Shown here piece by piece: positions 1 to 64,000 of a DNA stretch of 64,000 nt (its first letter is position 1; each line of letters opens with the position of its first letter). Both the position numbers and the translations under genes were made by a program. The notes beneath the pieces are model-generated. The model saw only the letters and a program-made list of their open reading frames with translations. It had not been told where the DNA came from and ran no database searches. Source of the stretch: Ilyonectria destructans (taxonomy: Eukaryota > Ascomycota > Sordariomycetes > Hypocreales > Nectriaceae); NCBI GenBank assembly GCA_020740775.1, contig JAHEWK010000001.1, forward strand, positions 5,270,001 through 5,334,000, in the 5' to 3' direction.

Positions 1-1
1 T

Positions 2-181
2 CTCGCCAAGCGGACAAGGGCCTCGTCACGCCATTATTTCTCCACACTTATCGAACTAACCATCCGTTCTATGCGCTTCTACAAGAAAGTATTAAAATCG
101 ATGGATAAAATGATCGGGGAAGAGCATGCCGAGTCGAGGACCCTGGTCAAGTTCCAAAGAACTAATTGCACTAATACTTGA
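2..181 (+). CDS. Possible 3' end of a gene cut by the window edge
   Basis: A frame is open from the left edge to a TGA at 179-181, giving about 59 residues rich in Lys and Arg with no low complexity. It contains the internal stretch MRFYKKVLKSMDKMIGEEHA. There is no domain I recognise, and 60 open codons can occur by chance. A second short frame (126-320) overlaps it and could instead be the terminal exon if a splice lies between them. This may be the C-terminus of a gene to the left, or noise. Confidence 0.22.
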   Translation, partial: LAKRTRASSRHYFSTLIELTIRSMRFYKKVLKSMDKMIGEEHAESRTLVKFQRTNCTNT

Positions 182-739
182 AGAAGCTCTGATCTTCAAA
201 GGCCGCAACCCGGATTTCCTCACCTACCCTGCAGTCGACAACGGTCGAAGTTGCGTTCTGCGACCCTCGATCCCGCCCCCGGATCTCAAGTGCCTGACGC
301 CCTCGTGCTCCCTCGCATGAACCGCAAAAGACAATGTTGTTGGGTGACTGGGGAGGAATAGTTATATAATTAAGTGATGGGCATCAAAATCGGTACCTCG
401 CCCGCTCTATCATTTATAACGTGTCACGAAGTCAACCAAAAACGTCGAATTTCAACATTCAGTCACCATCGAAATACGCCACGTCATTTATTAACACGAA
501 ACCTCCCAAAAGCCCGTACAGAAATGTTCTGGAAGAAATCAATAATGGATACACCACTCTCTCGTGCGAGAGACCAGGATAGTCCCACTTGCATGCACAG
601 TGTTTCACCTGATTGGGTCTTACATGTGACCCGTTACCGTGCCAACATATAGAACCTATCCCTTAACGCGCGACATCAGTGAGAGTCATCAACGCGACAG
701 AAGCCAGAATGCTCAAGTGTCCACGGCCTCACCATCAAA
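182..739. other. Intergenic, upstream of the haspin-like gene
   Basis: No convincing coding frame is present. The stretch presumably holds the promoter and leader of the kinase gene at 740. A short in-frame-looking ORF at 374-652 has no recognisable motif and I read it as chance. Confidence 0.4.
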
Positions 740-2518
740 ATGTCACGATCAACTGCTGCCCGGAAATATGGAAAGCCATCGAAGAAATCAAAAGCGGAGC
801 GGCTGTTCGCCGAGTTGCCCCAGAGCCCGGTGCGCAGGCAGCCGGAGTCCAACACGCTGAAGGACCAATTGGAGTCTTTACCAGAGAGGGTGTCTTCACT
901 CAAAATTGAAGAAGTGCCCTCTCCTAGAAGATCACCCCGGAAATCGAATAAGGTGTCTCTCATTATCGAGGATCAACCAATCGAGGATCAACCAGTCGAA
1001 GATCAACCGATTGAGGCAACCTGTCAAGAGGAAGACCAAGCGACATATGAACCAGACACGGATGAGACTCCACAAACTGAGGTCCCGGAACCAGCACCGG
1101 AGGTCCAACCGCAGGCCAACGAGAATGATGGAGAGCCAGTGCCAGAAGATGAAAAACTTGGAACTTCGCTACGAACTCTGACGTGGGATGATGTTTGCCC
1201 CCCAGGGGACAGGATAGACAAGATTGCAGAGGCATCCTACGCAGAAGTGTACCGTGTCACAAACGACCGCGGAACAAGTATCATCAAAGTTATTCGGCTA
1301 TCATCGCCCATCAAGCCTCAGACCAAAGCCCAAGTAAAATCTGGCTTGGTGGATGAGGAGCCCCATTCGGAAGAGGACGTTCAAGGCGAGCTGCGGATTT
1401 CCGAGTGGTTGGCTGACATCCCTGGATTTGTCGTGTACAAAGAGCGATACGTGGTTCAAGGGAAGACCACGGTGGAGCTGCTCGAAACACACCAAAAGTT
1501 CCAAAAGAAGATGAAGCGACAGGACCCGGACAGGGCGCAGTTCTACCCTTCCCCAAGCCGGTATCTCGACGGCACCCGGTTCTTGGTGGTGGAGTTGGGC
1601 GATGCTGGAAAGGCATTGGAGGATTGGAAGCTGGATACTCAGGCCCAGCTCTGGGATATCTTCTTCTTAGAGGCAATTGCACTGGCAAGGGCCGAGGATC
1701 TTGCCATGTTCGAGGTATGAATCTGTGTATCGAGCATTGTGGATTTTAACTAACTGGAGTAGCACCGTGATCTCCATGAGGGCAACCTGTGCATTAAGCA
1801 AAGTAGGCCTCCACGTGAGATGGGTCCTAGATCCAAGGGGTTCTTTGGATTTTCGGGTTTGGACATCACCATCTTGGACTACGGACTATCCCGAGCTGAG
1901 GATTTGTCCATTGATGACGTGGCGCCAGTGGCCTTCGACTTGGAAAAGGACCTCAGCCTCTTCACCAGCACGCACGCGCCACAATGCAAAGTATATCGCC
2001 AGATGAGATCATTCTTATTACGGGCCGACCGGAAGTGCCTTCCTCCCTCGGCCCACGACACGCCTTACGCCAAGGGCATCGATGGGCCTCTATCCTGGGA
2101 CGCCTTTGCTCCATACACTAATGTACTTTGGCTGGCGTACCTGTACGAGTACATAACGGGTCATTTCACCGGAGACAAGAAGGAGCTCGCGGCCTTCAAG
2201 AAGGAGACGAAGGAGATGTGGACGTATCTAAACCCGGACGCCAAGGAGACTGTTCCGTGCTTTGGATGCGCGGCGGACGTGGTCTGCTTTGCCGTGGAAT
2301 CCGGATGGATGACACAGGAGCAGCTTATAGGAGTGGAAGACTCGGTGCTTGAGCGTGAAGACAGTATCATAGTTCCACGAGAGACTCCACGAGAGACCCC
2401 GCGAGAAATTCCACGAGAGGGTCTACGGGAGGCTCCACGAGAAGCCCCGCGAGAGGATATCCAGGAATCCCAGGAGGGGACACCGCTGCGAAGGTCATCC
2501 CGAAAACGACCCACGTAG
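740..2518 (+). CDS. Haspin-type serine/threonine protein kinase
   Basis: Two exons, 740-1714 and 1763-2518, encode 576 residues; the 48-nt intron ends in an AG preceded by a CTAACT branch site. The splice restores the catalytic loop HRDLHEGN (residues 326-333). The P-loop region is GDRIDKIAEASYAEVYRV (156-173), the likely ATP lysine is K183, and DYGLSRA (364-370) replaces the usual DFG, as in haspins, whose magnesium motif is DYT-like. Haspin kinases phosphorylate histone H3 Thr3 and guide the chromosomal passenger complex in mitosis; that role is inferred by family. The N-terminus (1-150) is basic then acidic, with repeats of IEDQP. The C-terminus carries a run of P-R-E-x repeats that is not part of the kinase fold. 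The ATG at 740 has a good AAAATG context. Confidence 0.88.
2375..2461 (+). repeat. Degenerate 12-bp coding repeat in the haspin tail
   Basis: Imperfect tandem 12-bp units based on CCACGAGAGACT encode successive PRET/PREI/PREA blocks near the C-terminus of the kinase. Units differ by one to three bases. The stretch is Arg/Glu/Pro-rich and probably disordered. Confidence 0.7.
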
Positions 2519-3928
2519 CACGACACGATGGGGCTTGATTGTTTGGCATTTCGGCATTTCGTCTCCGGGAGGATCTGGTTTTGGGTAAACGGCGTTTCTG
2601 GCAATAGATACCATCGGGCTGCATTGTGTTGGTCGTGGTTACGACCACCCACACGCGTAGGCCTGCCTACTTGGATAGAACGAATAGAGGCCGTATCGTA
2701 GCGAAACATTGCGCCCAGCTTACTTGCTTTTTAGGGATGGCATGATTCGATGCAGGTCAACTTCCCGATTCTTCATAGGCTGGTTAAGTGAGGTCCAATC
2801 GACGGAAGGCGCAGTCCGACGTCGAGGTCTACTACAAACATTGTCTTCTTTTCCATCCGGCCATATTTATTTGAGAGTCTATTGCTTCTTCATCCATGAT
2901 CTCCGGAAAGAAGTCCGCAAATTAACCTAGCGGCTCCTATCACCGGAAAGTCATGTGGGTCGGGGCTTCAACCGAAGTCCGGAGTAATCCTCCATGCACG
3001 CGAGCTGCAAGAGGCGGAAGGTGTATCGGACAACAACAACAAAAAGGGCTTGTGACAGACAGATCGTCGGCAATCCGTGACAAGGACGAGTCCGGGAGAA
3101 ATGGAGATGAGCTACCCTCCATTATAAACCCAATGCAGGTAATGGGAGGTGGTGCGTGAAATGAGCTTGCCAGCTCAAATGGGTTCGTGATCTCCGTGTT
3201 TCCTGGTCGGAATGCGGAGGTGCCTCGCTGGACAGTGTTCCGGAGAGCTTGGATCCTCCAGGCGGAGGTTAGGGAGATACAGCGCTTAGACCCTATTGAA
3301 GCTCACTAAAGCCTGCTGGCAGCCGCTAAAGGCCGCCGGAAGCGGGGGCGCTTTGTTGGGATGCAGGTACCATCTAACAAGAGCAACAGAGCTCCGAACT
3401 CATCCCATCGGCAAGTCGTCTGGCCTCGGCCTGCCCCGGGCTTCACCCCTGCGCCCTCGGCACCCCTAACGCCCCCTGTGACCTCACTCGTATTAGCGCA
3501 CTTCCTCTGCTGGGAAGGCTCCAGCGGAAAGCTACAGTGGGTGTGCAGCTGACTTGTAGAGCCCAGGTGCCGAGGCTAAATCGCCAGGACACCGGCCGAA
3601 AAAACATGCCCACCTCGCTCGCTTCTGGCTGGCTGGCATGTTGAACCACATGTCACGGCCTTGCTCGTCGAGGAACTCACCCTGACGCGCGCGCCCAATC
3701 TCCTTGTTTCCTCCACGGCGACATGCCATCACATCTTATCATCACCACCTCACTCCGCTTGCTCAATTGATTCACGGCCCTGCGCAATCCCCCTCAACCC
3801 GCACCCGCCGCAGACAGCTGGCCGCTGGTCGTACTCTGACCGCCGACCTTGCGAGAGCCATCGTCGTCGGAATCGCTTCCATGTCCGTCCCGAGCTCCGC
3901 TTGACCTCACCGTCATCCCCTCATCGCC
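2519..3928. other. Intergenic between haspin-like gene and PEX26
   Basis: No gene is supported. It should hold the 3' UTR of the kinase and the promoter and leader of PEX26. Short ORFs on both strands are motif-free. The last 250 bases are C-rich and pyrimidine-biased, as in many fungal 5' leaders. Confidence 0.45.
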
Positions 3929-5362
3929 ATGTCTACCAACGGCCACTACACCGGCTTCAGCCCGTTGCCGACGACGTCCGGTGGCCCCCGAGGCCTCTCG
4001 AACAGCATCTGGGCTGCCCCCATCTCTGCCACGCTTCCGTCGGCCTCGGCCTCATCAACCTCCTCCCGCCAGCCTTCCCAAATCTCAAAGACATACCGCC
4101 AAGCATCTACCCTCTTCCTCACGCGTCGTCTCCCCGAGGCCCTGACTACGCTGCTGCCGCTCATCGCCCTTTCCGACCCTGTCGAAGATGGCGAGCCACC
4201 GCCCGTCGCGCGTGCCTCCAAGACGACTCGCGTCAAGGTTTGGAGCCTCTATTTGACCATCCTCAATGCCATTGCCGAGCTGGAGCCCGAAGAGGGCAAG
4301 GACGCCTTTGGTAATCAGGAGTGGAGGGCCTTGTGCACCAAGGTCCGAGAAGGAGAGGTCTGGGATGAGGTGGTTAGAAACGGCTACCACGGCGTCGAAG
4401 GCGACGTTGATTCGGATGTGGTCATCAACCTGTGAGTTCTGGAATGTGCCTGCCCGAGACCCTTTGACCGGTTTGCTAACCGAGACAGCGCGACTTTGTT
4501 ACTGGCACATGCCCGCGATCAGTTATTCAACCAGAAGAAGCTCGAGGCCTATCTCGCTGCCTGCAGCACGCCCAACCTCGACATCACCGGCCGACTTGGC
4601 GAATCGCCTACCTCCGAATCGCGTATGGCGAATCGCTACCGATCGCCAGTCAAGGGCGCCAGCGGTGCCAACACCCCTAGGGATCTTAACTCTAGAGTTA
4701 AGATCTTGGAACTATACACGCTACATGTTCTCCTGCGTAACAACGAGTGGGATTACGCTCGTGAGTTCATTAGTGTGAGCCCCGTCCTTGATGACGAGCG
4801 TCGTGAAGCCTTCCTGCAAGCCCTGCAGAGTCTCCGAGATGAGCAGGAGGAGCAGGAGAGACAGGCTAATGAGGAACGTGAGCGGCAGGAGGAGGAACTG
4901 CGGAAGGAGATTGAAGAGGCTAAAAGGCTGCGTGCCGAGAATGAGGAGAGGGAGCGGAAGAGGATAGAGGAGGAACGATCACTCCGTGAAGGGAGCGAGG
5001 TCGACTATGGTGTCGATGAAACGCCAAGTCACCCGGCGGTGAACCGAAACCGACCTGCGCGATCACCATCGGCCGCTTCATCCCGACAAACCAAGAGACC
5101 TAACGGCAAGGCCGTGGCCGCTCCGACACTAAGCTCGCGCGCATCAATGGTCATTATGCGATTGCGCAATGTAATCGAGCAGCTCGGCATGTCGCTCAAT
5201 TCCAACCCCATGATGCTGGCCAGATTCATGGCGTTCATCGTGGGTATTATTCTCATGCTTGGTCACCGAGGCATCCGCGAACGTGTCCAGCGAATACTGG
5301 GCTCATCGTGGAACAAGATCAAAGCAACCGCCGGCATGGGAGTCAAGGTTACATATATCTGA
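3929..5362 (+). CDS. PEX26: Peroxin 26 (filamentous-fungal PEX26), tail-anchored peroxisome assembly protein
   Basis: Exons 3929-4431 and 4489-5362 encode 458 residues. The N-terminal half is an alpha-helical Pex26-like region, with a conserved block starting about residue 60 ([20 protein letters not shown]). A strongly charged coiled coil rich in E, R and Q follows at about 290-355. A single hydrophobic segment near the C-terminus (about 410-427, [14 protein letters not shown]) is followed by a short basic tail. This is the tail-anchored topology expected of the factor that docks the Pex1-Pex6 AAA ATPases on the peroxisome for Pex5 recycling. The role is by family; I recognise the family from its N-terminal block and layout, not from an alignment. 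Intron donor GTGAGT, acceptor GACAG. Confidence 0.78.
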
Positions 5363-5653
5363 TCTGTTTTTGTTTTGTATCATAATATCCTTTCATGCAT
5401 CATGAGGAGTTTAGGATGGGTTGTTGTATATTCAAGTCAGAATCGGTAATCACAGCTACAAAATGTCACCATCATCATGTTACATAAAGAATGACCACGT
5501 AAAATGCATCACATTTATTGTATTCCATAGCGGCTAGATTTCACAGTGACATTTCCCATCCTGACAGCGCGCCAAACGCCAGCGATGCAAGGTATCGAAG
5601 CTCGTTTTCCTGCAACCATAACAACCAATGACCCAACCCAGGCCGCCGCTTCG

Positions 5654-6096
5654 TTAATAATTCGTTGTCCGATTCGTTTTCTTTTGGTAGAATAACTAGA
5701 GGGGAATGAATTAGTACGCATTCACGAGCACAAAGGGGAGATGCCAACTCACATCTGTCCTTGAACTACCCAGATTGATAATCTTGGGACAGCCATCGCG
5801 ATCCTTCTCCAGCCGGGTGCACTCAAAGCAGTAAAAGGCGTCCGAGATGCCCTCGCCTCCGCATACGACGCACTTGTTCTGGTAGTTTCCGAAACTGCAC
5901 TCGTCGCAGATTCGGACGAGGGTGGTGGGTCGGACGTAGGAATCGCAGACGGGGCATTTGCCGTCACACTTGTCGCAGAGGCGGCCGATGGCGATGCCAG
6001 CCGTCTTGCGGCACATGACGAGATCGCTGGAGGAAATGTTAGCAACCAGCAGTTCCTTGTGATTGGAAATCCCACTTACGGGTGATGGCGAGACAT
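5654..6096 (-). CDS. RDS3: PHD-finger-like pre-mRNA splicing factor RDS3/PHF5A/Ini1
   Basis: Three exons (6096-6080, 6026-5753, 5695-5654) encode exactly 110 residues, the length of human PHF5A. The start is the tiny exon reading MSRHHP, which splices to [17 protein letters not shown]. Cysteine pairs follow: CDKC, CPVC, CDEC, CVVC and CFEC, the knotted zinc-finger pattern of this family. The third exon supplies the conserved LFYQKK end that the unspliced frame lacks. The protein is a core subunit of the SF3b part of U2 snRNP and helps bind the branch site (family knowledge). Donors GTAAGT and GTGAGT. It is divergent from the pinin-like gene at 6603. Confidence 0.95.
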
Positions 6097-6602
6097 TGCA
6101 AAGGAGCCTGAGGGGGGGTGCAGTGGGAGGCTTGTGTTGGGAGGTTGTGTGGGTGAAGAAGCAGAAGATGTCGTTGGACGCTGAGTGCTTGGAGATGGCC
6201 GCCAGATGGAGATTTCTCAGCCTTGCCGCGGCGTTCGGACGAGTTCGAGAGGCGTCTAACAGCACGGGCCAATCATGTCGCCCGACTCAGATGAGCCGAG
6301 GCGGGGCCGATGTGGCTGGTGCCACTTTCAGAAGCTCCTACGACATGGCCGTTCGACAGTCCCACCTTTTGGACGTGATCTTCAGCCTCGACAAGCTCCC
6401 TCCGTCTACCTACTATTTTTATCTGCTGGTTGCCCTGGGTTTGTCGTGTGAATATTGCGCGACCCTGGATATCGGCCCCCAGTTTATGCGACAGCCATCT
6501 GACATCTGTCGCCACCAGTTATGGCCACTGTAGAGGAGTATGCATGCAGCCTGATCCTGGTCCGTTCATGCCACCTGCTAATCGAGTCGCAGAGAGCGTC
6601 CA
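6097..6602. promoter_or_regulatory. Shared divergent promoter region, RDS3 and pinin-like gene
   Basis: These 506 bp lie between the start codons of two oppositely transcribed splicing-factor genes. No coding frame is supported. No clear TATA box is seen on either side. Coregulation is inference from the layout only. Confidence 0.5.
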
Positions 6603-7611
6603 ATGGACGGAGCCATTTTAAACGCGGATGTGGATGCGTCCCCCCGCGACATGATCGAACCAGAGAACCTCAAGAGAAAGGTATCGCGAAATGACGACCG
6701 AGACGGCTCCCCGAAGCGGGCTAGGCACTATGACGACGACCGCGACCATTACGACCGACGATCAAGACGGGACTCATCCCCAGCTCGTCGCGACTCGTAC
6801 GGGAGCGCTACGAATATTGATCACGATCGCCGCAAGTCCGCGACCCAGGAGGAGAAGAAGCGCGGGAAGCGCCTGTTCGGTGGCCTGCTCAGCACTCTGA
6901 GCCAGACGACCGGCAGCTCGCAGCAGAAACGACGCCTCGAGATTGAGCGGCGGCAACAAGAACGGCAGCAGAAACAACGGGTCGTGGACGACAAAGAGAG
7001 GGCCGAGAAGCTCTCGCGATTAACGGGGATTCGCAGGTCGGAGCAGGTAGCGTTCGAGGAAGAAGTGGTGAGTCTAGGCCTGTTGGAGAATAACCTCACA
7101 TTGGGAGCTAACTATTGGGAACCAGATGCGGAACAAGCACTCTAAGATGCTCGCCATGGCGAAGTTTCTGCGCACAAAAGCACACCCTCAGATTGTACGT
7201 TACTCGAGGTTCCATTCACTCATATCTTGCAGCTGACCAGATCCTCAGTGTTATCTCCCGTGGAAGCTTACGGCGGACCAAGAAGACGAGATCGACGACC
7301 AACTACAGAACGCGAAAGCAACTATCGAAAAGGAACTAGGTGCTTTCAATGAGAGGAAGAAACGGCACGACAAAGACTACGGACGACCTTCCCGACCCGC
7401 TCGGTCCCCAACCCCTGGAGAGCCTCCTGTGCCGGCGCCTTCTGGCGAGGATTCCGCCGAGAAGCCTACGCGTAGCACCAACGGCTCAGATCAGGCGGCT
7501 AAGGCGCCAGATAAGGAACAGAACCAAGACAATCATCATCACCACCATAATCATCACGACGAGTCGGCGGATGTGCTCGAGGAGGCTGACGAGGACATGG
7601 TAATCTACTAA
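6603..7611 (+). CDS. Pinin/SDK/MemA-domain protein, splicing-associated
   Basis: Three exons (6603-7067, 7126-7194, 7249-7611) encode 298 residues. An RS/RD-rich N-terminus (about 25-75) precedes the domain hallmark KRGKRLFGGLLSTL (about 88-101). A Q/R/E coiled coil follows, then MRNKHSKMLAMAKFLRT, and YLPWKLT after the second splice; those two blocks are only joined in frame when both introns are removed. The tail is low complexity, with a histidine cluster (HHHHHNHH) and an acidic end. Pinin-family proteins attach to the exon junction complex and spliceosome. The family match is strong; the exact orthologue name in fungi is uncertain. Introns are 58 and 54 nt. Confidence 0.85.
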
Positions 7612-8283
7612 CTATATTCCCTCGACGGAGTTCATGCACATCCATATCCTGACAGTTGTGACTTTGTACTACCATTTGCCGTTTTCTTGGAGCTTTCTTT
7701 GGGACTGGAGACGGGGATTTAGCTGGACCGGTGCTTACGTGGGTGGCACGAGCTGTCAACGCCGGGACGAAATGTTTGTTGCAATCGCTGGGAGCCTTTA
7801 CCGCCGGGGGTTTCCAACCTTTAAGATACCAAACTATTGTTCGATACCCATAATGAAGGTCCACAGACATGATTGTTGTCATAAGGTGTGTGTGATAACT
7901 TGCAGGGTACTCCTGAGTGCAATAAGGACTACCTCGGCCATTTTCATGCGCACTCATCGGCCCGTGAGTTGTCTTGCGGAACCCATATCCACTATCTTCG
8001 ACGCTCTTCCCTTCCCGCATCAACTCTCCGGTCTGACGAAACAACTAAACGAACGTTTCACTCCATGGTACGTATTTACCGCTCACCGCACACTGCCCAA
8101 CAATGCGACACCAGCCCGCTCTGGCGTCATCAGCGGCGGTGACAGACAGGATGGGAAGTCGCCTCCGGATTGAACCTCGGCCCCCCCACCCTGCATCTTA
8201 GTTCGCCTCCGAAGCTACGTCCCACCTCGTACCGTTGGCCATGCTTCGGCGGCCGATTTTTGTCTCCATTACACACGGCGAGA

Positions 8284-8292
8284 TATATAAAA
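8284..8292 (+). promoter_or_regulatory. TATA box for the epoxide hydrolase-like gene
   Basis: TATATAAAA sits 370 bp upstream of the ATG at 8663. The distance is normal if the putative leader intron (8444-8621) is removed. The following stretch is pyrimidine-rich, as at fungal transcription starts. Confidence 0.55.
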
Positions 8293-8443
8293 GCACCGCG
8301 CTTCAGCTTCTCTCTGTGTGGTTGCCATCTTTAGGTTTCTTTACTCGGCTCTACATTGATTCTCGTACGATCTGACAGGAGAACCCCTGGTTTGAACAGG
8401 AGCCGCTAAGCGCTTCATCGAGTCGGCTTTAGCCCGCAACTAC

Positions 8444-8621
8444 GTAAGTTATACTCCGTAACTGTCCCGGGGTTTGAGTTGTCGCGTTGTTTGGGGGATT
8501 TTAAAGGATGTTGTCGTCCCGATAGCGTGTATGGTATTTTTTGGGGAGTACTCTTTGTGACGTCTCACTGGGCTTGAGAATTGTAGTCCCAAGGTTCTGA
8601 GAGAGGCTGACACATAACCAG
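8444..8621 (+). other. Probable 5' UTR intron
   Basis: GTAAGT at 8444 pairs with an acceptor ACCAG ending at 8621, with CTGAC about 10 bases before it. No coding frame spans it and the ATG lies 42 bases after the acceptor. RNA reads would decide. Confidence 0.45.
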
Positions 8622-8662
8622 AACATACAAAACGTCTGGCCCTCAGGGAAAGGAAGATAATC

Positions 8663-9685
8663 ATGTCTTCCGCCAAGCTAGTGCCAAACGACCCTAGGGT
8701 CAGCATCGAGACGGCCCAGATTCGAGGCAAGAATTACAAGTACATCGTGGGGAAGCCGGAGGGCGAACCCATCGAAACTATGGTCCTAGTCCACGGTTTC
8801 CCAGACTTGGGATTCGGATGGCGCTACCAGGTGCCTTACTTTATGTCACTGGGCTTCCAAGTCGTCGTTCCGGACATGATTGGGTATGGCGGCACCGATG
8901 CCCCCGAGGCCCTGGAGGAGTACACGTACAAGAGCGTTGCGGCAGACATCAAGGAACTCGCCAAGAAGTTCGTTGGCGAAGGGCAGATCATCCTCGGCGG
9001 CCATGACTGGGGCGGTGCGGTCGCCTGGAGAATTGCCATGTGGCACCCCGAGCTGATCAAGGCCATCTTCACCGTGTGCACGCCCTACACATCGCCGTCG
9101 CCCACCTACGTCCCGCTCGACGCCATCATCGCTGCCGGCCACCTGCCCAACTTTACGTACCAGCTGCAGTTCCAGGGTCCCGATGTGCAGACCAAGATCC
9201 AGGGCAAGGAGAAGGTCCGGCAGTTCCTGAACGCCATGTACGGCGGCCGAGGCCCCAACGGTGAGGTCGGCTTCAAGGCGCTGGAAGGTGTGCAGTTCGA
9301 CAACCTGCCGCTCCTGGGACTCGCGCGGTTGGCTTCGGAGGAGGAAATCGAGTACTACACGGAAGAGTACTTGCGCAACGGCGCCCCAGAGCTGCGTGGG
9401 CCACTGAACTGGTACCGCCTGCGGAAGCTGAACTTCGACGACGAGCTGGAGCTTGCGGGTAAGGGCCACAAGTTTACGATGCCAGCACTTTTCATCACAG
9501 CGACGGAAGACGTGGCGTTGCCGCCATCGATGTCGAAGGGTATGGATAAGTACTTTGACGACTTGACGAGAGGGGAGGTGAAAGCATCGCACTGGGCGTT
9601 GACGCAGGCACCAGAGGCGGTCAATGGACAAGTGGCCAAGTGGGCGAATATTGTCTTGAAGGGGGCTTTGAAGGCATCTCTTTAA
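8663..9685 (+). CDS. Alpha/beta-hydrolase, soluble epoxide hydrolase-like
   Basis: A single exon of 340 residues with the full epoxide-hydrolase signature. The oxyanion motif HGFP is at 44-47. The nucleophile aspartate D115 sits in GGHDWGG. The charge-relay acid is likely D283 (ATEDVALPP) and the general base H310 (KASHW). Cap-domain tyrosines Y166 (FTYQLQF) and Y251 (NWYR) could activate the epoxide oxygen. An aspartate at the nucleophile elbow favours an epoxide hydrolase or haloalkane dehalogenase over an esterase. No signal peptide or membrane segment is seen, so it is probably cytosolic. Substrate is unknown: xenobiotic, fatty-acid or secondary-metabolite epoxides are possible. No biosynthetic neighbours are nearby. 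Confidence 0.88.
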   Translation: MSSAKLVPNDPRVSIETAQIRGKNYKYIVGKPEGEPIETMVLVHGFPDLGFGWRYQVPYFMSLGFQVVVPDMIGYGGTDAPEALEEYTYKSVAADIKELAKKFVGEGQIILGGHDWGGAVAWRIAMWHPELIKAIFTVCTPYTSPSPTYVPLDAIIAAGHLPNFTYQLQFQGPDVQTKIQGKEKVRQFLNAMYGGRGPNGEVGFKALEGVQFDNLPLLGLARLASEEEIEYYTEEYLRNGAPELRGPLNWYRLRKLNFDDELELAGKGHKFTMPALFITATEDVALPPSMSKGMDKYFDDLTRGEVKASHWALTQAPEAVNGQVAKWANIVLKGALKASL

Positions 9686-10033
9686 GGCGGAGGGATGATT
9701 GTATGACTGAGGATGAATCATGAAGCTGGAAATGAAGAAATTTATTGAATATTATGACATTGTGTGCACTGATGGATGGAACTGGCGAGGGTCTCGTACA
9801 ATGTGATACCAAGTATACTTTACGCTAACAGTAACCAAAACCTCACTTTTAGGAGAATAAGAACTAACCCAAGTGCATCCTTTAAGTACTGAATAATAAG
9901 GGTCTTAGGGCTTTCCACTGAAAGATACCTACTCATACAGTGTACTACACTGTACAGCTGGTTCGGAAGTTGTAAAACTTCTTGCGCCAGCCTTGGTAGA
10001 CGAGCAGGGGACGTTAGTCGGCGAACACTGACA

Positions 10034-10231
10034 GTGAGATGCCAAGGGTCGCCGAAGGCGTTCGCTGACTGTATGCAGTTGAACGCCATTGTCACTACGC
10101 TGATCCTCCCAATTGTCTGGAATTTACCGGTGAGATGCAATGCGCGCGTTGGTGCCCAGGAACCGGGAGGAATCGTCTGGGAGAATTCTTTTGGACGAAT
10201 GGTAGCATTTGCGCCGATCATGAAGATCTGA
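10034..10231 (+). pseudogene. Possible relic of a Pth11/rhodopsin-like membrane domain
   Basis: A 65-codon frame contains a hydrophobic segment LNAIVTTLILPIVWNLPV after CQGSPKAFADCMQ. This resembles one transmembrane helix and its flank in fungal Pth11-type rhodopsin domains (an NIVTD...LPIP.W-like core). Nothing matching the other helices is found on either side. It is too short to be functional. The resemblance is from memory of the family pattern, so confidence is low. Confidence 0.2.
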
Positions 10232-10444
10232 GGTGTGATGTAATGTAAGACCACTGAGAGCGACCCTTCCTGTATTATCATACAGTACAATGAGATTCAG
10301 GGAAGAATGCTGTAGAGGCGCTTGGACAATCCTTTGGTTCATTTGCCCGAGGGTAGCTCCAGCTGTGGTAATTCGTGAATGTCAAGTTCTTGGATGCTGA
10401 TACCTGTCATCCTGTTGGAGGTAGAGCTTACTTGATAGCATCGT

Positions 10445-10810
10445 CTAGTAGATGGATGGCTGGCTTAAGGTGGGGACAGGGAAGATGACGACGTTCAGGG
10501 GGCGAGGGGTTCCCCACCAGTCGGCCGCGATGTACCTGTCACCAGTCGGGGACCTGGAGAACAAGTACCTCTTCAGTAGACATTGGCGGGAGGAGATACC
10601 CGAAGCTAAACCGGCGGGGTACATGGAAGCCTGGGGGCCCTTGCGAATACGACCTGTTGGGTGGCGGGTGATGTGGCTCTGGCAAGACGTCGCGAATAGC
10701 AACACACAGCCCAGCACCTGGCAGGGGGGGAGGGCTTTAAGGAGAGTCAAGGAGAAGAGGAGTAGCCAGAGGAGAAGCCAGAGGAGAAGCCAAAGGACGC
10801 CAGAGCCCAT
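10445..10810 (-). CDS. Doubtful small secreted-type ORF
   Basis: A 121-residue frame opens with MGSGVLWLLLWLLLWLLLF, a signal-peptide-like leucine run, but this run is produced by three 12-bp tandem repeats (10764-10799). The rest is low-information. A chance ORF over a repeat is at least as likely as a gene. The opposite strand has an equally long frame. Confidence 0.15.
   Translation of the reverse strand: MGSGVLWLLLWLLLWLLLFSLTLLKALPPCQVLGCVLLFATSCQSHITRHPTGRIRKGPQASMYPAGLASGISSRQCLLKRYLFSRSPTGDRYIAADWWGTPRPLNVVIFPVPTLSQPSIY
10764..10799. repeat. 12-bp tandem repeat, three copies
   Basis: AGCCAGAGGAGA occurs twice in tandem, followed by a third copy with two changes. Confidence 0.8.
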
Positions 10811-12064
10811 GACAGGAGCTGTCAGGGGCTCAGACTTTTACTTTTTGTTTTACATAGTACAGGGCTATTGCCGGATTCCATCCCCTTCACTGTTTGAAGA
10901 AACTGGACGCTGCTAGGGACTGCGGCACTGCCAGGGGACTCGTTTCCTGTCAGCAACCAGACTCCCTTTGGCAATCAGCTACGGCACCTTTTAGCCAGGA
11001 CCCCGTACATACTTCGTATTATGGACAGTACCCGTAGGCACCACCCTCGCGCTGGCATCCACTGCAGCAGCTATGTACTGGGGGCAGCTTAGCACTGGGG
11101 CACTGTGGCCACTGGACCAGTGACGACGACCCAAGAGGCATGGCAAATCCGGCATTCGACCCGCCAAGTCTTCTGCCACGTCCACATTTACTGCGATCAA
11201 CGACAGGAGTGTGGCTCTGTCAAGTTTCAAACAAGTGACAAAGATACGAAGACGCAGCCATTCACTCGGCGCCGTAGCTTCCGGGTGCGTGCGTGCGTGC
11301 CTGTTTGCAGGTTCCATTTGCGGTGCTCTGCTGCTTTCTACTCTCTGCCCTGCTGCCCTGCTGCCCTGCTACTCCACTGTGCGCTAGGCGTCTCGCGACC
11401 CGCCCGCTCACCACAGAAACAACCCCCAAACCCAACCTCGACACGCAGTCTCAGGGACCCGGCCAATCGCTGCATGCAAGCTGGCCACACGAGCGCCCCT
11501 TCAGCCTTTGAGCCTCAGTCGACGTCCCACTGCGCAGCGCGCTACCCCTACAACGGAGCACCTCCAGCACAGCTGCACCAGCCCAGCGCCTCCTACGCAT
11601 TCTGGCACCCGCCGACGCATACCTGCCGACTTTTAGTGGTGTAGGTACGGTACTTCGTAGTGCGTCCTTCGAGCTTACGCCCAGAAAGGAGGCTGTGCAG
11701 CCTTTCCACGCCTAGAATCCCGACTCCAGAGTGGACGGCGAACTCAGCCAGCAACCAACCAGCCAAGAGCAACCGAGCCACCGACCGAGCACTGAGCCAC
11801 TCCACCACTGCACCACTGCACCATCAACCATTTCAGCTGCGCTTGAATCCTTTCTGTTGCGACGGCACGACACCCACGACGATCCGACGATTACGACCTC
11901 CTACCAACCGTCCATCCTTTACTTCTTCCCTCGCTCCATCGCTGCCTCGCTCTCATCACCCATCACCCATCTTTCCCTCATTCGCGTCTCTGCATTTCCG
12001 TCCATTCCGCATGCCGACCGTCCCTCCCCCAAGCTGATTGCCTGACCTCGAATTGTCCGCCAGC

Positions 12065-15000
12065 ATGGCTGGACGCCAGCCAGGAGGGCCTCAAGGGGGT
12101 CCCTCCAACAATCGCGACAACCTGCTCCTGGATCTCGACAACGACCAGCCCGTCTACAACGATGGCCAGCGGTCCACCCTCAACGATGACGACTTAATGC
12201 GATTCCACAACCAAGAACAGGATCCCCAGGGCCGGCCGTCCGTCTCTTACGATGACTTCGTCGGCGGCGGCGGAGGTACCTCCAACACAGCACCAGCATC
12301 GCGCTCCGCAGGCGGTTTGGGAGTCCCAGGAGGACCCGACTCTGGCAACAACCCCTACCTGACTAGGCAATACAGTCAGACGTCGGATCTGAACAACTAC
12401 CAGCGCTACGCCGACGACGACGACGACTACCCTGTCGAAGGCGAATCCTACTACCACGGCGGCCCCAGGGCAAACGAGAACTCTCCAGGTATGGCCAGGA
12501 ACAATGCGCGGAATCGAAATAGTGTCCTGGGCCTGGGCGGAGGTTTTCTGGGCAGAGTAAAGAACAAGTTGGGAATGGGCCAGGGCTATTCGGAGATGGA
12601 TCTGCCCTTGACGGAGCCAGGTCACGAACGAGGTGACTCCGTTGGAGGTTCCTCGCAACAACAGCAATCCAAGAAGAGCGGGTTTGACATGGGCAACTTC
12701 AAATTCGGCTTCGGCAAAAGTAAGCCTGATCCCTCAACCCTGGGTCCCAGACTCATCTACCTCAACAACCCTCCCGCCAATGCCGCCAACAAATTCGTCG
12801 ACAACCACATCTCTACGGCCAAGTACAACGTTGCTACCTTCCTGCCCAAGTTCCTTCTCGAGCAATTCTCCAAGTTCGCCAACGTCTTCTTCTTGTTCAC
12901 TGCCGCCCTGCAGCAGATTCCCAACCTGTCGCCTACGAACCCGTACACCACCATTGCGCCCCTCGGCGTGGTGCTTCTCATCTCAGCTGGAAAGGAATTG
13001 GTCGAAGATTATAGGAGAAAGCAGGCCGACAATGCCCTCAACACGTCCAAGGCCCAGGTTCTACGAGGCTCGACATTTGCCGAGGCACAATGGATCAACG
13101 TGGCCGTGGGAGATATCATCAGAGTGGAATCAGAAGAGCCTTTCCCCGCTGACCTGGTTCTTCTGGCTAGTTCCGAGCCCGAGGGTCTCTGTTATATCGA
13201 AACAGCTAACCTGGATGGCGAGACTAACCTCAAGATCAAGCAGGCTGTGCCAGAGACATCCACCATGGTGTCGCCGAGCGAGCTGAGTAGACTAGGCGGC
13301 CGAATCAAGTCGGAACAGCCCAACAGCAGTCTTTATACGTACGAAGCGACCTTGACGATGCAATCAGGAGGTGGAGAAAAGGAACTCGCTCTCAACCCTG
13401 AACAGCTTTTGCTCCGAGGTGCTACCCTGCGAAACACTCCCTGGGTGTACGGTGTAGTCGTGTTTACGGGACATGAGACCAAACTGATGCGAAATGCCAC
13501 CGCTACCCCAATCAAGCGTACCAAGGTCGAGAAGCAGCTCAACTGGCTTGTTCTGGTGCTGATTGGTTTGCTCATGATTTTGAGCATCGTCAGTACTGTC
13601 GGTGACCTCGTTCAACGGAATGTCGAAGGCGATGCCCTCTCATACCTTGAACTGGAGAATACTGACACTGCTGGAGCAGCCGTGAAGGTGTTTTTTAAGG
13701 ACATGGTCACCTACTGGGTTTTGTTCTCCGCGCTGGTCCCTATCTCTCTCTTCGTCACTGTCGAACTGGTCAAATATTGGCACGGAATTCTCATCAACGA
13801 CGATCTCGATATGTACTACGACAAGACCGATACGCCTGCCACGTGCCGAACTTCGAGTCTCGTCGAGGAATTGGGCATGGTCGAATACGTCTTCTCGGAT
13901 AAGACTGGAACCTTGACCTGCAATATGATGGAGTTCAAGCAATGTTCTATTGCGGGAATCCAGTACAGCGACGACGTGCCAGAAGATCGTCGCCCGGTTA
14001 TGCAAGACGATGGTACGGAAGTCGGCATCTTCGACTTCAAGGCCCTCGAGGTTAACCGGAAGAACCACCACTCCGCGCCCGTCATCGATCACTTCTTGTC
14101 GCTCCTCTCAACCTGTCACACTGTCATCCCGGAAATGAGTGAGAAGGGCACTATGAAGTATCAAGCTGCTTCTCCCGACGAGGGCGCTTTGGTGCAAGGT
14201 GCGGCTGAGCTCGGATACAAGTTCACTGCACGAAAGCCCAGAGCTGTCATTATCGAGGCCAACGACCGGGAATCCGAGTATGAGCTCCTGGCCGTTTGCG
14301 AATTCAACTCAACCCGAAAGAGAATGTCTACCATCTACCGATGCCCCGACGGCAAGATTCGTTGCTACTGCAAGGGTGCTGATACTGTTATCCTGGAGCG
14401 TCTGAGCGAGGATAACCCCCACGTCGAAATCACCTTGCAACATCTTGAAGAGTACGCCTCGGAAGGTTTGCGAACTCTTTGTCTGGCTATGCGAGAAATC
14501 CCGGAGCAGGAGTATCAGGATTGGTCCAAGATCTTTGACACCGCTCAAATGACTGTTGGTGGAAACCGTGCGGATGAGGTCGACAAGGCCGCGGAACTTA
14601 TCGAGCATGACTTTTTCCTTCTCGGTGCAACGGCTATTGAGGATCGACTCCAGGACGGTGTCCCTGAGACGATCCACACTCTACAGCAAGCCAACATCAA
14701 GGTGTGGGTATTGACTGGAGATCGACAGGAGACCGCTATCAATATTGGCATGAGTTGCAAACTGCTCAGCGAGGACATGATGCTGTTAATTGTCAACGAA
14801 GAAACGGCTGCTGCTACTCGAGACAACCTCCAAAAGAAGACTGACGCCATCCGCACTCAGGGCGACGGCACGATTGAGACCGAGACACTGGCCTTGATTA
14901 TCGACGGAAAGTCATTGACTTTTGCCCTGGAGAAGGATCTGGAGAAGTTGTTCCTCGACCTCGCCGTCATGTGCAAGGCTGTTATCTGCTGTCGTGTCTC

Positions 15001-16257
15001 GCCTCTACAAAAGGCACTGGTTGTTAAGCTGGTTAAGAAGTATCAAAAGGGCTCAATCCTCCTCGCTATTGGCGACGGAGCCAACGATGTCTCCATGATT
15101 CAGGCTGCTCATATTGGTGTTGGTATTAGTGGTATGGAAGGTCTCCAAGCTGCGCGAAGTGCCGATGTGGCCATTGGCCAGTTCAGGTATCTTCGGAAGC
15201 TGCTGCTGGTCCACGGCGCCTGGAGTTACCAGCGTGTGAGCAAGACGATTCTCTTCTCATTCTATAAGAACATCGCCTTGTATATGACACAGTTCTGGGT
15301 AAGTTGGACAGAATATTCAACCAGACTAACCCCAGCTAACCCTCTTGCTTTAGTTCACATTCCAAAACGTCTTCTCCGGTCAGGTCATTTACGAATCCTG
15401 GACTCTATCCTTCTACAACGTCTTCTACACCGTTCTCCCACCCCTGGCCCTTGGTATCTTGGATCAGTTCATCTCGGCGCGCCTCCTGGATCGCTACCCT
15501 CAGCTGTACATGATGGGCCAACAAAACTACTTCTTCAAGCTCAAGGTCTTTGCCCAATGGATCGCGAATGCGGTATACCACTCCATTATCCTCTACATTG
15601 GCGGCGAGCTCTTCTGGTATGGCGATCTCATCCAAGGCGATGGTAGGATTGCTGGCCATTGGGTTTGGGGAACCGGACTGTACGCCGCGACTGTGCTCAC
15701 TGTCCTGGGCAAGGCGGCTTTGGTTACCAACAACTGGACCAAGTACCACGTGCTTGCCATCCCCGGCAGCATGGCTTTCTGGTATCTCTTCATCGCTGTC
15801 TACGGTATCGTGGCACCCATGGCCAATGTGTCCAATGAGTATCACGGCGTAGTGCCCAGGCTCTATAGTAGCCCTGTCTTTTGGCTCCAGACCATTGTTC
15901 TCGCCATCCTGTGTCTGATTCGAGACATCGCGTGGAAGTTTGCGAAGCGTATGTACTTCCCGCAAACGTACCACCACATCCAGGAGATCCAGAAGTACAA
16001 CATCCAGGATTACCGACCGAGGTACGCTCTCACGATCCCGCTCTTAATATTATGTCCATACTGATTGAATGTGTAGAATGGAGCAATTCCAGAAGGCCAT
16101 CCGAAAGGTTCGGCAAGTGCAGCGCATGCGCAAGCAGCGAGGCTACGCCTTCTCTCAGGCAGATGAGAGTCAAACGCGTGTGCTCCAGGCATACGACACA
16201 ACGAAGAACCGTGGAAGATACGGAGAAATGGTGAGCTCGAGGCCGGGTGGGAGGTAG
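12065..16257 (+). CDS. DRS2: Drs2-type P4-ATPase, phospholipid flippase
   Basis: Three exons (12065-15298, 15354-16021, 16077-16257) encode 1360 residues. The N-terminal cytosolic tail is Gly/Asn/Gln/Asp-rich. The actuator-domain motif DGET is at 384-387. The phosphorylation motif DKTGTLT has its aspartate at D612. The hinge GDGAND is at 1003-1008. The second exon carries the C-terminal transmembrane helices, starting FTFQNVFSGQVIYESW. The last exon gives the basic regulatory tail MEQFQKAIRKVRQVQRMRKQ, the Drs2 autoregulatory and Arf-GEF binding region. The family flips phosphatidylserine and phosphatidylethanolamine at the trans-Golgi with a Cdc50 partner. I chose ATG 12065 because the frame further upstream starts at a non-ATG codon. 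Introns are 55 nt each. Confidence 0.95.
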
Positions 16258-18221
16258 CCGGCCACGGCTCGAACTCGGCGTGGATGCTCGGGATGGAAAG
16301 GAAACCGTGATTTATTGCGCATGACGAAATAAAAACCCCGGGCCTGCTTAGGAGTTGGATGCTGCTTTTTGACATCGTTTGGTTGCTTTTTCTACTTCTC
16401 TTCGTTGTCCACCATCGCGCAGCGGGCGGCGACTGATCCCAGATCCTGCCCTCCAGTTACCCACCTGGCCTTTTTTGTTTTCTGGTTTATTCTTGGCGGG
16501 TCACCCCCCCTTATTACATGGCTTGACGCTGTGGAAATAACGACGATCTTAGATGGCTCTCTCGAGGAGAGGGAAATAGTCTTAGTTAGATGTTGGGTTG
16601 CAAGGCTGGGTCGCGCTCTGGTTGGAGGCGGAGAGGTCTGGGATGATGGCACTGGATGAAACTGAACTGGACTGGATGGACGAGATGAGACGGGATGGGA
16701 TGGGGACTTGGACTGACATGTATTGTGTTATGTATTTTATCGGGGGAAAGATGCCAGTCATGATGGGGAAATGTGACTCCTGTCTCTACGACATTTTAGA
16801 TGCAAGCCAACTTTTGAACAATGAGGGTGATGTGGATAACTCGTGTCAAGTTGTAACTGACTGGTGCCTCCGAGGTATTGGAAACCAGAAGCGAGAATTC
16901 AAGATTTTGATGATTAGAAGACTACGAATTAGTGGATCGTTTGAAACAAACTTCCTCAACATGATTGCTGGACGATCGATGGCCTTACTCCTTTCGAGCT
17001 GAAGTGCATGTCCTGTTTCCCAGTCCAAGTTCTCGGAGAAGATGTGCTCGTGTCGAAGCTAATGGCCATATGCCCACCCAAGCTGTTCATGGCGAGCGGA
17101 CCTCGAGCTTGACGCTACCGTGACGATGATATCATGACGGCCTCTCAAGAACAAGGGCTTAATCAAGGGCATCCGCACTCACATCGGAAGCTAGATGTCA
17201 CCTAGCCTCGGCATCAGCCTCAATGTCTTATTCTTTAGGCAACCCACAAGGACATGATGAAACAAGGCGAGAGGTGCAGTCAACTCCATCTTGCCCTCCC
17301 CCCCCCCATCAAGTTGAGACGGCGTTGCGCCCCTTCACATGATCCCACCTCACAGCTAGCCTGTAACCGCTGAGGTCAGATCAACACGATAAAGTCGGCC
17401 AAGACGCCTCGTCCACTTGCAAACCGACTCGCTTCGGGGGAATGCTCAGGCCAGAATTCCAGCCCTTATCTTTCTCTGGGCGCATGACGGACTCGGCCTT
17501 TGACGTGGAAAGGCCAGAGTGCCCCCCCACTCCTCTTCTAAGAGTAAGCAGTAGCCTAGGGACTAGGGACAGGGATTAGGAATATGGGAGCGTGCTCTAG
17601 TCTGCAGGCCGATTACTTCGCCGTGGAGGAGAGTGGCCCTGCTGGAAAGCGGCACGAGGCCCAATGAGGTCATAATAGCCCCTTCAGTCCATCAGCGAAA
17701 AGACGTGCATAACACGGATTATCACCAGCTCAACCTCTCAGCCTCCCCATGGCCCCCTAATCTCTCATCCCTACCTCGTACTCTCACGAGAACAACACAC
17801 GCACGGAGCCACACCGGCCGCTGACGTTTCCTGTTTCTCCCCCCACGGGTCGGCTGCCTCGTCTGCTGGTCACCGGGTGCTAAAGCTCATCTCCCTCCAC
17901 GCAGAAAAGGGAGCGGGGGTGGTTGCGTGCCAGCTCACATGACGCCTCGTTCACCCCGCGTTCCTGCTCGAATGAATGCATTGCATTGTATTACCGTAGT
18001 ACTTGTATTACCGTAGTACCGAGGGAGTAGCACCAATAGAGCACCAATAGAGAGGTAGAGTAGCACTAACAAAGTAGTACCAATAAAGTAGCACCGCTCG
18101 AGCTGCACAATGTACTTCGTTCCTCCAAGCTAATTAATCATTACAAACTTGCCCTCCCGACGGCTTTCGGTTCCGACCTTCCCCCCTCGATTGTCCCACT
18201 ACTACCACTACGAAGTACGAA

Positions 18222-18235
18222 GGGGGGGGGGGGGG
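18222..18235. repeat. Poly-G run (14 G)
   Basis: An uninterrupted run of 14 G follows CGAAGTACGAA. Such a run may be mis-sized by sequencing and could form a G-quadruplex. Confidence 0.9.
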
Positions 18236-18799
18236 CTAGCTTGATTCTCCCGCGTTTTTTAGTCTGGGGAAAATCTGGGGCCCCCGCGGAGAAAGAAATA
18301 GTGAGGGGATCGGGGCGCCAGAGAGTCTCAGGGGAGCTACGTGGGCCTGCAGCGGCGGTAGTTGAGGAGGTGGCGTGAGGCCGATGTGACGGGGGAACAG
18401 GGAGACATGAATCAAGCTAGAAATCACCCTAGTGATGAGTTGGCTTCCGGGAGGCATCGAGACCGGCTGAACTTTCACATATCTTGGTGCGGCCAAGCAG
18501 ACACCGACAGAGTGGCTCAGCATGGGTTCTAGAATTAAGGGCCGCTCTACCCGTCGTGGCGGGGACCGGTCCGTTTCTTGATATGCATTTGCTATCTCGT
18601 TGTAGTTGTAAAGTGTAAAAGTGTAAAAACGTAACATGTAATGCCATGTAACTGTCATGCAATGCGATGCCTCCCTTCCCCTCCTGATGCGATCCGATGT
18701 TCCCGGCGCGGTAAAGTGCGCGATTCATACATGATTGGTATATATGCCTTCCTCGTCAAAGACAGAATATGCTGTTGAAAATGACATGGTGCTGTGCTA

Positions 18800-18840
18800 A
18801 TGATGATGATGTTGATGATGATGATGGATGATGGATGATA
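18800..18840. repeat. GAT/GGAT microsatellite
   Basis: TGATGATGAT blocks pass into GGATGATGGATGAT. Imperfect, about 40 bp, in non-coding sequence. Confidence 0.85.
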
Positions 18841-19919
18841 TGATACCTCGCCTGATCAAGCAAATGACAGGCTAAGGCTGTTTTGTGTGTATGTTGAGAC
18901 AAATGATGAGGGGTGATCTAGACGCCGACCCAACCAGGGCGCGGAATCCATGACAAAGAAGAAACCAGAAACCAGAAGCCAGAAGCCAACAAGTAGAAGA
19001 AAAAGATGAAGATGACGAAAAGCAAATCCAATAAACCCCATAAACCGACCAAAAAAGATTATACATCCGCCGAGGTAACCGCCAGCCAATGCAGTGCATG
19101 CATGCGCAATGCGTTCTATATGCCAAGTTTGCCCTGATGTGCCGTTCGCCGGCCAAGCCAGGCCAGGCCAGGCCAGGCTCAGGGGTGGAAGAGTCAACGA
19201 GATGAACCCGCTGTAGCACTCTCACTAGTTCGCGGGGTTGGGACGTCAGGGGCTGACCCTGCGCGAGCGAGGCTTGTGTGAGAGTTGACCGGACGGCGCC
19301 CCCAGCTTGGGATCGTCAAGGGAAATTACCGATCTGCTGGGGCAAGAATGTGAGAGACAGATGAGGAGGCCGTCCAACTCCGCTGCCATGATGCGAGGAA
19401 CTTTTGAGCGCCGCGGACGAGATCCCGTCAATAGAGACGTATATGATGTGACGGGGTCTCGCCCAAGATTCGACAAATAAACAAAACCAAAAAAAATCAA
19501 GAAAACCCACGAGACACCGGGTGTGCTGTGCTGTGCTTCCAGTGGTGTCTTGTGGGAACAGGCACAGGATCTGCTGCCCCAGAGTGTTCGCAATGAGGCA
19601 GCGAAGATCCCTGCACCCCCGCAATCGTGATCAGCCATCTCGGGCAACACCTGCGCGGGGGCTGCGTCCGAGACCGCGCGCGGGAGGCACTAGAACGAGT
19701 GCCCCCACAGGATTCGCCCGCAGGACTTTCAGCTCCGCGGTGCAACCACACGCAGCCCTGCGCCCTCAGTGGACGCCCTCAGTGGACAAGAGGTCACACA
19801 CTGCGTCCGACTGCTGCTCATCCAGGCGGCAGTCGGCGGGCAACAGGGTGGGTGGGCCACGCCGGACCTGTCAAGCGGTGCTGCGGCGGCGGCGGCGGCG
19901 GCAGCGCCTCTGCTTCACC

Positions 19920-21029
19920 TCATCTGCCGACCATGGGCGTCACGAGCTCGATGCTCTTGGGCCGCGAGTACGTCCCGGGGTGACGCGAGGGAAGCGGACG
20001 GTCCATGCCCCCCGAGCTCACGTCGTAGGTGTAGGCGCCGCCGCCGTAGTAGCCTCCGTCGTACGTGGATGAAAAGTACGCCGCCGAGGGTCGCGAGTAC
20101 GAGTTGTGCGGGCTGGTTGCGGCGCTGCGGCTAAAGGGCCAAAGGTTGCTGGAGCTGCCCGTCGGCGACGGAGGGCTCGGAGGGCGGACATTCAAGGATC
20201 GGAGTGCTGAAATGGCCGAAGTGTGTTGGTAAGCTGCGGAGCCCGTACCGGGCGTCACCGGTGGGGAAGTGTAGTGCATGGAGCTGGGCCGCGAGGGCGA
20301 CGCTCGAGGAATGATGTCCTTGGGTTCCGGGTTGCCGACGGAGTAGAATGGGTAGTTGCCAGACGCGTAATTGCGGACTGAAGAAACGGGCTGTGACGTC
20401 GACGTCTGATCAATTCTCCGGCAGCTGCAGCGATATTATTAGCAACACGAGCGGATTCACGGGAGACGGGTTACGTGGGGGAGGCGAATGTGGAATGTGA
20501 AGATCCACACTCGGGAAGCGGATTTGCACGTACTTGTCGGAGCAGTATAAGCCCATGTCGTCGTGAGGAATGAATTGCTTCTCGCAGGTCATGCTGTAAA
20601 CAAGGTCCAAGGTCAGCACAGGGTTCTCACGGCTCTCGTGTCTAAAGATGGTGCGAAATCCCGCTCGCCGGGCACCTGGGATGACGGCATCTGCGGCCTG
20701 CCAGGGCAAAAAGCAAGGAACCGGCGCCGGTCCACTGGGCGGGATTGACGGGATGTTGAGGCGAAAGAAGGAAAAAAAGATGAATTCGAAGCCGAGGGCT
20801 GACGTGAGACATACCAGAACTGAGGAAAACTCTCTCTCTCGTCTTCCCAAGATTCGCTCCATTCTCGCTCCCGTTCGCGTTGGCTCCGGCCCAGCTTCTG
20901 GGGAGTCTGTTTCCGAGTCATGGCGGGTCGCTTGTACTTTGAGGGATCGGTTGCGGTGACAGCTTTTCGCACGTCCGTCATGGACGTGTTGGGCAGGCCG
21001 TGGCCCGACTTCTTGCGGCTGTGATGCAT
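19920..21029 (-). CDS. Ecl1-like zinc-binding life-span regulatory protein
   Basis: Three exons (21029-20815, 20593-20534, 20424-19920) encode 259 residues. Splicing creates the zinc site: exon 1 ends one base short of a Cys that becomes CMTCEKQF, and exon 2 ends in YCSD, which exon 3 completes as NCRRIDQTS. The result is C-x2-C...Y-C-S-x2-C-R, the Ecl1 family pattern. A conserved basic N-terminus (MHHSRKKSGHG, then TDPSKYKRPAMTRKQTPQK) precedes it, and a long Ser/Pro/Tyr/Gly-rich disordered tail follows. In fission yeast, small Ecl proteins extend chronological life span and respond to nutrient and sulfur limitation; transfer of that role to this much longer protein is inference. Introns are 221 and 109 nt, long for this window, and the upstream region is unusually large. 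Confidence 0.72.
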
Positions 21030-24000
21030 CGGGTTGAGGAAAAGAATGAAGTATGGAAGAGGCGAGGAAAAAAAAAAAGAAGAAACAAGCCTGCCTTGTG
21101 TGGCCGGGAGCAGAAGGATGATATGACCAAGAACGGGCTGTGGAGAGTGAGGAGGAGGAGCAGAGATAAAGAGGTCCGGGTGCTAGTAGTTGCAGTACCG
21201 CCCGGGGCTGTTAGGGGCAATGGGGAGCCACTGGGCGCTGGGCGGGTGGGCGAACGCTTTTCAGTGGTTCGACTGCGGGGGGGAACTTGCTTATCGCGGG
21301 CGCTAGGCTGCAGAATTCAGTGCCCCTTTGCCTGGCCTGGTTGAAAGAAACGGGGACCTGGGGGAAATGGGATGCAAATTTTTTCTTGTGCTTTGTCGTG
21401 CCTGGACAAATCGAGAATGTGTGATGCCAGGGTTGGTTCTTCGCGGTGGCAAATTATGGTCGGGGCGTCTGCGCATGTGCAGGGACGAGAGGACGACAAT
21501 TCCCCGACGGCGGACGTCGGTGGATGTTAGTGTGGGGATTTGCGGACAGCGGACAGCGACAGGCAAGGCGTTGGACCGAAGAAAAAAGTTGGACTAGGAC
21601 AGGAAGCTGCTTTTTAGGCTTCAGGTGCGGCCGGGTTTTTGAGGGTGGCACAGTATTTAATTCCCGTTCCCGATCTCGATGAGTCGAGGGAGTGAAAAAA
21701 AAAAGGGCGCCAGAGAACTGACGGGAGAACAAGTCGAGGTTGCGTCACCGATCAGGCACTCGCAGGACTAGCAGATCTGCGACGTGGGGACGAGGCTGAG
21801 CTATCTCAGGTTCGGCGCGGTAGGGGGATGTGTGTGTTGGCTGCTGGAGACTTTTAAGCGTCCAGTGGGCGTGTCAGTCCTTGTGTAGCCAACTATGTGG
21901 TAGTTCGGCAGTGTAAGTCGAGGTTGGAGGGAAACGGGAAACGGGAAACGGAGCCGGGGCGTCCTTGGTTCGATGTGGATTAATGAGGGGGTGTTTTTTC
22001 AGCGGTGGTTTAGCGGGCGCCGGGGGTGTCAAGCCGTTCTTGTTGCGTTGTCTGGCGGCGGTCGTCGTAGCGTAGTAGTGTAGTACTAGGCGGCTGTTTG
22101 TTTGGCGAAGAGCGGATACTCTCGCTAACAGGAGAAAAGGGAGAAGTGGTAAGGGGGAGAGGAGAAAAAAAACGACGCAGGTTGGATTGGAGACGGTGGG
22201 AGTTTGTCGGAGCTCTTTTGACTCGACTTTGATAGATACGTAGATACGCTGCAAAACTTGGACCACGCGGCGAGATGGGCGAAGTCGGGGCACGCGAGAC
22301 CTTTTGTACGAGATGGCTTGCCAAAAGCTGGGGCACCTGTGACTCGACTTTGTCGTCGTGATTGAGTGAGCGAGGAGCCGAAAGCGGAGATGGTTTGCCC
22401 GCAGAAACCGGCCAATCGCTATCCGCAATCGAGGCTACAACTATTGCGACGGCTGTTGACTCCGACAGGGGGTTTGGGTCGGTCGTCCCAGTTCGCTGCG
22501 GCCAAGGCCAGGGACTCAGCAGGGACTGGCAAGGACTGGCAGGGACGCGCAGGGAACTGACCCTCCAACAAGGAGGAGCAGCGGCAGCGGGCCTGGTTGG
22601 TAAAAAATGGACGACTTCTTGTGACCGTTTTTGGTGGGTTCGTTCCCGTTGGGGATTCGCCCTGCGAGTGTAAGTGGCGTGGTGTGGTGGTAATGTGTTC
22701 TTTTAAGGGAACGGCGTGCGCGTGCGTGAGAGGGTGAGAGGGCGAGAGGGCGTGAGAAAATATGAGGGTGAGGGTGAGAGTGAGCTGCCTCGTGGGTGAG
22801 TGACGCTCTGGGAGTGTGGGCGTGTCTGACACCCGCTGACGAAGGCGTTGAGGCCGAAATAACAACGGGAAGCCAGGCGACCGTCGTTGCAGTATGAGGG
22901 AACGGGTTGGGTTAGGTAGAGCACTAGCAGCTGAGTAGGCAGGCGCTATGATAAGAAGCAATTGACACCGGCCAGATTGATAAGAGCTGATGGAGTCGGG
23001 TACCGTACACTTAGAACAGGAGTACGGTGCTATTATGGGGTCCTTCGCTAAAGAAAAGGGACGACGGATGATCGACGATGGGCGACGGAGATCAGAGCAG
23101 GCGGATTGGAAAAAAAAAAAGATAACCACGGACCATCAATCTTGGGACAGGTGAGGGGGCGAGGGGGGAGATGGTCATGGGGATGGGATGGGGAAGCTCA
23201 GCTCTTGTATGTTTTGCGCACCAGGACCAACCGAGCAATCGATGGAATGGCATGGGGATGAAAGCAGCAGGAGCAGGAGCAGCAACAAGTAACAAGTAGC
23301 CAGCCAAGAAAGCTGGATGGCGGTCGAGCGAACCGGGGAATACTATGCAGCCTCCCTGAGGTCGCAGTGGTGTACTATAGCCTTCCCGGCATGTACGAAT
23401 GCCTGGGGACGAATGCTTGGAGACGAATGCCTGGGGGCTAGTAGGGGCCTCGTTCATAGCACCGCCTGGAGCGAATCTCGTCATCACCCACGAGGCATGA
23501 GGGGCATGATCCCGCATGGAAGCTCCGCGAAGCTGGCGCGAAAGGGGACCTCGATGGTACAACGGGCCAAATCACAACACAGGTGCCTGACTTTGACGGC
23601 GTGCTGCGCGGCGCTGCGCTGGAGCTATGGGTGAGCTGTGAGCTGTGCTTGTGCTGCTCTGCGCACGTCGCGCGTGCAGGGCTTTGTCCATCCCGATCGG
23701 AGCTAGCATCACGGACAATGTCAGGCACGCACCCATCCCAGCAGCAGCTCCTCGTCCTTTGCTGTGCCCTCCCCAGCAAGGTGGTTTGAGGGGCGTGCGG
23801 ATAGTCGTGAGACAGAGGTTGGACGGTCCAGTCAACGGGCTGCGACGTGCAGCGGCGGTGGGTTCATGGAGGGGGGAGGGTTGCAGGAGCGAGAAGCGTG
23901 TGGGAGGCTCGGATGGCTAAAAGTGGACGACGAGAGGAGGGGAGGGTGAGGAGGGGCGTGGCCAGGTGACGGGATGGCGATGGATTGGACGGGGTCGTGA

Positions 24001-24720
24001 CAGTTGTGACATTGATGGCACAATTTGTTGGGTAGTACGGATACAAGCGTGCAGACGGTTGCGTCGATGATGCACTCATTCAGTGCGAAGCCAGCCAACG
24101 AGTCCATCCAGGTGGAATTGTGGAATTGTGGAATTGCGGTGCACAGCGTACTGCGTAGTCTGGAGCGGCCCAGAAAGACCTGGCAAATGGCGGTTCTGTA
24201 CGAATACACGACCGCCCGTCGGAGCGTAGGCCCGAGGTACACCTACACCGTATAATTAGAACATCTCGCAATTCTCCTCCCTCTTCGCCCTTGAGCCCCA
24301 GCTGGAGCTCTCCACCAGATACGGGGCGTCCCCACTGAACCGGCCACTGGGGAGGGGCCGGCTTCACTGGGGGACTGGGGAGGAGGAGTCGCTGGCCGGG
24401 GAGGAAACAGCACAAAGCCTGCGGACCGCTAGATGCTGGACCACTGAGGGCTGCTCGTCTCATCCACCCCGCCGAGCACGTTTCGCTGCGTCGTGGTGCG
24501 TGTTGCTGGTCGATTCTTGCGTCTTTGCGAAGCCATTACGCCAACGAAACTCTCTTGTTCGACCAGCCCGCAGCCCGCCCTCCCCGTCGACGGCCCGCTT
24601 CTTTCTTCCGGCCGGCCGGGCCCTTCGGGGGTACCTGGAGCCAAAGTAAAGAAACCCAAAAAGAAAAAAGCAGGGTCGCGCGTTGTTCCTGTCATTGATG
24701 AGACGTGAGAATGTTACCGC
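21030..24720. other. Gene-poor DNA upstream of the Ecl1-like gene, part 1
   Basis: No gene is supported. Short homopolymers are common (A-runs at about 21070, 21695, 22165 and 23110). GTGGAATTGT occurs in three tandem copies near 24111-24140. The sequence probably includes a long 5' leader and promoter. Many short ORFs occur on both strands, as expected in GC-rich DNA. Confidence 0.4.
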
Positions 24721-27700
24721 TGCTACGTGCGAAGTTCTAGGTTCCCACTGGAGCGCGGGGGCCCAGCGTAGCTACAGCTACTGTACCTAGCTAAGGCATG
24801 CCGGATGCTCTCTCGTGCTTCCATCGGAAGCTTTCCCAACCTAACGCTGCCGGAATCGGGGCATGTGGACTTGGATTGGATCGCGGTGTCGGTCCTCATG
24901 CAGGCCGAGTTGCTAGGACTTGTTCGGAGAATGCATGGACCCCGACGACATGGCTGGCAGAACACTGAGACATGTCATGGATTGCGTCGCTCGACATGGC
25001 TCAGCAAGGTGCCTCTTTTTTTTTTTTGGTCGGAAGACGAGGAGCAGCACAGCACAGCACAGCACCACTAACCACCAACCACCACCGCCAACCTAACTGC
25101 ATTGGATTGTCCAAGCATCTGAGACGATACACCACCGCACACCTCACATCCGCACATCATACATCATACATGACACTGACACAATCACAATCACAGACAC
25201 GGTCAAGGTCCGGAAAACGCAAAGCACGCCGCCCAATTCCTCAAGGCCCTCATTCCACTCGACTCTCAAGGTTTCTGTGACATCCAAAACAAGCCCCCCC
25301 CTCTCAACTACTGTAGTGTGGCTGGCCTATCCATGCCTTGTCGCTGCTGCTGCACTGCACGATGTCTCCATCCTCTCCATTTTGCCTGTACTCTTGCATC
25401 GTCGACGAGGAAACCCCCACCATGGCCGGAGCGCGGAGCCGGGGTTTGGCATGCCTCCTGCTCACGCTCATGCGCTCATGCTAAGCTCATGTTCCATTGC
25501 GCATTGCGGCTGTTCGGGTCGCGAGTTGCGGGACTCCGCTCAGATCATTCTAGCCATTCTCTTCTCGCTCAATTCCCCTCTCCATTGCCCTCAATCGGCC
25601 TCATCTGATCGTCATCGTCTCGGCCATCCTCGGTAGGTCGGGTTCCAGCTGCTGTGGCCTTGTGGGCTAGTAGCAGTTGTGGTCCTTCTAGCTCTCCCCG
25701 CTCATCCCCTCCCTACGTGGTAGAACCATGGCTACAGTTAGCAGCAGCTAGTCTATCTCCCGGTGTCAATGGGTTGCGGGGTTGGACCTGGAGTTGGGCA
25801 AGCGGAGGGGCCAAGAGCGCCAACGCCCGCTACACCCCGGACAAGGGCAAGACACCAGGAAGACGCCGGCTCGGCCACGAGGTTGGATTTGGCAAGGAAC
25901 CAGAAGCAAGCGATTCATCCGAGTCAAGTCAGGGCCATGGGATCTGCTGGTCGTGTTGGAACCCCGTCACTCACTTCGGCGCCCGCTCCATTCCTCGGTC
26001 CACCGGGCGATAATTGCCCTAGGCATATTGGGTTGATCTCTGGGCATGCAAGTACATGACAGGACCCGAGCCGTAGGTGTAGGCAGGTAGGTCCTGACCT
26101 GTGAAGGTAGGACGATACGATACGACGCGGCACGATACGACGCAGCACGACACGACGCGATGGACGATGCGATAGGTAGCTTCCTTGAGGAGGTCCGAGA
26201 CCCGACAGCAGCTGCGGCAAACAAAACCTTGACGGCTGGGACGTGGACTATTCCAACGGGAGCATCAGGGTCGGCGTGGGGTGATTGACTGGCGGAGTGG
26301 GGGTCGCTTCTCATGAGTCTTGGCTGTCTGGGGTCAGTCCATTCTGTACATGATCCCTACCTCAGCTACGCATTCTCTCCAGGCCGAGGGCTATTTTGTT
26401 TCCCGCCAATCTGGGGCAGGTGACAAATGCTACGGATGGTACAAATGAAGTACAGACACCGGGGTTCGAGGATTCTCCTGACCATCACGGTTGGTGGCTT
26501 CTGAAGTGATCTGCAGACTGCGGGTGGTGTGTGCGGCTCTGGCTCGGGATTGCCAGGTTTGGATGTAACATCCTATGGCATTGATCCCCACGGCATCCGT
26601 CTCGTGGCAGGGAGCACGCCGTGGGATCCAGGCCTGCACCTCCCCGACTTTTGTTTTGCCCATCGAGGGCCAGCTCCCCACGCCCTGGAGCTCCGGGTTG
26701 CGACCAAGACGTCGATGATGCTGGTGATTCCCATGCAGGAGCTGCGCCGCCGACGACAGCGTGCTTGACAGAGTCGCATCAACCCACGAGGGCGGAAGCG
26801 GCGTAGAAAATGGAAAAGATGGAATCAGATGCAAGAAATGGAATACAACGGGGGGGTGCGTCTGCATCAACGTCGTCGTCGTCGTTGCTGGTTGCTGTCG
26901 TCTTGGGCCCAGACCGAGGTACCTAGCGAAAGCATGTCACTCTCCAATTGAGACGACGCTCACTTCTCACCGTGAGAGGCAAGCGGGCCACTTGCGGCTC
27001 GGGAGTAGCCCACGGTTTAATTGGGAGCTACTCCGTACTACGAATGCAAATTGGAGCCGCGGGGGCAGAAAATGGAGAACGGGCCGCCTTTTGGACGGAT
27101 TCATAACGTAGTACCACGGACTAACAGAAACGAAATGATATGAGTGCACGTCCACAGTGGAAGAGCAGAATTTTCTTCTCTGTGGCGTGGAACTCGTGGA
27201 GAGAGAGGGGCGAGCGAGCCGCCATGGTCTAGAATCACATCATCAGTGCTTAGGCTCACGGGCCAATCGTTCTGGCACGCTGGCTGGCAGCGGATATCCG
27301 CGGTGCAAGCGAGACAAAAAGAAGGGTCGTACACAAATGGACGATGACGGGCAACAGGCCAATCCCAGGGCCGGCGTTGTTCACGACAAGACAAAAGGTC
27401 AGAAAGGCGCCCACGTTGGCGGTTACGGCTGCATTGAACAAGACGCCGAACTGGGGGGAATGGGAAGCGCTGAATGGAGGGGACTAATAGAACCCCCGTG
27501 GGCTGGGCTGGGCTGAACCTGGATGGTGGGAGGGCAGCGAGGCCTGTGGATGGGCGGTTTGATGATGGGAGATTATGTGGTTATACTCGATTCATCTAAA
27601 TGTGCATGGCGCCGACCAATCCCGTGGACCCAGCGCTCCCATCCAGGGAGGAGGCCAGGGGAGGAGGGCCTCGATAATGTCGAGATGGTGGTGGCATGGG

Positions 27701-29920
27701 GAGGTCAGCAGCCTCTTCGGAACAAGTTCGAGCGAACGAGCGCACGAGTTGAAGCAGCGAAAACTTGCGAAACCTTGCGAACCTACTCCGTACCTACTCC
27801 GTAGTCTACCGAGCGACCTAGACGAACGATCTGGACTAACCCTGGCGGGCCATGCAACGCAACGCACACAGGCGCAGGAGATAAGGGACGCGGACGAGAT
27901 GGGCACGAGATACAGTGCAGTGCCTCTGAGGCGCCATACCCGCCAGGATATTATCCCCATGCTATCGTGACCCGACCCGACGGGCGACGGGCGATGGTGT
28001 CTCATCTCATCTCATCTCATCCGTTCCCCTCCTCGACTCAACTCGGTCCTTGTCCGGCCGGCACCTCCGTGGCCGTGTCGGAGGGAGGGCTCGGGAGAGG
28101 AGTAGCGCTGATGGGCTTTTTGTCTGGGAGGGTCCCGATGCTGCAGGAACATGACGTCCCTGGGCCCGGATTGGAGTCGCCTGTAACTCGTCACTCGTTG
28201 ACGTCGTCTTATCACGGTTCATCGTCATGCTTTTGGCCCGTCCTTATCGTGATTTGCGGAACTCTCACTGCCCCTGCCGCCGTGGACCCAATCCCCGTCT
28301 CCATCTCGGATGGATTGTTCTCTCAGGATTCGATCCATCGAACAAACCGTCGTCGACCCACCCCTTCCGCTTCCTGCCGACCGTCAACCGCCGTTGCCAC
28401 CATCCCACGGCCGCGGGATGTCGTCTTTATCAGGAGCAGAGGAGGACCCTTCTTGCACTATCTAGCTTTATCAACCTGCGTCGTTCCTTGTAACTATGCT
28501 GGATGCCCTGTATGTGTGCGGGGCCAAGCCGCTGCCGAACTGCAGTCATGGTGCCAGGTCCCCCCGTGGCAGTGGACTCGTTACCAGCTTAGAGCTTCTT
28601 CAGCTTCTTGCTTGCATACGTCGTACATGCCCATGTCCCCTTGTCCCCATGTCTCGCAAGTCTCGAGTTTCGGCCCAAGCCTCCAGATTTCCCTTCTCCC
28701 GGGCACTCTCCTGCAAGCTTATCGCCTTGGCCGTGACGCCTTGTCCGTGACGCTGTCCGTGACGATTGTCGTCTCCTCTCCTCACTTCTCTCCATCGGGA
28801 TGGTCGATCCGCTAATAGAAGCCGTCCTCGTGACTGCTGCTTATCTCGCCCTACCACCTCTCGTCTATCAACTCAGCTTTTGCCTGCCGCAGAACGCTAC
28901 AGTTGCATCAATGATCAACCGCCACGGCTTAGTGACGTGGGTGTTCATGACCCCTCCCCTTTCCCCTCCCCCTCCCACCATCTCCCACCCATCACCACGC
29001 ACATCTTCCCGCCTCAATCTACCCGCTGCATGTTCCACTCTCCACTCTTCACGCTTCAGCCTTCGCGCGTTCCACGCCGACTTACATCCGGATATGCACC
29101 GCAAACTCAGATTCTTATCAGTCTTTCCACTCGTGAACCTTGGCTTTATCCTGCTCCTCATCTCCGTGTCGTCGATCTCTCGTCGTTACGGGGTCGCACC
29201 TCGGTCAATCTGAGCTGATAGGCATTCCGCCGGGCTAGAACATGAAACGTGATACCATCAGATGAGCTGTCTTCTGCATCAATGACATCTCTGGTGTCAC
29301 ACGGCCGTAACTTCCATGATGCCTAACAACACCATCATGGCATCATTGTTTCTTGCTTTCACCGCAACTAACCGCTCGCTCGCGGTGCTCTCACCGACGG
29401 CACTCAGCTTTCTCTCCCCTCGCCGGCCGCCCCGTCACACCATTCTCTGCAGGCATTGGAACATTCCATGGGGCGAGATCGGCCCTGCAGCTTACCCCAG
29501 AGTTGACCCAGGCTAAAGGACCCGTTGCGGCAGCTATTCGATTGCATCATTTCCTGCGGCTCTGTTGTTGTCTATCGCGGGGTCTGGGCTGCTCCTCAGC
29601 GTGGAGCCGCATCGCGTCAGTTGAAGCTGCGATTGCGCACTTGGCCTAGCACCAATTCCTGGGTCTACAATGTTTGACCAACTCAAGGGGGTGTTTAATA
29701 TCATTAACGGGACTCTTTGAGCCATGTCAGGGTTTTGAGATTAGATAAATGTGTTATCGCGAGATTCTCGTGGCAGCATGCTGTCCAGCCGTGGTCAGAT
29801 ACAAGCGCCAACGCAACACCGAGTTCCATCAATTTCCCTCAAGTGACAACTACACTCGTAGGACAATGTATAATTCACTAGGGAGCTTAGTTCTCTTTGG
29901 TTGACACAATTCAATCACCA
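24721..29920. other. Gene-poor DNA upstream of the Ecl1-like gene, part 2
   Basis: No gene is supported. It holds a T-run near 25020, CAGCA repeats near 25045, an ACGATACGACGC-type minisatellite (26111-26160), four TCTCA units (28000-28020) and a duplicated ACCTACTCCGT (27781-27802). The longest frame (27967-28815, +, 282 codons) is Ser/Pro/Arg/Cys-rich, has no family resemblance and overlaps simple repeats; I do not call it. Confidence 0.4.
26111..26160. repeat. Minisatellite of ACGATACGACGC-like units
   Basis: About four degenerate copies of an 11-12 bp unit (ACGATACGACGC and variants) in tandem, non-coding. Confidence 0.7.
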
Positions 29921-30559
29921 ATGGCGTCTTACGAGAGACTGCCAAAACGTCATAAACAAGCTCTTCGCGCCATGATGCACCAGGTAAACTCCAACTTACA
30001 CAGACATGCCTGCTCAACGCAACCCTCCAAATGCCCTAACCTTGGGCTTTATCCGGGGTCTGGACTGAGTCTTCAACACACCCCATGCACGATTGGCACA
30101 TTCCGCCCTGTATCATCTCACCACGGACCCTGAGCAGATCATACCAAGCCACCATCACACCCCTCTGCTGGATCCCTGTCTTCGCTGGGGCATTATTACA
30201 ACGAGTGATCGCGATACTCTTCTCCGTGATGGTGAATTGGATCTCCCCGCATAGGTAAATGGCGTGCTTGATGTTGAAACTGCATGCCACGGCTCAACTG
30301 ACGTCCTCACCGTACTCACATCCTTGAGCGTAACGCACAACGCCGAGGGAGACGACATGATGTGATGGGCCTTCGTTTCACTAAACCTGCGGACACATGG
30401 CAACAAACAGTCTGGCCACATTGCAAAACGAGCATTGAGAATTTGACGAAAGACTTTTTTGTTCATATCCTTGGCCGTGAGGGAACCGTGTCCCGTGCTA
30501 ACCTATTACCACGTCCCTTCAAGGCTGTACTGAAGAGCGCGCTGCTACACTCGCTGTAA
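29921..30559 (+). CDS. Candidate small multi-exon gene or relic, unrecognised
   Basis: Three pieces in different frames look coding. The first is 29921-29983, starting MASYERLPKRHKQALRAMMH and ending at a clean GTAAAC donor. The second spans about 30067-30254 and contains ARLAHSALYHLTTDPEQ and LDPCLRWGIITTSDRDTLL before a TAG. The third spans about 30321-30559, containing MGLRFTKPADTWQQTVWPH and ending in a TAA. A GTGAAT donor near 30230 and an AG near 30340 would join pieces two and three in phase, but I find no phase-compatible acceptor for piece two. It is either a gene I cannot splice correctly or a decayed one. No family is recognised. Confidence 0.3.
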
Positions 30560-30833
30560 CATTATTGCACCTATGTGCAGTATCCAAAAATTCATGACCC
30601 GGCTCGCAAGGAAGGAACAAGCCAAGGCTACCCGCTACCCATATGTAGGACCCAATCCCTTTACCCAACAACGAGAGCATCTCTGCAAAACGCTGAATAT
30701 TCCTACTCCGATACTCCGTATCTTTCCTTGCCCGATGAGGGCGTTCTCCAGTAAGTTAAATATTTGAACATCAAGTTCAAAAAAGAAAATACAAAAGAAA
30801 AATATCAAAACATGTTCCGTTAGCCAACGCTAA

Positions 30834-32994
30834 TCATGGATGATAGTACGTTTGATGAGGGCCGTTCCCTCCGCCTTGTGCGGCCCTCTCTGCCTCGGTA
30901 GCCAGCTCCTGAGGTGTTCGTGAAGGCGAATAGCTCTGGTCATATTTTTGTATATGTGACTGGCTGTGCTCATATTCGGGGCTTCCGGCTGGCGAGTGGC
31001 TCGACTCCATCATAGTGACTTGAGGAACCCACAGATTTCCCTGCGCGTCATATTTGGGCTCCACGGTACCCGGCGTCTCTGCGTATGGCGACACGTGCAG
31101 CATATCGTTCGTCTCAGTGGGCAGCTCTACTGGCGGTGCGGGCGGATGGACGTTGGACTGAACGGTATTAGGGCTGGACGAGTGGAAAGGCGGCGGGCTC
31201 GTAGTGTTGAAGTGGGAAGATCCGGGGCTCCAGGGGCCCTGCGAGAAGTGGGAGCTGGTCTGGGCTGGGTGGTAGTCATAGGACTGATTCATCGCCTGCT
31301 GCGACACGTTGGTGGAATCACGGCCGCGGCGTCGTCTCAAGAGGCAGCATGCACCGACGAGTCCTAGGATAGCCACAACACCACCGCCAACCCCGATCCC
31401 GACAATAGCCCCGGTTGAGAGGCCAGGCTTGGGTTTCGGTGTGTTGGTAGGCGCACTGCTCGTCTCGCTCGCGCCCACCACATCTCGGGTGGCTGTTCTC
31501 ACAGCAGCCTCGGCCTTGCGCGTCATGAGAGCTTTCAGATCCGGGGCAGCGAACCCCTCCGCCGGTGCAGTCTTGGTCGCTCCGCCAGTCGACTTGCCAC
31601 CTACGACGGAGAGGACGTCAGTCGGGACCACGTACTTGGTCTTGTCCGGATCGTATAGGGCCCATGGCGAGTTGTCCTTGTTTTGCTTGCCCAAATCCAT
31701 GTTGTGCAAGCCCCATTGCTCCTCCGAGTCGCAGTCGTTGGTCAAGGGGAAGAAGCCGCCGTGGACGATCATCTGGGCTTCGTTGACAACGTTGCATGAC
31801 ATACTGTGATGTGGGAATTCGCCTGTCTGGTTGGTGTTGAGTGGGTACATCTTGACCCAAGTGAAGGTGGGAATCGTCAGGACGTAGATGTCGTCGAAGC
31901 CGATGCTACCTTCCGCTTCGCCGAGGCCACCATACAGATAACTAAAATGAAGTTAGTTGATCATCATCATGTACAGAATGCGCAACACTCACATGTTGTA
32001 GGATGACTGGTCGTCGACCCAAGTCGCTCCAGCACAAAACCGACGTCGCATCTCGGGGACAGTGCCCGTGGCATTCTGCAAGTAGCTCTTACCACTGAGA
32101 ATGTCATATATCATAATCTCCTCCATCGGTTGACCCTCCCAAGTCCCATCGCCTGTCCCACGGATACCTCCAAAGTAGATGATCAAGCCTCCGTCGCCGG
32201 CGGGGAGGTAGATCATGACACCCTCGGCACGACCGACCTCGTCTGGTCCAGTCGTGTTCGACCAGCTGTTGCTGTCCATGTCGTATTTCAACATGTACGA
32301 GGTTGGGAGGCCAGGGGCGTCGCCCCAATTCGGGTCCGTGTCGCCGTTCATCCATCCTCCGTAGTAGTATCCCTCTCCGCGACTCGAGATGGAGAGGCCG
32401 GCGCCGTAGCTGAGACCCATGATGTCGATGGACCGGGGCGATCCATAGTTGTCCCAATAGTCGTTCAGGACGTCGTATGCGTAGAGGTCGAAGGACCAGG
32501 GAGTCTCGCCGTAAAATTCGCCACCGAAGAGGTAGATTCGCTTGTTGACGTCGTCGGGCCAGAATATTCCACCATTAACATTAGGGATAGTCGAGTTCTT
32601 GCTGAGATTCGCGTGGGGCGGTGGCATGCCCGAGCTGGAAACGGTGCTCAAATCATGGTAAATCAAGTAGGGGTCTAGTGTTTCATTGTTAGCAGGCAGA
32701 GTCTTCGTTTGTCCGGCGCCGTCCACAGCTCCGGGTCTTTTGCATGTGGGTAGGCGATGGAATTCGCGACGACGTACTGGTGACGTTTTCCGGATTCTCT
32801 GAGCCGCTGTAGGTGATTAATCCTCCATCGATGTAGAGCTTGTCATCAATGACGGCAGTTTGGTGACCCCATCTCCGACAGAAGTCGTTTATAGGGTCGC
32901 GCTGCTGAACGGTCACTCCAACATAGCAAGCCAGCAACACCAAGGTTACCAGGTGTTCTCGTGCTTGGCTGATCCGAGATGGAGAGGTCCGCAT
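30834..32994 (-). CDS. Kelch-repeat type I membrane protein
   Basis: Three exons (32994-32778, 32674-31993, 31941-30834) encode 668 residues. A signal peptide (hydrophobic LVTLVLLACYVGVTV at about 15-29) is followed by FCRRWGHQTAVIDDKLYIDG, the first Kelch blade. Further blades carry the double-glycine pattern: YLFGGEFYG, GYYYGGWMNG, IIYFGGIRG, YLYGGLGEA and IVHGGFFP. A linker with Thr/Pro follows, then one transmembrane helix (about 475-501, GAIVGIGVGGGVVAILGLVG), CCLLRRRRGR, and a Pro/Ser/Gln/His-rich cytosolic tail of about 160 residues. The frame further up begins at GTG, so ATG 32994 is used. This architecture is common in ascomycetes as uncharacterised Kelch surface proteins. A role in wall sensing or adhesion would be a guess. 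Confidence 0.85.
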
Positions 32995-34321
32995 TCTGGC
33001 TGACACCGAGATGGTGTAGGCATGCCCTGGGAGTTGGGCACCAGATAGGAGGCGGGTGCTCGTGATCTATGAACCGTCGCGATGGGGTGTAAGAGGCCGC
33101 TGGAATGGAACGAACGTCTCGGCGTGACAATAGTTGTTAGGCGAAGAATAATGGGAAGGAGAGACAAGGAGGGAAACCACGTTGTCAAGGCGTCAAAGTG
33201 TCAGAGCGTCAGAGCAAGGTGTCAAAGCATCAGCAGCGATGGGAACGAGTGTGGGCTAGGATCAGAGCATGGATAGCGGCCTGGGACGTCTGGGACACCT
33301 GGAACACCTGGGACGCCCGAGAGGCAGCGCAAATGGTAGATGAAGTGGCGGAGGCGGAATCCGGGGCTGACCATCTCTGTGGTCCAGACTCACGCCGGCC
33401 CAAGCCCTTGGAGGCTGCTCCACAGTGTGTCGCAGCGGTGCCTCCGTATTCGACCAGGCCGGCAGCTCACTATCCCGTAGCCTGTACGAGGTACCGGAGC
33501 CAGCCAGCCAGCGCTATCGTGGGCCATGGCTGAAGGAGGGGGCTGAGGAGATGGCTGCAGACGCCATTGACATCCCATTGTCCATGACGGCACCCGTGTT
33601 CCTGCCGACCCAGCCATGAGTGTGGTGAGACGATAGCCGGCCAGCACGTATCTAGCACGTATCCATCCAGCTGGTGGTACCTGGCTTGCAGAACTAGGCC
33701 TCGTACCGGCAGATGATTCGCACGGCGCGGGGGATGGCTGGGAGCTGGACGCAGCTAGGGGGCCAGCGCTGTGGGTAGCCGCCAATAGCGAGCTGTTGTC
33801 CTCTCATTCAGCTCCTGGGGGGCTTGGGCCAGGACATGCATCCCTCCTTCATCTAGCCATCCAGCAGCGGTATCCCTCCCTGAGCTGCTAGAGTGCTCTG
33901 GAACGCCCTGAATGTTGGCTTGCCCACAGGGCTGAACGGAGCTGTGCCCACTTCGCTTAATATCCCAAATAGCGTCTGTTGAACTTTGTTCTATTGGGAC
34001 GAGCGACGCGGCCACGCGGCTACGCCAGGGTGGGCTCAAGCCGCCGTCCGAGACCAAAGCGCACGTTGTTTGATTGATTGCGCTCACTCCTTTAACGGAT
34101 TTGACGGATGGAAATTTCTTCATTGAACCTTGGGGCCCTGAAGCCTCTGGATCCTTGGCTGACTGCTGCAGGTGAAACCTGACAATAAAAATAATTGTGG
34201 GCGCCTTGTTGACATGCCCAACTGGCCGGCTAGCAAAGTAGTATCTGCAAAGATGAATCAGACGCCGCCACAGTCTATCCCGTCTGTGTAAGGGAAGTAC
34301 CGGGCATCCTTGTCCCTTGTT
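32995..34321. other. Intergenic upstream of the Kelch gene
   Basis: No gene is supported. Short direct repeats occur: a GTCAAAGTGTCAGAGC-type set at about 33185-33235 and GGGACGTCTGGGACACCTGG-type units at 33282-33315. The stretch contains the Kelch promoter and the 3' flank of the gene ending at 34322. Confidence 0.4.
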
Positions 34322-36040
34322 TCAAGCGCCCCCCATCTCACCCACCGACTGACTTCGGGGACCACCTCTTGGCCCGGCAGCGCGCTGCACTGCGTTCAGC
34401 CAACCATCTAGAGGAAGATCTAGCGCTGCACGGGTGTCGTCGCCGGGGAATCCTTCAATTGGGCGAGCATCCTGCTGGCTACCGAGCCATGCATCGGGGT
34501 TCTGCAACTCGATTGATTGCCAGTCTAGCATGGCACAGCCCGCCAGTCCCAGGTGCGCCGGAACCGACTCTTCGCGCAGAGCCACAACTGATAGTGCAGC
34601 CCCGACTGCAGCCACGAAGTCCTCTGCGTCGATGCAGTTTTGGATATTATTCCCAGTTTGGGCATTTCCTTCGACACCGCCTCCTATCAAGCGCCACTCC
34701 TTCCACAACGTCGCGACAGCCCCGAGCTTCCCCAATGTCGAGATATAAGCTCTCAAGGCTTTCACAACGTCGTCCCTCTCCTTGACAGTCGAGTTTTCGG
34801 AGAGGAAGAGAAGAGCAACAGATCGAAACGACACTGGTGAAGCCTCATCTTCTTCGCCAAGGCCTGTTAAAATTTGCAAGAGTGACTCACGACCAGAGAC
34901 ATCGAGGGGTGGTGCCTCTGAAGGTGTGGTAAGATGAGCCGAATACGTCTCTAGGGCGAACAGCACATCCTTCATCATCTGCCCAGGCGTCTCGGTCCAG
35001 ATGTTATGCTCAAAGCCAAGCCAGAGATATTTCAATGTTGCCTCTGAGTTGGCAATGCGAGCCGAAAGCCGTAGCCCAAGTCCACAAAGAGAGCCTCCGA
35101 TGTGGAGCCCATCGGATGACAGTCTTTGTCTTAGGTTTCCCAGAAAGGCCATAGTCTCGAGGTGAGCTGGATACAGGGGGTCGCATTGGAATAGTATTCT
35201 CCCGCATGCTCGTCGAATTGCCGATGAAAAGTTGCGCGGTGCTTGCTTCCCTGGCGCCTTGGAGACCTGGAATAGGGTGGTGTCCAGCCCAGACGACAGA
35301 GCTTTTGAGACTAGCCTGCGAAGGCCTGCAATCGAAGTCTGCTCGTCAAGCGCCGCAATAAATGTGTCGGGGGAGGGCGGAGTCTGACTCGGTTGGCGCC
35401 TAAGCTGAACACCTCTTTGGCGTGTCTTGAGCCATTGCAGCAGTAGCTCATCATTCCCAAGTGCGTAGTCGGATATGGCATTCTCAGAGCAGATAGAGTG
35501 GAACGTGTCTAATCGATTGCGCGGATCCAACGCCTCGGAAGCAGTCAAGTCGCCCATGTCCCCTCGCTGAGCCTCCTCACCCGAGTCGATCAGCGGAGTC
35601 GCCGGAGCACCACGGAGAGCTGCTGAGAGGATGTCATGACTTGACAGTCGCCAGGCATTGAAGGGCCCTTTCATTATATCGAATGACTTTTGCCGCGAGC
35701 GATCCAGCTGTTCTTTGGCCTGCCCGAGACGACTCTTGAGTCTCTCACGTGTGGGGTTCAGGTCCCATTTCACCTGCAGCTGGGCCTCGTCGTCCGGGGC
35801 AAATGGGCGCACGTGCTTGCTGTCCAAGTCGTCGAGGTCGAGAAGGTGGTCGCTAATCCGAAAAAGCTTGCTATCGTGGGGCTTCTTGGGCAATGATGGC
35901 CCCAGTTTGTTGATGGTATAGTAGTGATTGTTGTCCTCGCTGGATTGGCGGATGAATGCCTTTGAGCGTGCTTGATGCGCTCCGCCGCTGAGTGATGAAA
36001 TCGCAACCTGCGGTCTGCGGGAGGCGGCTGTGCGTATCAT
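34322..36040 (-). CDS. Unrecognised ascomycete protein with mitochondrial presequence-like N-terminus
   Basis: A single exon of 572 residues from ATG 36040. The start MIRTAASRRPQVAISSLSGG is Arg/Ser-rich with no acids, as in a matrix-targeting presequence. The body is helical and Leu/Ala-rich, with no cysteine clusters, P-loop or transmembrane segment that I can see. It includes WDLNPTRERLKSRLGQAKEQ, FNAWRLSSHDILSAALRG and AYISTLGKLGAVATLWKEW. The frame continues upstream to further in-frame ATGs at 36454 and 36220, but that extension is Cys/Pro-rich and reads as leader. It may be a helical-repeat factor for mitochondrial gene expression; that is a guess from layout only. Divergent from SYF2. 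Confidence 0.7.
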   Translation of the reverse strand: MIRTAASRRPQVAISSLSGGAHQARSKAFIRQSSEDNNHYYTINKLGPSLPKKPHDSKLFRISDHLLDLDDLDSKHVRPFAPDDEAQLQVKWDLNPTRERLKSRLGQAKEQLDRSRQKSFDIMKGPFNAWRLSSHDILSAALRGAPATPLIDSGEEAQRGDMGDLTASEALDPRNRLDTFHSICSENAISDYALGNDELLLQWLKTRQRGVQLRRQPSQTPPSPDTFIAALDEQTSIAGLRRLVSKALSSGLDTTLFQVSKAPGKQAPRNFSSAIRRACGRILFQCDPLYPAHLETMAFLGNLRQRLSSDGLHIGGSLCGLGLRLSARIANSEATLKYLWLGFEHNIWTETPGQMMKDVLFALETYSAHLTTPSEAPPLDVSGRESLLQILTGLGEEDEASPVSFRSVALLFLSENSTVKERDDVVKALRAYISTLGKLGAVATLWKEWRLIGGGVEGNAQTGNNIQNCIDAEDFVAAVGAALSVVALREESVPAHLGLAGCAMLDWQSIELQNPDAWLGSQQDARPIEGFPGDDTRAALDLPLDGWLNAVQRAAGPRGGPRSQSVGEMGGA

Positions 36041-36667
36041 CTTTTGAGACTGGAGATTTCCAATCCGCCGAGCACGTGTAAATGTGGTACAATCCTCATC
36101 GGTAACTTGATGGTGGAAAGGATGAGGCCAGCCCGAGGTGGTGAGTTGCAAACGCGGAAATGGCGATGCGACAGTCAAGGATGGGCAACGGGAAGAACTG
36201 GGGACAATGTTCCGCGTCATCAGCCGCCTATTCCCCCCTACCCCTTGCAGCACACGGCACCTACACCAACATTCCAGGGGACCTATTTCAAACCAGGCTC
36301 GCCAGCCGTCCACTGTTGGAAGGTTACAGGTGCTGCAACAGGGGAGACATTCCCCCAACGGCCAAAATGTCCGCCTAGGGCTTAGCGGTCCCGCCCGAGA
36401 ACATCCGGGGAAAGCGGGGTCTGAGGGCCTTGACCTCGAGCATCTGTTCGGCATATGATGTGGCGGTGCTCTTTCCTCAGCCACAGGAGTGTAACCGCAA
36501 CTACGTTTATCCGGGGCGCATCAATTCCATGCTCGAAGAGGCTTTGGATAGACCTGTATGGACGAGACAAACATATGCCAACAACCCTCCTGACCAGTAC
36601 TACTCACATCATCTACGCGTCCGAAAAGTAGCACGAACCGCGGTTTACAAACACATTCGAATCCACC
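36041..36667. promoter_or_regulatory. Divergent promoter region, probable mitochondrial gene and SYF2
   Basis: These 627 bp separate two opposite start codons. The minus-strand frame runs through most of it in phase with the downstream gene, so part could be coding if an upstream ATG is used. No TATA box is evident. Confidence 0.4.
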
Positions 36668-37651
36668 ATGTCTCCTCCAGCCAAGAAGCGAAGAACCACG
36701 CGAAGTTCCGCTAAACAAGAACAAGAACAACAAGCGCAGCAGGAGCAACAAAGGCAGCAAGAGAAGCAAGAGCGCCAAGAACAGCCAGTCGAAGCAGTTC
36801 CCATCGAGGTCATCGAGACTCAGAACCCTCCAGAGGAAGACGAAGCGCCCCCGGTGGAGCCCACTATCGAGAAGAAGAGCGAAACTCCCAGCGCCGATGC
36901 GGACCCTGCTGCCAAAGCCAAGGAGCGGATGGCCCGTTTCAAAGCCCTTCAAGCCCGAGCCAAGACATCCTCCGAGAAGAATCTAAAGGAGGCCACCTTG
37001 GAATCCCAAAGACTGGCCACCGATCCAAACCAGCTCACCGCGCTGCACCGAAAGCAAGCCATCGCATCTCACAAGCTTCTCAAAGCGGATGTCGAGGAAG
37101 CCGGCGAGGACTTTGAACGCAAGCGAGCATGGGACTGGACCATCGACGAGAGCGAGAAGTGGGACAAGCGCATGAAGAAGAAAGGATCAGCTCGTGACAA
37201 CAACGCCTTCCGAGACGACACGCAAGAGAGCAACAAGATCTACAAGCGACAGCTGCGAAACATCAACCCCGATATGGACAAGTACGAGAAGGACAAGATG
37301 GCCGCTGTCGAGAAGGCCGCTGCCTCGGGTGGCCTGGACATCGTGGAGACAGAGGATGGTGAACTCATCGCCGTGGACAAGGATGGGTCATTCTACTCGA
37401 CGGCCGACTCAACCACGTTTGCTCAAAATAAGCCCGACAAGGCTGCGGTGGACCGACTAGTCGAAGATCTGAGAAGGGCCGAGGAACAGAGACTGAAGAA
37501 GAGGAAGGAGAGGATGGCGCAGAACGGCGACGATGGCGACGTGACGTACATCAACGAGAAGAACAAGCAGTTCAACCAGAAGCTGTCGCGGTTCTACAAC
37601 AAGTACACGGCAGAGATTCGGGACAGCTTCGAGCGGGGCACCATGATATAA
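36668..37651 (+). CDS. SYF2: Pre-mRNA-splicing factor SYF2
   Basis: A single exon of 327 residues, start context CACCATG. A low-complexity Gln/Glu N-terminus (about 15-45) precedes the Syf2 core: MARFKALQARAKTSSEKNLKEA, then DFERKRAWDWTIDESEKWD, and NKIYKRQLRNINPDMDKYEK. The C-terminal NKQFNQKLSRFYNKYTAEIR is the most conserved signature of the family. Syf2 belongs to the NineTeen-associated complex and bundles near the active site with Clf1/Syf1 during splicing and cell-cycle progression (family knowledge). The gene ends 91 bases from the convergent COQ11-like gene, so the two 3' UTRs probably overlap. Confidence 0.95.
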   Translation: MSPPAKKRRTTRSSAKQEQEQQAQQEQQRQQEKQERQEQPVEAVPIEVIETQNPPEEDEAPPVEPTIEKKSETPSADADPAAKAKERMARFKALQARAKTSSEKNLKEATLESQRLATDPNQLTALHRKQAIASHKLLKADVEEAGEDFERKRAWDWTIDESEKWDKRMKKKGSARDNNAFRDDTQESNKIYKRQLRNINPDMDKYEKDKMAAVEKAAASGGLDIVETEDGELIAVDKDGSFYSTADSTTFAQNKPDKAAVDRLVEDLRRAEEQRLKKRKERMAQNGDDGDVTYINEKNKQFNQKLSRFYNKYTAEIRDSFERGTMI

Positions 37652-37742
37652 AAGGAAGACGGTTCATAGATTTTTTGTATTTAATTCAGTCCTCTCGGGG
37701 GGTATTGTACAGTCTAGCGTTTGTTACAGCACAATTAAGCTC

Positions 37743-38674
37743 TTACAGCATTGTCTTTCTCCACGACTGAGTTGCCAGCTCCTCAATGTCGGCGGCCTCG
37801 ATAACCCCACGGATCTTCTCATCGCCAAACGCCTCCACCACGGCCTCGGCGACGGTGTTGACCTTGAGCGGCTTGATTCCAGCGGCGCCCATGAGGCTTT
37901 TGAAATAGTGACCGGTGATGCCGTTGAACATGGTGCCCAAGCCGACCATGGCAGCCAACGGCACGGTGAGGGTGCGCGAGCTGTCGAACATGAAGGGAGC
38001 CCGAATGTAGAGGCTCCTCAGTTCAGGGAAGCTGTTGGCGATGGTAGTCTCGGCCTGTCGCTTGGTAGAAATGTACCGCGCAGGGAGAACAGGTGCTCCG
38101 CCGGCGGCCGAGATGTAGCAGAACGAACTCACGTTGGCGGCGGCGGCGTGCTTGGCGAGGGTGATGGCACTGTCTCGGTTCATGATCTCGTATGAGAACT
38201 GGTCCTTGGGGTTGGACGGCTTGATGTCCTCGCCCTCCTTTCTCGCCAATGGGTCGACGCCCCGATCACGCACGGGAGCAAAGGCCTTGGCCAGGCCGGC
38301 GATGGGCGATTCCTTGCCGGAGACAACGCCTTTGTAGTCGGCCTCAAGCAGAATGCCCATGCTGTGGACGACGAAGTCGGCGCCATTGAGCAGCGGCGCA
38401 TACGTAGCGGGGCGCAGGATATCGCCGCGCTCCCAGGTCACCTTGTGCGCCCAAGAAGGTGGCGCGGCGGAGGAGGTGACGGAGTCCCATCGGGGCTCAC
38501 CGGAGCGGCTTTATGACGAGGTGAGCTTGGGTACCATGTGAGGGAGACGGCGTCTGCGAGAGAAAATTACCTGACGGAGGTCACATCCCAGCCTCGGGCT
38601 ACGGCGAACTGGCAGATCCGGGAGCCTAGAAATCCAGAGCCTCCGCAGACAACGAGCTTCTTCACTGTGGACAT
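37743..38674 (-). CDS. COQ11: COQ11-like NAD(P)-binding protein (ubiquinone biosynthesis)
   Basis: Two exons (38674-38571, 38508-37743) encode 289 residues of the extended short-chain dehydrogenase fold. The dinucleotide motif GGSGFLG lies at 11-17. After the splice comes SRSGEPRWDS, then GADFVVHSMGILLE, YEIMNRDSAITLA and YISTKRQAE, the order seen in yeast Coq11. Coq11 associates with the coenzyme Q synthome on the inner mitochondrial membrane and modulates CoQ synthesis. The only in-frame ATG is 38674. The frame stays open 65 codons further upstream and is Arg/Ser-rich with almost no acids, like a presequence, but starts without ATG. The intron donor is GTAATT, weak but frame-proven. Confidence 0.82.
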
Positions 38675-39423
38675 GGCGGCTGTGGTGGTGTTGGAAGTGG
38701 TGTGATTCGCGAGAGACACGGAGGGCCGGCGGAGGAAGACGGGCAGACAGGGCCGAGTCCAGAGGCGTCGGGAGGCGTCGTACCCAACAGCTTTGAATAC
38801 AGCGGAGGAAGGGTTTATCAAGGAGAGAACGACTCGGGTGAGAGTATGGATTTTGGAATTGAGTCTCAAGGCTAACCCAAATACACAGTACGAGCGCCGT
38901 GCAAGCCACGGATGGAAATCATGAAATCATCGTTTGCCCGAGGCTGAAGCTCTCTAAGCTAAAGCTACAGCTGTGCCGTGCTACTTTCAGCGCTATTGCC
39001 CATCCCATCTCTGGCACCAAGGCTACTCCAAAAAGTCAACAAATATTGAAAGGGATTAAATCATATTAATGGTAACTCCCGTTAAATTGAAGAAAGTGCT
39101 AAACTGTGTCATGTGGTCTTCATAGCCAGCTCCAGTCCCACACCAACTTTAGGCGTGCGTTAACGGCCAAAGTCCTTGTAGAGCAGCAAACTTACCACCG
39201 TCACCAACCACACCATCCATCTTTTAGTGGTCCGCCCCCGGTACGCGCCATCATTGGCCAGCCAAACCGTGTCGCCTCTGCAAGGCTGAACCTCAAATAA
39301 TCTTCTCCATCCCAGCCCGCCTCAACGAGCGTCGTCGGTGTCGCCTTCAACCAACTCCTCCCCCCTTCGAATGCGCCACGGCTTCCCGAACCACCCCAGG
39401 CTCTCGACACCCTCCGTATCAAC
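38675..39423. promoter_or_regulatory. Divergent promoter region, COQ11-like and YAF9
   Basis: 749 bp between opposite start codons. The left 195 bp is an open, presequence-like frame of the COQ11-like gene without ATG. The middle (38990-39080) is AT-rich. The right part, just before YAF9, is C-rich. Confidence 0.45.
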
Positions 39424-40295
39424 ATGGCGCCCCAAAACCAGCTCGGAAAGCGCGTCAAGCTGACGCAGATCCGCCGGCCGTTCATCGTCGGAAGCACTGC
39501 TCGTCCATTCTCCGATACCAACCCGCGACCGGCAGGCATCCCCGACAACCACACTCACTCATGGGAGGTCTTTGTCAAAGGCCTTGACGACACCGACATC
39601 ACTTACTGGCTGCGGCGAGTGCAGTTCAAGCTCCACGAGTCGATTCCCAACTATGTGCGAAGTACGCTCAACATAGCTCCATTTCCTAGTGCCCCCGCGC
39701 ATGCTGACCTTGAACTACAGTGGTCGAGGGCGAAGCGGGAAAGCCATTCCTCGTCGGTGAAACCGGATGGGGTGAATTCGACATTACGATCAAGCTATAC
39801 TACGTCAATGACTCCGGCGAGAAGCCCCAGACTCTGTACCACTACCTGCGCCTCCACCCCTACGGTCGAACCGAAGAGGAAAAGCAATCTATGGTGACCA
39901 GCAACGGCGAGGTCCGGTCCTGGAGCTACGACGAACAGCTCTTCAACGAACCCTACGAAGCCTTCTACAACCTGCTTACCGCAGGCGCAGTTCCCAAGGG
40001 ATGGAAACCCTCGGGCGGAAAGGGCAAGGGGAAGAACCGCGCACCACCCGCGTTGCCACCAGCCGACAGCCAGGACGTCTGGGAGCACTCGGCCATGATT
40101 CCAGCGCATAACCGCCCGGGGCAACCATTCAGTCTGGAGACGGAGGCCGCTGAGATCAAGAAGCTGGCCGATGCCCAGGCACAGACCGAGGACATGAGTA
40201 AGAAGATCCTCGCCGAGCTCAAGGCCAAAGAGGAGCTACTGGCCAGCCTCAAGGCAGAGAACGCCACGGCTGCCGCTGCAGCTAAGCCCTCCTAG
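39424..40295 (+). CDS. YAF9: YEATS-domain protein YAF9 (NuA4/SWR1 subunit)
   Basis: Exons 39424-39661 and 39721-40295 encode 270 residues. The N-terminal block GKRVKLTQIRRPFIVGSTA is typical of Yaf9. The YEATS fold follows with HTHSWEVFVKGL, FKLHESIPNYVR at the splice, GWGEFDITIKLYYV and YHYLRLHPYG; the tryptophan/phenylalanine block forms the acyl-lysine pocket. The C-terminal coiled coil (about 232-262, AEIKKLADAQAQTEDMSKKI) is the part that binds Swc4. Yaf9 is shared by the NuA4 acetyltransferase and the SWR1 remodeller, reading histone acylation. The splice completes an ATG codon (M at the start of MVEGEAGKPF). After the TAG the same frame continues with biased composition. Confidence 0.93.
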
Positions 40296-41726
40296 AAGGG
40301 GGGTTCGGACCGCAAGCGCAACAGCCGAGGGCGTAAGAGTCGAAGCCGCAAGGCCATGACAAGGGAAGAGGAGGAAGATTCTGACTAAGAGAGCAACGAG
40401 GACGTGCCGGCGAACTCGTCCGAGTCGTCCTCGGACATCTGAGGGGCTCCTCGGTTTCGGATTCATCGGCCACGATAACGGGCCCGTCGGATGAGCAAAG
40501 CCTGCCCAGCTCGCCTCCAGAGCCAAGGGCTCATTCACCGGCCCGGTAACGCAACTGCCGAAGCTCCGGCGGGCACGCCCAGAATCCGCAACCGCCGGAT
40601 CCCGTCCCAAAATAGTACCTCCAGAACTGATACTCTCGGAGGTACCAAACAGCAGATAATGTTGTATCGTGACACGGCCCCAGGACAATCGAAGTATGCA
40701 TATACGAGCTGCCTGGGGCTCAACAACTATTAAAAGTGTCGAACGCAGGGATGTGAAGAGGTACCACAAGCGTGAAATGAGGACGTATCGATACAAGGAG
40801 CCACGGATATGGCTATGCAGCGAGCGAGTCCTAGATTATGGTAGCGCAAGCATTTTTGTATGACAGCCAGTAGATGAGAATGTGATTGTGGACGCCTTAT
40901 TCCGCTGTCCTATGAGATCTTAACCTACCCTCCGTGCGACTACGGACCACAGACTGTAGATGCAACAACACACCGTATTTCCCCTGCGCTGCGCATACTC
41001 GACGCGTCATACCAAAGACGGTATTCATTCTTCACGGCTACTCATCAATCACAGCCACAAGATCATGGTGCCACGAAACAGACAGGGCACACAGCCCGAG
41101 ATGCATCTTTCAAATGATGTGAATTGGAGTGGTCTCTGCTGCTACTCGCACGCTTAGCCATTGCCATCCCGCCGTCTTCGCCTTCCGTCCGTTTATCCCA
41201 AAATTCCAAATGACCTACCACCTATTTTTGTAGGTCCCTACCAACCGTGCCTGTCCACAACCATCCCAACCATCCCAACCAACCCATCCCAGTGCCAGAT
41301 CCCAATTGACAAAACCTCCGCTTGTGATGCGGACAACTCGCGCAGTCAATCCACCTGGGATCCGCAGCCGATTCGACAAAGGAAAACTGATGAAAAAATA
41401 ACGCGGTCGCTTCCTGTGCGATGCCACATGCTGCTGACTTGTTCGTCAAAAAACGAGGGGAAGAAAGCAAAAATAAACTCGAAACCACCTCCATGACTTG
41501 GCCGGTCATATAACCCTCCGTCCGGCCCACCATTTTGTTCTTCAAATAGCCGTCTCCTACCAACGCCCGGGATATTTATTAATAAAAGATGCTTTCGGGA
41601 CGCGCCGAAAACATAAACCCTCTTCAACTCCAGCGCCTGTCCAACTGAGAAACAAGGAAAAAAGAAAAACATTTAAAGAGTGTGGGGGGATGTGATATAT
41701 ATACGGGTTCAGTTGTTTTATACAAC
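40296..41726. other. Convergent intergenic region, YAF9 to MDM34
   Basis: The first 150 bases continue the YAF9 frame beyond its stop with basic then acidic/serine residues and two more stops. The remainder holds no gene that I can support. Its right part (41.38-41.7 kb) is A-rich with poly(A)-type AATAAA-like signals on both strands. Confidence 0.45.
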
Positions 41727-43843
41727 TCAACGGGTTGCAGCTTCGTAGGCTGGGGGTGGGGCGTCTTCCCCTTCTTCCCAGGTGCCGCGTTGTCGGTTTT
41801 TCTCGTCGTAGACGCGTTTCGCAATTTCGCCAGCCATCTTCATGATCCATGCTTGCTCGAGGATGACCGAAGAGGTGTCAGACCCGGCGGCGCTCTGGGT
41901 TTCGAGAAAAGCGGCTTTCTCCTTGTTAACACCCAGGCCGCTGGTCGCGGCAGCCGTGGCAAAGCTGGATAGAGGCTCGGTGGCGTTTTCTGAGGCCTTG
42001 GTGGAAGAGGAACCATCGCCCATCTGGGCCAACTTGTACAGATCGGCCATCAGTGGGCGATGGGTCGGGTCCTCCAAGGATCTGAAGCGAACCTTGTTCG
42101 GAGTAGGTGCCTCAGCAATCACGGATCCGTCTTCCGGTTCTTCCGGGATCGAGTCCGAGATCATCGGCTCCGATGACGGCACGTCGACAGAGGCCGTATC
42201 AGAAGCTTCGCTGACATTGTCAGGGGTTGCAGCCTCCGACTTGGTGCGCCTGAGGTTGACAACTCGGTTCTTCTTCTTGCGGCCTGGTCGTGACCGACCA
42301 CCGGCCCCTAATGACAGTCCAGTAGTAGCTGAGTTGAGGCTCACAAGCGAGGGCCGAGACGGTAGGTGTCCATGAGCGGTGCTACCCGAGTCGGAGAACG
42401 TGTACGTCGTAGTTGACCCCGCAACAATTGAGTGGGTCTTTGTGAGGCTTGGTGTTCCGATGGATGGTGTTGAGGCATCAGATCGATCCCCATGCCCAGT
42501 CCAGGCGCGGAAGACGACATCGCGGATACCAGGAGTGAAGAGGGAGAGGGTGCGATGAGAATCCGTTAAGGCAGCAAGACGCAACAGGTTCTTTTGGGAG
42601 AAGAGCGATTGGACCTCACCGCCACCGTTCAAGGTAAGCTCTGAGATGGCATTCGGATCCACCAGGTTGCCGTTGGCATCCACGGGGTCCAATGGGGGGC
42701 TTGCGAGCGGGTCGACACCCGCTTCATCTTCGGCTTCGCTGGGCGTTTCAGTTCCCTTGTTGACTTGGTCGGGACACCAGAGCTGGAGCGATAGCCTGTG
42801 GATAATGGTGGGCAGCTCATCCATCATCAGGTTGCGTAGTTGCTGTTCGATGGTCCGTTGCAAGTAGTCGCGAACGAACTGTATCGAATCAAAGGTCGAG
42901 GAGACCTTGAGTGACTCAAGTGGGTCATTGCGAAAGACTATGGTCAGGCCTTTTTGCTTGGAGAAGACGAGAATGATGAATGCCGAAAGCTTGATTTCTG
43001 ACAGGGTGATGGATAGAGGGATAGTGAGCCCTGACGCAGCTGCCAGGGGTTGTGGCGAGGTGAAGGTAGGCTTGGAATAGAGGTATGTGTTCAAGGGGTT
43101 GGCCTGTTGTTTCATATTAGCCCTGATATAACACATATTCCCCGCATGAACTCATAGACACGCTTGGGCGCCAACGAAAACGCGCATCCCGGACGGAGGG
43201 AAACAGCATTCAATGCGAATGTAATTAGACAAAAAGATGGGACCAAAACAGTGGCGGTGAGTGAGGGTGACAACTCATCGAGCCTGAAGGGAGACCTAGT
43301 CTCATACTTGAGACAGACAGGCTTGGCAAAAATGAGGAGTCGAGGATGAGGATGGGTAAACCGATAAGGCATCTGGGGGACCAAACGACTCGTCTGGTTG
43401 ACAAAAGGCAGGGGATTCAATGGCCGAGTGCAATAGCAATAGTCGCAATTGCATCTCGGAACATTGAATTAAAGTTAGGGGGGCGAACGGTTATGCCGGG
43501 GTTTCCCGGGGGTTCACAAGCAAAGCGCCGCCAAAGTTGACGCACGATCAGGAAGAAAAAAAGAGATGCAACCTACTTGAACTCTTGTCTTCAGGGTCAA
43601 GAAGGCGTCGCCGGTGTAGCTCATCTTGAAAATGCCTCGGAACCTATCCTCCGCAAGGTCGCCAATCTCCAGGATCTCCAGGTCGGGCGCCACACTGCCG
43701 AGGTTGAATTCGCTGACGAGGATATCATCGACAATGATGGGCGGCTTGGGGGATTTGTTCAGAGCCTTAGTCAAGAGGTCGCGCGCGCGCCGGTAGAACT
43801 CGGCATCGGCCGTGAGAGGCGACCAGTTGAAGTTGAAGGCCAT
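41727..43843 (-). CDS. MDM34: MDM34, ERMES complex SMP-domain protein
   Basis: Two exons (43843-43577, 43103-41727) encode 547 residues. The start [20 protein letters not shown] is diagnostic for Mdm34. The SMP lipid-binding domain spans about residues 1-200 and includes [20 protein letters not shown], then after the intron [20 protein letters not shown] and [18 protein letters not shown]. The rest is Ser/Thr/Glu-rich and probably disordered. A basic patch [13 protein letters not shown] lies mid-tail. ERMES (Mmm1, Mdm10, Mdm12, Mdm34) tethers ER to mitochondria and moves phospholipids; Mdm34 sits on the mitochondrial side. A PPAY motif at 539-542 near the C-terminus is a likely Rsp5 ubiquitin-ligase site. 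The intron is long, 473 nt. Confidence 0.95.
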
Positions 43844-46800
43844 GTTGAAATGGCGTTTACGTTCTCAAGACCATGGATGGGGCGAAGAGGTGCCGTCGTC
43901 GGCAGCGAGGGAATCGCGAGGGAAGTAAGCGGGAAGCGAAGCAAGAGACGCGCGTGTTGTTGGAGCTCGAGGCCGAGGAACTGTCGCAACGAGGGAGCGA
44001 CAAGGAAATGCGATGGTGTAAATGGGATTCGAGGTCGTCGGAGGCAAAGTAAGACGCGGCGTTGACGGATGACGTTCGACGTGACGGTGGAGGAGAGGAC
44101 GAAGTTAGGACGGATGGCTGGAGATGGATTGTATTTCCCAGGAGGGCAGATCGTGGAGATGACGCTACAGGAATTCCCGGAGCGGGAGCCGTTAGCTATT
44201 GGGGGAGAGCCCGAGGAAAGTGGGGAGCTTCGGGACTGGGGAGGCGCACTGGCACTGCTGCAGGAATAATTTTTTTTCGCGCAGGGCTCTGCGGCGCCAG
44301 GGCGGATGGCGTCCAATGCAACTGACGCTCGACCGATTTAGTGGACGCGATGCGTTTGAAGAACCTGCCGGCAACCCACAGCTGGACGTGCACCGAGATC
44401 GGTGTGGTGCCCTGGAGAGGCGGTGGACGTGCAGGAGGCGAAGTGTGAGATGAAGTGTGAAAGCGGAGACGAATGGCTGGTTTCAATGCGCACACGATGA
44501 TGGTCCAGCTGGTTTGTTTCACGATGGAAGCAAGTGACTGATGGTCAGTCCAGGTGCTGGCCGGGGGTGACGACGTGCTCGGGGTCCGGAGTTGATCGGG
44601 ATAGCGGAGAGCAAGGTCTGCCCGCAGTGCGCGCTGTGTCGGGACGAACAGGGGCGGCGGCGGCTCGCAGACAGGGCAGAAACGCCTGGGGAGCGTCGAG
44701 TGTCAATAATAGCGAGGCGCTGAATGGCCTAGCCTTGGACCCGATCCTGCCGGGACAGGTGGTCCTAGCGCCGAAGCACGGCCTCGCTAATGGAAAACGG
44801 CTCAACCAGCGGCTCCCACACACTCTGCCACACAATGCCACGCACGAGATGGCCGCGCAAACTGCCCGCGACCACAAAGTCGGCGGTCTGGACGGCCAAG
44901 AGGACGGGGCGCGTAAGTTAGCTGGCGCGGGACCGTAGGCCGAGGTTGGGTTTGATGGTGGCCCACGGGGTATGGTTCCGTCAAGTCAGCCGGGCCGGGC
45001 CCAAGTCGCGTGACCGGCGGAGGTCACTGGCGGAGGACGGTAGAGGGGAGGCGGGGACGTGTTGTTGCGTTGCGTTGTATCGCGCCGTGATGTGCTGTAT
45101 CGTGCTGTCTCGTAGCGTGGCCACGAATTGGCGTGTTTGCCGACTAGACGCGTGCGGTGCGTCAATGCAATGCGTGTTCGCACAGATTCAATTAATTGCG
45201 AGATGGATCGACTGAACTCGCAGCAGATGAGCAACAATGCGCAGCCATGGCTAATCTTGTACAATTCTCTCTCCGTGTTTACCCATTCCCCTCCTCCCAT
45301 TAAAAAAACCCGGGTCCCGTCCATTGCCGAACCAGCGTTCGTCTCTCCTTCAAAACGCCGTCACCATCATATGATATTCGTGAAATCCGGCCTGTGGGAC
45401 GACGTCTGCATCAGGTGGTTCGATGTTCGTCCAGTTTTCCGGGGCAGGAAATCTGCCTCCCACCCCAAGAACCCAAGATCTTCCCTCATGCAGCCTCTTA
45501 CGAAAAGACACGGGCCAGCGGCTCCAACCGGGCACCCGGCCCCCCCGTCTTGCCAACTTACCTCGCGGACCCTGCCTCCTCGCACGTATTGACTTTTCTA
45601 ACCGGACTGTACCCTAATCTAACCCACCACCGGCGCCGACGGCCGATGATAAGGCCAAGAGGGGGATGACTGTGGGGGAGGATGGGGGCCGTTCCGGAAG
45701 CGGCTCGGAAGCGATGGTCGGCGAACGAACGATTGAGGGGAACGGACGAACGAGTGAGGGGAAGAGGGCGAGCTATGATGGTGGGCAGTGGAGTTGGTAG
45801 CGTTCCATCGTGCCAATCTCACACATGGTCTGGTGATCTTCGATCATCAATAACGAAGCGCCTATTCCGACTATGCCAGGTAGGATAAGCACACTGCCAC
45901 CACCGCCTGCTCCTCATCGCACCCAGTCGCAGTAGCTCCATCACCCTGCCCTCCATGGTCCTCATGTAAGGCACCGTTTCGGGCGTTGCACAACCAGCAT
46001 CTCCCTGTGAGATCCGAGATGCGGGTGTATCGTGACTTGGGGGAGTTGCCATGTTGGCAAACAGCCGCAGCCGCAGCACCAGCATTTTCAACCACGGTGA
46101 CATCGATTACTGGGGTCGTACAGCTGGAAAGGATCTCGTTAGTTGGTAAGATAATCCCCGGCTGTGCTACTTTGTGTTTTGCCTTATGGTGCGCCTTAGT
46201 TATCCCACAATGGCAGCATTACACGTCGGCGTGCGCGCATCACCACCAACGACAATGCGAATCACCCAAGCCCAAGCTTAGATTTTGTAGTCTTAGCGCA
46301 ACGACGATGCATAGCTCAGGGTCTAATCATGCAATGGTAGAATGAGCGGGCGTCTACGGAGCACTATGCTGCGCCCTGCGTCGATAGTAACAGTTGGAAG
46401 TAAGAAGTACAGTACTGTGCTAGACGGAGGCATCCATCGTCACTAGAGACTAACAAGTGCGTGATATGTATGGACCAAGATTGTGATTGTGGTTGTGGGT
46501 GACGAGACGGTGAGGCCTCGGTCCTAGAAGACCCTGCGCCCACCAGAGCCCCGCACGGACGCCTAAGGTAGCAGGCGTTCTTTCATCCAGTTCATCAGAC
46601 ACGGCGGCTAACAAAGAGAGTCATCGCTTGACCCATATCATCCACCGGTGGCAACTTGGCCTCTCCTCGTGGATGCCAACGCTGACCGTCTCCGTTTGTC
46701 GGTGACGAAAAAAAGCCACAGGCGATCAGCTACGTAGGAGGTACCTGAGGACCCAGGCGGGCGGGTGAGCATGGGGGGCGCGGGCTGTCAACGTGACATC

Positions 46801-49264
46801 ATCTGGCTCCGGCCATGACCGAGATGCCCACGTTGTTTCTGGATTCTGACCCCGTGGCCACAGCTGCCGCTCAATGAAACGTCGAAGAGCTACTGCTGCA
46901 TCGTTCTTTATTCGGGCAAAACACGGGCGGTACAGTACATACTAGGTAGTACATGCCTCGGCGTTGGCCTCCTAGAGCTCCATGCGCCCTGCTCCATGCT
47001 CTCAGACTACCAGAAAGTTCCCTCCCGCTTCTCCACACGTCCGTCGTCACAGGGCTGGGCGGCTGGCGACGTGACGAGAGCTGAGCCGGATTCAGCCCTG
47101 CTTGCTGAGTCCTGTCAGCCTGTTCCAGCTGCTCTGACCGCATTCAAGCCCGCCTCCCTCCCTGTCCGTATCCGTTTCGGTTCGTTTTTGCTTCAGACGT
47201 GGGACCTGGCCCCGAGCATCCCAAAGCAGCGCGTGCCTGTGCCTGTTCCCGTGCCTGTGCCTGCGCTGTGCCAGAAACCCGACCAGGGTTGCAAGGGTTC
47301 TCGATGGGCCTTGGACACCACCCCAGGCGGGCTTGGACAACCTGGACCGTACTTTGCCAGCCAAGGAAAGCCGTCGCCAGCTAGTGTCAACCGTCGCCAG
47401 CCAAAGGAGATCGCCACCAAGGGGCCGACCTTGCGCGGTGGCCGCTGCGTCGCCTGCACGGGTCCCAAAGTTGCGCATTGCACCGCATCACCCCCGGAGG
47501 TAGATTGACCAAAACGGACAGCCACTCGACGGGTTGGAGGCCCCTGACCATGTCAGTCAAGTCACCCGCTCGATGGTGGTTTCGGGCAGCCAACCAGTAC
47601 GATGCGAGAGCGATGCGAGAACGTTGCCAGAGCCACGCACAGCCATCCAAAAAGCCATCGTCAGGTTGTAGGGGCTGTCAGGGTCGTAGGGGCGTTGCAG
47701 TGGCTGTAGGGTCCCCCTGGCCGCTGGCGCTCCCCTGTCAGATGCCTCGCTGTGGCTGGCCAGAACGGCCAGATCTCCGCCCAAGTCGGAGTCATCCAGA
47801 CAACCACCAACTCCCAACTCGCCCACGACACCAAAGACCCGAGCACCCAAGCACGCACCATCATTACACTAATACACTATATACGTCCACACAGTCCACA
47901 CACACGTCCACACACACGCCCAGTCCCTGTCCCACGTCCCACCAGATGCAAGACCAGCATGCTGCCAGCCATGATGACTGGCATTGGCGCAGGCCCTAAG
48001 CCAGGTCCGGCCCCATGGCAAAGGGCCTAAACCTGTGCGTCACCATCCCAGATCGAATCGTCGACTTTGGACCAGACCAAGCCCGCTGGCAACGCACCAG
48101 TCAGGCCCTCTCGTCGCAACGTGCTGTACCGTGCCGTGCTCCGTACACACGTCAACGGGGTCTCCAGTCCCCGTTTTAGGTAGTGTGTCTGCGTGCTGGC
48201 TTGTAAATGGCTCCTCCCAGGTGCAGCGGAGGCGGCGGCGAACTCGAGGCAAATCGCATCGTGGATGCCCACGTCCACACCTCTCCTCTTTCTCAGGGCG
48301 CCTAGACGCCTTGACGCCCCAGACAGTCATCGCCTTCTCCGCCCTTTGCGCAGTTGGCTCGCTGGCCGCCCTATTCTCCGTCACCCACGCTGTCGGGTCC
48401 GACTGTCGGCTATCCCTTGTCCAAAGCAAGCCATGATGACGCTGTGCCGGTAAAAGCCAGCCATGGCCCGTTGCCAGTCCCACGATCCTCCTCCCTGCCT
48501 GCACCGAGATCTTGTTCGACCACACCCTCTCCCTCATACTCCCCAAGTATCCTGCCACATATGCAGACAAGACATACATGCCCTCGCATACATCCTGCAG
48601 CACGACACAGTACATGCCTCTTGTTGCTACTTCTCATCGCATCGCATCGCATCACTTTGCTCCAAACCCTGTCGCCTCAGTCGCCTTACATTCAACTCTC
48701 CGGAACGAGAAGGCGACGGACGATAGACTCTGACAAGCGAGGCCAGTTAGGGTCACTCCCGGACGCCTCTTTTCAACCTTGATTGTCCTTCTCCTTCTCC
48801 TTCTTCTTCTCCGCCTCTTCTTCATCTTCCTCCCGGTCCCTCATTCCATTCAACTTCTCCTCGTCTCTGTTATTCCACTTGCCAGCTCCTTGCAAAGAGG
48901 CCCGCAAACGCACCCGACCTACGCCGTCGCAGCCAACCCAAACCTAGACCTGCCCAGACCAAGGCGCAGAAAACAGACCAGCAGCGGACAAATGCAAACA
49001 CGAACACTCATGCAGATTCCAGCGAGCTTTACTCCTCCCCCATCTCCTACTCCATCCTCCTCATCCTCATCCTCCTCACCAATTCTCTCTGGGTCATTAG
49101 ACCGTCCCCCATCACTTTCCCTTCTCGCTTCTCATATCGAATCATCCTCCTCCACTTCCACGCACTCTCCCCTCTGTTCACTCTCCCACCCCGCCGACGT
49201 GAGACATCCGGTGGCTTGGCCGTGCCTTGCAGCGACCTGCATGACCAAGGCAAGGCCTCCAATC
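43844..49264. other. 5.4 kb spacer between divergent MDM34 and IPK1
   Basis: No gene is supported. Frames up to 190 codons occur on both strands but lack motifs and are typical of GC-rich sequence. It carries hexamer repeats GTGCCT (47233-47264), CACA-rich sequence (47880-47935), CGCAT units (48639-48656) and a CTTCTC pyrimidine tract (48786-48835) that looks like the IPK1 leader. A frame in phase with IPK1 opens at 48779 with an ATG at 48992, so some of the last 270 bases may be coding. Confidence 0.4.
47233..47264. repeat. GTGCCT hexamer repeat
   Basis: Five hexamers GTGCCT, one of them changed to GTTCCC, in tandem, with no supported gene. Confidence 0.75.
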
Positions 49265-50854
49265 ATGTCGACACCGTCGGTGTCTGATGGCCAGCTTACG
49301 CCTTCCGAAACCGACACTGATATTCTTCTCGCCCACGGCCCCTACTACGAGGATGACCTATGGCCAACTTCTCAGGATGTCGCCGAGATGGCCATTATGC
49401 TCAACGGGAGTGCGGCACCGCTCTCCTGGGATCGACACTCCCTGAAGAGACTCCCGAGAGGTGCTCGGCCCGTCAAGCTGATCGGCGAGGGTGCTGCAAA
49501 TGCCGTCTTCGAACTGGCCCTACCAGAGGGTTACCCTCCATCGTCTGAATTCAAGGGTTTGTAAAATTTCTCCTTTTTACATGATTCCGTCTGGGCTGAC
49601 CATGGATCGATTTAGGCTGGCTTCTCCGCGTTGCTAAAACCCCTGCCAACGGCGCCCCTCCGAGATACAACTACTTGAAACAACAAGAATTCTATGCTGG
49701 CAAGGTGAAATCGCACCTCAAGGACCACGTCATTCAACAGGAACTTGTTGTTGTCCGTGACTCCGACATTGTCTATGAGCTGAACGCCTTTCTCCGGCGG
49801 ATGGACCACCAACGCAAGGAAAAGTTTCGGGGCTCCTTTATCGCGCAGACTAATTGGGGGTTCCTAGTGGAGGATATGCGGCCGACGGGTAAGACATTCC
49901 AAGAACCCTCAGGACTTCTCGTGCTCACCCAAGTGTTTACAGATCCCACAAAGAGCATTCTCATCGAGTTCAAGCCCAAATGGCTCAACCAGTCCCCCAC
50001 GGCGCCATCTGGAGCCATCCGCTGCAGGCAATGCGCCATGGAGCTCTACAACTTCGTCAAGGACCCAAGCCTCACCAGATCGGTTCCAGAAACAAAACCG
50101 TGCCCCTTGGTCCTTGACAACCCCGACGCCCCGCTCGACATCAGCTCCCCCTTTCGACTCGCTCCCCAACTAGCCAAGTTGAACAGCTCGACGATCCTCT
50201 CGAGTCTCTATAGCGCGGCCAACCACCAGGTCATACAGGACCTGCGGGAAGTCCAAAAGCTCGCAGATCCGCATGGTCCCCTCAATGCTTTGAAGGATGA
50301 CCCCATGTTCAACTTTGCCATGACCGTTCGCGACTGTACCTGTTTCGTCCAGATCTTCCCCGACAAAGCTCACCCCGACCCCGAAGGACCCATCCGGCTC
50401 CGTCTTGGCGATTTTGACTTCAAGGATACGTCTGTCAAGTTCGAACGGTGGCAGGCCGCCGAGCGAAACCTCATTTCATCTGGATGTTATACTGCCGACT
50501 GGATCCTCTGCGATGGAAAGTACTACCACCCGCCAACCATGTGCTTACTCGAATGGACTCGGCGCCAGGGCCAACCGTTGCACATCATCAATATCCAGGA
50601 CAAGACTCGCCGCGAGCCCGGCTTGTCCAGCGCCTGGCGCGACTTTCTCGATCCCCTAGAATCCAGGGGAACCATCCGCAACCTTCGCTCCCGCCCTGCG
50701 TTGCTGAAGGTGATGCTCCAGCGGTTCAACAAGGACAGTCCCAAAGCGAAAGTTTGTCCGTATAGGACCAAGCCCATGTAAGCCCCCCGCCCCCAACATC
50801 CCAACTAGGACACCCCTGCTGACACATTACAGGGCTTTACCAGTCCAGCGGTAG
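49265..50854 (+). CDS. IPK1: Inositol-pentakisphosphate 2-kinase
   Basis: Exons 49265-49556, 49616-50777 and probably 50833-50854 encode 491 residues. The nucleotide-binding loop is GEGAANAVF (74-82). The family motif EFKPKWLNQSPTAPSGAIRC begins at 215 and has the zinc-binding cysteines of the IPK1 N/C-lobe junction. RLGDFDFKD downstream supplies the metal-binding aspartates. The enzyme phosphorylates InsP5 at the 2-position to InsP6, needed for mRNA export and phosphate signalling. The last intron (50778-50832; GTAAGC donor, CTGAC branch, TACAG acceptor) would swap the stop at 50779 for MALPVQR. Unspliced, the CDS ends at 50781. Start is uncertain: in-frame ATGs also lie at 49241 and 48992. 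The first intron uses GTTTGT. Confidence 0.88.
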
Positions 50855-51295
50855 AACGCCTCAAACTGCTAGCGATTTCATGGTTTCTTCTCTGTTGGTG
50901 TACAAGGACGGGCGGGGCATTCAAGCATAACTACGGCGGGTTGATTTATTTACATTTGGTGCATTACAGGCGGCAGGCGGCATTGGTATGCATAGCGTGG
51001 GTTGAATTTGGGTTGGCTACATATCACGGAGATTACATTATCACGGCGGTTACACATTACGGAGGTTACACATTACGGAGGTTACACATTACGGAGGTTA
51101 CATATCATGGAGGCTACATATCACGGAGGTTGCATATTCTGGACAGCATTTTATACGGGTTTAAATCATGACATCCATTTATGACTCCCATGCAATGACC
51201 CAGGCTCGAAATGTGCTAAATGTCTTCTCGTAGTGATCATAAATAAACAAAACGCCAAAAGAAAAATCCAATGTAATGAGGAAGCACTCTACTGT
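50855..51295. other. Convergent intergenic, IPK1 to nucleoside transporter
   Basis: 3' flanks of two convergent genes, with a 16-bp minisatellite at 51016-51142. No coding signal. Confidence 0.6.
51016..51142. repeat. 16-bp minisatellite, about eight copies
   Basis: Unit GTTACACATTACGGAG is present in three perfect tandem copies (51049-51096), flanked by diverged copies on both sides. The variant GCTACATATCACGGAG occurs identically at 51016 and 51113, so variants alternate within the array. Confidence 0.9.
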
Positions 51296-52727
51296 CTAAA
51301 GATCCGATATCGTAAAGCTCAGGAGACTGCCACACGTCAGGCCGGCCACCAGGCACAGGCCCATGAAGCCGCCAGCAGCCTCGCGCTCACCTTCTTCGAC
51401 CCACTCACCTGACGCCATCATACAGCTCGAGCCAAGCCAGCCGTTAGTAACGCCAAAGACTATTTGGACAACGAAAAGGTAGAAGAAATCGCTGGGAACA
51501 ATAGCGCCGCGACCGCCAATGTTGCAAAGGAGGTAGAGGGGAAGGATGCCAACGCGGGCGACAGCGAGAGCAAAGAGGGCAAATGGTCGGTGCTGAAGGG
51601 AGAAGGGTAGAATGGTGGACATGCGACCACAGAAGTCACCAAGGTTCCAGAAAAAGAAGCCCAGGGGGATAAAGGCCGCGGGATGGAAGAGCAGGCCACT
51701 ATCCTCTTGGACAGAGTGAATCTTGGTTGTGAAGACAGGGAAGAACATGGTGGCAGTGAAGGTGGTCGCGACGCCCGCAGCAAGCCAATGCAGCTTGAGG
51801 AATAGGTGCCACATAGAGGAGCCCTTGCGGGCGGCGCGCTCAGCGTCCTCAATGCTCTGCATGGACTCGGCCATCTGCTCGACCATGCGGTTCTCGATGA
51901 TGTGGTTGTGACGCCGCACCAAGGGGATGAAAGCGAAGAGGGCGACCACGGAGACAGCCACGGCCGTGAGAAAGTAGACGAAGGCAGATGATGAGCCATC
52001 GGATGGGGATGGGCCCTCATCCGAGCCCTTCTCCTCCACAGGGGGGAAGACAAGGACTGTCATAACCTGTGCAATCGGGGGCAGAACGCCAGCGACACCC
52101 TGACCAGCCATGATGGCCTGGATGTACTCGGGGCGACCGAAGCTGGCAGCGAAGGCAAAGGCACCGTTCTGGATGAGACCAGCGGCCCAAGCAGTACCGG
52201 CAACGATGATGAGGAGGAAGGTAAGGTATGCAGCGGGCGAAGCGCTCAGGAACATGACGGTGGATGCGGTCAAGAGGGCAAATGTGATGACATTAATGAT
52301 CAGGGCCAGGTTGATACGGAAGGGGTACGAAGCCGTGACTTGGATGTTGGTGAGGATGATCATGGCACCCAAGTTGGTCACGGTCGAAACGGCCTGGATT
52401 GTCGACTGGAAGTTGCCTTGGATCCAGTCGTCTCCGGCGAAGCGGGTAGCGAAGTAGGGAGCGGCAGCGAGGAACATATTCCTGGCGATGGGTTAGCGGA
52501 TGCGATTTCCTACATGTAGAGGCCGTAGGAACGACGTACCATGCCCAGAGCATCGCCATGCCAAGCAGGGCAAAGACACCGTACTCCATCCACGAGAAGG
52601 GCAACTCATGCTGGCCCTGGAGAATGGCGGAGCCCTCGAGGGCAGTCGGCTCCTCGTTGCCAGTGAGAGGCGCATACTCAGACGCGGTCGACAGGCGACG
52701 GGTGAGGGCCCTCCGAATGCGCTCCAT
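51296..52727 (-). CDS. Equilibrative nucleoside transporter (ENT family, Fun26-like)
   Basis: Two exons (52727-52540, 52481-51296) encode 457 residues. A polar cytosolic N-terminus (about 45 residues) precedes the first helix, FSWMEYGVFALLGMAMLWAWNMF, whose last residues are joined by the splice; the tryptophan-asparagine pair is typical of ENT helix 1. About eleven hydrophobic segments can be counted. RPEYIQAIMAGQGVAGVLPP in the middle is the ENT helix 4-5 signature, and FFFWNLGDFCGR is the helix 8 motif. A hydrophilic loop of about 70 residues (RRHNHIIENRMVEQMAESMQ) separates halves. Yeast Fun26 is a vacuolar nucleoside exporter; localisation here is inferred by homology only. Confidence 0.9.
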
Positions 52728-54021
52728 GACGTCTTCTTATCGTGTTATCTCGGTCGATGTTGATCGGCGTTGTTGAGGGTGCGACCTGCTAGCAATTGCA
52801 CGTCGGGCTCAGGAGAGTCAACCAGCCAGCACGCACGGCAGGATGCGTGGCCCGGGAAACGCTGTAACTCGTTTGGCTGCGCTCTACGCCATGGATGGTG
52901 GGCGGAAGTGCGTCGCGTGCTCGTCAATCGTCCCGTCTCGAGGGTGTGCCGTACTCGTCGCCTACCCGAAGCGCCAGAACCGACGCTGCTCGTTCGTAAT
53001 GCAACCTTGGTCGTTGGTCAGAGGTTCGGAGGTTTCGGGAGCGACGCTGGCGAGATTGTGGGGGAACAGATGACGATGGAGAGATGCAATTCTATGTACG
53101 ACACGGTCCGGGCAGATTGATTGCCGGTAGATAAGGCTCGAGGTCCGGGGTCGGAAGACGCTCGGCCGGCGGCGGTCGCAAGGGCAGGAGCCAGAGGCGG
53201 CTTGCCCCGTGCCTTCCTCATACCCGCCTCTTGGCTCGAAATAAGGCTCATGTGCTCGAGTCAGGCGGCAGTTGCGATGGCGGAGGCGCTAAAATAGCGA
53301 CCCGATGCCTAGCTGAACAAACGCCTCCGCTGACACTCAGTGATGACGCAAGGGCATCGGGCTCATAATTCGGCATCGGGCTCAAAAAAAAGAAATCGAG
53401 CTCAGAATCATTTACTTAAACCAAACTCTAAACGGAGGGTCGTCGGCAGTTTGTTCAATACCATCTCTGTTTCATGGTCTAAGAAATGGATTCCCGTTGT
53501 CTTACAGTTAGGGAAACAGTAGCCGTAGCATAGAGGTCGCAATACAGCAGCACTTACACTCCCGCCTATTGTAACACTACATTGCTGCAGTCATCACCAC
53601 CCCTACGACTATGATAGCCCCTCCCTCCAACATACACGCTTCACCAGCCCATCCTCGTGAGAACTTCTCTCATTTACGGTCTAGTGCTTTCCAACAAGGA
53701 CCCTCTTTTTGAGACATTTTCTGCCCTCATGTAGCTCCTCTATTCTTGACCAAACGGGGGATTACCCGTGAGGCCCGTTCTGCGACCTCCACGTGATGGA
53801 CAAGCTATGCAATGCATGCGTGTCGTGCAGTATTTATATATTCGAATTCTCGCTATAAAGCGGGTGATTATACCTTTAGAAACATGATGCAGATCTCAGG
53901 GGGAGGCTTTGGTCAGCGAACTGGTATTCAGAAAGTTGTTGGGTCATGCCATCAAGAATCATGGAGTTAGACTATGCAAGAGCCTCTTACCACGCATAAT
54001 ACACTACCAAATTCGACTTAT
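52728..54021. other. Intergenic, nucleoside transporter to catalase
   Basis: Holds the transporter promoter and the catalase 3' flank. GGCATCGGGCTCA occurs twice near 53354-53383. From 53.4 kb the base composition shifts towards AT. No gene is supported. Confidence 0.45.
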
Positions 54022-56402
54022 TTACTTATCCAAGGGGAATCTGTCCGTAAACTTAAACGTTGCCAAGCCGTCCTTGAGGTCCTCCACAATTGCGTCCACA
54101 TTGGTCTCAAAGTAAACACCATCACCTTTGTTGACACTGACCATCTGGGCCACAGATTTGGCACTCCCAAGGAATCCCACAGGTTTACCCCAGTTGTAAC
54201 CATCCGTGACGATCTGGGCAGGCTTGCCGAGAGGATACAAGGTCGACTTCGTCTTGAAGACTCCCTCCGCGCCTGCGACGACGACAATGGCATCGAATCC
54301 AACGGCCTCAGCAGCAGAGTAGGTGGCACCGACATCGTCTGTGAGGACCTGTCCCACAATTGTAACAACCAAGTCCAAGGCCTCGAGGGATGTCTTAAGG
54401 GACTTGGCCTGCTCAATCGACTTGTCCGAATCGGTCGAGGCAAGGATGCCGACCGTCAGAGTCGCAATAGTCGGCAGCTTGGTCCCAAAGATGGAGACAC
54501 CAGTTGTGGTGTTGTCGTGGTAGTAGGTCGAGTCAGCGGCAGGGGCTTCAATGCCCAGAGCCTTGCTCACTCTAACGGCAATGTCGTGGCTAATCTTATT
54601 CAGTTGCTTGAGGACGTTCTTCTTGACATCCTCAGACAGCAGATGGCTAGTCTCGAAGCGGATCGCGTTAATGAGGAACTGTTGCTCCGCCTTGGTGAGA
54701 GAGTTGTAAAACAGACGGGGTTGGCTCCAGTGATCGGAAAAGGTAGAAGACCTGGCACGCAGGAGATTGCCCGAGACTCTTCGATTAGGGGCAGTGAAGA
54801 ATCCCTTGCCCTGAGTCTGATTGGCTTGAGCGGGGAAACCCTTATTGAGGGTGTTGGGAGAATCTAAGTTGTATCAGCACTGTCCTTATTCCAAATTGTA
54901 TGTTTGGGCTCTTACACGCCGCGGTGTTCTTGTGGATAAAGTTCTGGGCAGCTCCGTCTCGGTTGTTGTTGTGGATGGGAGCGACCGGTCGGTTGACAGG
55001 GAGCTGCTCGAAGTTGGGGCCGCCATGACGGTTAAGCTGAGTGTCGAGATATGAGAAGATGCGACCTTGCAACAACGGGTCTTCGGTAAAGTCGATGCCG
55101 CGGACAATGTGGCCAGGTTGGAACTAAGACGGGTTAGCTGTCTTTCACGACATATGTGTTTGACAATATACCATGATTTGCTCGGTCTCGGCAAAGTAGT
55201 TGACCGGATTCGCATCCAGCTTCATGAGACCAATGGGCTGCAGAGGAACAAACTCCTCAGGGATGATCTTTGTGGGGTCCAAGACATCGAATCCAAAGGA
55301 GAGAGCCTGATCTTCGTCAAAGATCTGGGCAGAAAGCTCCCACTCGGGGCCGTGTCCAGACTCAATGGCATTCCAAAGGTCGGAACGGTGGTAGTCGGCG
55401 TTCTTGCCAGCAATGTGCTGCGCTTCATCCCACACCAAGCTGGCTTTGCCTTGCTTGGTCTTCCAGTGCCACTTGACGAACTTGGTGTCGCCCTCATCAG
55501 TCACCAAGCGGAAGGTATGTACACCAAAGCCGTCCTACACATGTCAGCTCTGGATTCAATCAAGGTACAAATCCCTTACCATGTGTCGGAAGCTTCGAGG
55601 GATGCCGTTACCAGCCATGGCCCAGAACAGGGTATGTAGAGTTGAGGTCTGCTGGCTGAAAAAGTCCCACGCCGAGTCATGGGCGGTGGCAGCTTGGGGA
55701 ATCTCATTATTAGGAGACGGTTTGACGGAGTGAATCAGGTCAGGGAATTGGATAGCATCCTGGATGAAGAAGATAGGAATGTTGTTTCCAACAATGTCAA
55801 AGTTGCCCTCATCAGTGTATCTACGATGGTGAGCGCAGTGTTTGCTGTTCCACGGAGAAATGACTTACAGCCGGGTCGCGAAACCATGGACATCGCGTGC
55901 CGTGTCGGCGCTACCCCTCGATCCAGCCACAGTTGAGAAGCGCACAAATGTGGGAGTAGTCTTGCCCTTGGAGCTGAGGAACGAGGCCGCGGTAATGTTG
56001 CTATAGTCCCCGTAGCTTGTAAAGGTTCCATATGCACCAGCACCACGGGCATGAACAGCTCGCTCGGGAACCTGCATGAGTCGTCAATATCGCAGCATTC
56101 TCGTCGGATGCTGTGCAACATACCCGCTCATGGTCAAAGTGGGTGATCTTCTGGCGGAAAATGAAGTCTTCCAGCAGGGTAGGTCCTCGTTCTCCGGCTT
56201 TGAGGCTTTCTTGATCCTCGATTGGACCGCCAACATCAGAGCTGAGGTATCCCTCGCTATCATCGACCTCAAATTCGGTCACATGGTCACGAGAGCCGTC
56301 GTCACCTCTAGCTGCTAGACTGGCTGGGTCAGCATAAGGGCATTGACCAACAACCAAAGTAGCCAGGCCAATCGAGGCAAAGAGAAGGACGGACGAAACC
56401 AT
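54022..56402 (-). CDS. Large-subunit secreted catalase (CatB/Cat-3 type)
   Basis: Six exons (56402-56124, 56071-55869, 55820-55580, 55534-55172, 55123-54916, 54863-54022) encode 711 residues, the usual length of fungal clade-2 catalases. A signal peptide ([20 protein letters not shown]) precedes CPYADP. Distal heme residues are H100 ([12 protein letters not shown]) and N173 (VGNNIPIFF); the axial tyrosine is Y387 ([14 protein letters not shown]). The C-terminal 150 residues form the flavodoxin-like class I amidotransferase fold of large catalases ([20 protein letters not shown]). It should degrade hydrogen peroxide outside the cell or in the wall. Every splice restores a conserved block; the fifth uses the second of two overlapping donors (GTAAGA) to give the tyrosine in [11 protein letters not shown]. 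The five introns are 52, 48, 45, 48 and 52 nt. Confidence 0.95.
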
Positions 56403-58630
56403 GGCTGAAGCTCTAAGATCAAGGTCAAGTAGGGGTATGAGCTCTCCCAGATGGGTCTTACTTGTCTTTGAACGGTGTGGCCCGGTCAAAGAGGAGCTTC
56501 CCCAAGTCTACTTATACTTCGAGGGGAAGTGACAAATGTCTGACAGGCCAAAACGGATTCCATCTAACAGACAAAGCAATGGGTCGCGCAAGAGGAGAGG
56601 GTGCAAGTGGCGTGGAGCGGGGGTATGCAAGCCCGGATTTCCGGGAGGTCAGGACGTCACTACATGGAGTAGTGCAGCGCTGTGCATGAAAATACTAGGC
56701 TGTGATTGTAGGACACCCTCGTATTAACAAGCCTGTATCCTAAGCTGGGTGGTTTAAACCAGGCCATTTCACGTCTTGGCTGCGTCGAGCCGCATTCTGC
56801 CATGTCATTTGAACCGAGACTTCGTTAGAGCACACACCAACCCCTGCCGGCATGTTTGTTAGAAGAGGTACCAACAGACCTGGTCACAACTTGGTGGACA
56901 AGCCAGTGGATGAATAGACTTCGTTGGGCATTTAATTCTGCAAGCAGCTGGCATTGGTCCCGTGGGTATGATTCTTCGGATCCGTGCCTAGGAACGGCAT
57001 AGGCTGTGGAACCTACGACGTCCGCAAACCTTGGCAGACGCTGTGTGTAAGGATATCGGAGCTAAGGAAGAATGAGGAATCAATTTCGCTGTGGGAGTGA
57101 CCAGATGATCCTGTAATAGCATGTACAGGGTGTAGCAAGGTCTGGATGGTCGATGACAGAGGTGGATGACGGGACGGCATAAGCTTGAAGGCCAACGATC
57201 GGCAGTGGAGAAGGCCCAAGGAATAGACCAGGAGCCTCCAATCAACAGGGCCTGGTTGCTAACATGAGGTTGTCGGTGGAGAGGACAGCCGGCCGGGGTC
57301 CCATGAGCTGCAGTGATGTGCCGAGATGCAGGCAATGTCACTCGAAGCGCTTGCGAAGAAGCATGGCACCGGCGTCCCGGGGAGATTTTATTCGCTGGGG
57401 AATCTACTCGCGTTCTTGGCGATGCGAGAGGATATAAATAAAATTCGGGAGGAGAACGTGGTGGTCTTGCGAGAACAAGACTGCTCATCCGACATGGATT
57501 AAATGATAAGTCTCCTGATGTTTGGAGACCATCGTCTTGGCCATTGCCGAGGGCAAAAGGTCATCGGCCATCGGACGTTGGCCACGATGGCCGCCATGAT
57601 GTAGTATTTTATGCGGTAAGAGAGGCTTGCTCTGGTGCGCCAGCGTGCGCTGTTCGTCCAAAACGGTGGCACACCTGCAGAATACGTGGAAATGAAATCA
57701 ATGGCAGCCACTGTGTGCTAACTCGAGCGCCACAAGAATAACAGAGCCGTTGCTGAATTCTTCTGAAGTTGCGACTATGAACCCAGCACAGGGAGGACCG
57801 TACAATGCCCGCCAATGTCCAGTATAGTGGCAGTGCCTGGTATCGCGTAAACCTGTTTGGTGAAGCTGATTTGAACAACGGTCAAGACTGGGTCGACGCG
57901 GAACTGGCGGACGCTGCCCATAGCTGTGACGCAAGCGCATGAAAGATACAAAATGTCCATTGACAGGGGTATAAGGTTTGATGGAACTTTTTGGATTACG
58001 ACGCAGACGAGGGGGCTGATGAGATGAGGCGATGTAATTGTCAGCGCGGCGTCAATACCGTCCAGTCTACATGAGGCGGGCTGAGGGGATCCAACCAAAG
58101 AGACATGTCCCCTGTTCCTCGGCACTCAACATCCGTGCCTTTCCAGTAATATCGAGTCTGTAAAGAAAGTCATGCGCCATCACACCAGTGCGGGGAAATT
58201 TAGGCATTGAGAGAGTTCACTGGGAAGAAGGGGAAGTGGTTTGGGAAGTCATCGACATTTCCCAGTCCGCCCGCTTACCCTACACTGTTCGTGATGTCGG
58301 CCCTCCGTAATTGGGTTGCAACTCAATTTGTTGGGATCACACCTATCGTAGCTTAGAGTTTCGTAATTGCCGCCTGTCCACTCCTTAACTGGAGTGGCTT
58401 GCCATACGCACTAATTATTTGGTAACCTCGTAACCTCTTGCGCCTCCAACTCCCCACCTTAATTCTCCGCGTAATAAACAATTGTAACCTAATATTAACT
58501 TAAGAAGCATAACCATCACTAACCCATGAGCTTTTAAGTACATATATTACCTAGCATAGCATGTATAGCAATACCTAGCCATGTCTTAGCTCGAACAAAA
58601 TTCCAGCTCGGGTTCGATTAGTTGTTCGAA
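56403..58630. other. Intergenic upstream of the catalase
   Basis: Begins with the catalase promoter (TATA at 56509-56516). A strong TATAAATAAAAT stands at 57434-57445 without a gene that I can attach to it. Short frames at 57.0-58.1 kb on the minus strand lack motifs. The last 300 bases are AT-rich. Confidence 0.4.
56509..56526 (-). promoter_or_regulatory. Catalase TATA box and AGGGG stress element
   Basis: On the minus strand TATAAGTA lies 107 bp upstream of the catalase ATG. An AGGGG sequence (plus strand 56522-56526), the core of the fungal stress-response element, is next to it. The pairing suits a stress-induced gene. Function is inferred from consensus only. Confidence 0.45.
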
Positions 58631-58996
58631 ATGGTGTCAGGCGAGGTTCTGATAAGAGCTGGCAACGGTACCGGATAGATCACCCTCATATCCGATAGCA
58701 CTGAGTTTGGCATCGGAAGTTCTGCTCTCAGGTCACTGTGCAAAACTAGCATTGTAGATCAGGCGACTTTACTGAAGAACAGTATTACCATTCGGGTTCC
58801 AACAGGACCAGCAGACAAATCTCCTCTGGATCCATGTGCACTTCCTCAAGGATACTGCCTTTACCAGACCTTGTTTTCGAACCAGATGCGTAGGATTGTT
58901 GAAAGATGCGAAGAACACCCACACCAAAGCCTTCAATACTTTGAACTTGTACATCTCATAGACTCCGCTGAAAACCCAGCACTGTGCCACCAGTAG
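58631..58996 (+). pseudogene. Small gene relic with one in-frame TAG, unrecognised
   Basis: A frame from ATG 58631 runs 121 codons to a TAG at 58994-58996, broken only by a TAG at 58676-58678 after MVSGEVLIRAGNGTG. Beyond the break the residues are balanced and coding-like, for example ITLISDSTEFGIGSSALRSL and QMRRIVERCEEHPHQSLQYF. A CAG to TAG change at the break would be a C-to-T mutation in a CpA context, as repeat-induced point mutation produces. It could also be an internal exon whose acceptor is the AG of that TAG. I do not recognise the protein. Confidence 0.4.
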
Positions 58997-59976
58997 GCCG
59001 TCGTTTATGACTTTTGTGAGTCATTTGGTAATAATTGTCTGCCCGCCTTGGCCTACGGAAGCTGACCTATCGCCCGGCTTCCTGCGCGGTGGTTTCAGTG
59101 GACTTGGATAAAAACGCCGGCTTCCAGCGCCCTTGACCGGAGCGTCATCGAAACATGGTTAGCAATGGCGTTCGGCCAGTCGCAGCAGTCCCCGCTGTGT
59201 CCCGAACCAGACCCCCGGGATTGCGGGATTGGCACCTGGCTACTTAGCTCTAGGATAGGCGTCTAGTTCTAGGACTGGCAAAGACTACTACCCGTGATCC
59301 ACTCGGTGGCAACCCTGAGAAGGGCGATGCCTTGTTGGGCAGGGGACTGGCGATGGGATCACGACTGCTGCATCACAGGGCAGATCTCAACTTAGCGACG
59401 GCCCGTGCATACATGTATGATACTGTACACTGCGGTAACCCCCAGGGACGTGGTCGAGATCCCGCACCCGCCGCCGTGGTGGATTTCACTTCCTGAGCCG
59501 TGGGGAATATAGCGGCGTCGCGGCGAGAAATGAAGGACTGAATGAAAGATGATTAACTCTGCCCTTCACACATAACACCAACAGTGTCGGATGCAAGTTT
59601 TACCGATGCCCGTCTTCGAACCAACTTGAGGGCATCATGTGACCATAAGCCAGCCTCGTCGGCTGCAGGCAAATGGTCACAAGTAGTTTCGAATCCTCAT
59701 CCCTCATCCCTCATCCCTCACCCTCGCCGAAGGAGTACCGACAATCACTTCTGGACATTGCCAATACGACTACCCGCTTGATGGCAGTACTGTTAGTGTG
59801 TGCTAATTTTCCGCGCATCTTTTCACGACGCTCCTCTAGCTACGACCTTGTTCAACTATTCTGTTGCGGACAACTTTGTTTTCTTGCTTTACGCGGCTCG
59901 ACGGCAATTTCTACATCAATCGTACCTGTTAGCGACACTTGTGTTTCATCTGGCATACGTCGACTTAAAACAGGCC
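58997..59976. other. Intergenic upstream of the RelA/SpoT-NACHT gene
   Basis: Likely promoter and leader of the NLR gene. CTCATCC is repeated three times near 59696-59716. The NLR frame is open back to a TAG at about 59794-59796 without another ATG. No gene is supported; a frame at 59673-59999 is motif-free. Confidence 0.4.
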
Positions 59977-62900
59977 ATGGACTCGCAATCCCTGCCTGAT
60001 ATCCCATCAGGTGGTGGCAGCACTTCGAATGCATCACTCCAAGAAAAAGTCGCCCGTACGATTCGCGAGGCCCACCAAGACGAACCGCCCAAAGATGTCT
60101 TTGTTAAGGATGTATGGCCCATCCTAGAGGCAGATTATGAGACGATGGTACAAGAACTAGTCGAATTTTGCAAGAACAAACTGCACAAAAAACCCATTTC
60201 TTGCAATGTTACCGGCAGAGTCAAATGCAGCGATTCTATCAGCCGATCCCTTCACCGACGCGAAAAAAACCTCACGGAGAAGGAGAACAAGCAGTACAAA
60301 AGCCTTGCAGACGTGATCGACGATATACATGATCTCGCAGGGATTCGAATAGTGGTCGACTTCCAGTCTGACATTGAGAATGTCTCTTCTTTCATCCAGA
60401 CAACATTTCAACAGCTGAAGAGCCCAAATGATTTCTCCCCTGACCGAAAAGTCAGCGAAATTTGGCAACCATTGTTTGGAGCCTACAGAACCTGCAACTA
60501 TCGCGTCGGAGTGGAACCCGGGACCAGTGGCCGTCTTTCTCAATATTGCGGTGTGATGTTTGAAATCCAGCTCACCGATATTGCGGAGAGTTTATACAAT
60601 CGATTTGCACACTCTTTGTTGTACAAAAAGTCTTCTGGCAGACTCCGTCGTCAAGATGAAATAGTTATCGACATGACGCATGGAATATCTCTTCTGTACT
60701 CACTTTGTCTGGTATACATGCAGGACAGATTGGAAGGTTCTGCCCGCGATAGTGACGTGAACAACAAACTACGTGGTGCCTTGAGACGGGCTGAAGGAGA
60801 GGGAAACTTGGACGCATTGATGGAGACAATCCCCAAGATGCCGGGATCTGATGTTCAAAACCGCACTATCTCAAGCGCAGGCGGATCTTCCTTGAAAAGG
60901 CGTGCGTCTTTTCGCGAGACTATTCCCATTGCTACACTCAAAAAGGCACTTGAACCCTCAGAAGGCCACACATCTGCTGATGATCTTTGGGCATTGCTTA
61001 TCAACATGAGCAGCGACACTGAGCGTGAAAATCAGAGAGATGTTGCCGATGCTGACGCCTGGATTCGCGACAAACACTACAATGCAGACAGGCTCAAGAT
61101 TGAACGACTGTCGGGTGACCTGCTGTCGATGGATCAGTGTTACATCAATCTTGCCGTCGTGGAGAAGCCTGGCCAGGGCGCAGGTCACACAAGGGGAGGA
61201 AGCGGAATGCCCTCTCCATTTTCGCTCTTCGCTCGACAGAAAGTTGAGACACCGAACAAGACGATCCAGGTCGAGTTGCCGACACTCTTCAGTCAACGCA
61301 TTGCACACAATAATCGCACGGTACCACCAAGACGAATTTTGATTCGCGGACGCGCGGGGGTTGGAAAGACCACATTGTGTAAAAAGATGGTCTATGACTT
61401 TACACACGGAACGCAGACGGAGCTTCATCGCACATGGGCTAAATTGTTTGACCGCTTGCTCTGGGTGCCTTTGAGGAATTTGAAAAGGCGATCAGCTCCG
61501 GGATACAACCACGAGGAACTGTTCTACCATGAATACTTTTCTGGACAGGGACGCGACAGGGGCCGCCACTCTGCTGGGAGACTATGGCAAACGTTGAATG
61601 ATACCAACAGCAGTAGAACCCTGTTCGTTCTCGATGGTTTGGACGAAGTATCCGAGCTCTTGGACCCAGACAGCGAGATGTTCGAGTTTCTCCAAGATCT
61701 TTTACATCAACCCAACGTCATTATTACATCCCGGCCACATACCAGCCTTCCTCCTAGCGTCCGAAATCCCGATCTTGATTTAGAAACCATTGGATTCTAC
61801 CCAGAGCAGGTGAAAGCATACCTCGAGGCCGACCCCAACATAAATCCAAGAGCCAACGAAGTCCTTTCTTTCCTTCAAGATCATTGGCTTATCCAGGGTC
61901 TTGTGAGAATCCCAATTCAACTGGATGCGCTTTGTTTCACCTGGGAAGACTTCGATTCTGGAATCCAACCGGATACAATGACAAGTATTTACAAAGCTAT
62001 TGTAGAAAAGTTGTGGAAGAAAGATGTCCTGCGATTGGAGAAGAAGCATGATGGGGAACGGGTGACGCGCTCCCAAATTCAGATGGCAGAAGTTGAGGAC
62101 TTTGTCAAACATGAGGTTTGCTTCCTTGAATGCCTCGGTTTCACGGGACTACACAACGACGTATTGGAGTTCAAGCCAGAGCATCTGCGAACTATATCCA
62201 AGTATTTCAAGGACACGAAACTGGTGCTTGATAAGACACTTCCACGCCTCTCTTTTCTGCGGAATTCAGATGCCTCGCCAAAAGACCGCCACCTCAATTA
62301 TCACTTCCTACACCTGACCTTTCAAGAGTACTTTGCAGCTCGGTACTTTGTCCGGAAGTGGACATCCGGAGAGAAGTTGTCTACACTGAAGTTCGACAGC
62401 CGACGGGAGAGGTTCAGTGCCACAAAGATCAATCCTGAAAAATTCCTGCAGAAGGAAAAGTACAATATACGCTACAATATTCTTTGGCGTTTTGTCGCCG
62501 GCCTACTTCACTCCAACCATGATGAAGAGCAACTCTGTCGATTCTTTTACACGATCGAGGGCCAACCACGAGACCTCTTAGGTCCAGTGCATCAACGACT
62601 GGTCATGCATTGCCTGAGCGAGGTTGGTCCATTGCAGGAGACCCTAGAGTTTAACCGGCTTCGAAGGAACCTAGAGGCTCAATTGAAGCAGTGGCTGCTG
62701 TTTGAATGTAATTTTACATTCAACAAGCCAAGACAACCACATTTATCAACCGAGATGGAATTCCCAGACTCCATTCTGCAAGCAGTTCTACAAGAAGAAT
62801 GCGAGAGCGTTAAACTGCAGGTCCTTGCCTCATTGAGGGCAAGACCGAGTATTTCTCAACCCATGATAGAATGTGTTGTTCCTTGGTTGAGAGGTAATGC

Positions 62901-64000
62901 TCCAATACAGTTGAAAACAGCAACCATGCTGGTATTCAGACGTCCCCTATCCCTGTCGGAGGAGACTCTCCAGACCCTCGTGGCCTTGTTGAAGGACCCG
63001 GATAGTGGCATTCGGTCCTCTGCAGTAGTGGCCTTAGGTTGGCAGTCGGCCTTATCAGAGGAGACCCTCGTGGCCTTATTGAAGGATCCAGATGTTCGGT
63101 CCGCCGCAGCAGAGGCCTTACGTAGGCAACCGGCTCTATCAGAGGAGACTCTTCAGGCCCTATTGGCCTTATTAGAGAATCCGGATGGTGATGCTCAGTC
63201 TTATGCGGCAGAGGCCTTAGGCAGTCAGTCAACCCTATCAGAGGGGACTATTCAGGCCCTCCTTGCCTTATTAGACGACCAGAGCAGCCTTACTCGGTTC
63301 TTGGCAGCAGACGTTTTAGGCAGTCAGTCAACCCTATCAGATGGGACTCTCAAGGCCCTCGTGGCCTTATTAGAGGATCTGGATAGTGACATTCGGTCCC
63401 ATGCAGCAGACGCCTTAGGTAGGCAACCGACTCTATCAGAGGAGACTCTTCAGGCCCTTGTGGCCTTATTAGAGGATCCAGAAAGTAATGTTCGGTCCTC
63501 TGCAGCAAAGTCCTTAGGCAGTCGGTCAACCCTATCAGGGGGGACTGTTCAGGCCCTTATGACCGTATTAAAGGATCCGGATGGTTATGTTCGGTCCTCT
63601 GCAGCAGATGCCTTAGGCAGTCAGTCAGCTCTACCGGAGGGGGCTATTCAGGCCCTCATGACTGTATTAAAGGATCCGGATAGTTGTGTTCGGTCCTCTG
63701 CAGCAGCTGCCTTAGGCAGTCAGTCGGCTCTACCGGAGGGGGCTATTCAGGCCCTCATGACTATATTAAAGGATCCGAATAGTTATGTTCGGTCCTCTGC
63801 AGCAAGAGCCGTGGGTAGGCAGTCGGCTCTTTCAGATAAAATATTCACTTCTTTTCTTCGGGAAACTGATAGACGATCGTTCGAGGCCCTATATAGCATG
63901 GGGATATCGGAAAGCTTCTCAAATCACCTAATATGCCATGCCACGGCTAGCAATTGCAAAATCATTATGCCAGAAGCAGAGTGGGAAATTCCTTTCGATC
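59977..64000 (+). CDS. NLR-type protein: RelA/SpoT-like domain, NACHT NTPase, HEAT-like repeats (partial)
   Basis: The first in-frame ATG is 59977; the frame has no stop or intron through 64000, giving 1341 residues with the C-terminus outside the window. Residues 75-220 match a RelA/SpoT nucleotidyltransferase: VTGRVKCSDSIS (78-89), DLAGIRIVV (119-127), AYRTCNYRV (169-177), FEIQL (195-199) and AHSLLYK (211-217). RLSGDLLSMDQCYINLAVVE (377-396) is a linker motif seen before NACHT in many fungal NLRs. NACHT: Walker A GRAGVGKTT (458-466, K464), Walker B LFVLDGLDEV (549-558), VIITSRPH, and winged-helix FLHLTFQEYFAARYF (777-791). Nine HEAT-like repeats cover 993-1284. Such NLRs are thought to mediate non-self recognition and regulated cell death; the signal and product here are unknown. 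Confidence 0.88.
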   Translation, partial: MDSQSLPDIPSGGGSTSNASLQEKVARTIREAHQDEPPKDVFVKDVWPILEADYETMVQELVEFCKNKLHKKPISCNVTGRVKCSDSISRSLHRREKNLTEKENKQYKSLADVIDDIHDLAGIRIVVDFQSDIENVSSFIQTTFQQLKSPNDFSPDRKVSEIWQPLFGAYRTCNYRVGVEPGTSGRLSQYCGVMFEIQLTDIAESLYNRFAHSLLYKKSSGRLRRQDEIVIDMTHGISLLYSLCLVYMQDRLEGSARDSDVNNKLRGALRRAEGEGNLDALMETIPKMPGSDVQNRTISSAGGSSLKRRASFRETIPIATLKKALEPSEGHTSADDLWALLINMSSDTERENQRDVADADAWIRDKHYNADRLKIERLSGDLLSMDQCYINLAVVEKPGQGAGHTRGGSGMPSPFSLFARQKVETPNKTIQVELPTLFSQRIAHNNRTVPPRRILIRGRAGVGKTTLCKKMVYDFTHGTQTELHRTWAKLFDRLLWVPLRNLKRRSAPGYNHEELFYHEYFSGQGRDRGRHSAGRLWQTLNDTNSSRTLFVLDGLDEVSELLDPDSEMFEFLQDLLHQPNVIITSRPHTSLPPSVRNPDLDLETIGFYPEQVKAYLEADPNINPRANEVLSFLQDHWLIQGLVRIPIQLDALCFTWEDFDSGIQPDTMTSIYKAIVEKLWKKDVLRLEKKHDGERVTRSQIQMAEVEDFVKHEVCFLECLGFTGLHNDVLEFKPEHLRTISKYFKDTKLVLDKTLPRLSFLRNSDASPKDRHLNYHFLHLTFQEYFAARYFVRKWTSGEKLSTLKFDSRRERFSATKINPEKFLQKEKYNIRYNILWRFVAGLLHSNHDEEQLCRFFYTIEGQPRDLLGPVHQRLVMHCLSEVGPLQETLEFNRLRRNLEAQLKQWLLFECNFTFNKPRQPHLSTEMEFPDSILQAVLQEECESVKLQVLASLRARPSISQPMIECVVPWLRGNAPIQLKTATMLVFRRPLSLSEETLQTLVALLKDPDSGIRSSAVVALGWQSALSEETLVALLKDPDVRSAAAEALRRQPALSEETLQALLALLENPDGDAQSYAAEALGSQSTLSEGTIQALLALLDDQSSLTRFLAADVLGSQSTLSDGTLKALVALLEDLDSDIRSHAADALGRQPTLSEETLQALVALLEDPESNVRSSAAKSLGSRSTLSGGTVQALMTVLKDPDGYVRSSAADALGSQSALPEGAIQALMTVLKDPDSCVRSSAAAALGSQSALPEGAIQALMTILKDPNSYVRSSAARAVGRQSALSDKIFTSFLRETDRRSFEALYSMGISESFSNHLICHATASNCKIIMPEAEWEIPFD
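62953..63828 (+). repeat. Tandem 99-bp coding repeats encoding nine HEAT-like units
   Basis: Eight units of 33 codons and one of 28 codons (unit 2, 63052-63135) run in frame. Consensus at protein level is LSEETLQALVALLKDPDS followed by xVRSSAAEALGxQSA, a HEAT-type helix pair. Units 8 (63631-63729) and 9 (63730-63828) differ at about 10 of 99 bases. This high DNA similarity indicates recent duplication or gene conversion. Sequence after 63828 leaves the repeat pattern. Confidence 0.93.

Follow-up and report, generated by a model that had tools for sequence, protein, structure and literature searches.

The window, the 64,000-nucleotide stretch of Ilyonectria destructans DNA analysed here, closes within an NLR whose coding frame occupies 59977–64000 of the plus strand and runs on to a stop ending at 64071, 71 bases past the window end. 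The frame (locus L005, 2977–7071) starts with an ATG at 59977, is uninterrupted and encodes 1364 amino acids; the public model P0001 from the same contig begins with the identical Met and carries the identical fusion.

Domain layout of the frame

The N-terminal RelA/SpoT-type synthetase domain (residues 38–252, 60088–60732) is supported by fold comparison and by a match of PF04607 (RelA_SpoT) to residues 81–219 (60217–60633) with 39.0 bits and an E-value of 1.1e-9, above the curated Pfam cut-off of 27; the genome-wide search scored the domain at 44.2 bits. It is followed by the tail of the effector module (residues 253–358, 60733–61050) and by the start of a common NACHT-HEAT chassis (residues 359–440, 61051–61296), recognized by paralogue comparison and including the fungal NLR linker motif IERLSGDLLSMDQCYINLAVVE, which is also found in three chassis paralogues. 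The NACHT NTPase (residues 452–617, 61330–61827; Pfam E 5.2e-14) has intact Walker motifs as read from the sequence (GRAGVGKTT, Walker A; LFVLDGLDE, Walker B), and nine HEAT units, the presumed sensor, were read at residues 993–1284 (62953–63828; HEAT_2 E 4.5e-45). Eight units span 33 residues and the remaining one 28, counted by eye, as was the total of nine, of which each automated pattern count caught only a part. The protein combines three features by which an NLR is recognized: a NACHT with intact Walker motifs, C-terminal superstructure-forming repeats and an exchangeable N-terminal effector domain.

The sequence-only reading had placed RelA/SpoT, the linker motif, NACHT and nine HEAT repeats in one frame, which the frame and the Pfam matches confirmed, a search of the full gene including the sequence beyond 64000 matching RelA_SpoT, NACHT and HEAT_2. 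The genome gave no support to the N-terminal segment being a separate gene, with one open frame and the same fusion in P0001. P0001 does skip 99 bases and so lack one 33-residue repeat, indicating that gene models here are imperfect, and the fusion might on that ground be a gene-model artefact joining two distinct genes; this is extremely improbable and was rejected, since the 1364 residues form a single open frame and the RelA_SpoT-NACHT fusion recurs in P0002–P0005 and also, with a different chassis, in additional species.

Relatives, genomic copies and the effector border

All three domains, RelA_SpoT, NACHT and HEAT, were present in P0003 and P0005 (both Dactylonectria) and P0004 (Ilyonectria), while P0002 has RelA_SpoT and NACHT on a contig of 3037 bases, with no HEAT part on that contig. 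The genome contains three RelA_SpoT domains besides the window copy, two of which precede NPHP3_N/NACHT frames. The C3 copy used as homologue query retrieved one protein and the profile search 15; P0031–P0034 (E 2.6e-6 to 8.5e-4, 26–33% identity) from the latter were not used. The residue counts given below omit P0001, which is the window itself, and P0018, whose model begins inside the domain, while P0017 (no acceptor loop) and the fragments P0029 and P0030 were counted only where letters exist and were omitted from the tree.

Against RelA_SpoT receptors built on a different chassis, similarity was gone by residue 351; against three NACHT-HEAT paralogues bearing other N-termini, it began at residue 359. 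Of the 25 comparisons run, 11 used proteins or frames of 301–359 residues, in which similarity is bound to end early, so that only the remaining 14 inform the border. On this sequence comparison the RelA_SpoT-NACHT-HEAT fusion is a module swap with its border between 351 and 359; that border and the other N-termini on the same chassis uphold the effector-slot logic of the earlier reading.

Its statement that RelA/SpoT is listed among fungal NLR domains was also correct, such NLRs having been in print since 2013–2014: in the parts of the sources seen, they appear as Podospora anserina nwd5/Pa_5_1230 (2013), in the list of Dyrka 2014 and in a 2025 Sordariales survey (PMC3689799, PMC4986451, PMC12258605), likewise with RelA_SpoT before NACHT and sharing the combinatorial assortment of N-terminal domains. 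As far as these parts go, the listed examples have WD or unassigned C-termini, whereas the window NLR has HEAT, and for nwd5 the listed change during the incompatibility response reaches at most 3.62-fold. The literature on NLR and alarmone terms contained nothing relevant among the matches listed.

Fold and active site of the fungal domains

Comparison of the AlphaFold model with the PDB revealed the RelA/SpoT fold anticipated for the N-terminal segment: a small alarmone synthetase fold with the SYNTH core, to which the RelQ/RelP-type synthetases are the closest solved structures. The fold score appeared nearer to RelQ/RelP than to toxSAS, and FaRel2 and CapRel were not among the matches of the PDB sequence searches. 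The model is weak at residues 211–220 (60), which include H212, and near the acceptor loop, with values of 70 and 63 over residues 151–170.

On the donor side, the ATP-donor motif TGRVKCSDSISRSLHRRE (residues 79–96, 60211–60264) keeps R81, K83, S87 and R94, and IHDLAGIRIVVD (residues 117–128, 60325–60360) holds the Mg-binding D119 and the adenine-stacking R124, the roles being those assigned in the consulted parts of PMC11782079 and PMC5794853. Nine of the ten ATP-donor and metal positions are kept in the window protein, the exception being Ser 91 at the equivalent of the usual Lys 74/88. Across 29 fungal domains, nine donor/catalytic residues, both metal-binding acids among them, are 97–100% kept. 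A helix turn away from position 91, R95 is invariant (Arg in 31/31) and could compensate for the Ser. Constraint on the domain is about equal to, or above, that on the NACHT.

On the acceptor side, the G-loop LFGAYRTCNYRVG (residues 166–178, 60472–60510) keeps Y170 and has N174 where bacterial homologues have His, and MFEIQLTDIAESLYNRFAHSLLYK (residues 194–217, 60556–60627) keeps E196, Q198, H212 and K217, with Thr 200 for the bacterial Arg. The His is replaced by Asn in 30/30 fungal domains and is present in 32/33 bacterial ORFs; the Arg of EIQxR is missing in 30/30, with Arg or Lys in 32/33 bacterial ORFs. The lost His and Arg are placed on the acceptor side, where the exact role of both is presumed. 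The acceptor Tyr is kept in 23 of the 30 domains, including the window protein, and is Phe in the other seven; according to the part of PMC11782079 consulted, Y128F impairs FaRel2. The 33 bacterial ORFs, mostly Bacillota with some Actinomycetota, came from 4/80, 2/4 and 27/28 loci of three sets (the 28th being the L009 copy), and the triple change of donor Lys, acceptor-loop His and EIQxR Arg occurs as a set in none of them. With Tyr kept, His changed to Asn and Arg to Thr, the window protein departs from YxSxH plus EIQxR, which is the usual state among these ORFs and no formal criterion for (p)ppGpp synthetases. Because of the changed acceptor-side motifs the domain would not be filed as a (p)ppGpp synthetase, and the alteration suggests an acceptor bound otherwise than GDP/GTP in the bacterial enzymes.

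Compared with RelQ/RelP (SAS1/SAS2), the domain shares the fold, the R/K/S/R/D/R/E/Q/H donor and metal residues and the acceptor Tyr, but differs by the three substitutions and by being part of an NLR rather than a free tetramer. With the toxSAS CapRel SJ46 and FaRel2 it shares the SYNTH core, while its control would be NACHT-HEAT instead of a pseudo-zinc-finger antitoxin and its active site is substituted; in CapRel, according to the part of PMC9712102 seen, a sensor domain restrains the pyrophosphokinase in cis, to which the window NLR is likened from its sequence. Membership in toxSAS by motif was rejected, the changes not being shared with Phrann Gp29, the one toxSAS compared. The top bacterial match to the fungal profile was a 450-residue protein of a Bacillota MAG (L009:2654-4003; 95.5 bits, the 32 others at most 48.2), also the closest bacterial row to the fungal group in the tree (91/90, not a starred branch), albeit on long branches and with uncertain placement. 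It likewise lacks the EIQxR Arg, yet retains the donor Lys and His; a NACHT was sought in it and none was found. PADLOC gave seven weak to moderate matches to the window protein, four over HEAT and two over the Walker region; PDC-S33 matched residues 54–149 (E 0.0014) and also L009 (7.3e-10).

Predicted activity and its meaning

The domains, the effector/chassis border and the kept ATP/Mg site are established by the sequence. The favored explanation, held at a probability of roughly 0.6, assigns the N-terminal effector position of this NACHT-HEAT NLR to a pyrophosphokinase domain of the RelA/SpoT family, a predicted live, NLR-gated enzyme whose acceptor may be other than ordinary GDP/GTP.

Lost activity is another possible meaning of the fixed changes at S91, N174 and position 200, and a pseudo-enzyme possibly binding ATP without catalysis, as scaffold or sensor, would also accommodate the Tyr to Phe change in one clade and, among the four genomic copies, C23 with its R124M and no Pfam NACHT, observations that speak against a live enzyme; it is improbable given the almost invariant metal-binding acids and seven other residues, the universal R95 with its possible compensating role and a constraint matching or exceeding that of the NACHT. 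Equally improbable is an ordinary (p)ppGpp synthetase, a fungal-made bacterial alarmone disturbing nearby bacteria, as proposed in the part of Dyrka 2014 (PMC4986451) seen: the closest structures and the acceptor Tyr agree with it, but the Asn and the missing Arg in 30/30 domains depart from the bacterial norm, and an export route would not be obvious for a cytosolic NLR. Modification of RNA, e.g. pyrophosphorylation of the tRNA 3'-CCA end as by tRNA-targeting toxSAS, would be a special case of the favored explanation and compatible with it; it is less doubtful, albeit still unlikely, as the fold score appears to lean towards RelQ/RelP and as Phrann Gp29, the single translation-inhibiting toxSAS compared, retains the Lys, His and Arg lost in the fungal family. 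Since the acceptor substitutions are absent as a set from both the bacterial synthetases compared and Phrann Gp29, there is no good ground to carry either known activity over directly. The earlier reading is supported in part, its alarmone-like or tRNA-modifying, growth-stopping activity staying a candidate.

For the predicted NLR-gated pyrophosphokinase, sensing would presumably lie with the HEAT repeats, and the hyphal compartment concerned would be expected to stop growing or die, because no RSH-type hydrolase was found to undo the reaction. A (p)ppGpp hydrolase partner was rejected: PF13328, the one family searched, exon by exon, had no match in the genome, in line with the part of PMC3153485 seen, which names Cryptococcus as the sole fungus with Mesh1. 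More tentatively, and at well below even odds, the fungal RelA_SpoT-NLR domains may form an enzyme class of single origin with a re-tuned site (Asn for His, Arg lost, Ser for the donor Lys plus a fixed Arg one turn on), pyrophosphorylating a non-GDP/GTP acceptor when the NLR fires, as a eukaryotic receptor-gated counterpart of toxSAS.

The architecture class is already known, and the addition made here is the active-site picture of the fungal domains. Were the domain live, an immune receptor of a eukaryote would be working through pyrophosphate transfer from ATP, as is known in bacterial stress responses, plastids and phage defence. The predicted transfer would occur in organisms with no RSH hydrolase detected by the PF13328 search or reported in the part of PMC3153485 seen. 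With the donor site kept and the acceptor site changed, the old annotation of 'ppGpp synthesis' (Dyrka 2014) becomes an assayable enzyme question, for which Podospora nwd5 is an available laboratory model.

The reading frame and its place among known receptors

The window (C1:5270001-5334000 of the 71.7 Mb assembly in 74 contigs) contained the start of a single frame of 1364 residues, running on the plus strand from the ATG at 59977 to a stop at 64071, past the window end. Pfam profiles matched RelA_SpoT at residues 81–219 (E 1.1e-9), NACHT at 452–617 (E 5.2e-14) and HEAT_2 with its best stretch at 1192–1279 (E 4.5e-45), and residues 993–1284 could be read as nine HEAT units, of which one has 28 residues and the others 33 each. 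The fusion of RelA/SpoT, NACHT and nine HEAT repeats in one frame, proposed in the sequence-only reading, was thereby confirmed, with all three domains matched in a search of the full gene extending beyond 64000. The closest named proteins in the protein search came from Ilyonectria and Dactylonectria. The public gene model P0001 from the same contig lacked exactly 33 residues, equal to one HEAT unit (residues 1081–1113, window 63217–63315). The 99-base skip explaining this gap was possible as GC-AG but not as GT-AG, and therefore the gap may be a gene-caller artefact across the repeats.

The gene is a real, intact receptor of a kind already listed in the literature. RelA_SpoT appears as an NLR N-terminal domain in the table and discussion of PMC4986451 (2014) and in PMC10197012 (2023), nwd5 of Podospora anserina is entered with this domain in a table of PMC3689799 (2013) with a maximum fold change of 3.62, and 14 (82%) of the RelA_SpoT NLRs in PMC12258605 (2025) were T-NACHT; the statement in the sequence-only reading that the domain had been listed was thus correct. 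PMC3153485 (2011) describes divergent synthetases in Aspergillus and Gibberella, without an RSH hydrolase there. A literature search, covering few subscription papers, found neither a functional study of a fungal RelA_SpoT NLR domain nor an earlier report of the Ser/Asn/Thr pattern described below.

The effector module and its chassis

The border of the N-terminal part was examined by BLASTP of the window protein against 25 RelA_SpoT proteins that do not belong to its clade (three from this genome and 22 from protein and profile searches). The similarity stopped at or before residue 351 in all 25, of which 11 were only 301–359 residues long and hence uninformative on the border; in the 14 longer proteins it stopped between 254 and 351. 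On the other side, similarity to the three best paralogues of the NACHT region (61, 62 and 52% identity over residues 362–860) started at residue 359 in each case (in the paralogue frames, at residues 71, 62 and 439), spanning the NACHT in all three and also the HEAT in two. Other N-termini stood on the paralogue side: one was an ARM_5 domain (E 1.2e-155), another gave an alpha/beta-hydrolase match under the cut-off (E 0.012), and there were also two short frames that matched no Pfam profile. Taken together, the two borders and the differing N-termini indicate that residues 1 to ~355 form a single movable module, with the remainder as a shared chassis, in line with the combinatorial assortment already proposed for fungal NLRs (Dyrka 2014, PMC4986451).

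Compared with the relatives P0002, P0003, P0004 and P0005, the synthetase domain was 92, 78, 94 and 71% identical and the NACHT with winged helix 93, 65, 93 and 69%, while HEAT identity was 57, 73 and 50% for P0003, P0004 and P0005 (P0002 had too little HEAT). The synthetase thus does not appear to lag behind the NACHT, contrary to the expectation for a decaying domain.

The active site

Site roles were taken from the toxSAS FaRel2 (R64, K66, S70, K74, R77, D90, R95, E145, Q147; acceptor Y128; PMC11782079) and the small alarmone synthetase RelP of S. aureus (R78, K80, S84, K88, R91, D107, R112, E174, H190; acceptor Y151; PMC5794853), and were matched here to window numbering by spacing and alignment. 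Residues were counted in 32 fungal domains, leaving out gaps, and compared with 33 bacterial ORFs. The donor residues R81, K83, S87 (each 31/31) and R94 (30/31) were kept in the fungal alignment, as were D119 (32/32), R124 (31/32), E196, Q198 and H212 (each 30/30). Mean conservation of the nine donor/catalytic columns in 29 fungal domains was 99.2% against 60% over all 160 columns and was reached by none of 100000 random nine-column sets, which is a description rather than a probability because the sequences are related. At the level of sequence, the enzyme reading of the domain appears well supported.

Other active-site positions were changed: position 91 was Ser in 30/31 and Thr in 1/31 fungal domains against Lys in 33/33 bacterial ORFs, position 174 Asn in 30/30 against His in 32/33, and position 200 Thr, Leu or Phe (23, 5 and 2 of 30) against Arg or Lys (30 and 2 of 33). 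Positions 207–208 were Tyr-Asn in 30/30 fungal domains against Trp (28/33) and Ala (29/33), and R95 was Arg in 31/31 against Lys in 11 and Arg in 8 of 33. Many fungal rows had a His one or two places beyond N174, where the window protein had Tyr-Arg, and therefore a shifted loop could supply a His in many of these domains. The acceptor Tyr 170 was Tyr in 23/30 domains and Phe in 7/30, the latter forming one clade (support 99/100) whose members would be either inactive or using another acceptor. This clade comprised P0011–P0015, P0025 and P0026, the five named members being from Fusarium/Gibberella, and carried FGSF in the acceptor motif, with position 200 being either Leu or Phe.

Relatives and a possible mechanism

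The genome profile search placed PF04607 matches at four places, all above cut-off, and gave no match to the hydrolase PF13328. The C12 protein scanned whole scored 26.0 against a cut-off of 27; its RelA_SpoT frame included NPHP3_N and NACHT, and its end was overlapped by another frame with WD40 matches. This gene was adjoined by a divergent HET-domain gene (E 1.4e-29; L008 1651-3309, minus strand). The C3 frame was adjoined by an NPHP3_N frame, with a frame further on resembling WD40 by eye. In the C23 copy (L007 4345-6066), the 358 residues after RelA_SpoT gave no Pfam match and looked NACHT-like by eye, with VIIVDG and an unusual Walker A (GHGSQGPKS); the copy also carried R124M, and is possibly a degenerate or helper-type receptor. 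A fifth, partial relative found by protein search (L125, G000:C10:165461-165679) matched over 74 residues only (177–250), kept FEIQVT and had no Pfam RelA_SpoT match.

A tree built from 29 fungal and 33 bacterial domains grouped the fungal domains together (99/99). Among the bacterial rows L009 lay nearest to them (91/90), on an unstarred branch with a long-branch warning and within a narrow bacterial sample; it scored 95.5 bits with the fungal profile, the next row 48.2. The Arg loss was common to L009 and the fungal domains, but L009 retained the Lys and the His. This 450-aa Bacillota MAG protein (L009 2654-4003) matched the PADLOC model PDC-S33 at 7.3e-10. A long frame in another bacterial genome (L096 1-2037, minus strand) combined RelA_SpoT with a SLOG/LSDAT match at the C-terminus that stayed under the cut-off (E 0.007), and may thus encode a fusion of sensor and enzyme.

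By analogy with NLR biology, a ligand would be met at the repeats, the NACHT would switch, and the clustered N-termini would fire the effector, which, following RSH chemistry, would transfer pyrophosphate from ATP to a 3'-OH. Phrann Gp29, the sole toxSAS sequence read, described as translation-inhibiting, likely by tRNA pyrophosphorylation (PMC8832971), keeps Lys, GYRAVH and EVQIR, unlike the fungal domains. The acceptor-side changes speak against a plain transfer of the ppGpp or the toxSAS label to these domains, and the Ser/Asn/Thr observation in the active site provides one sharply testable point.
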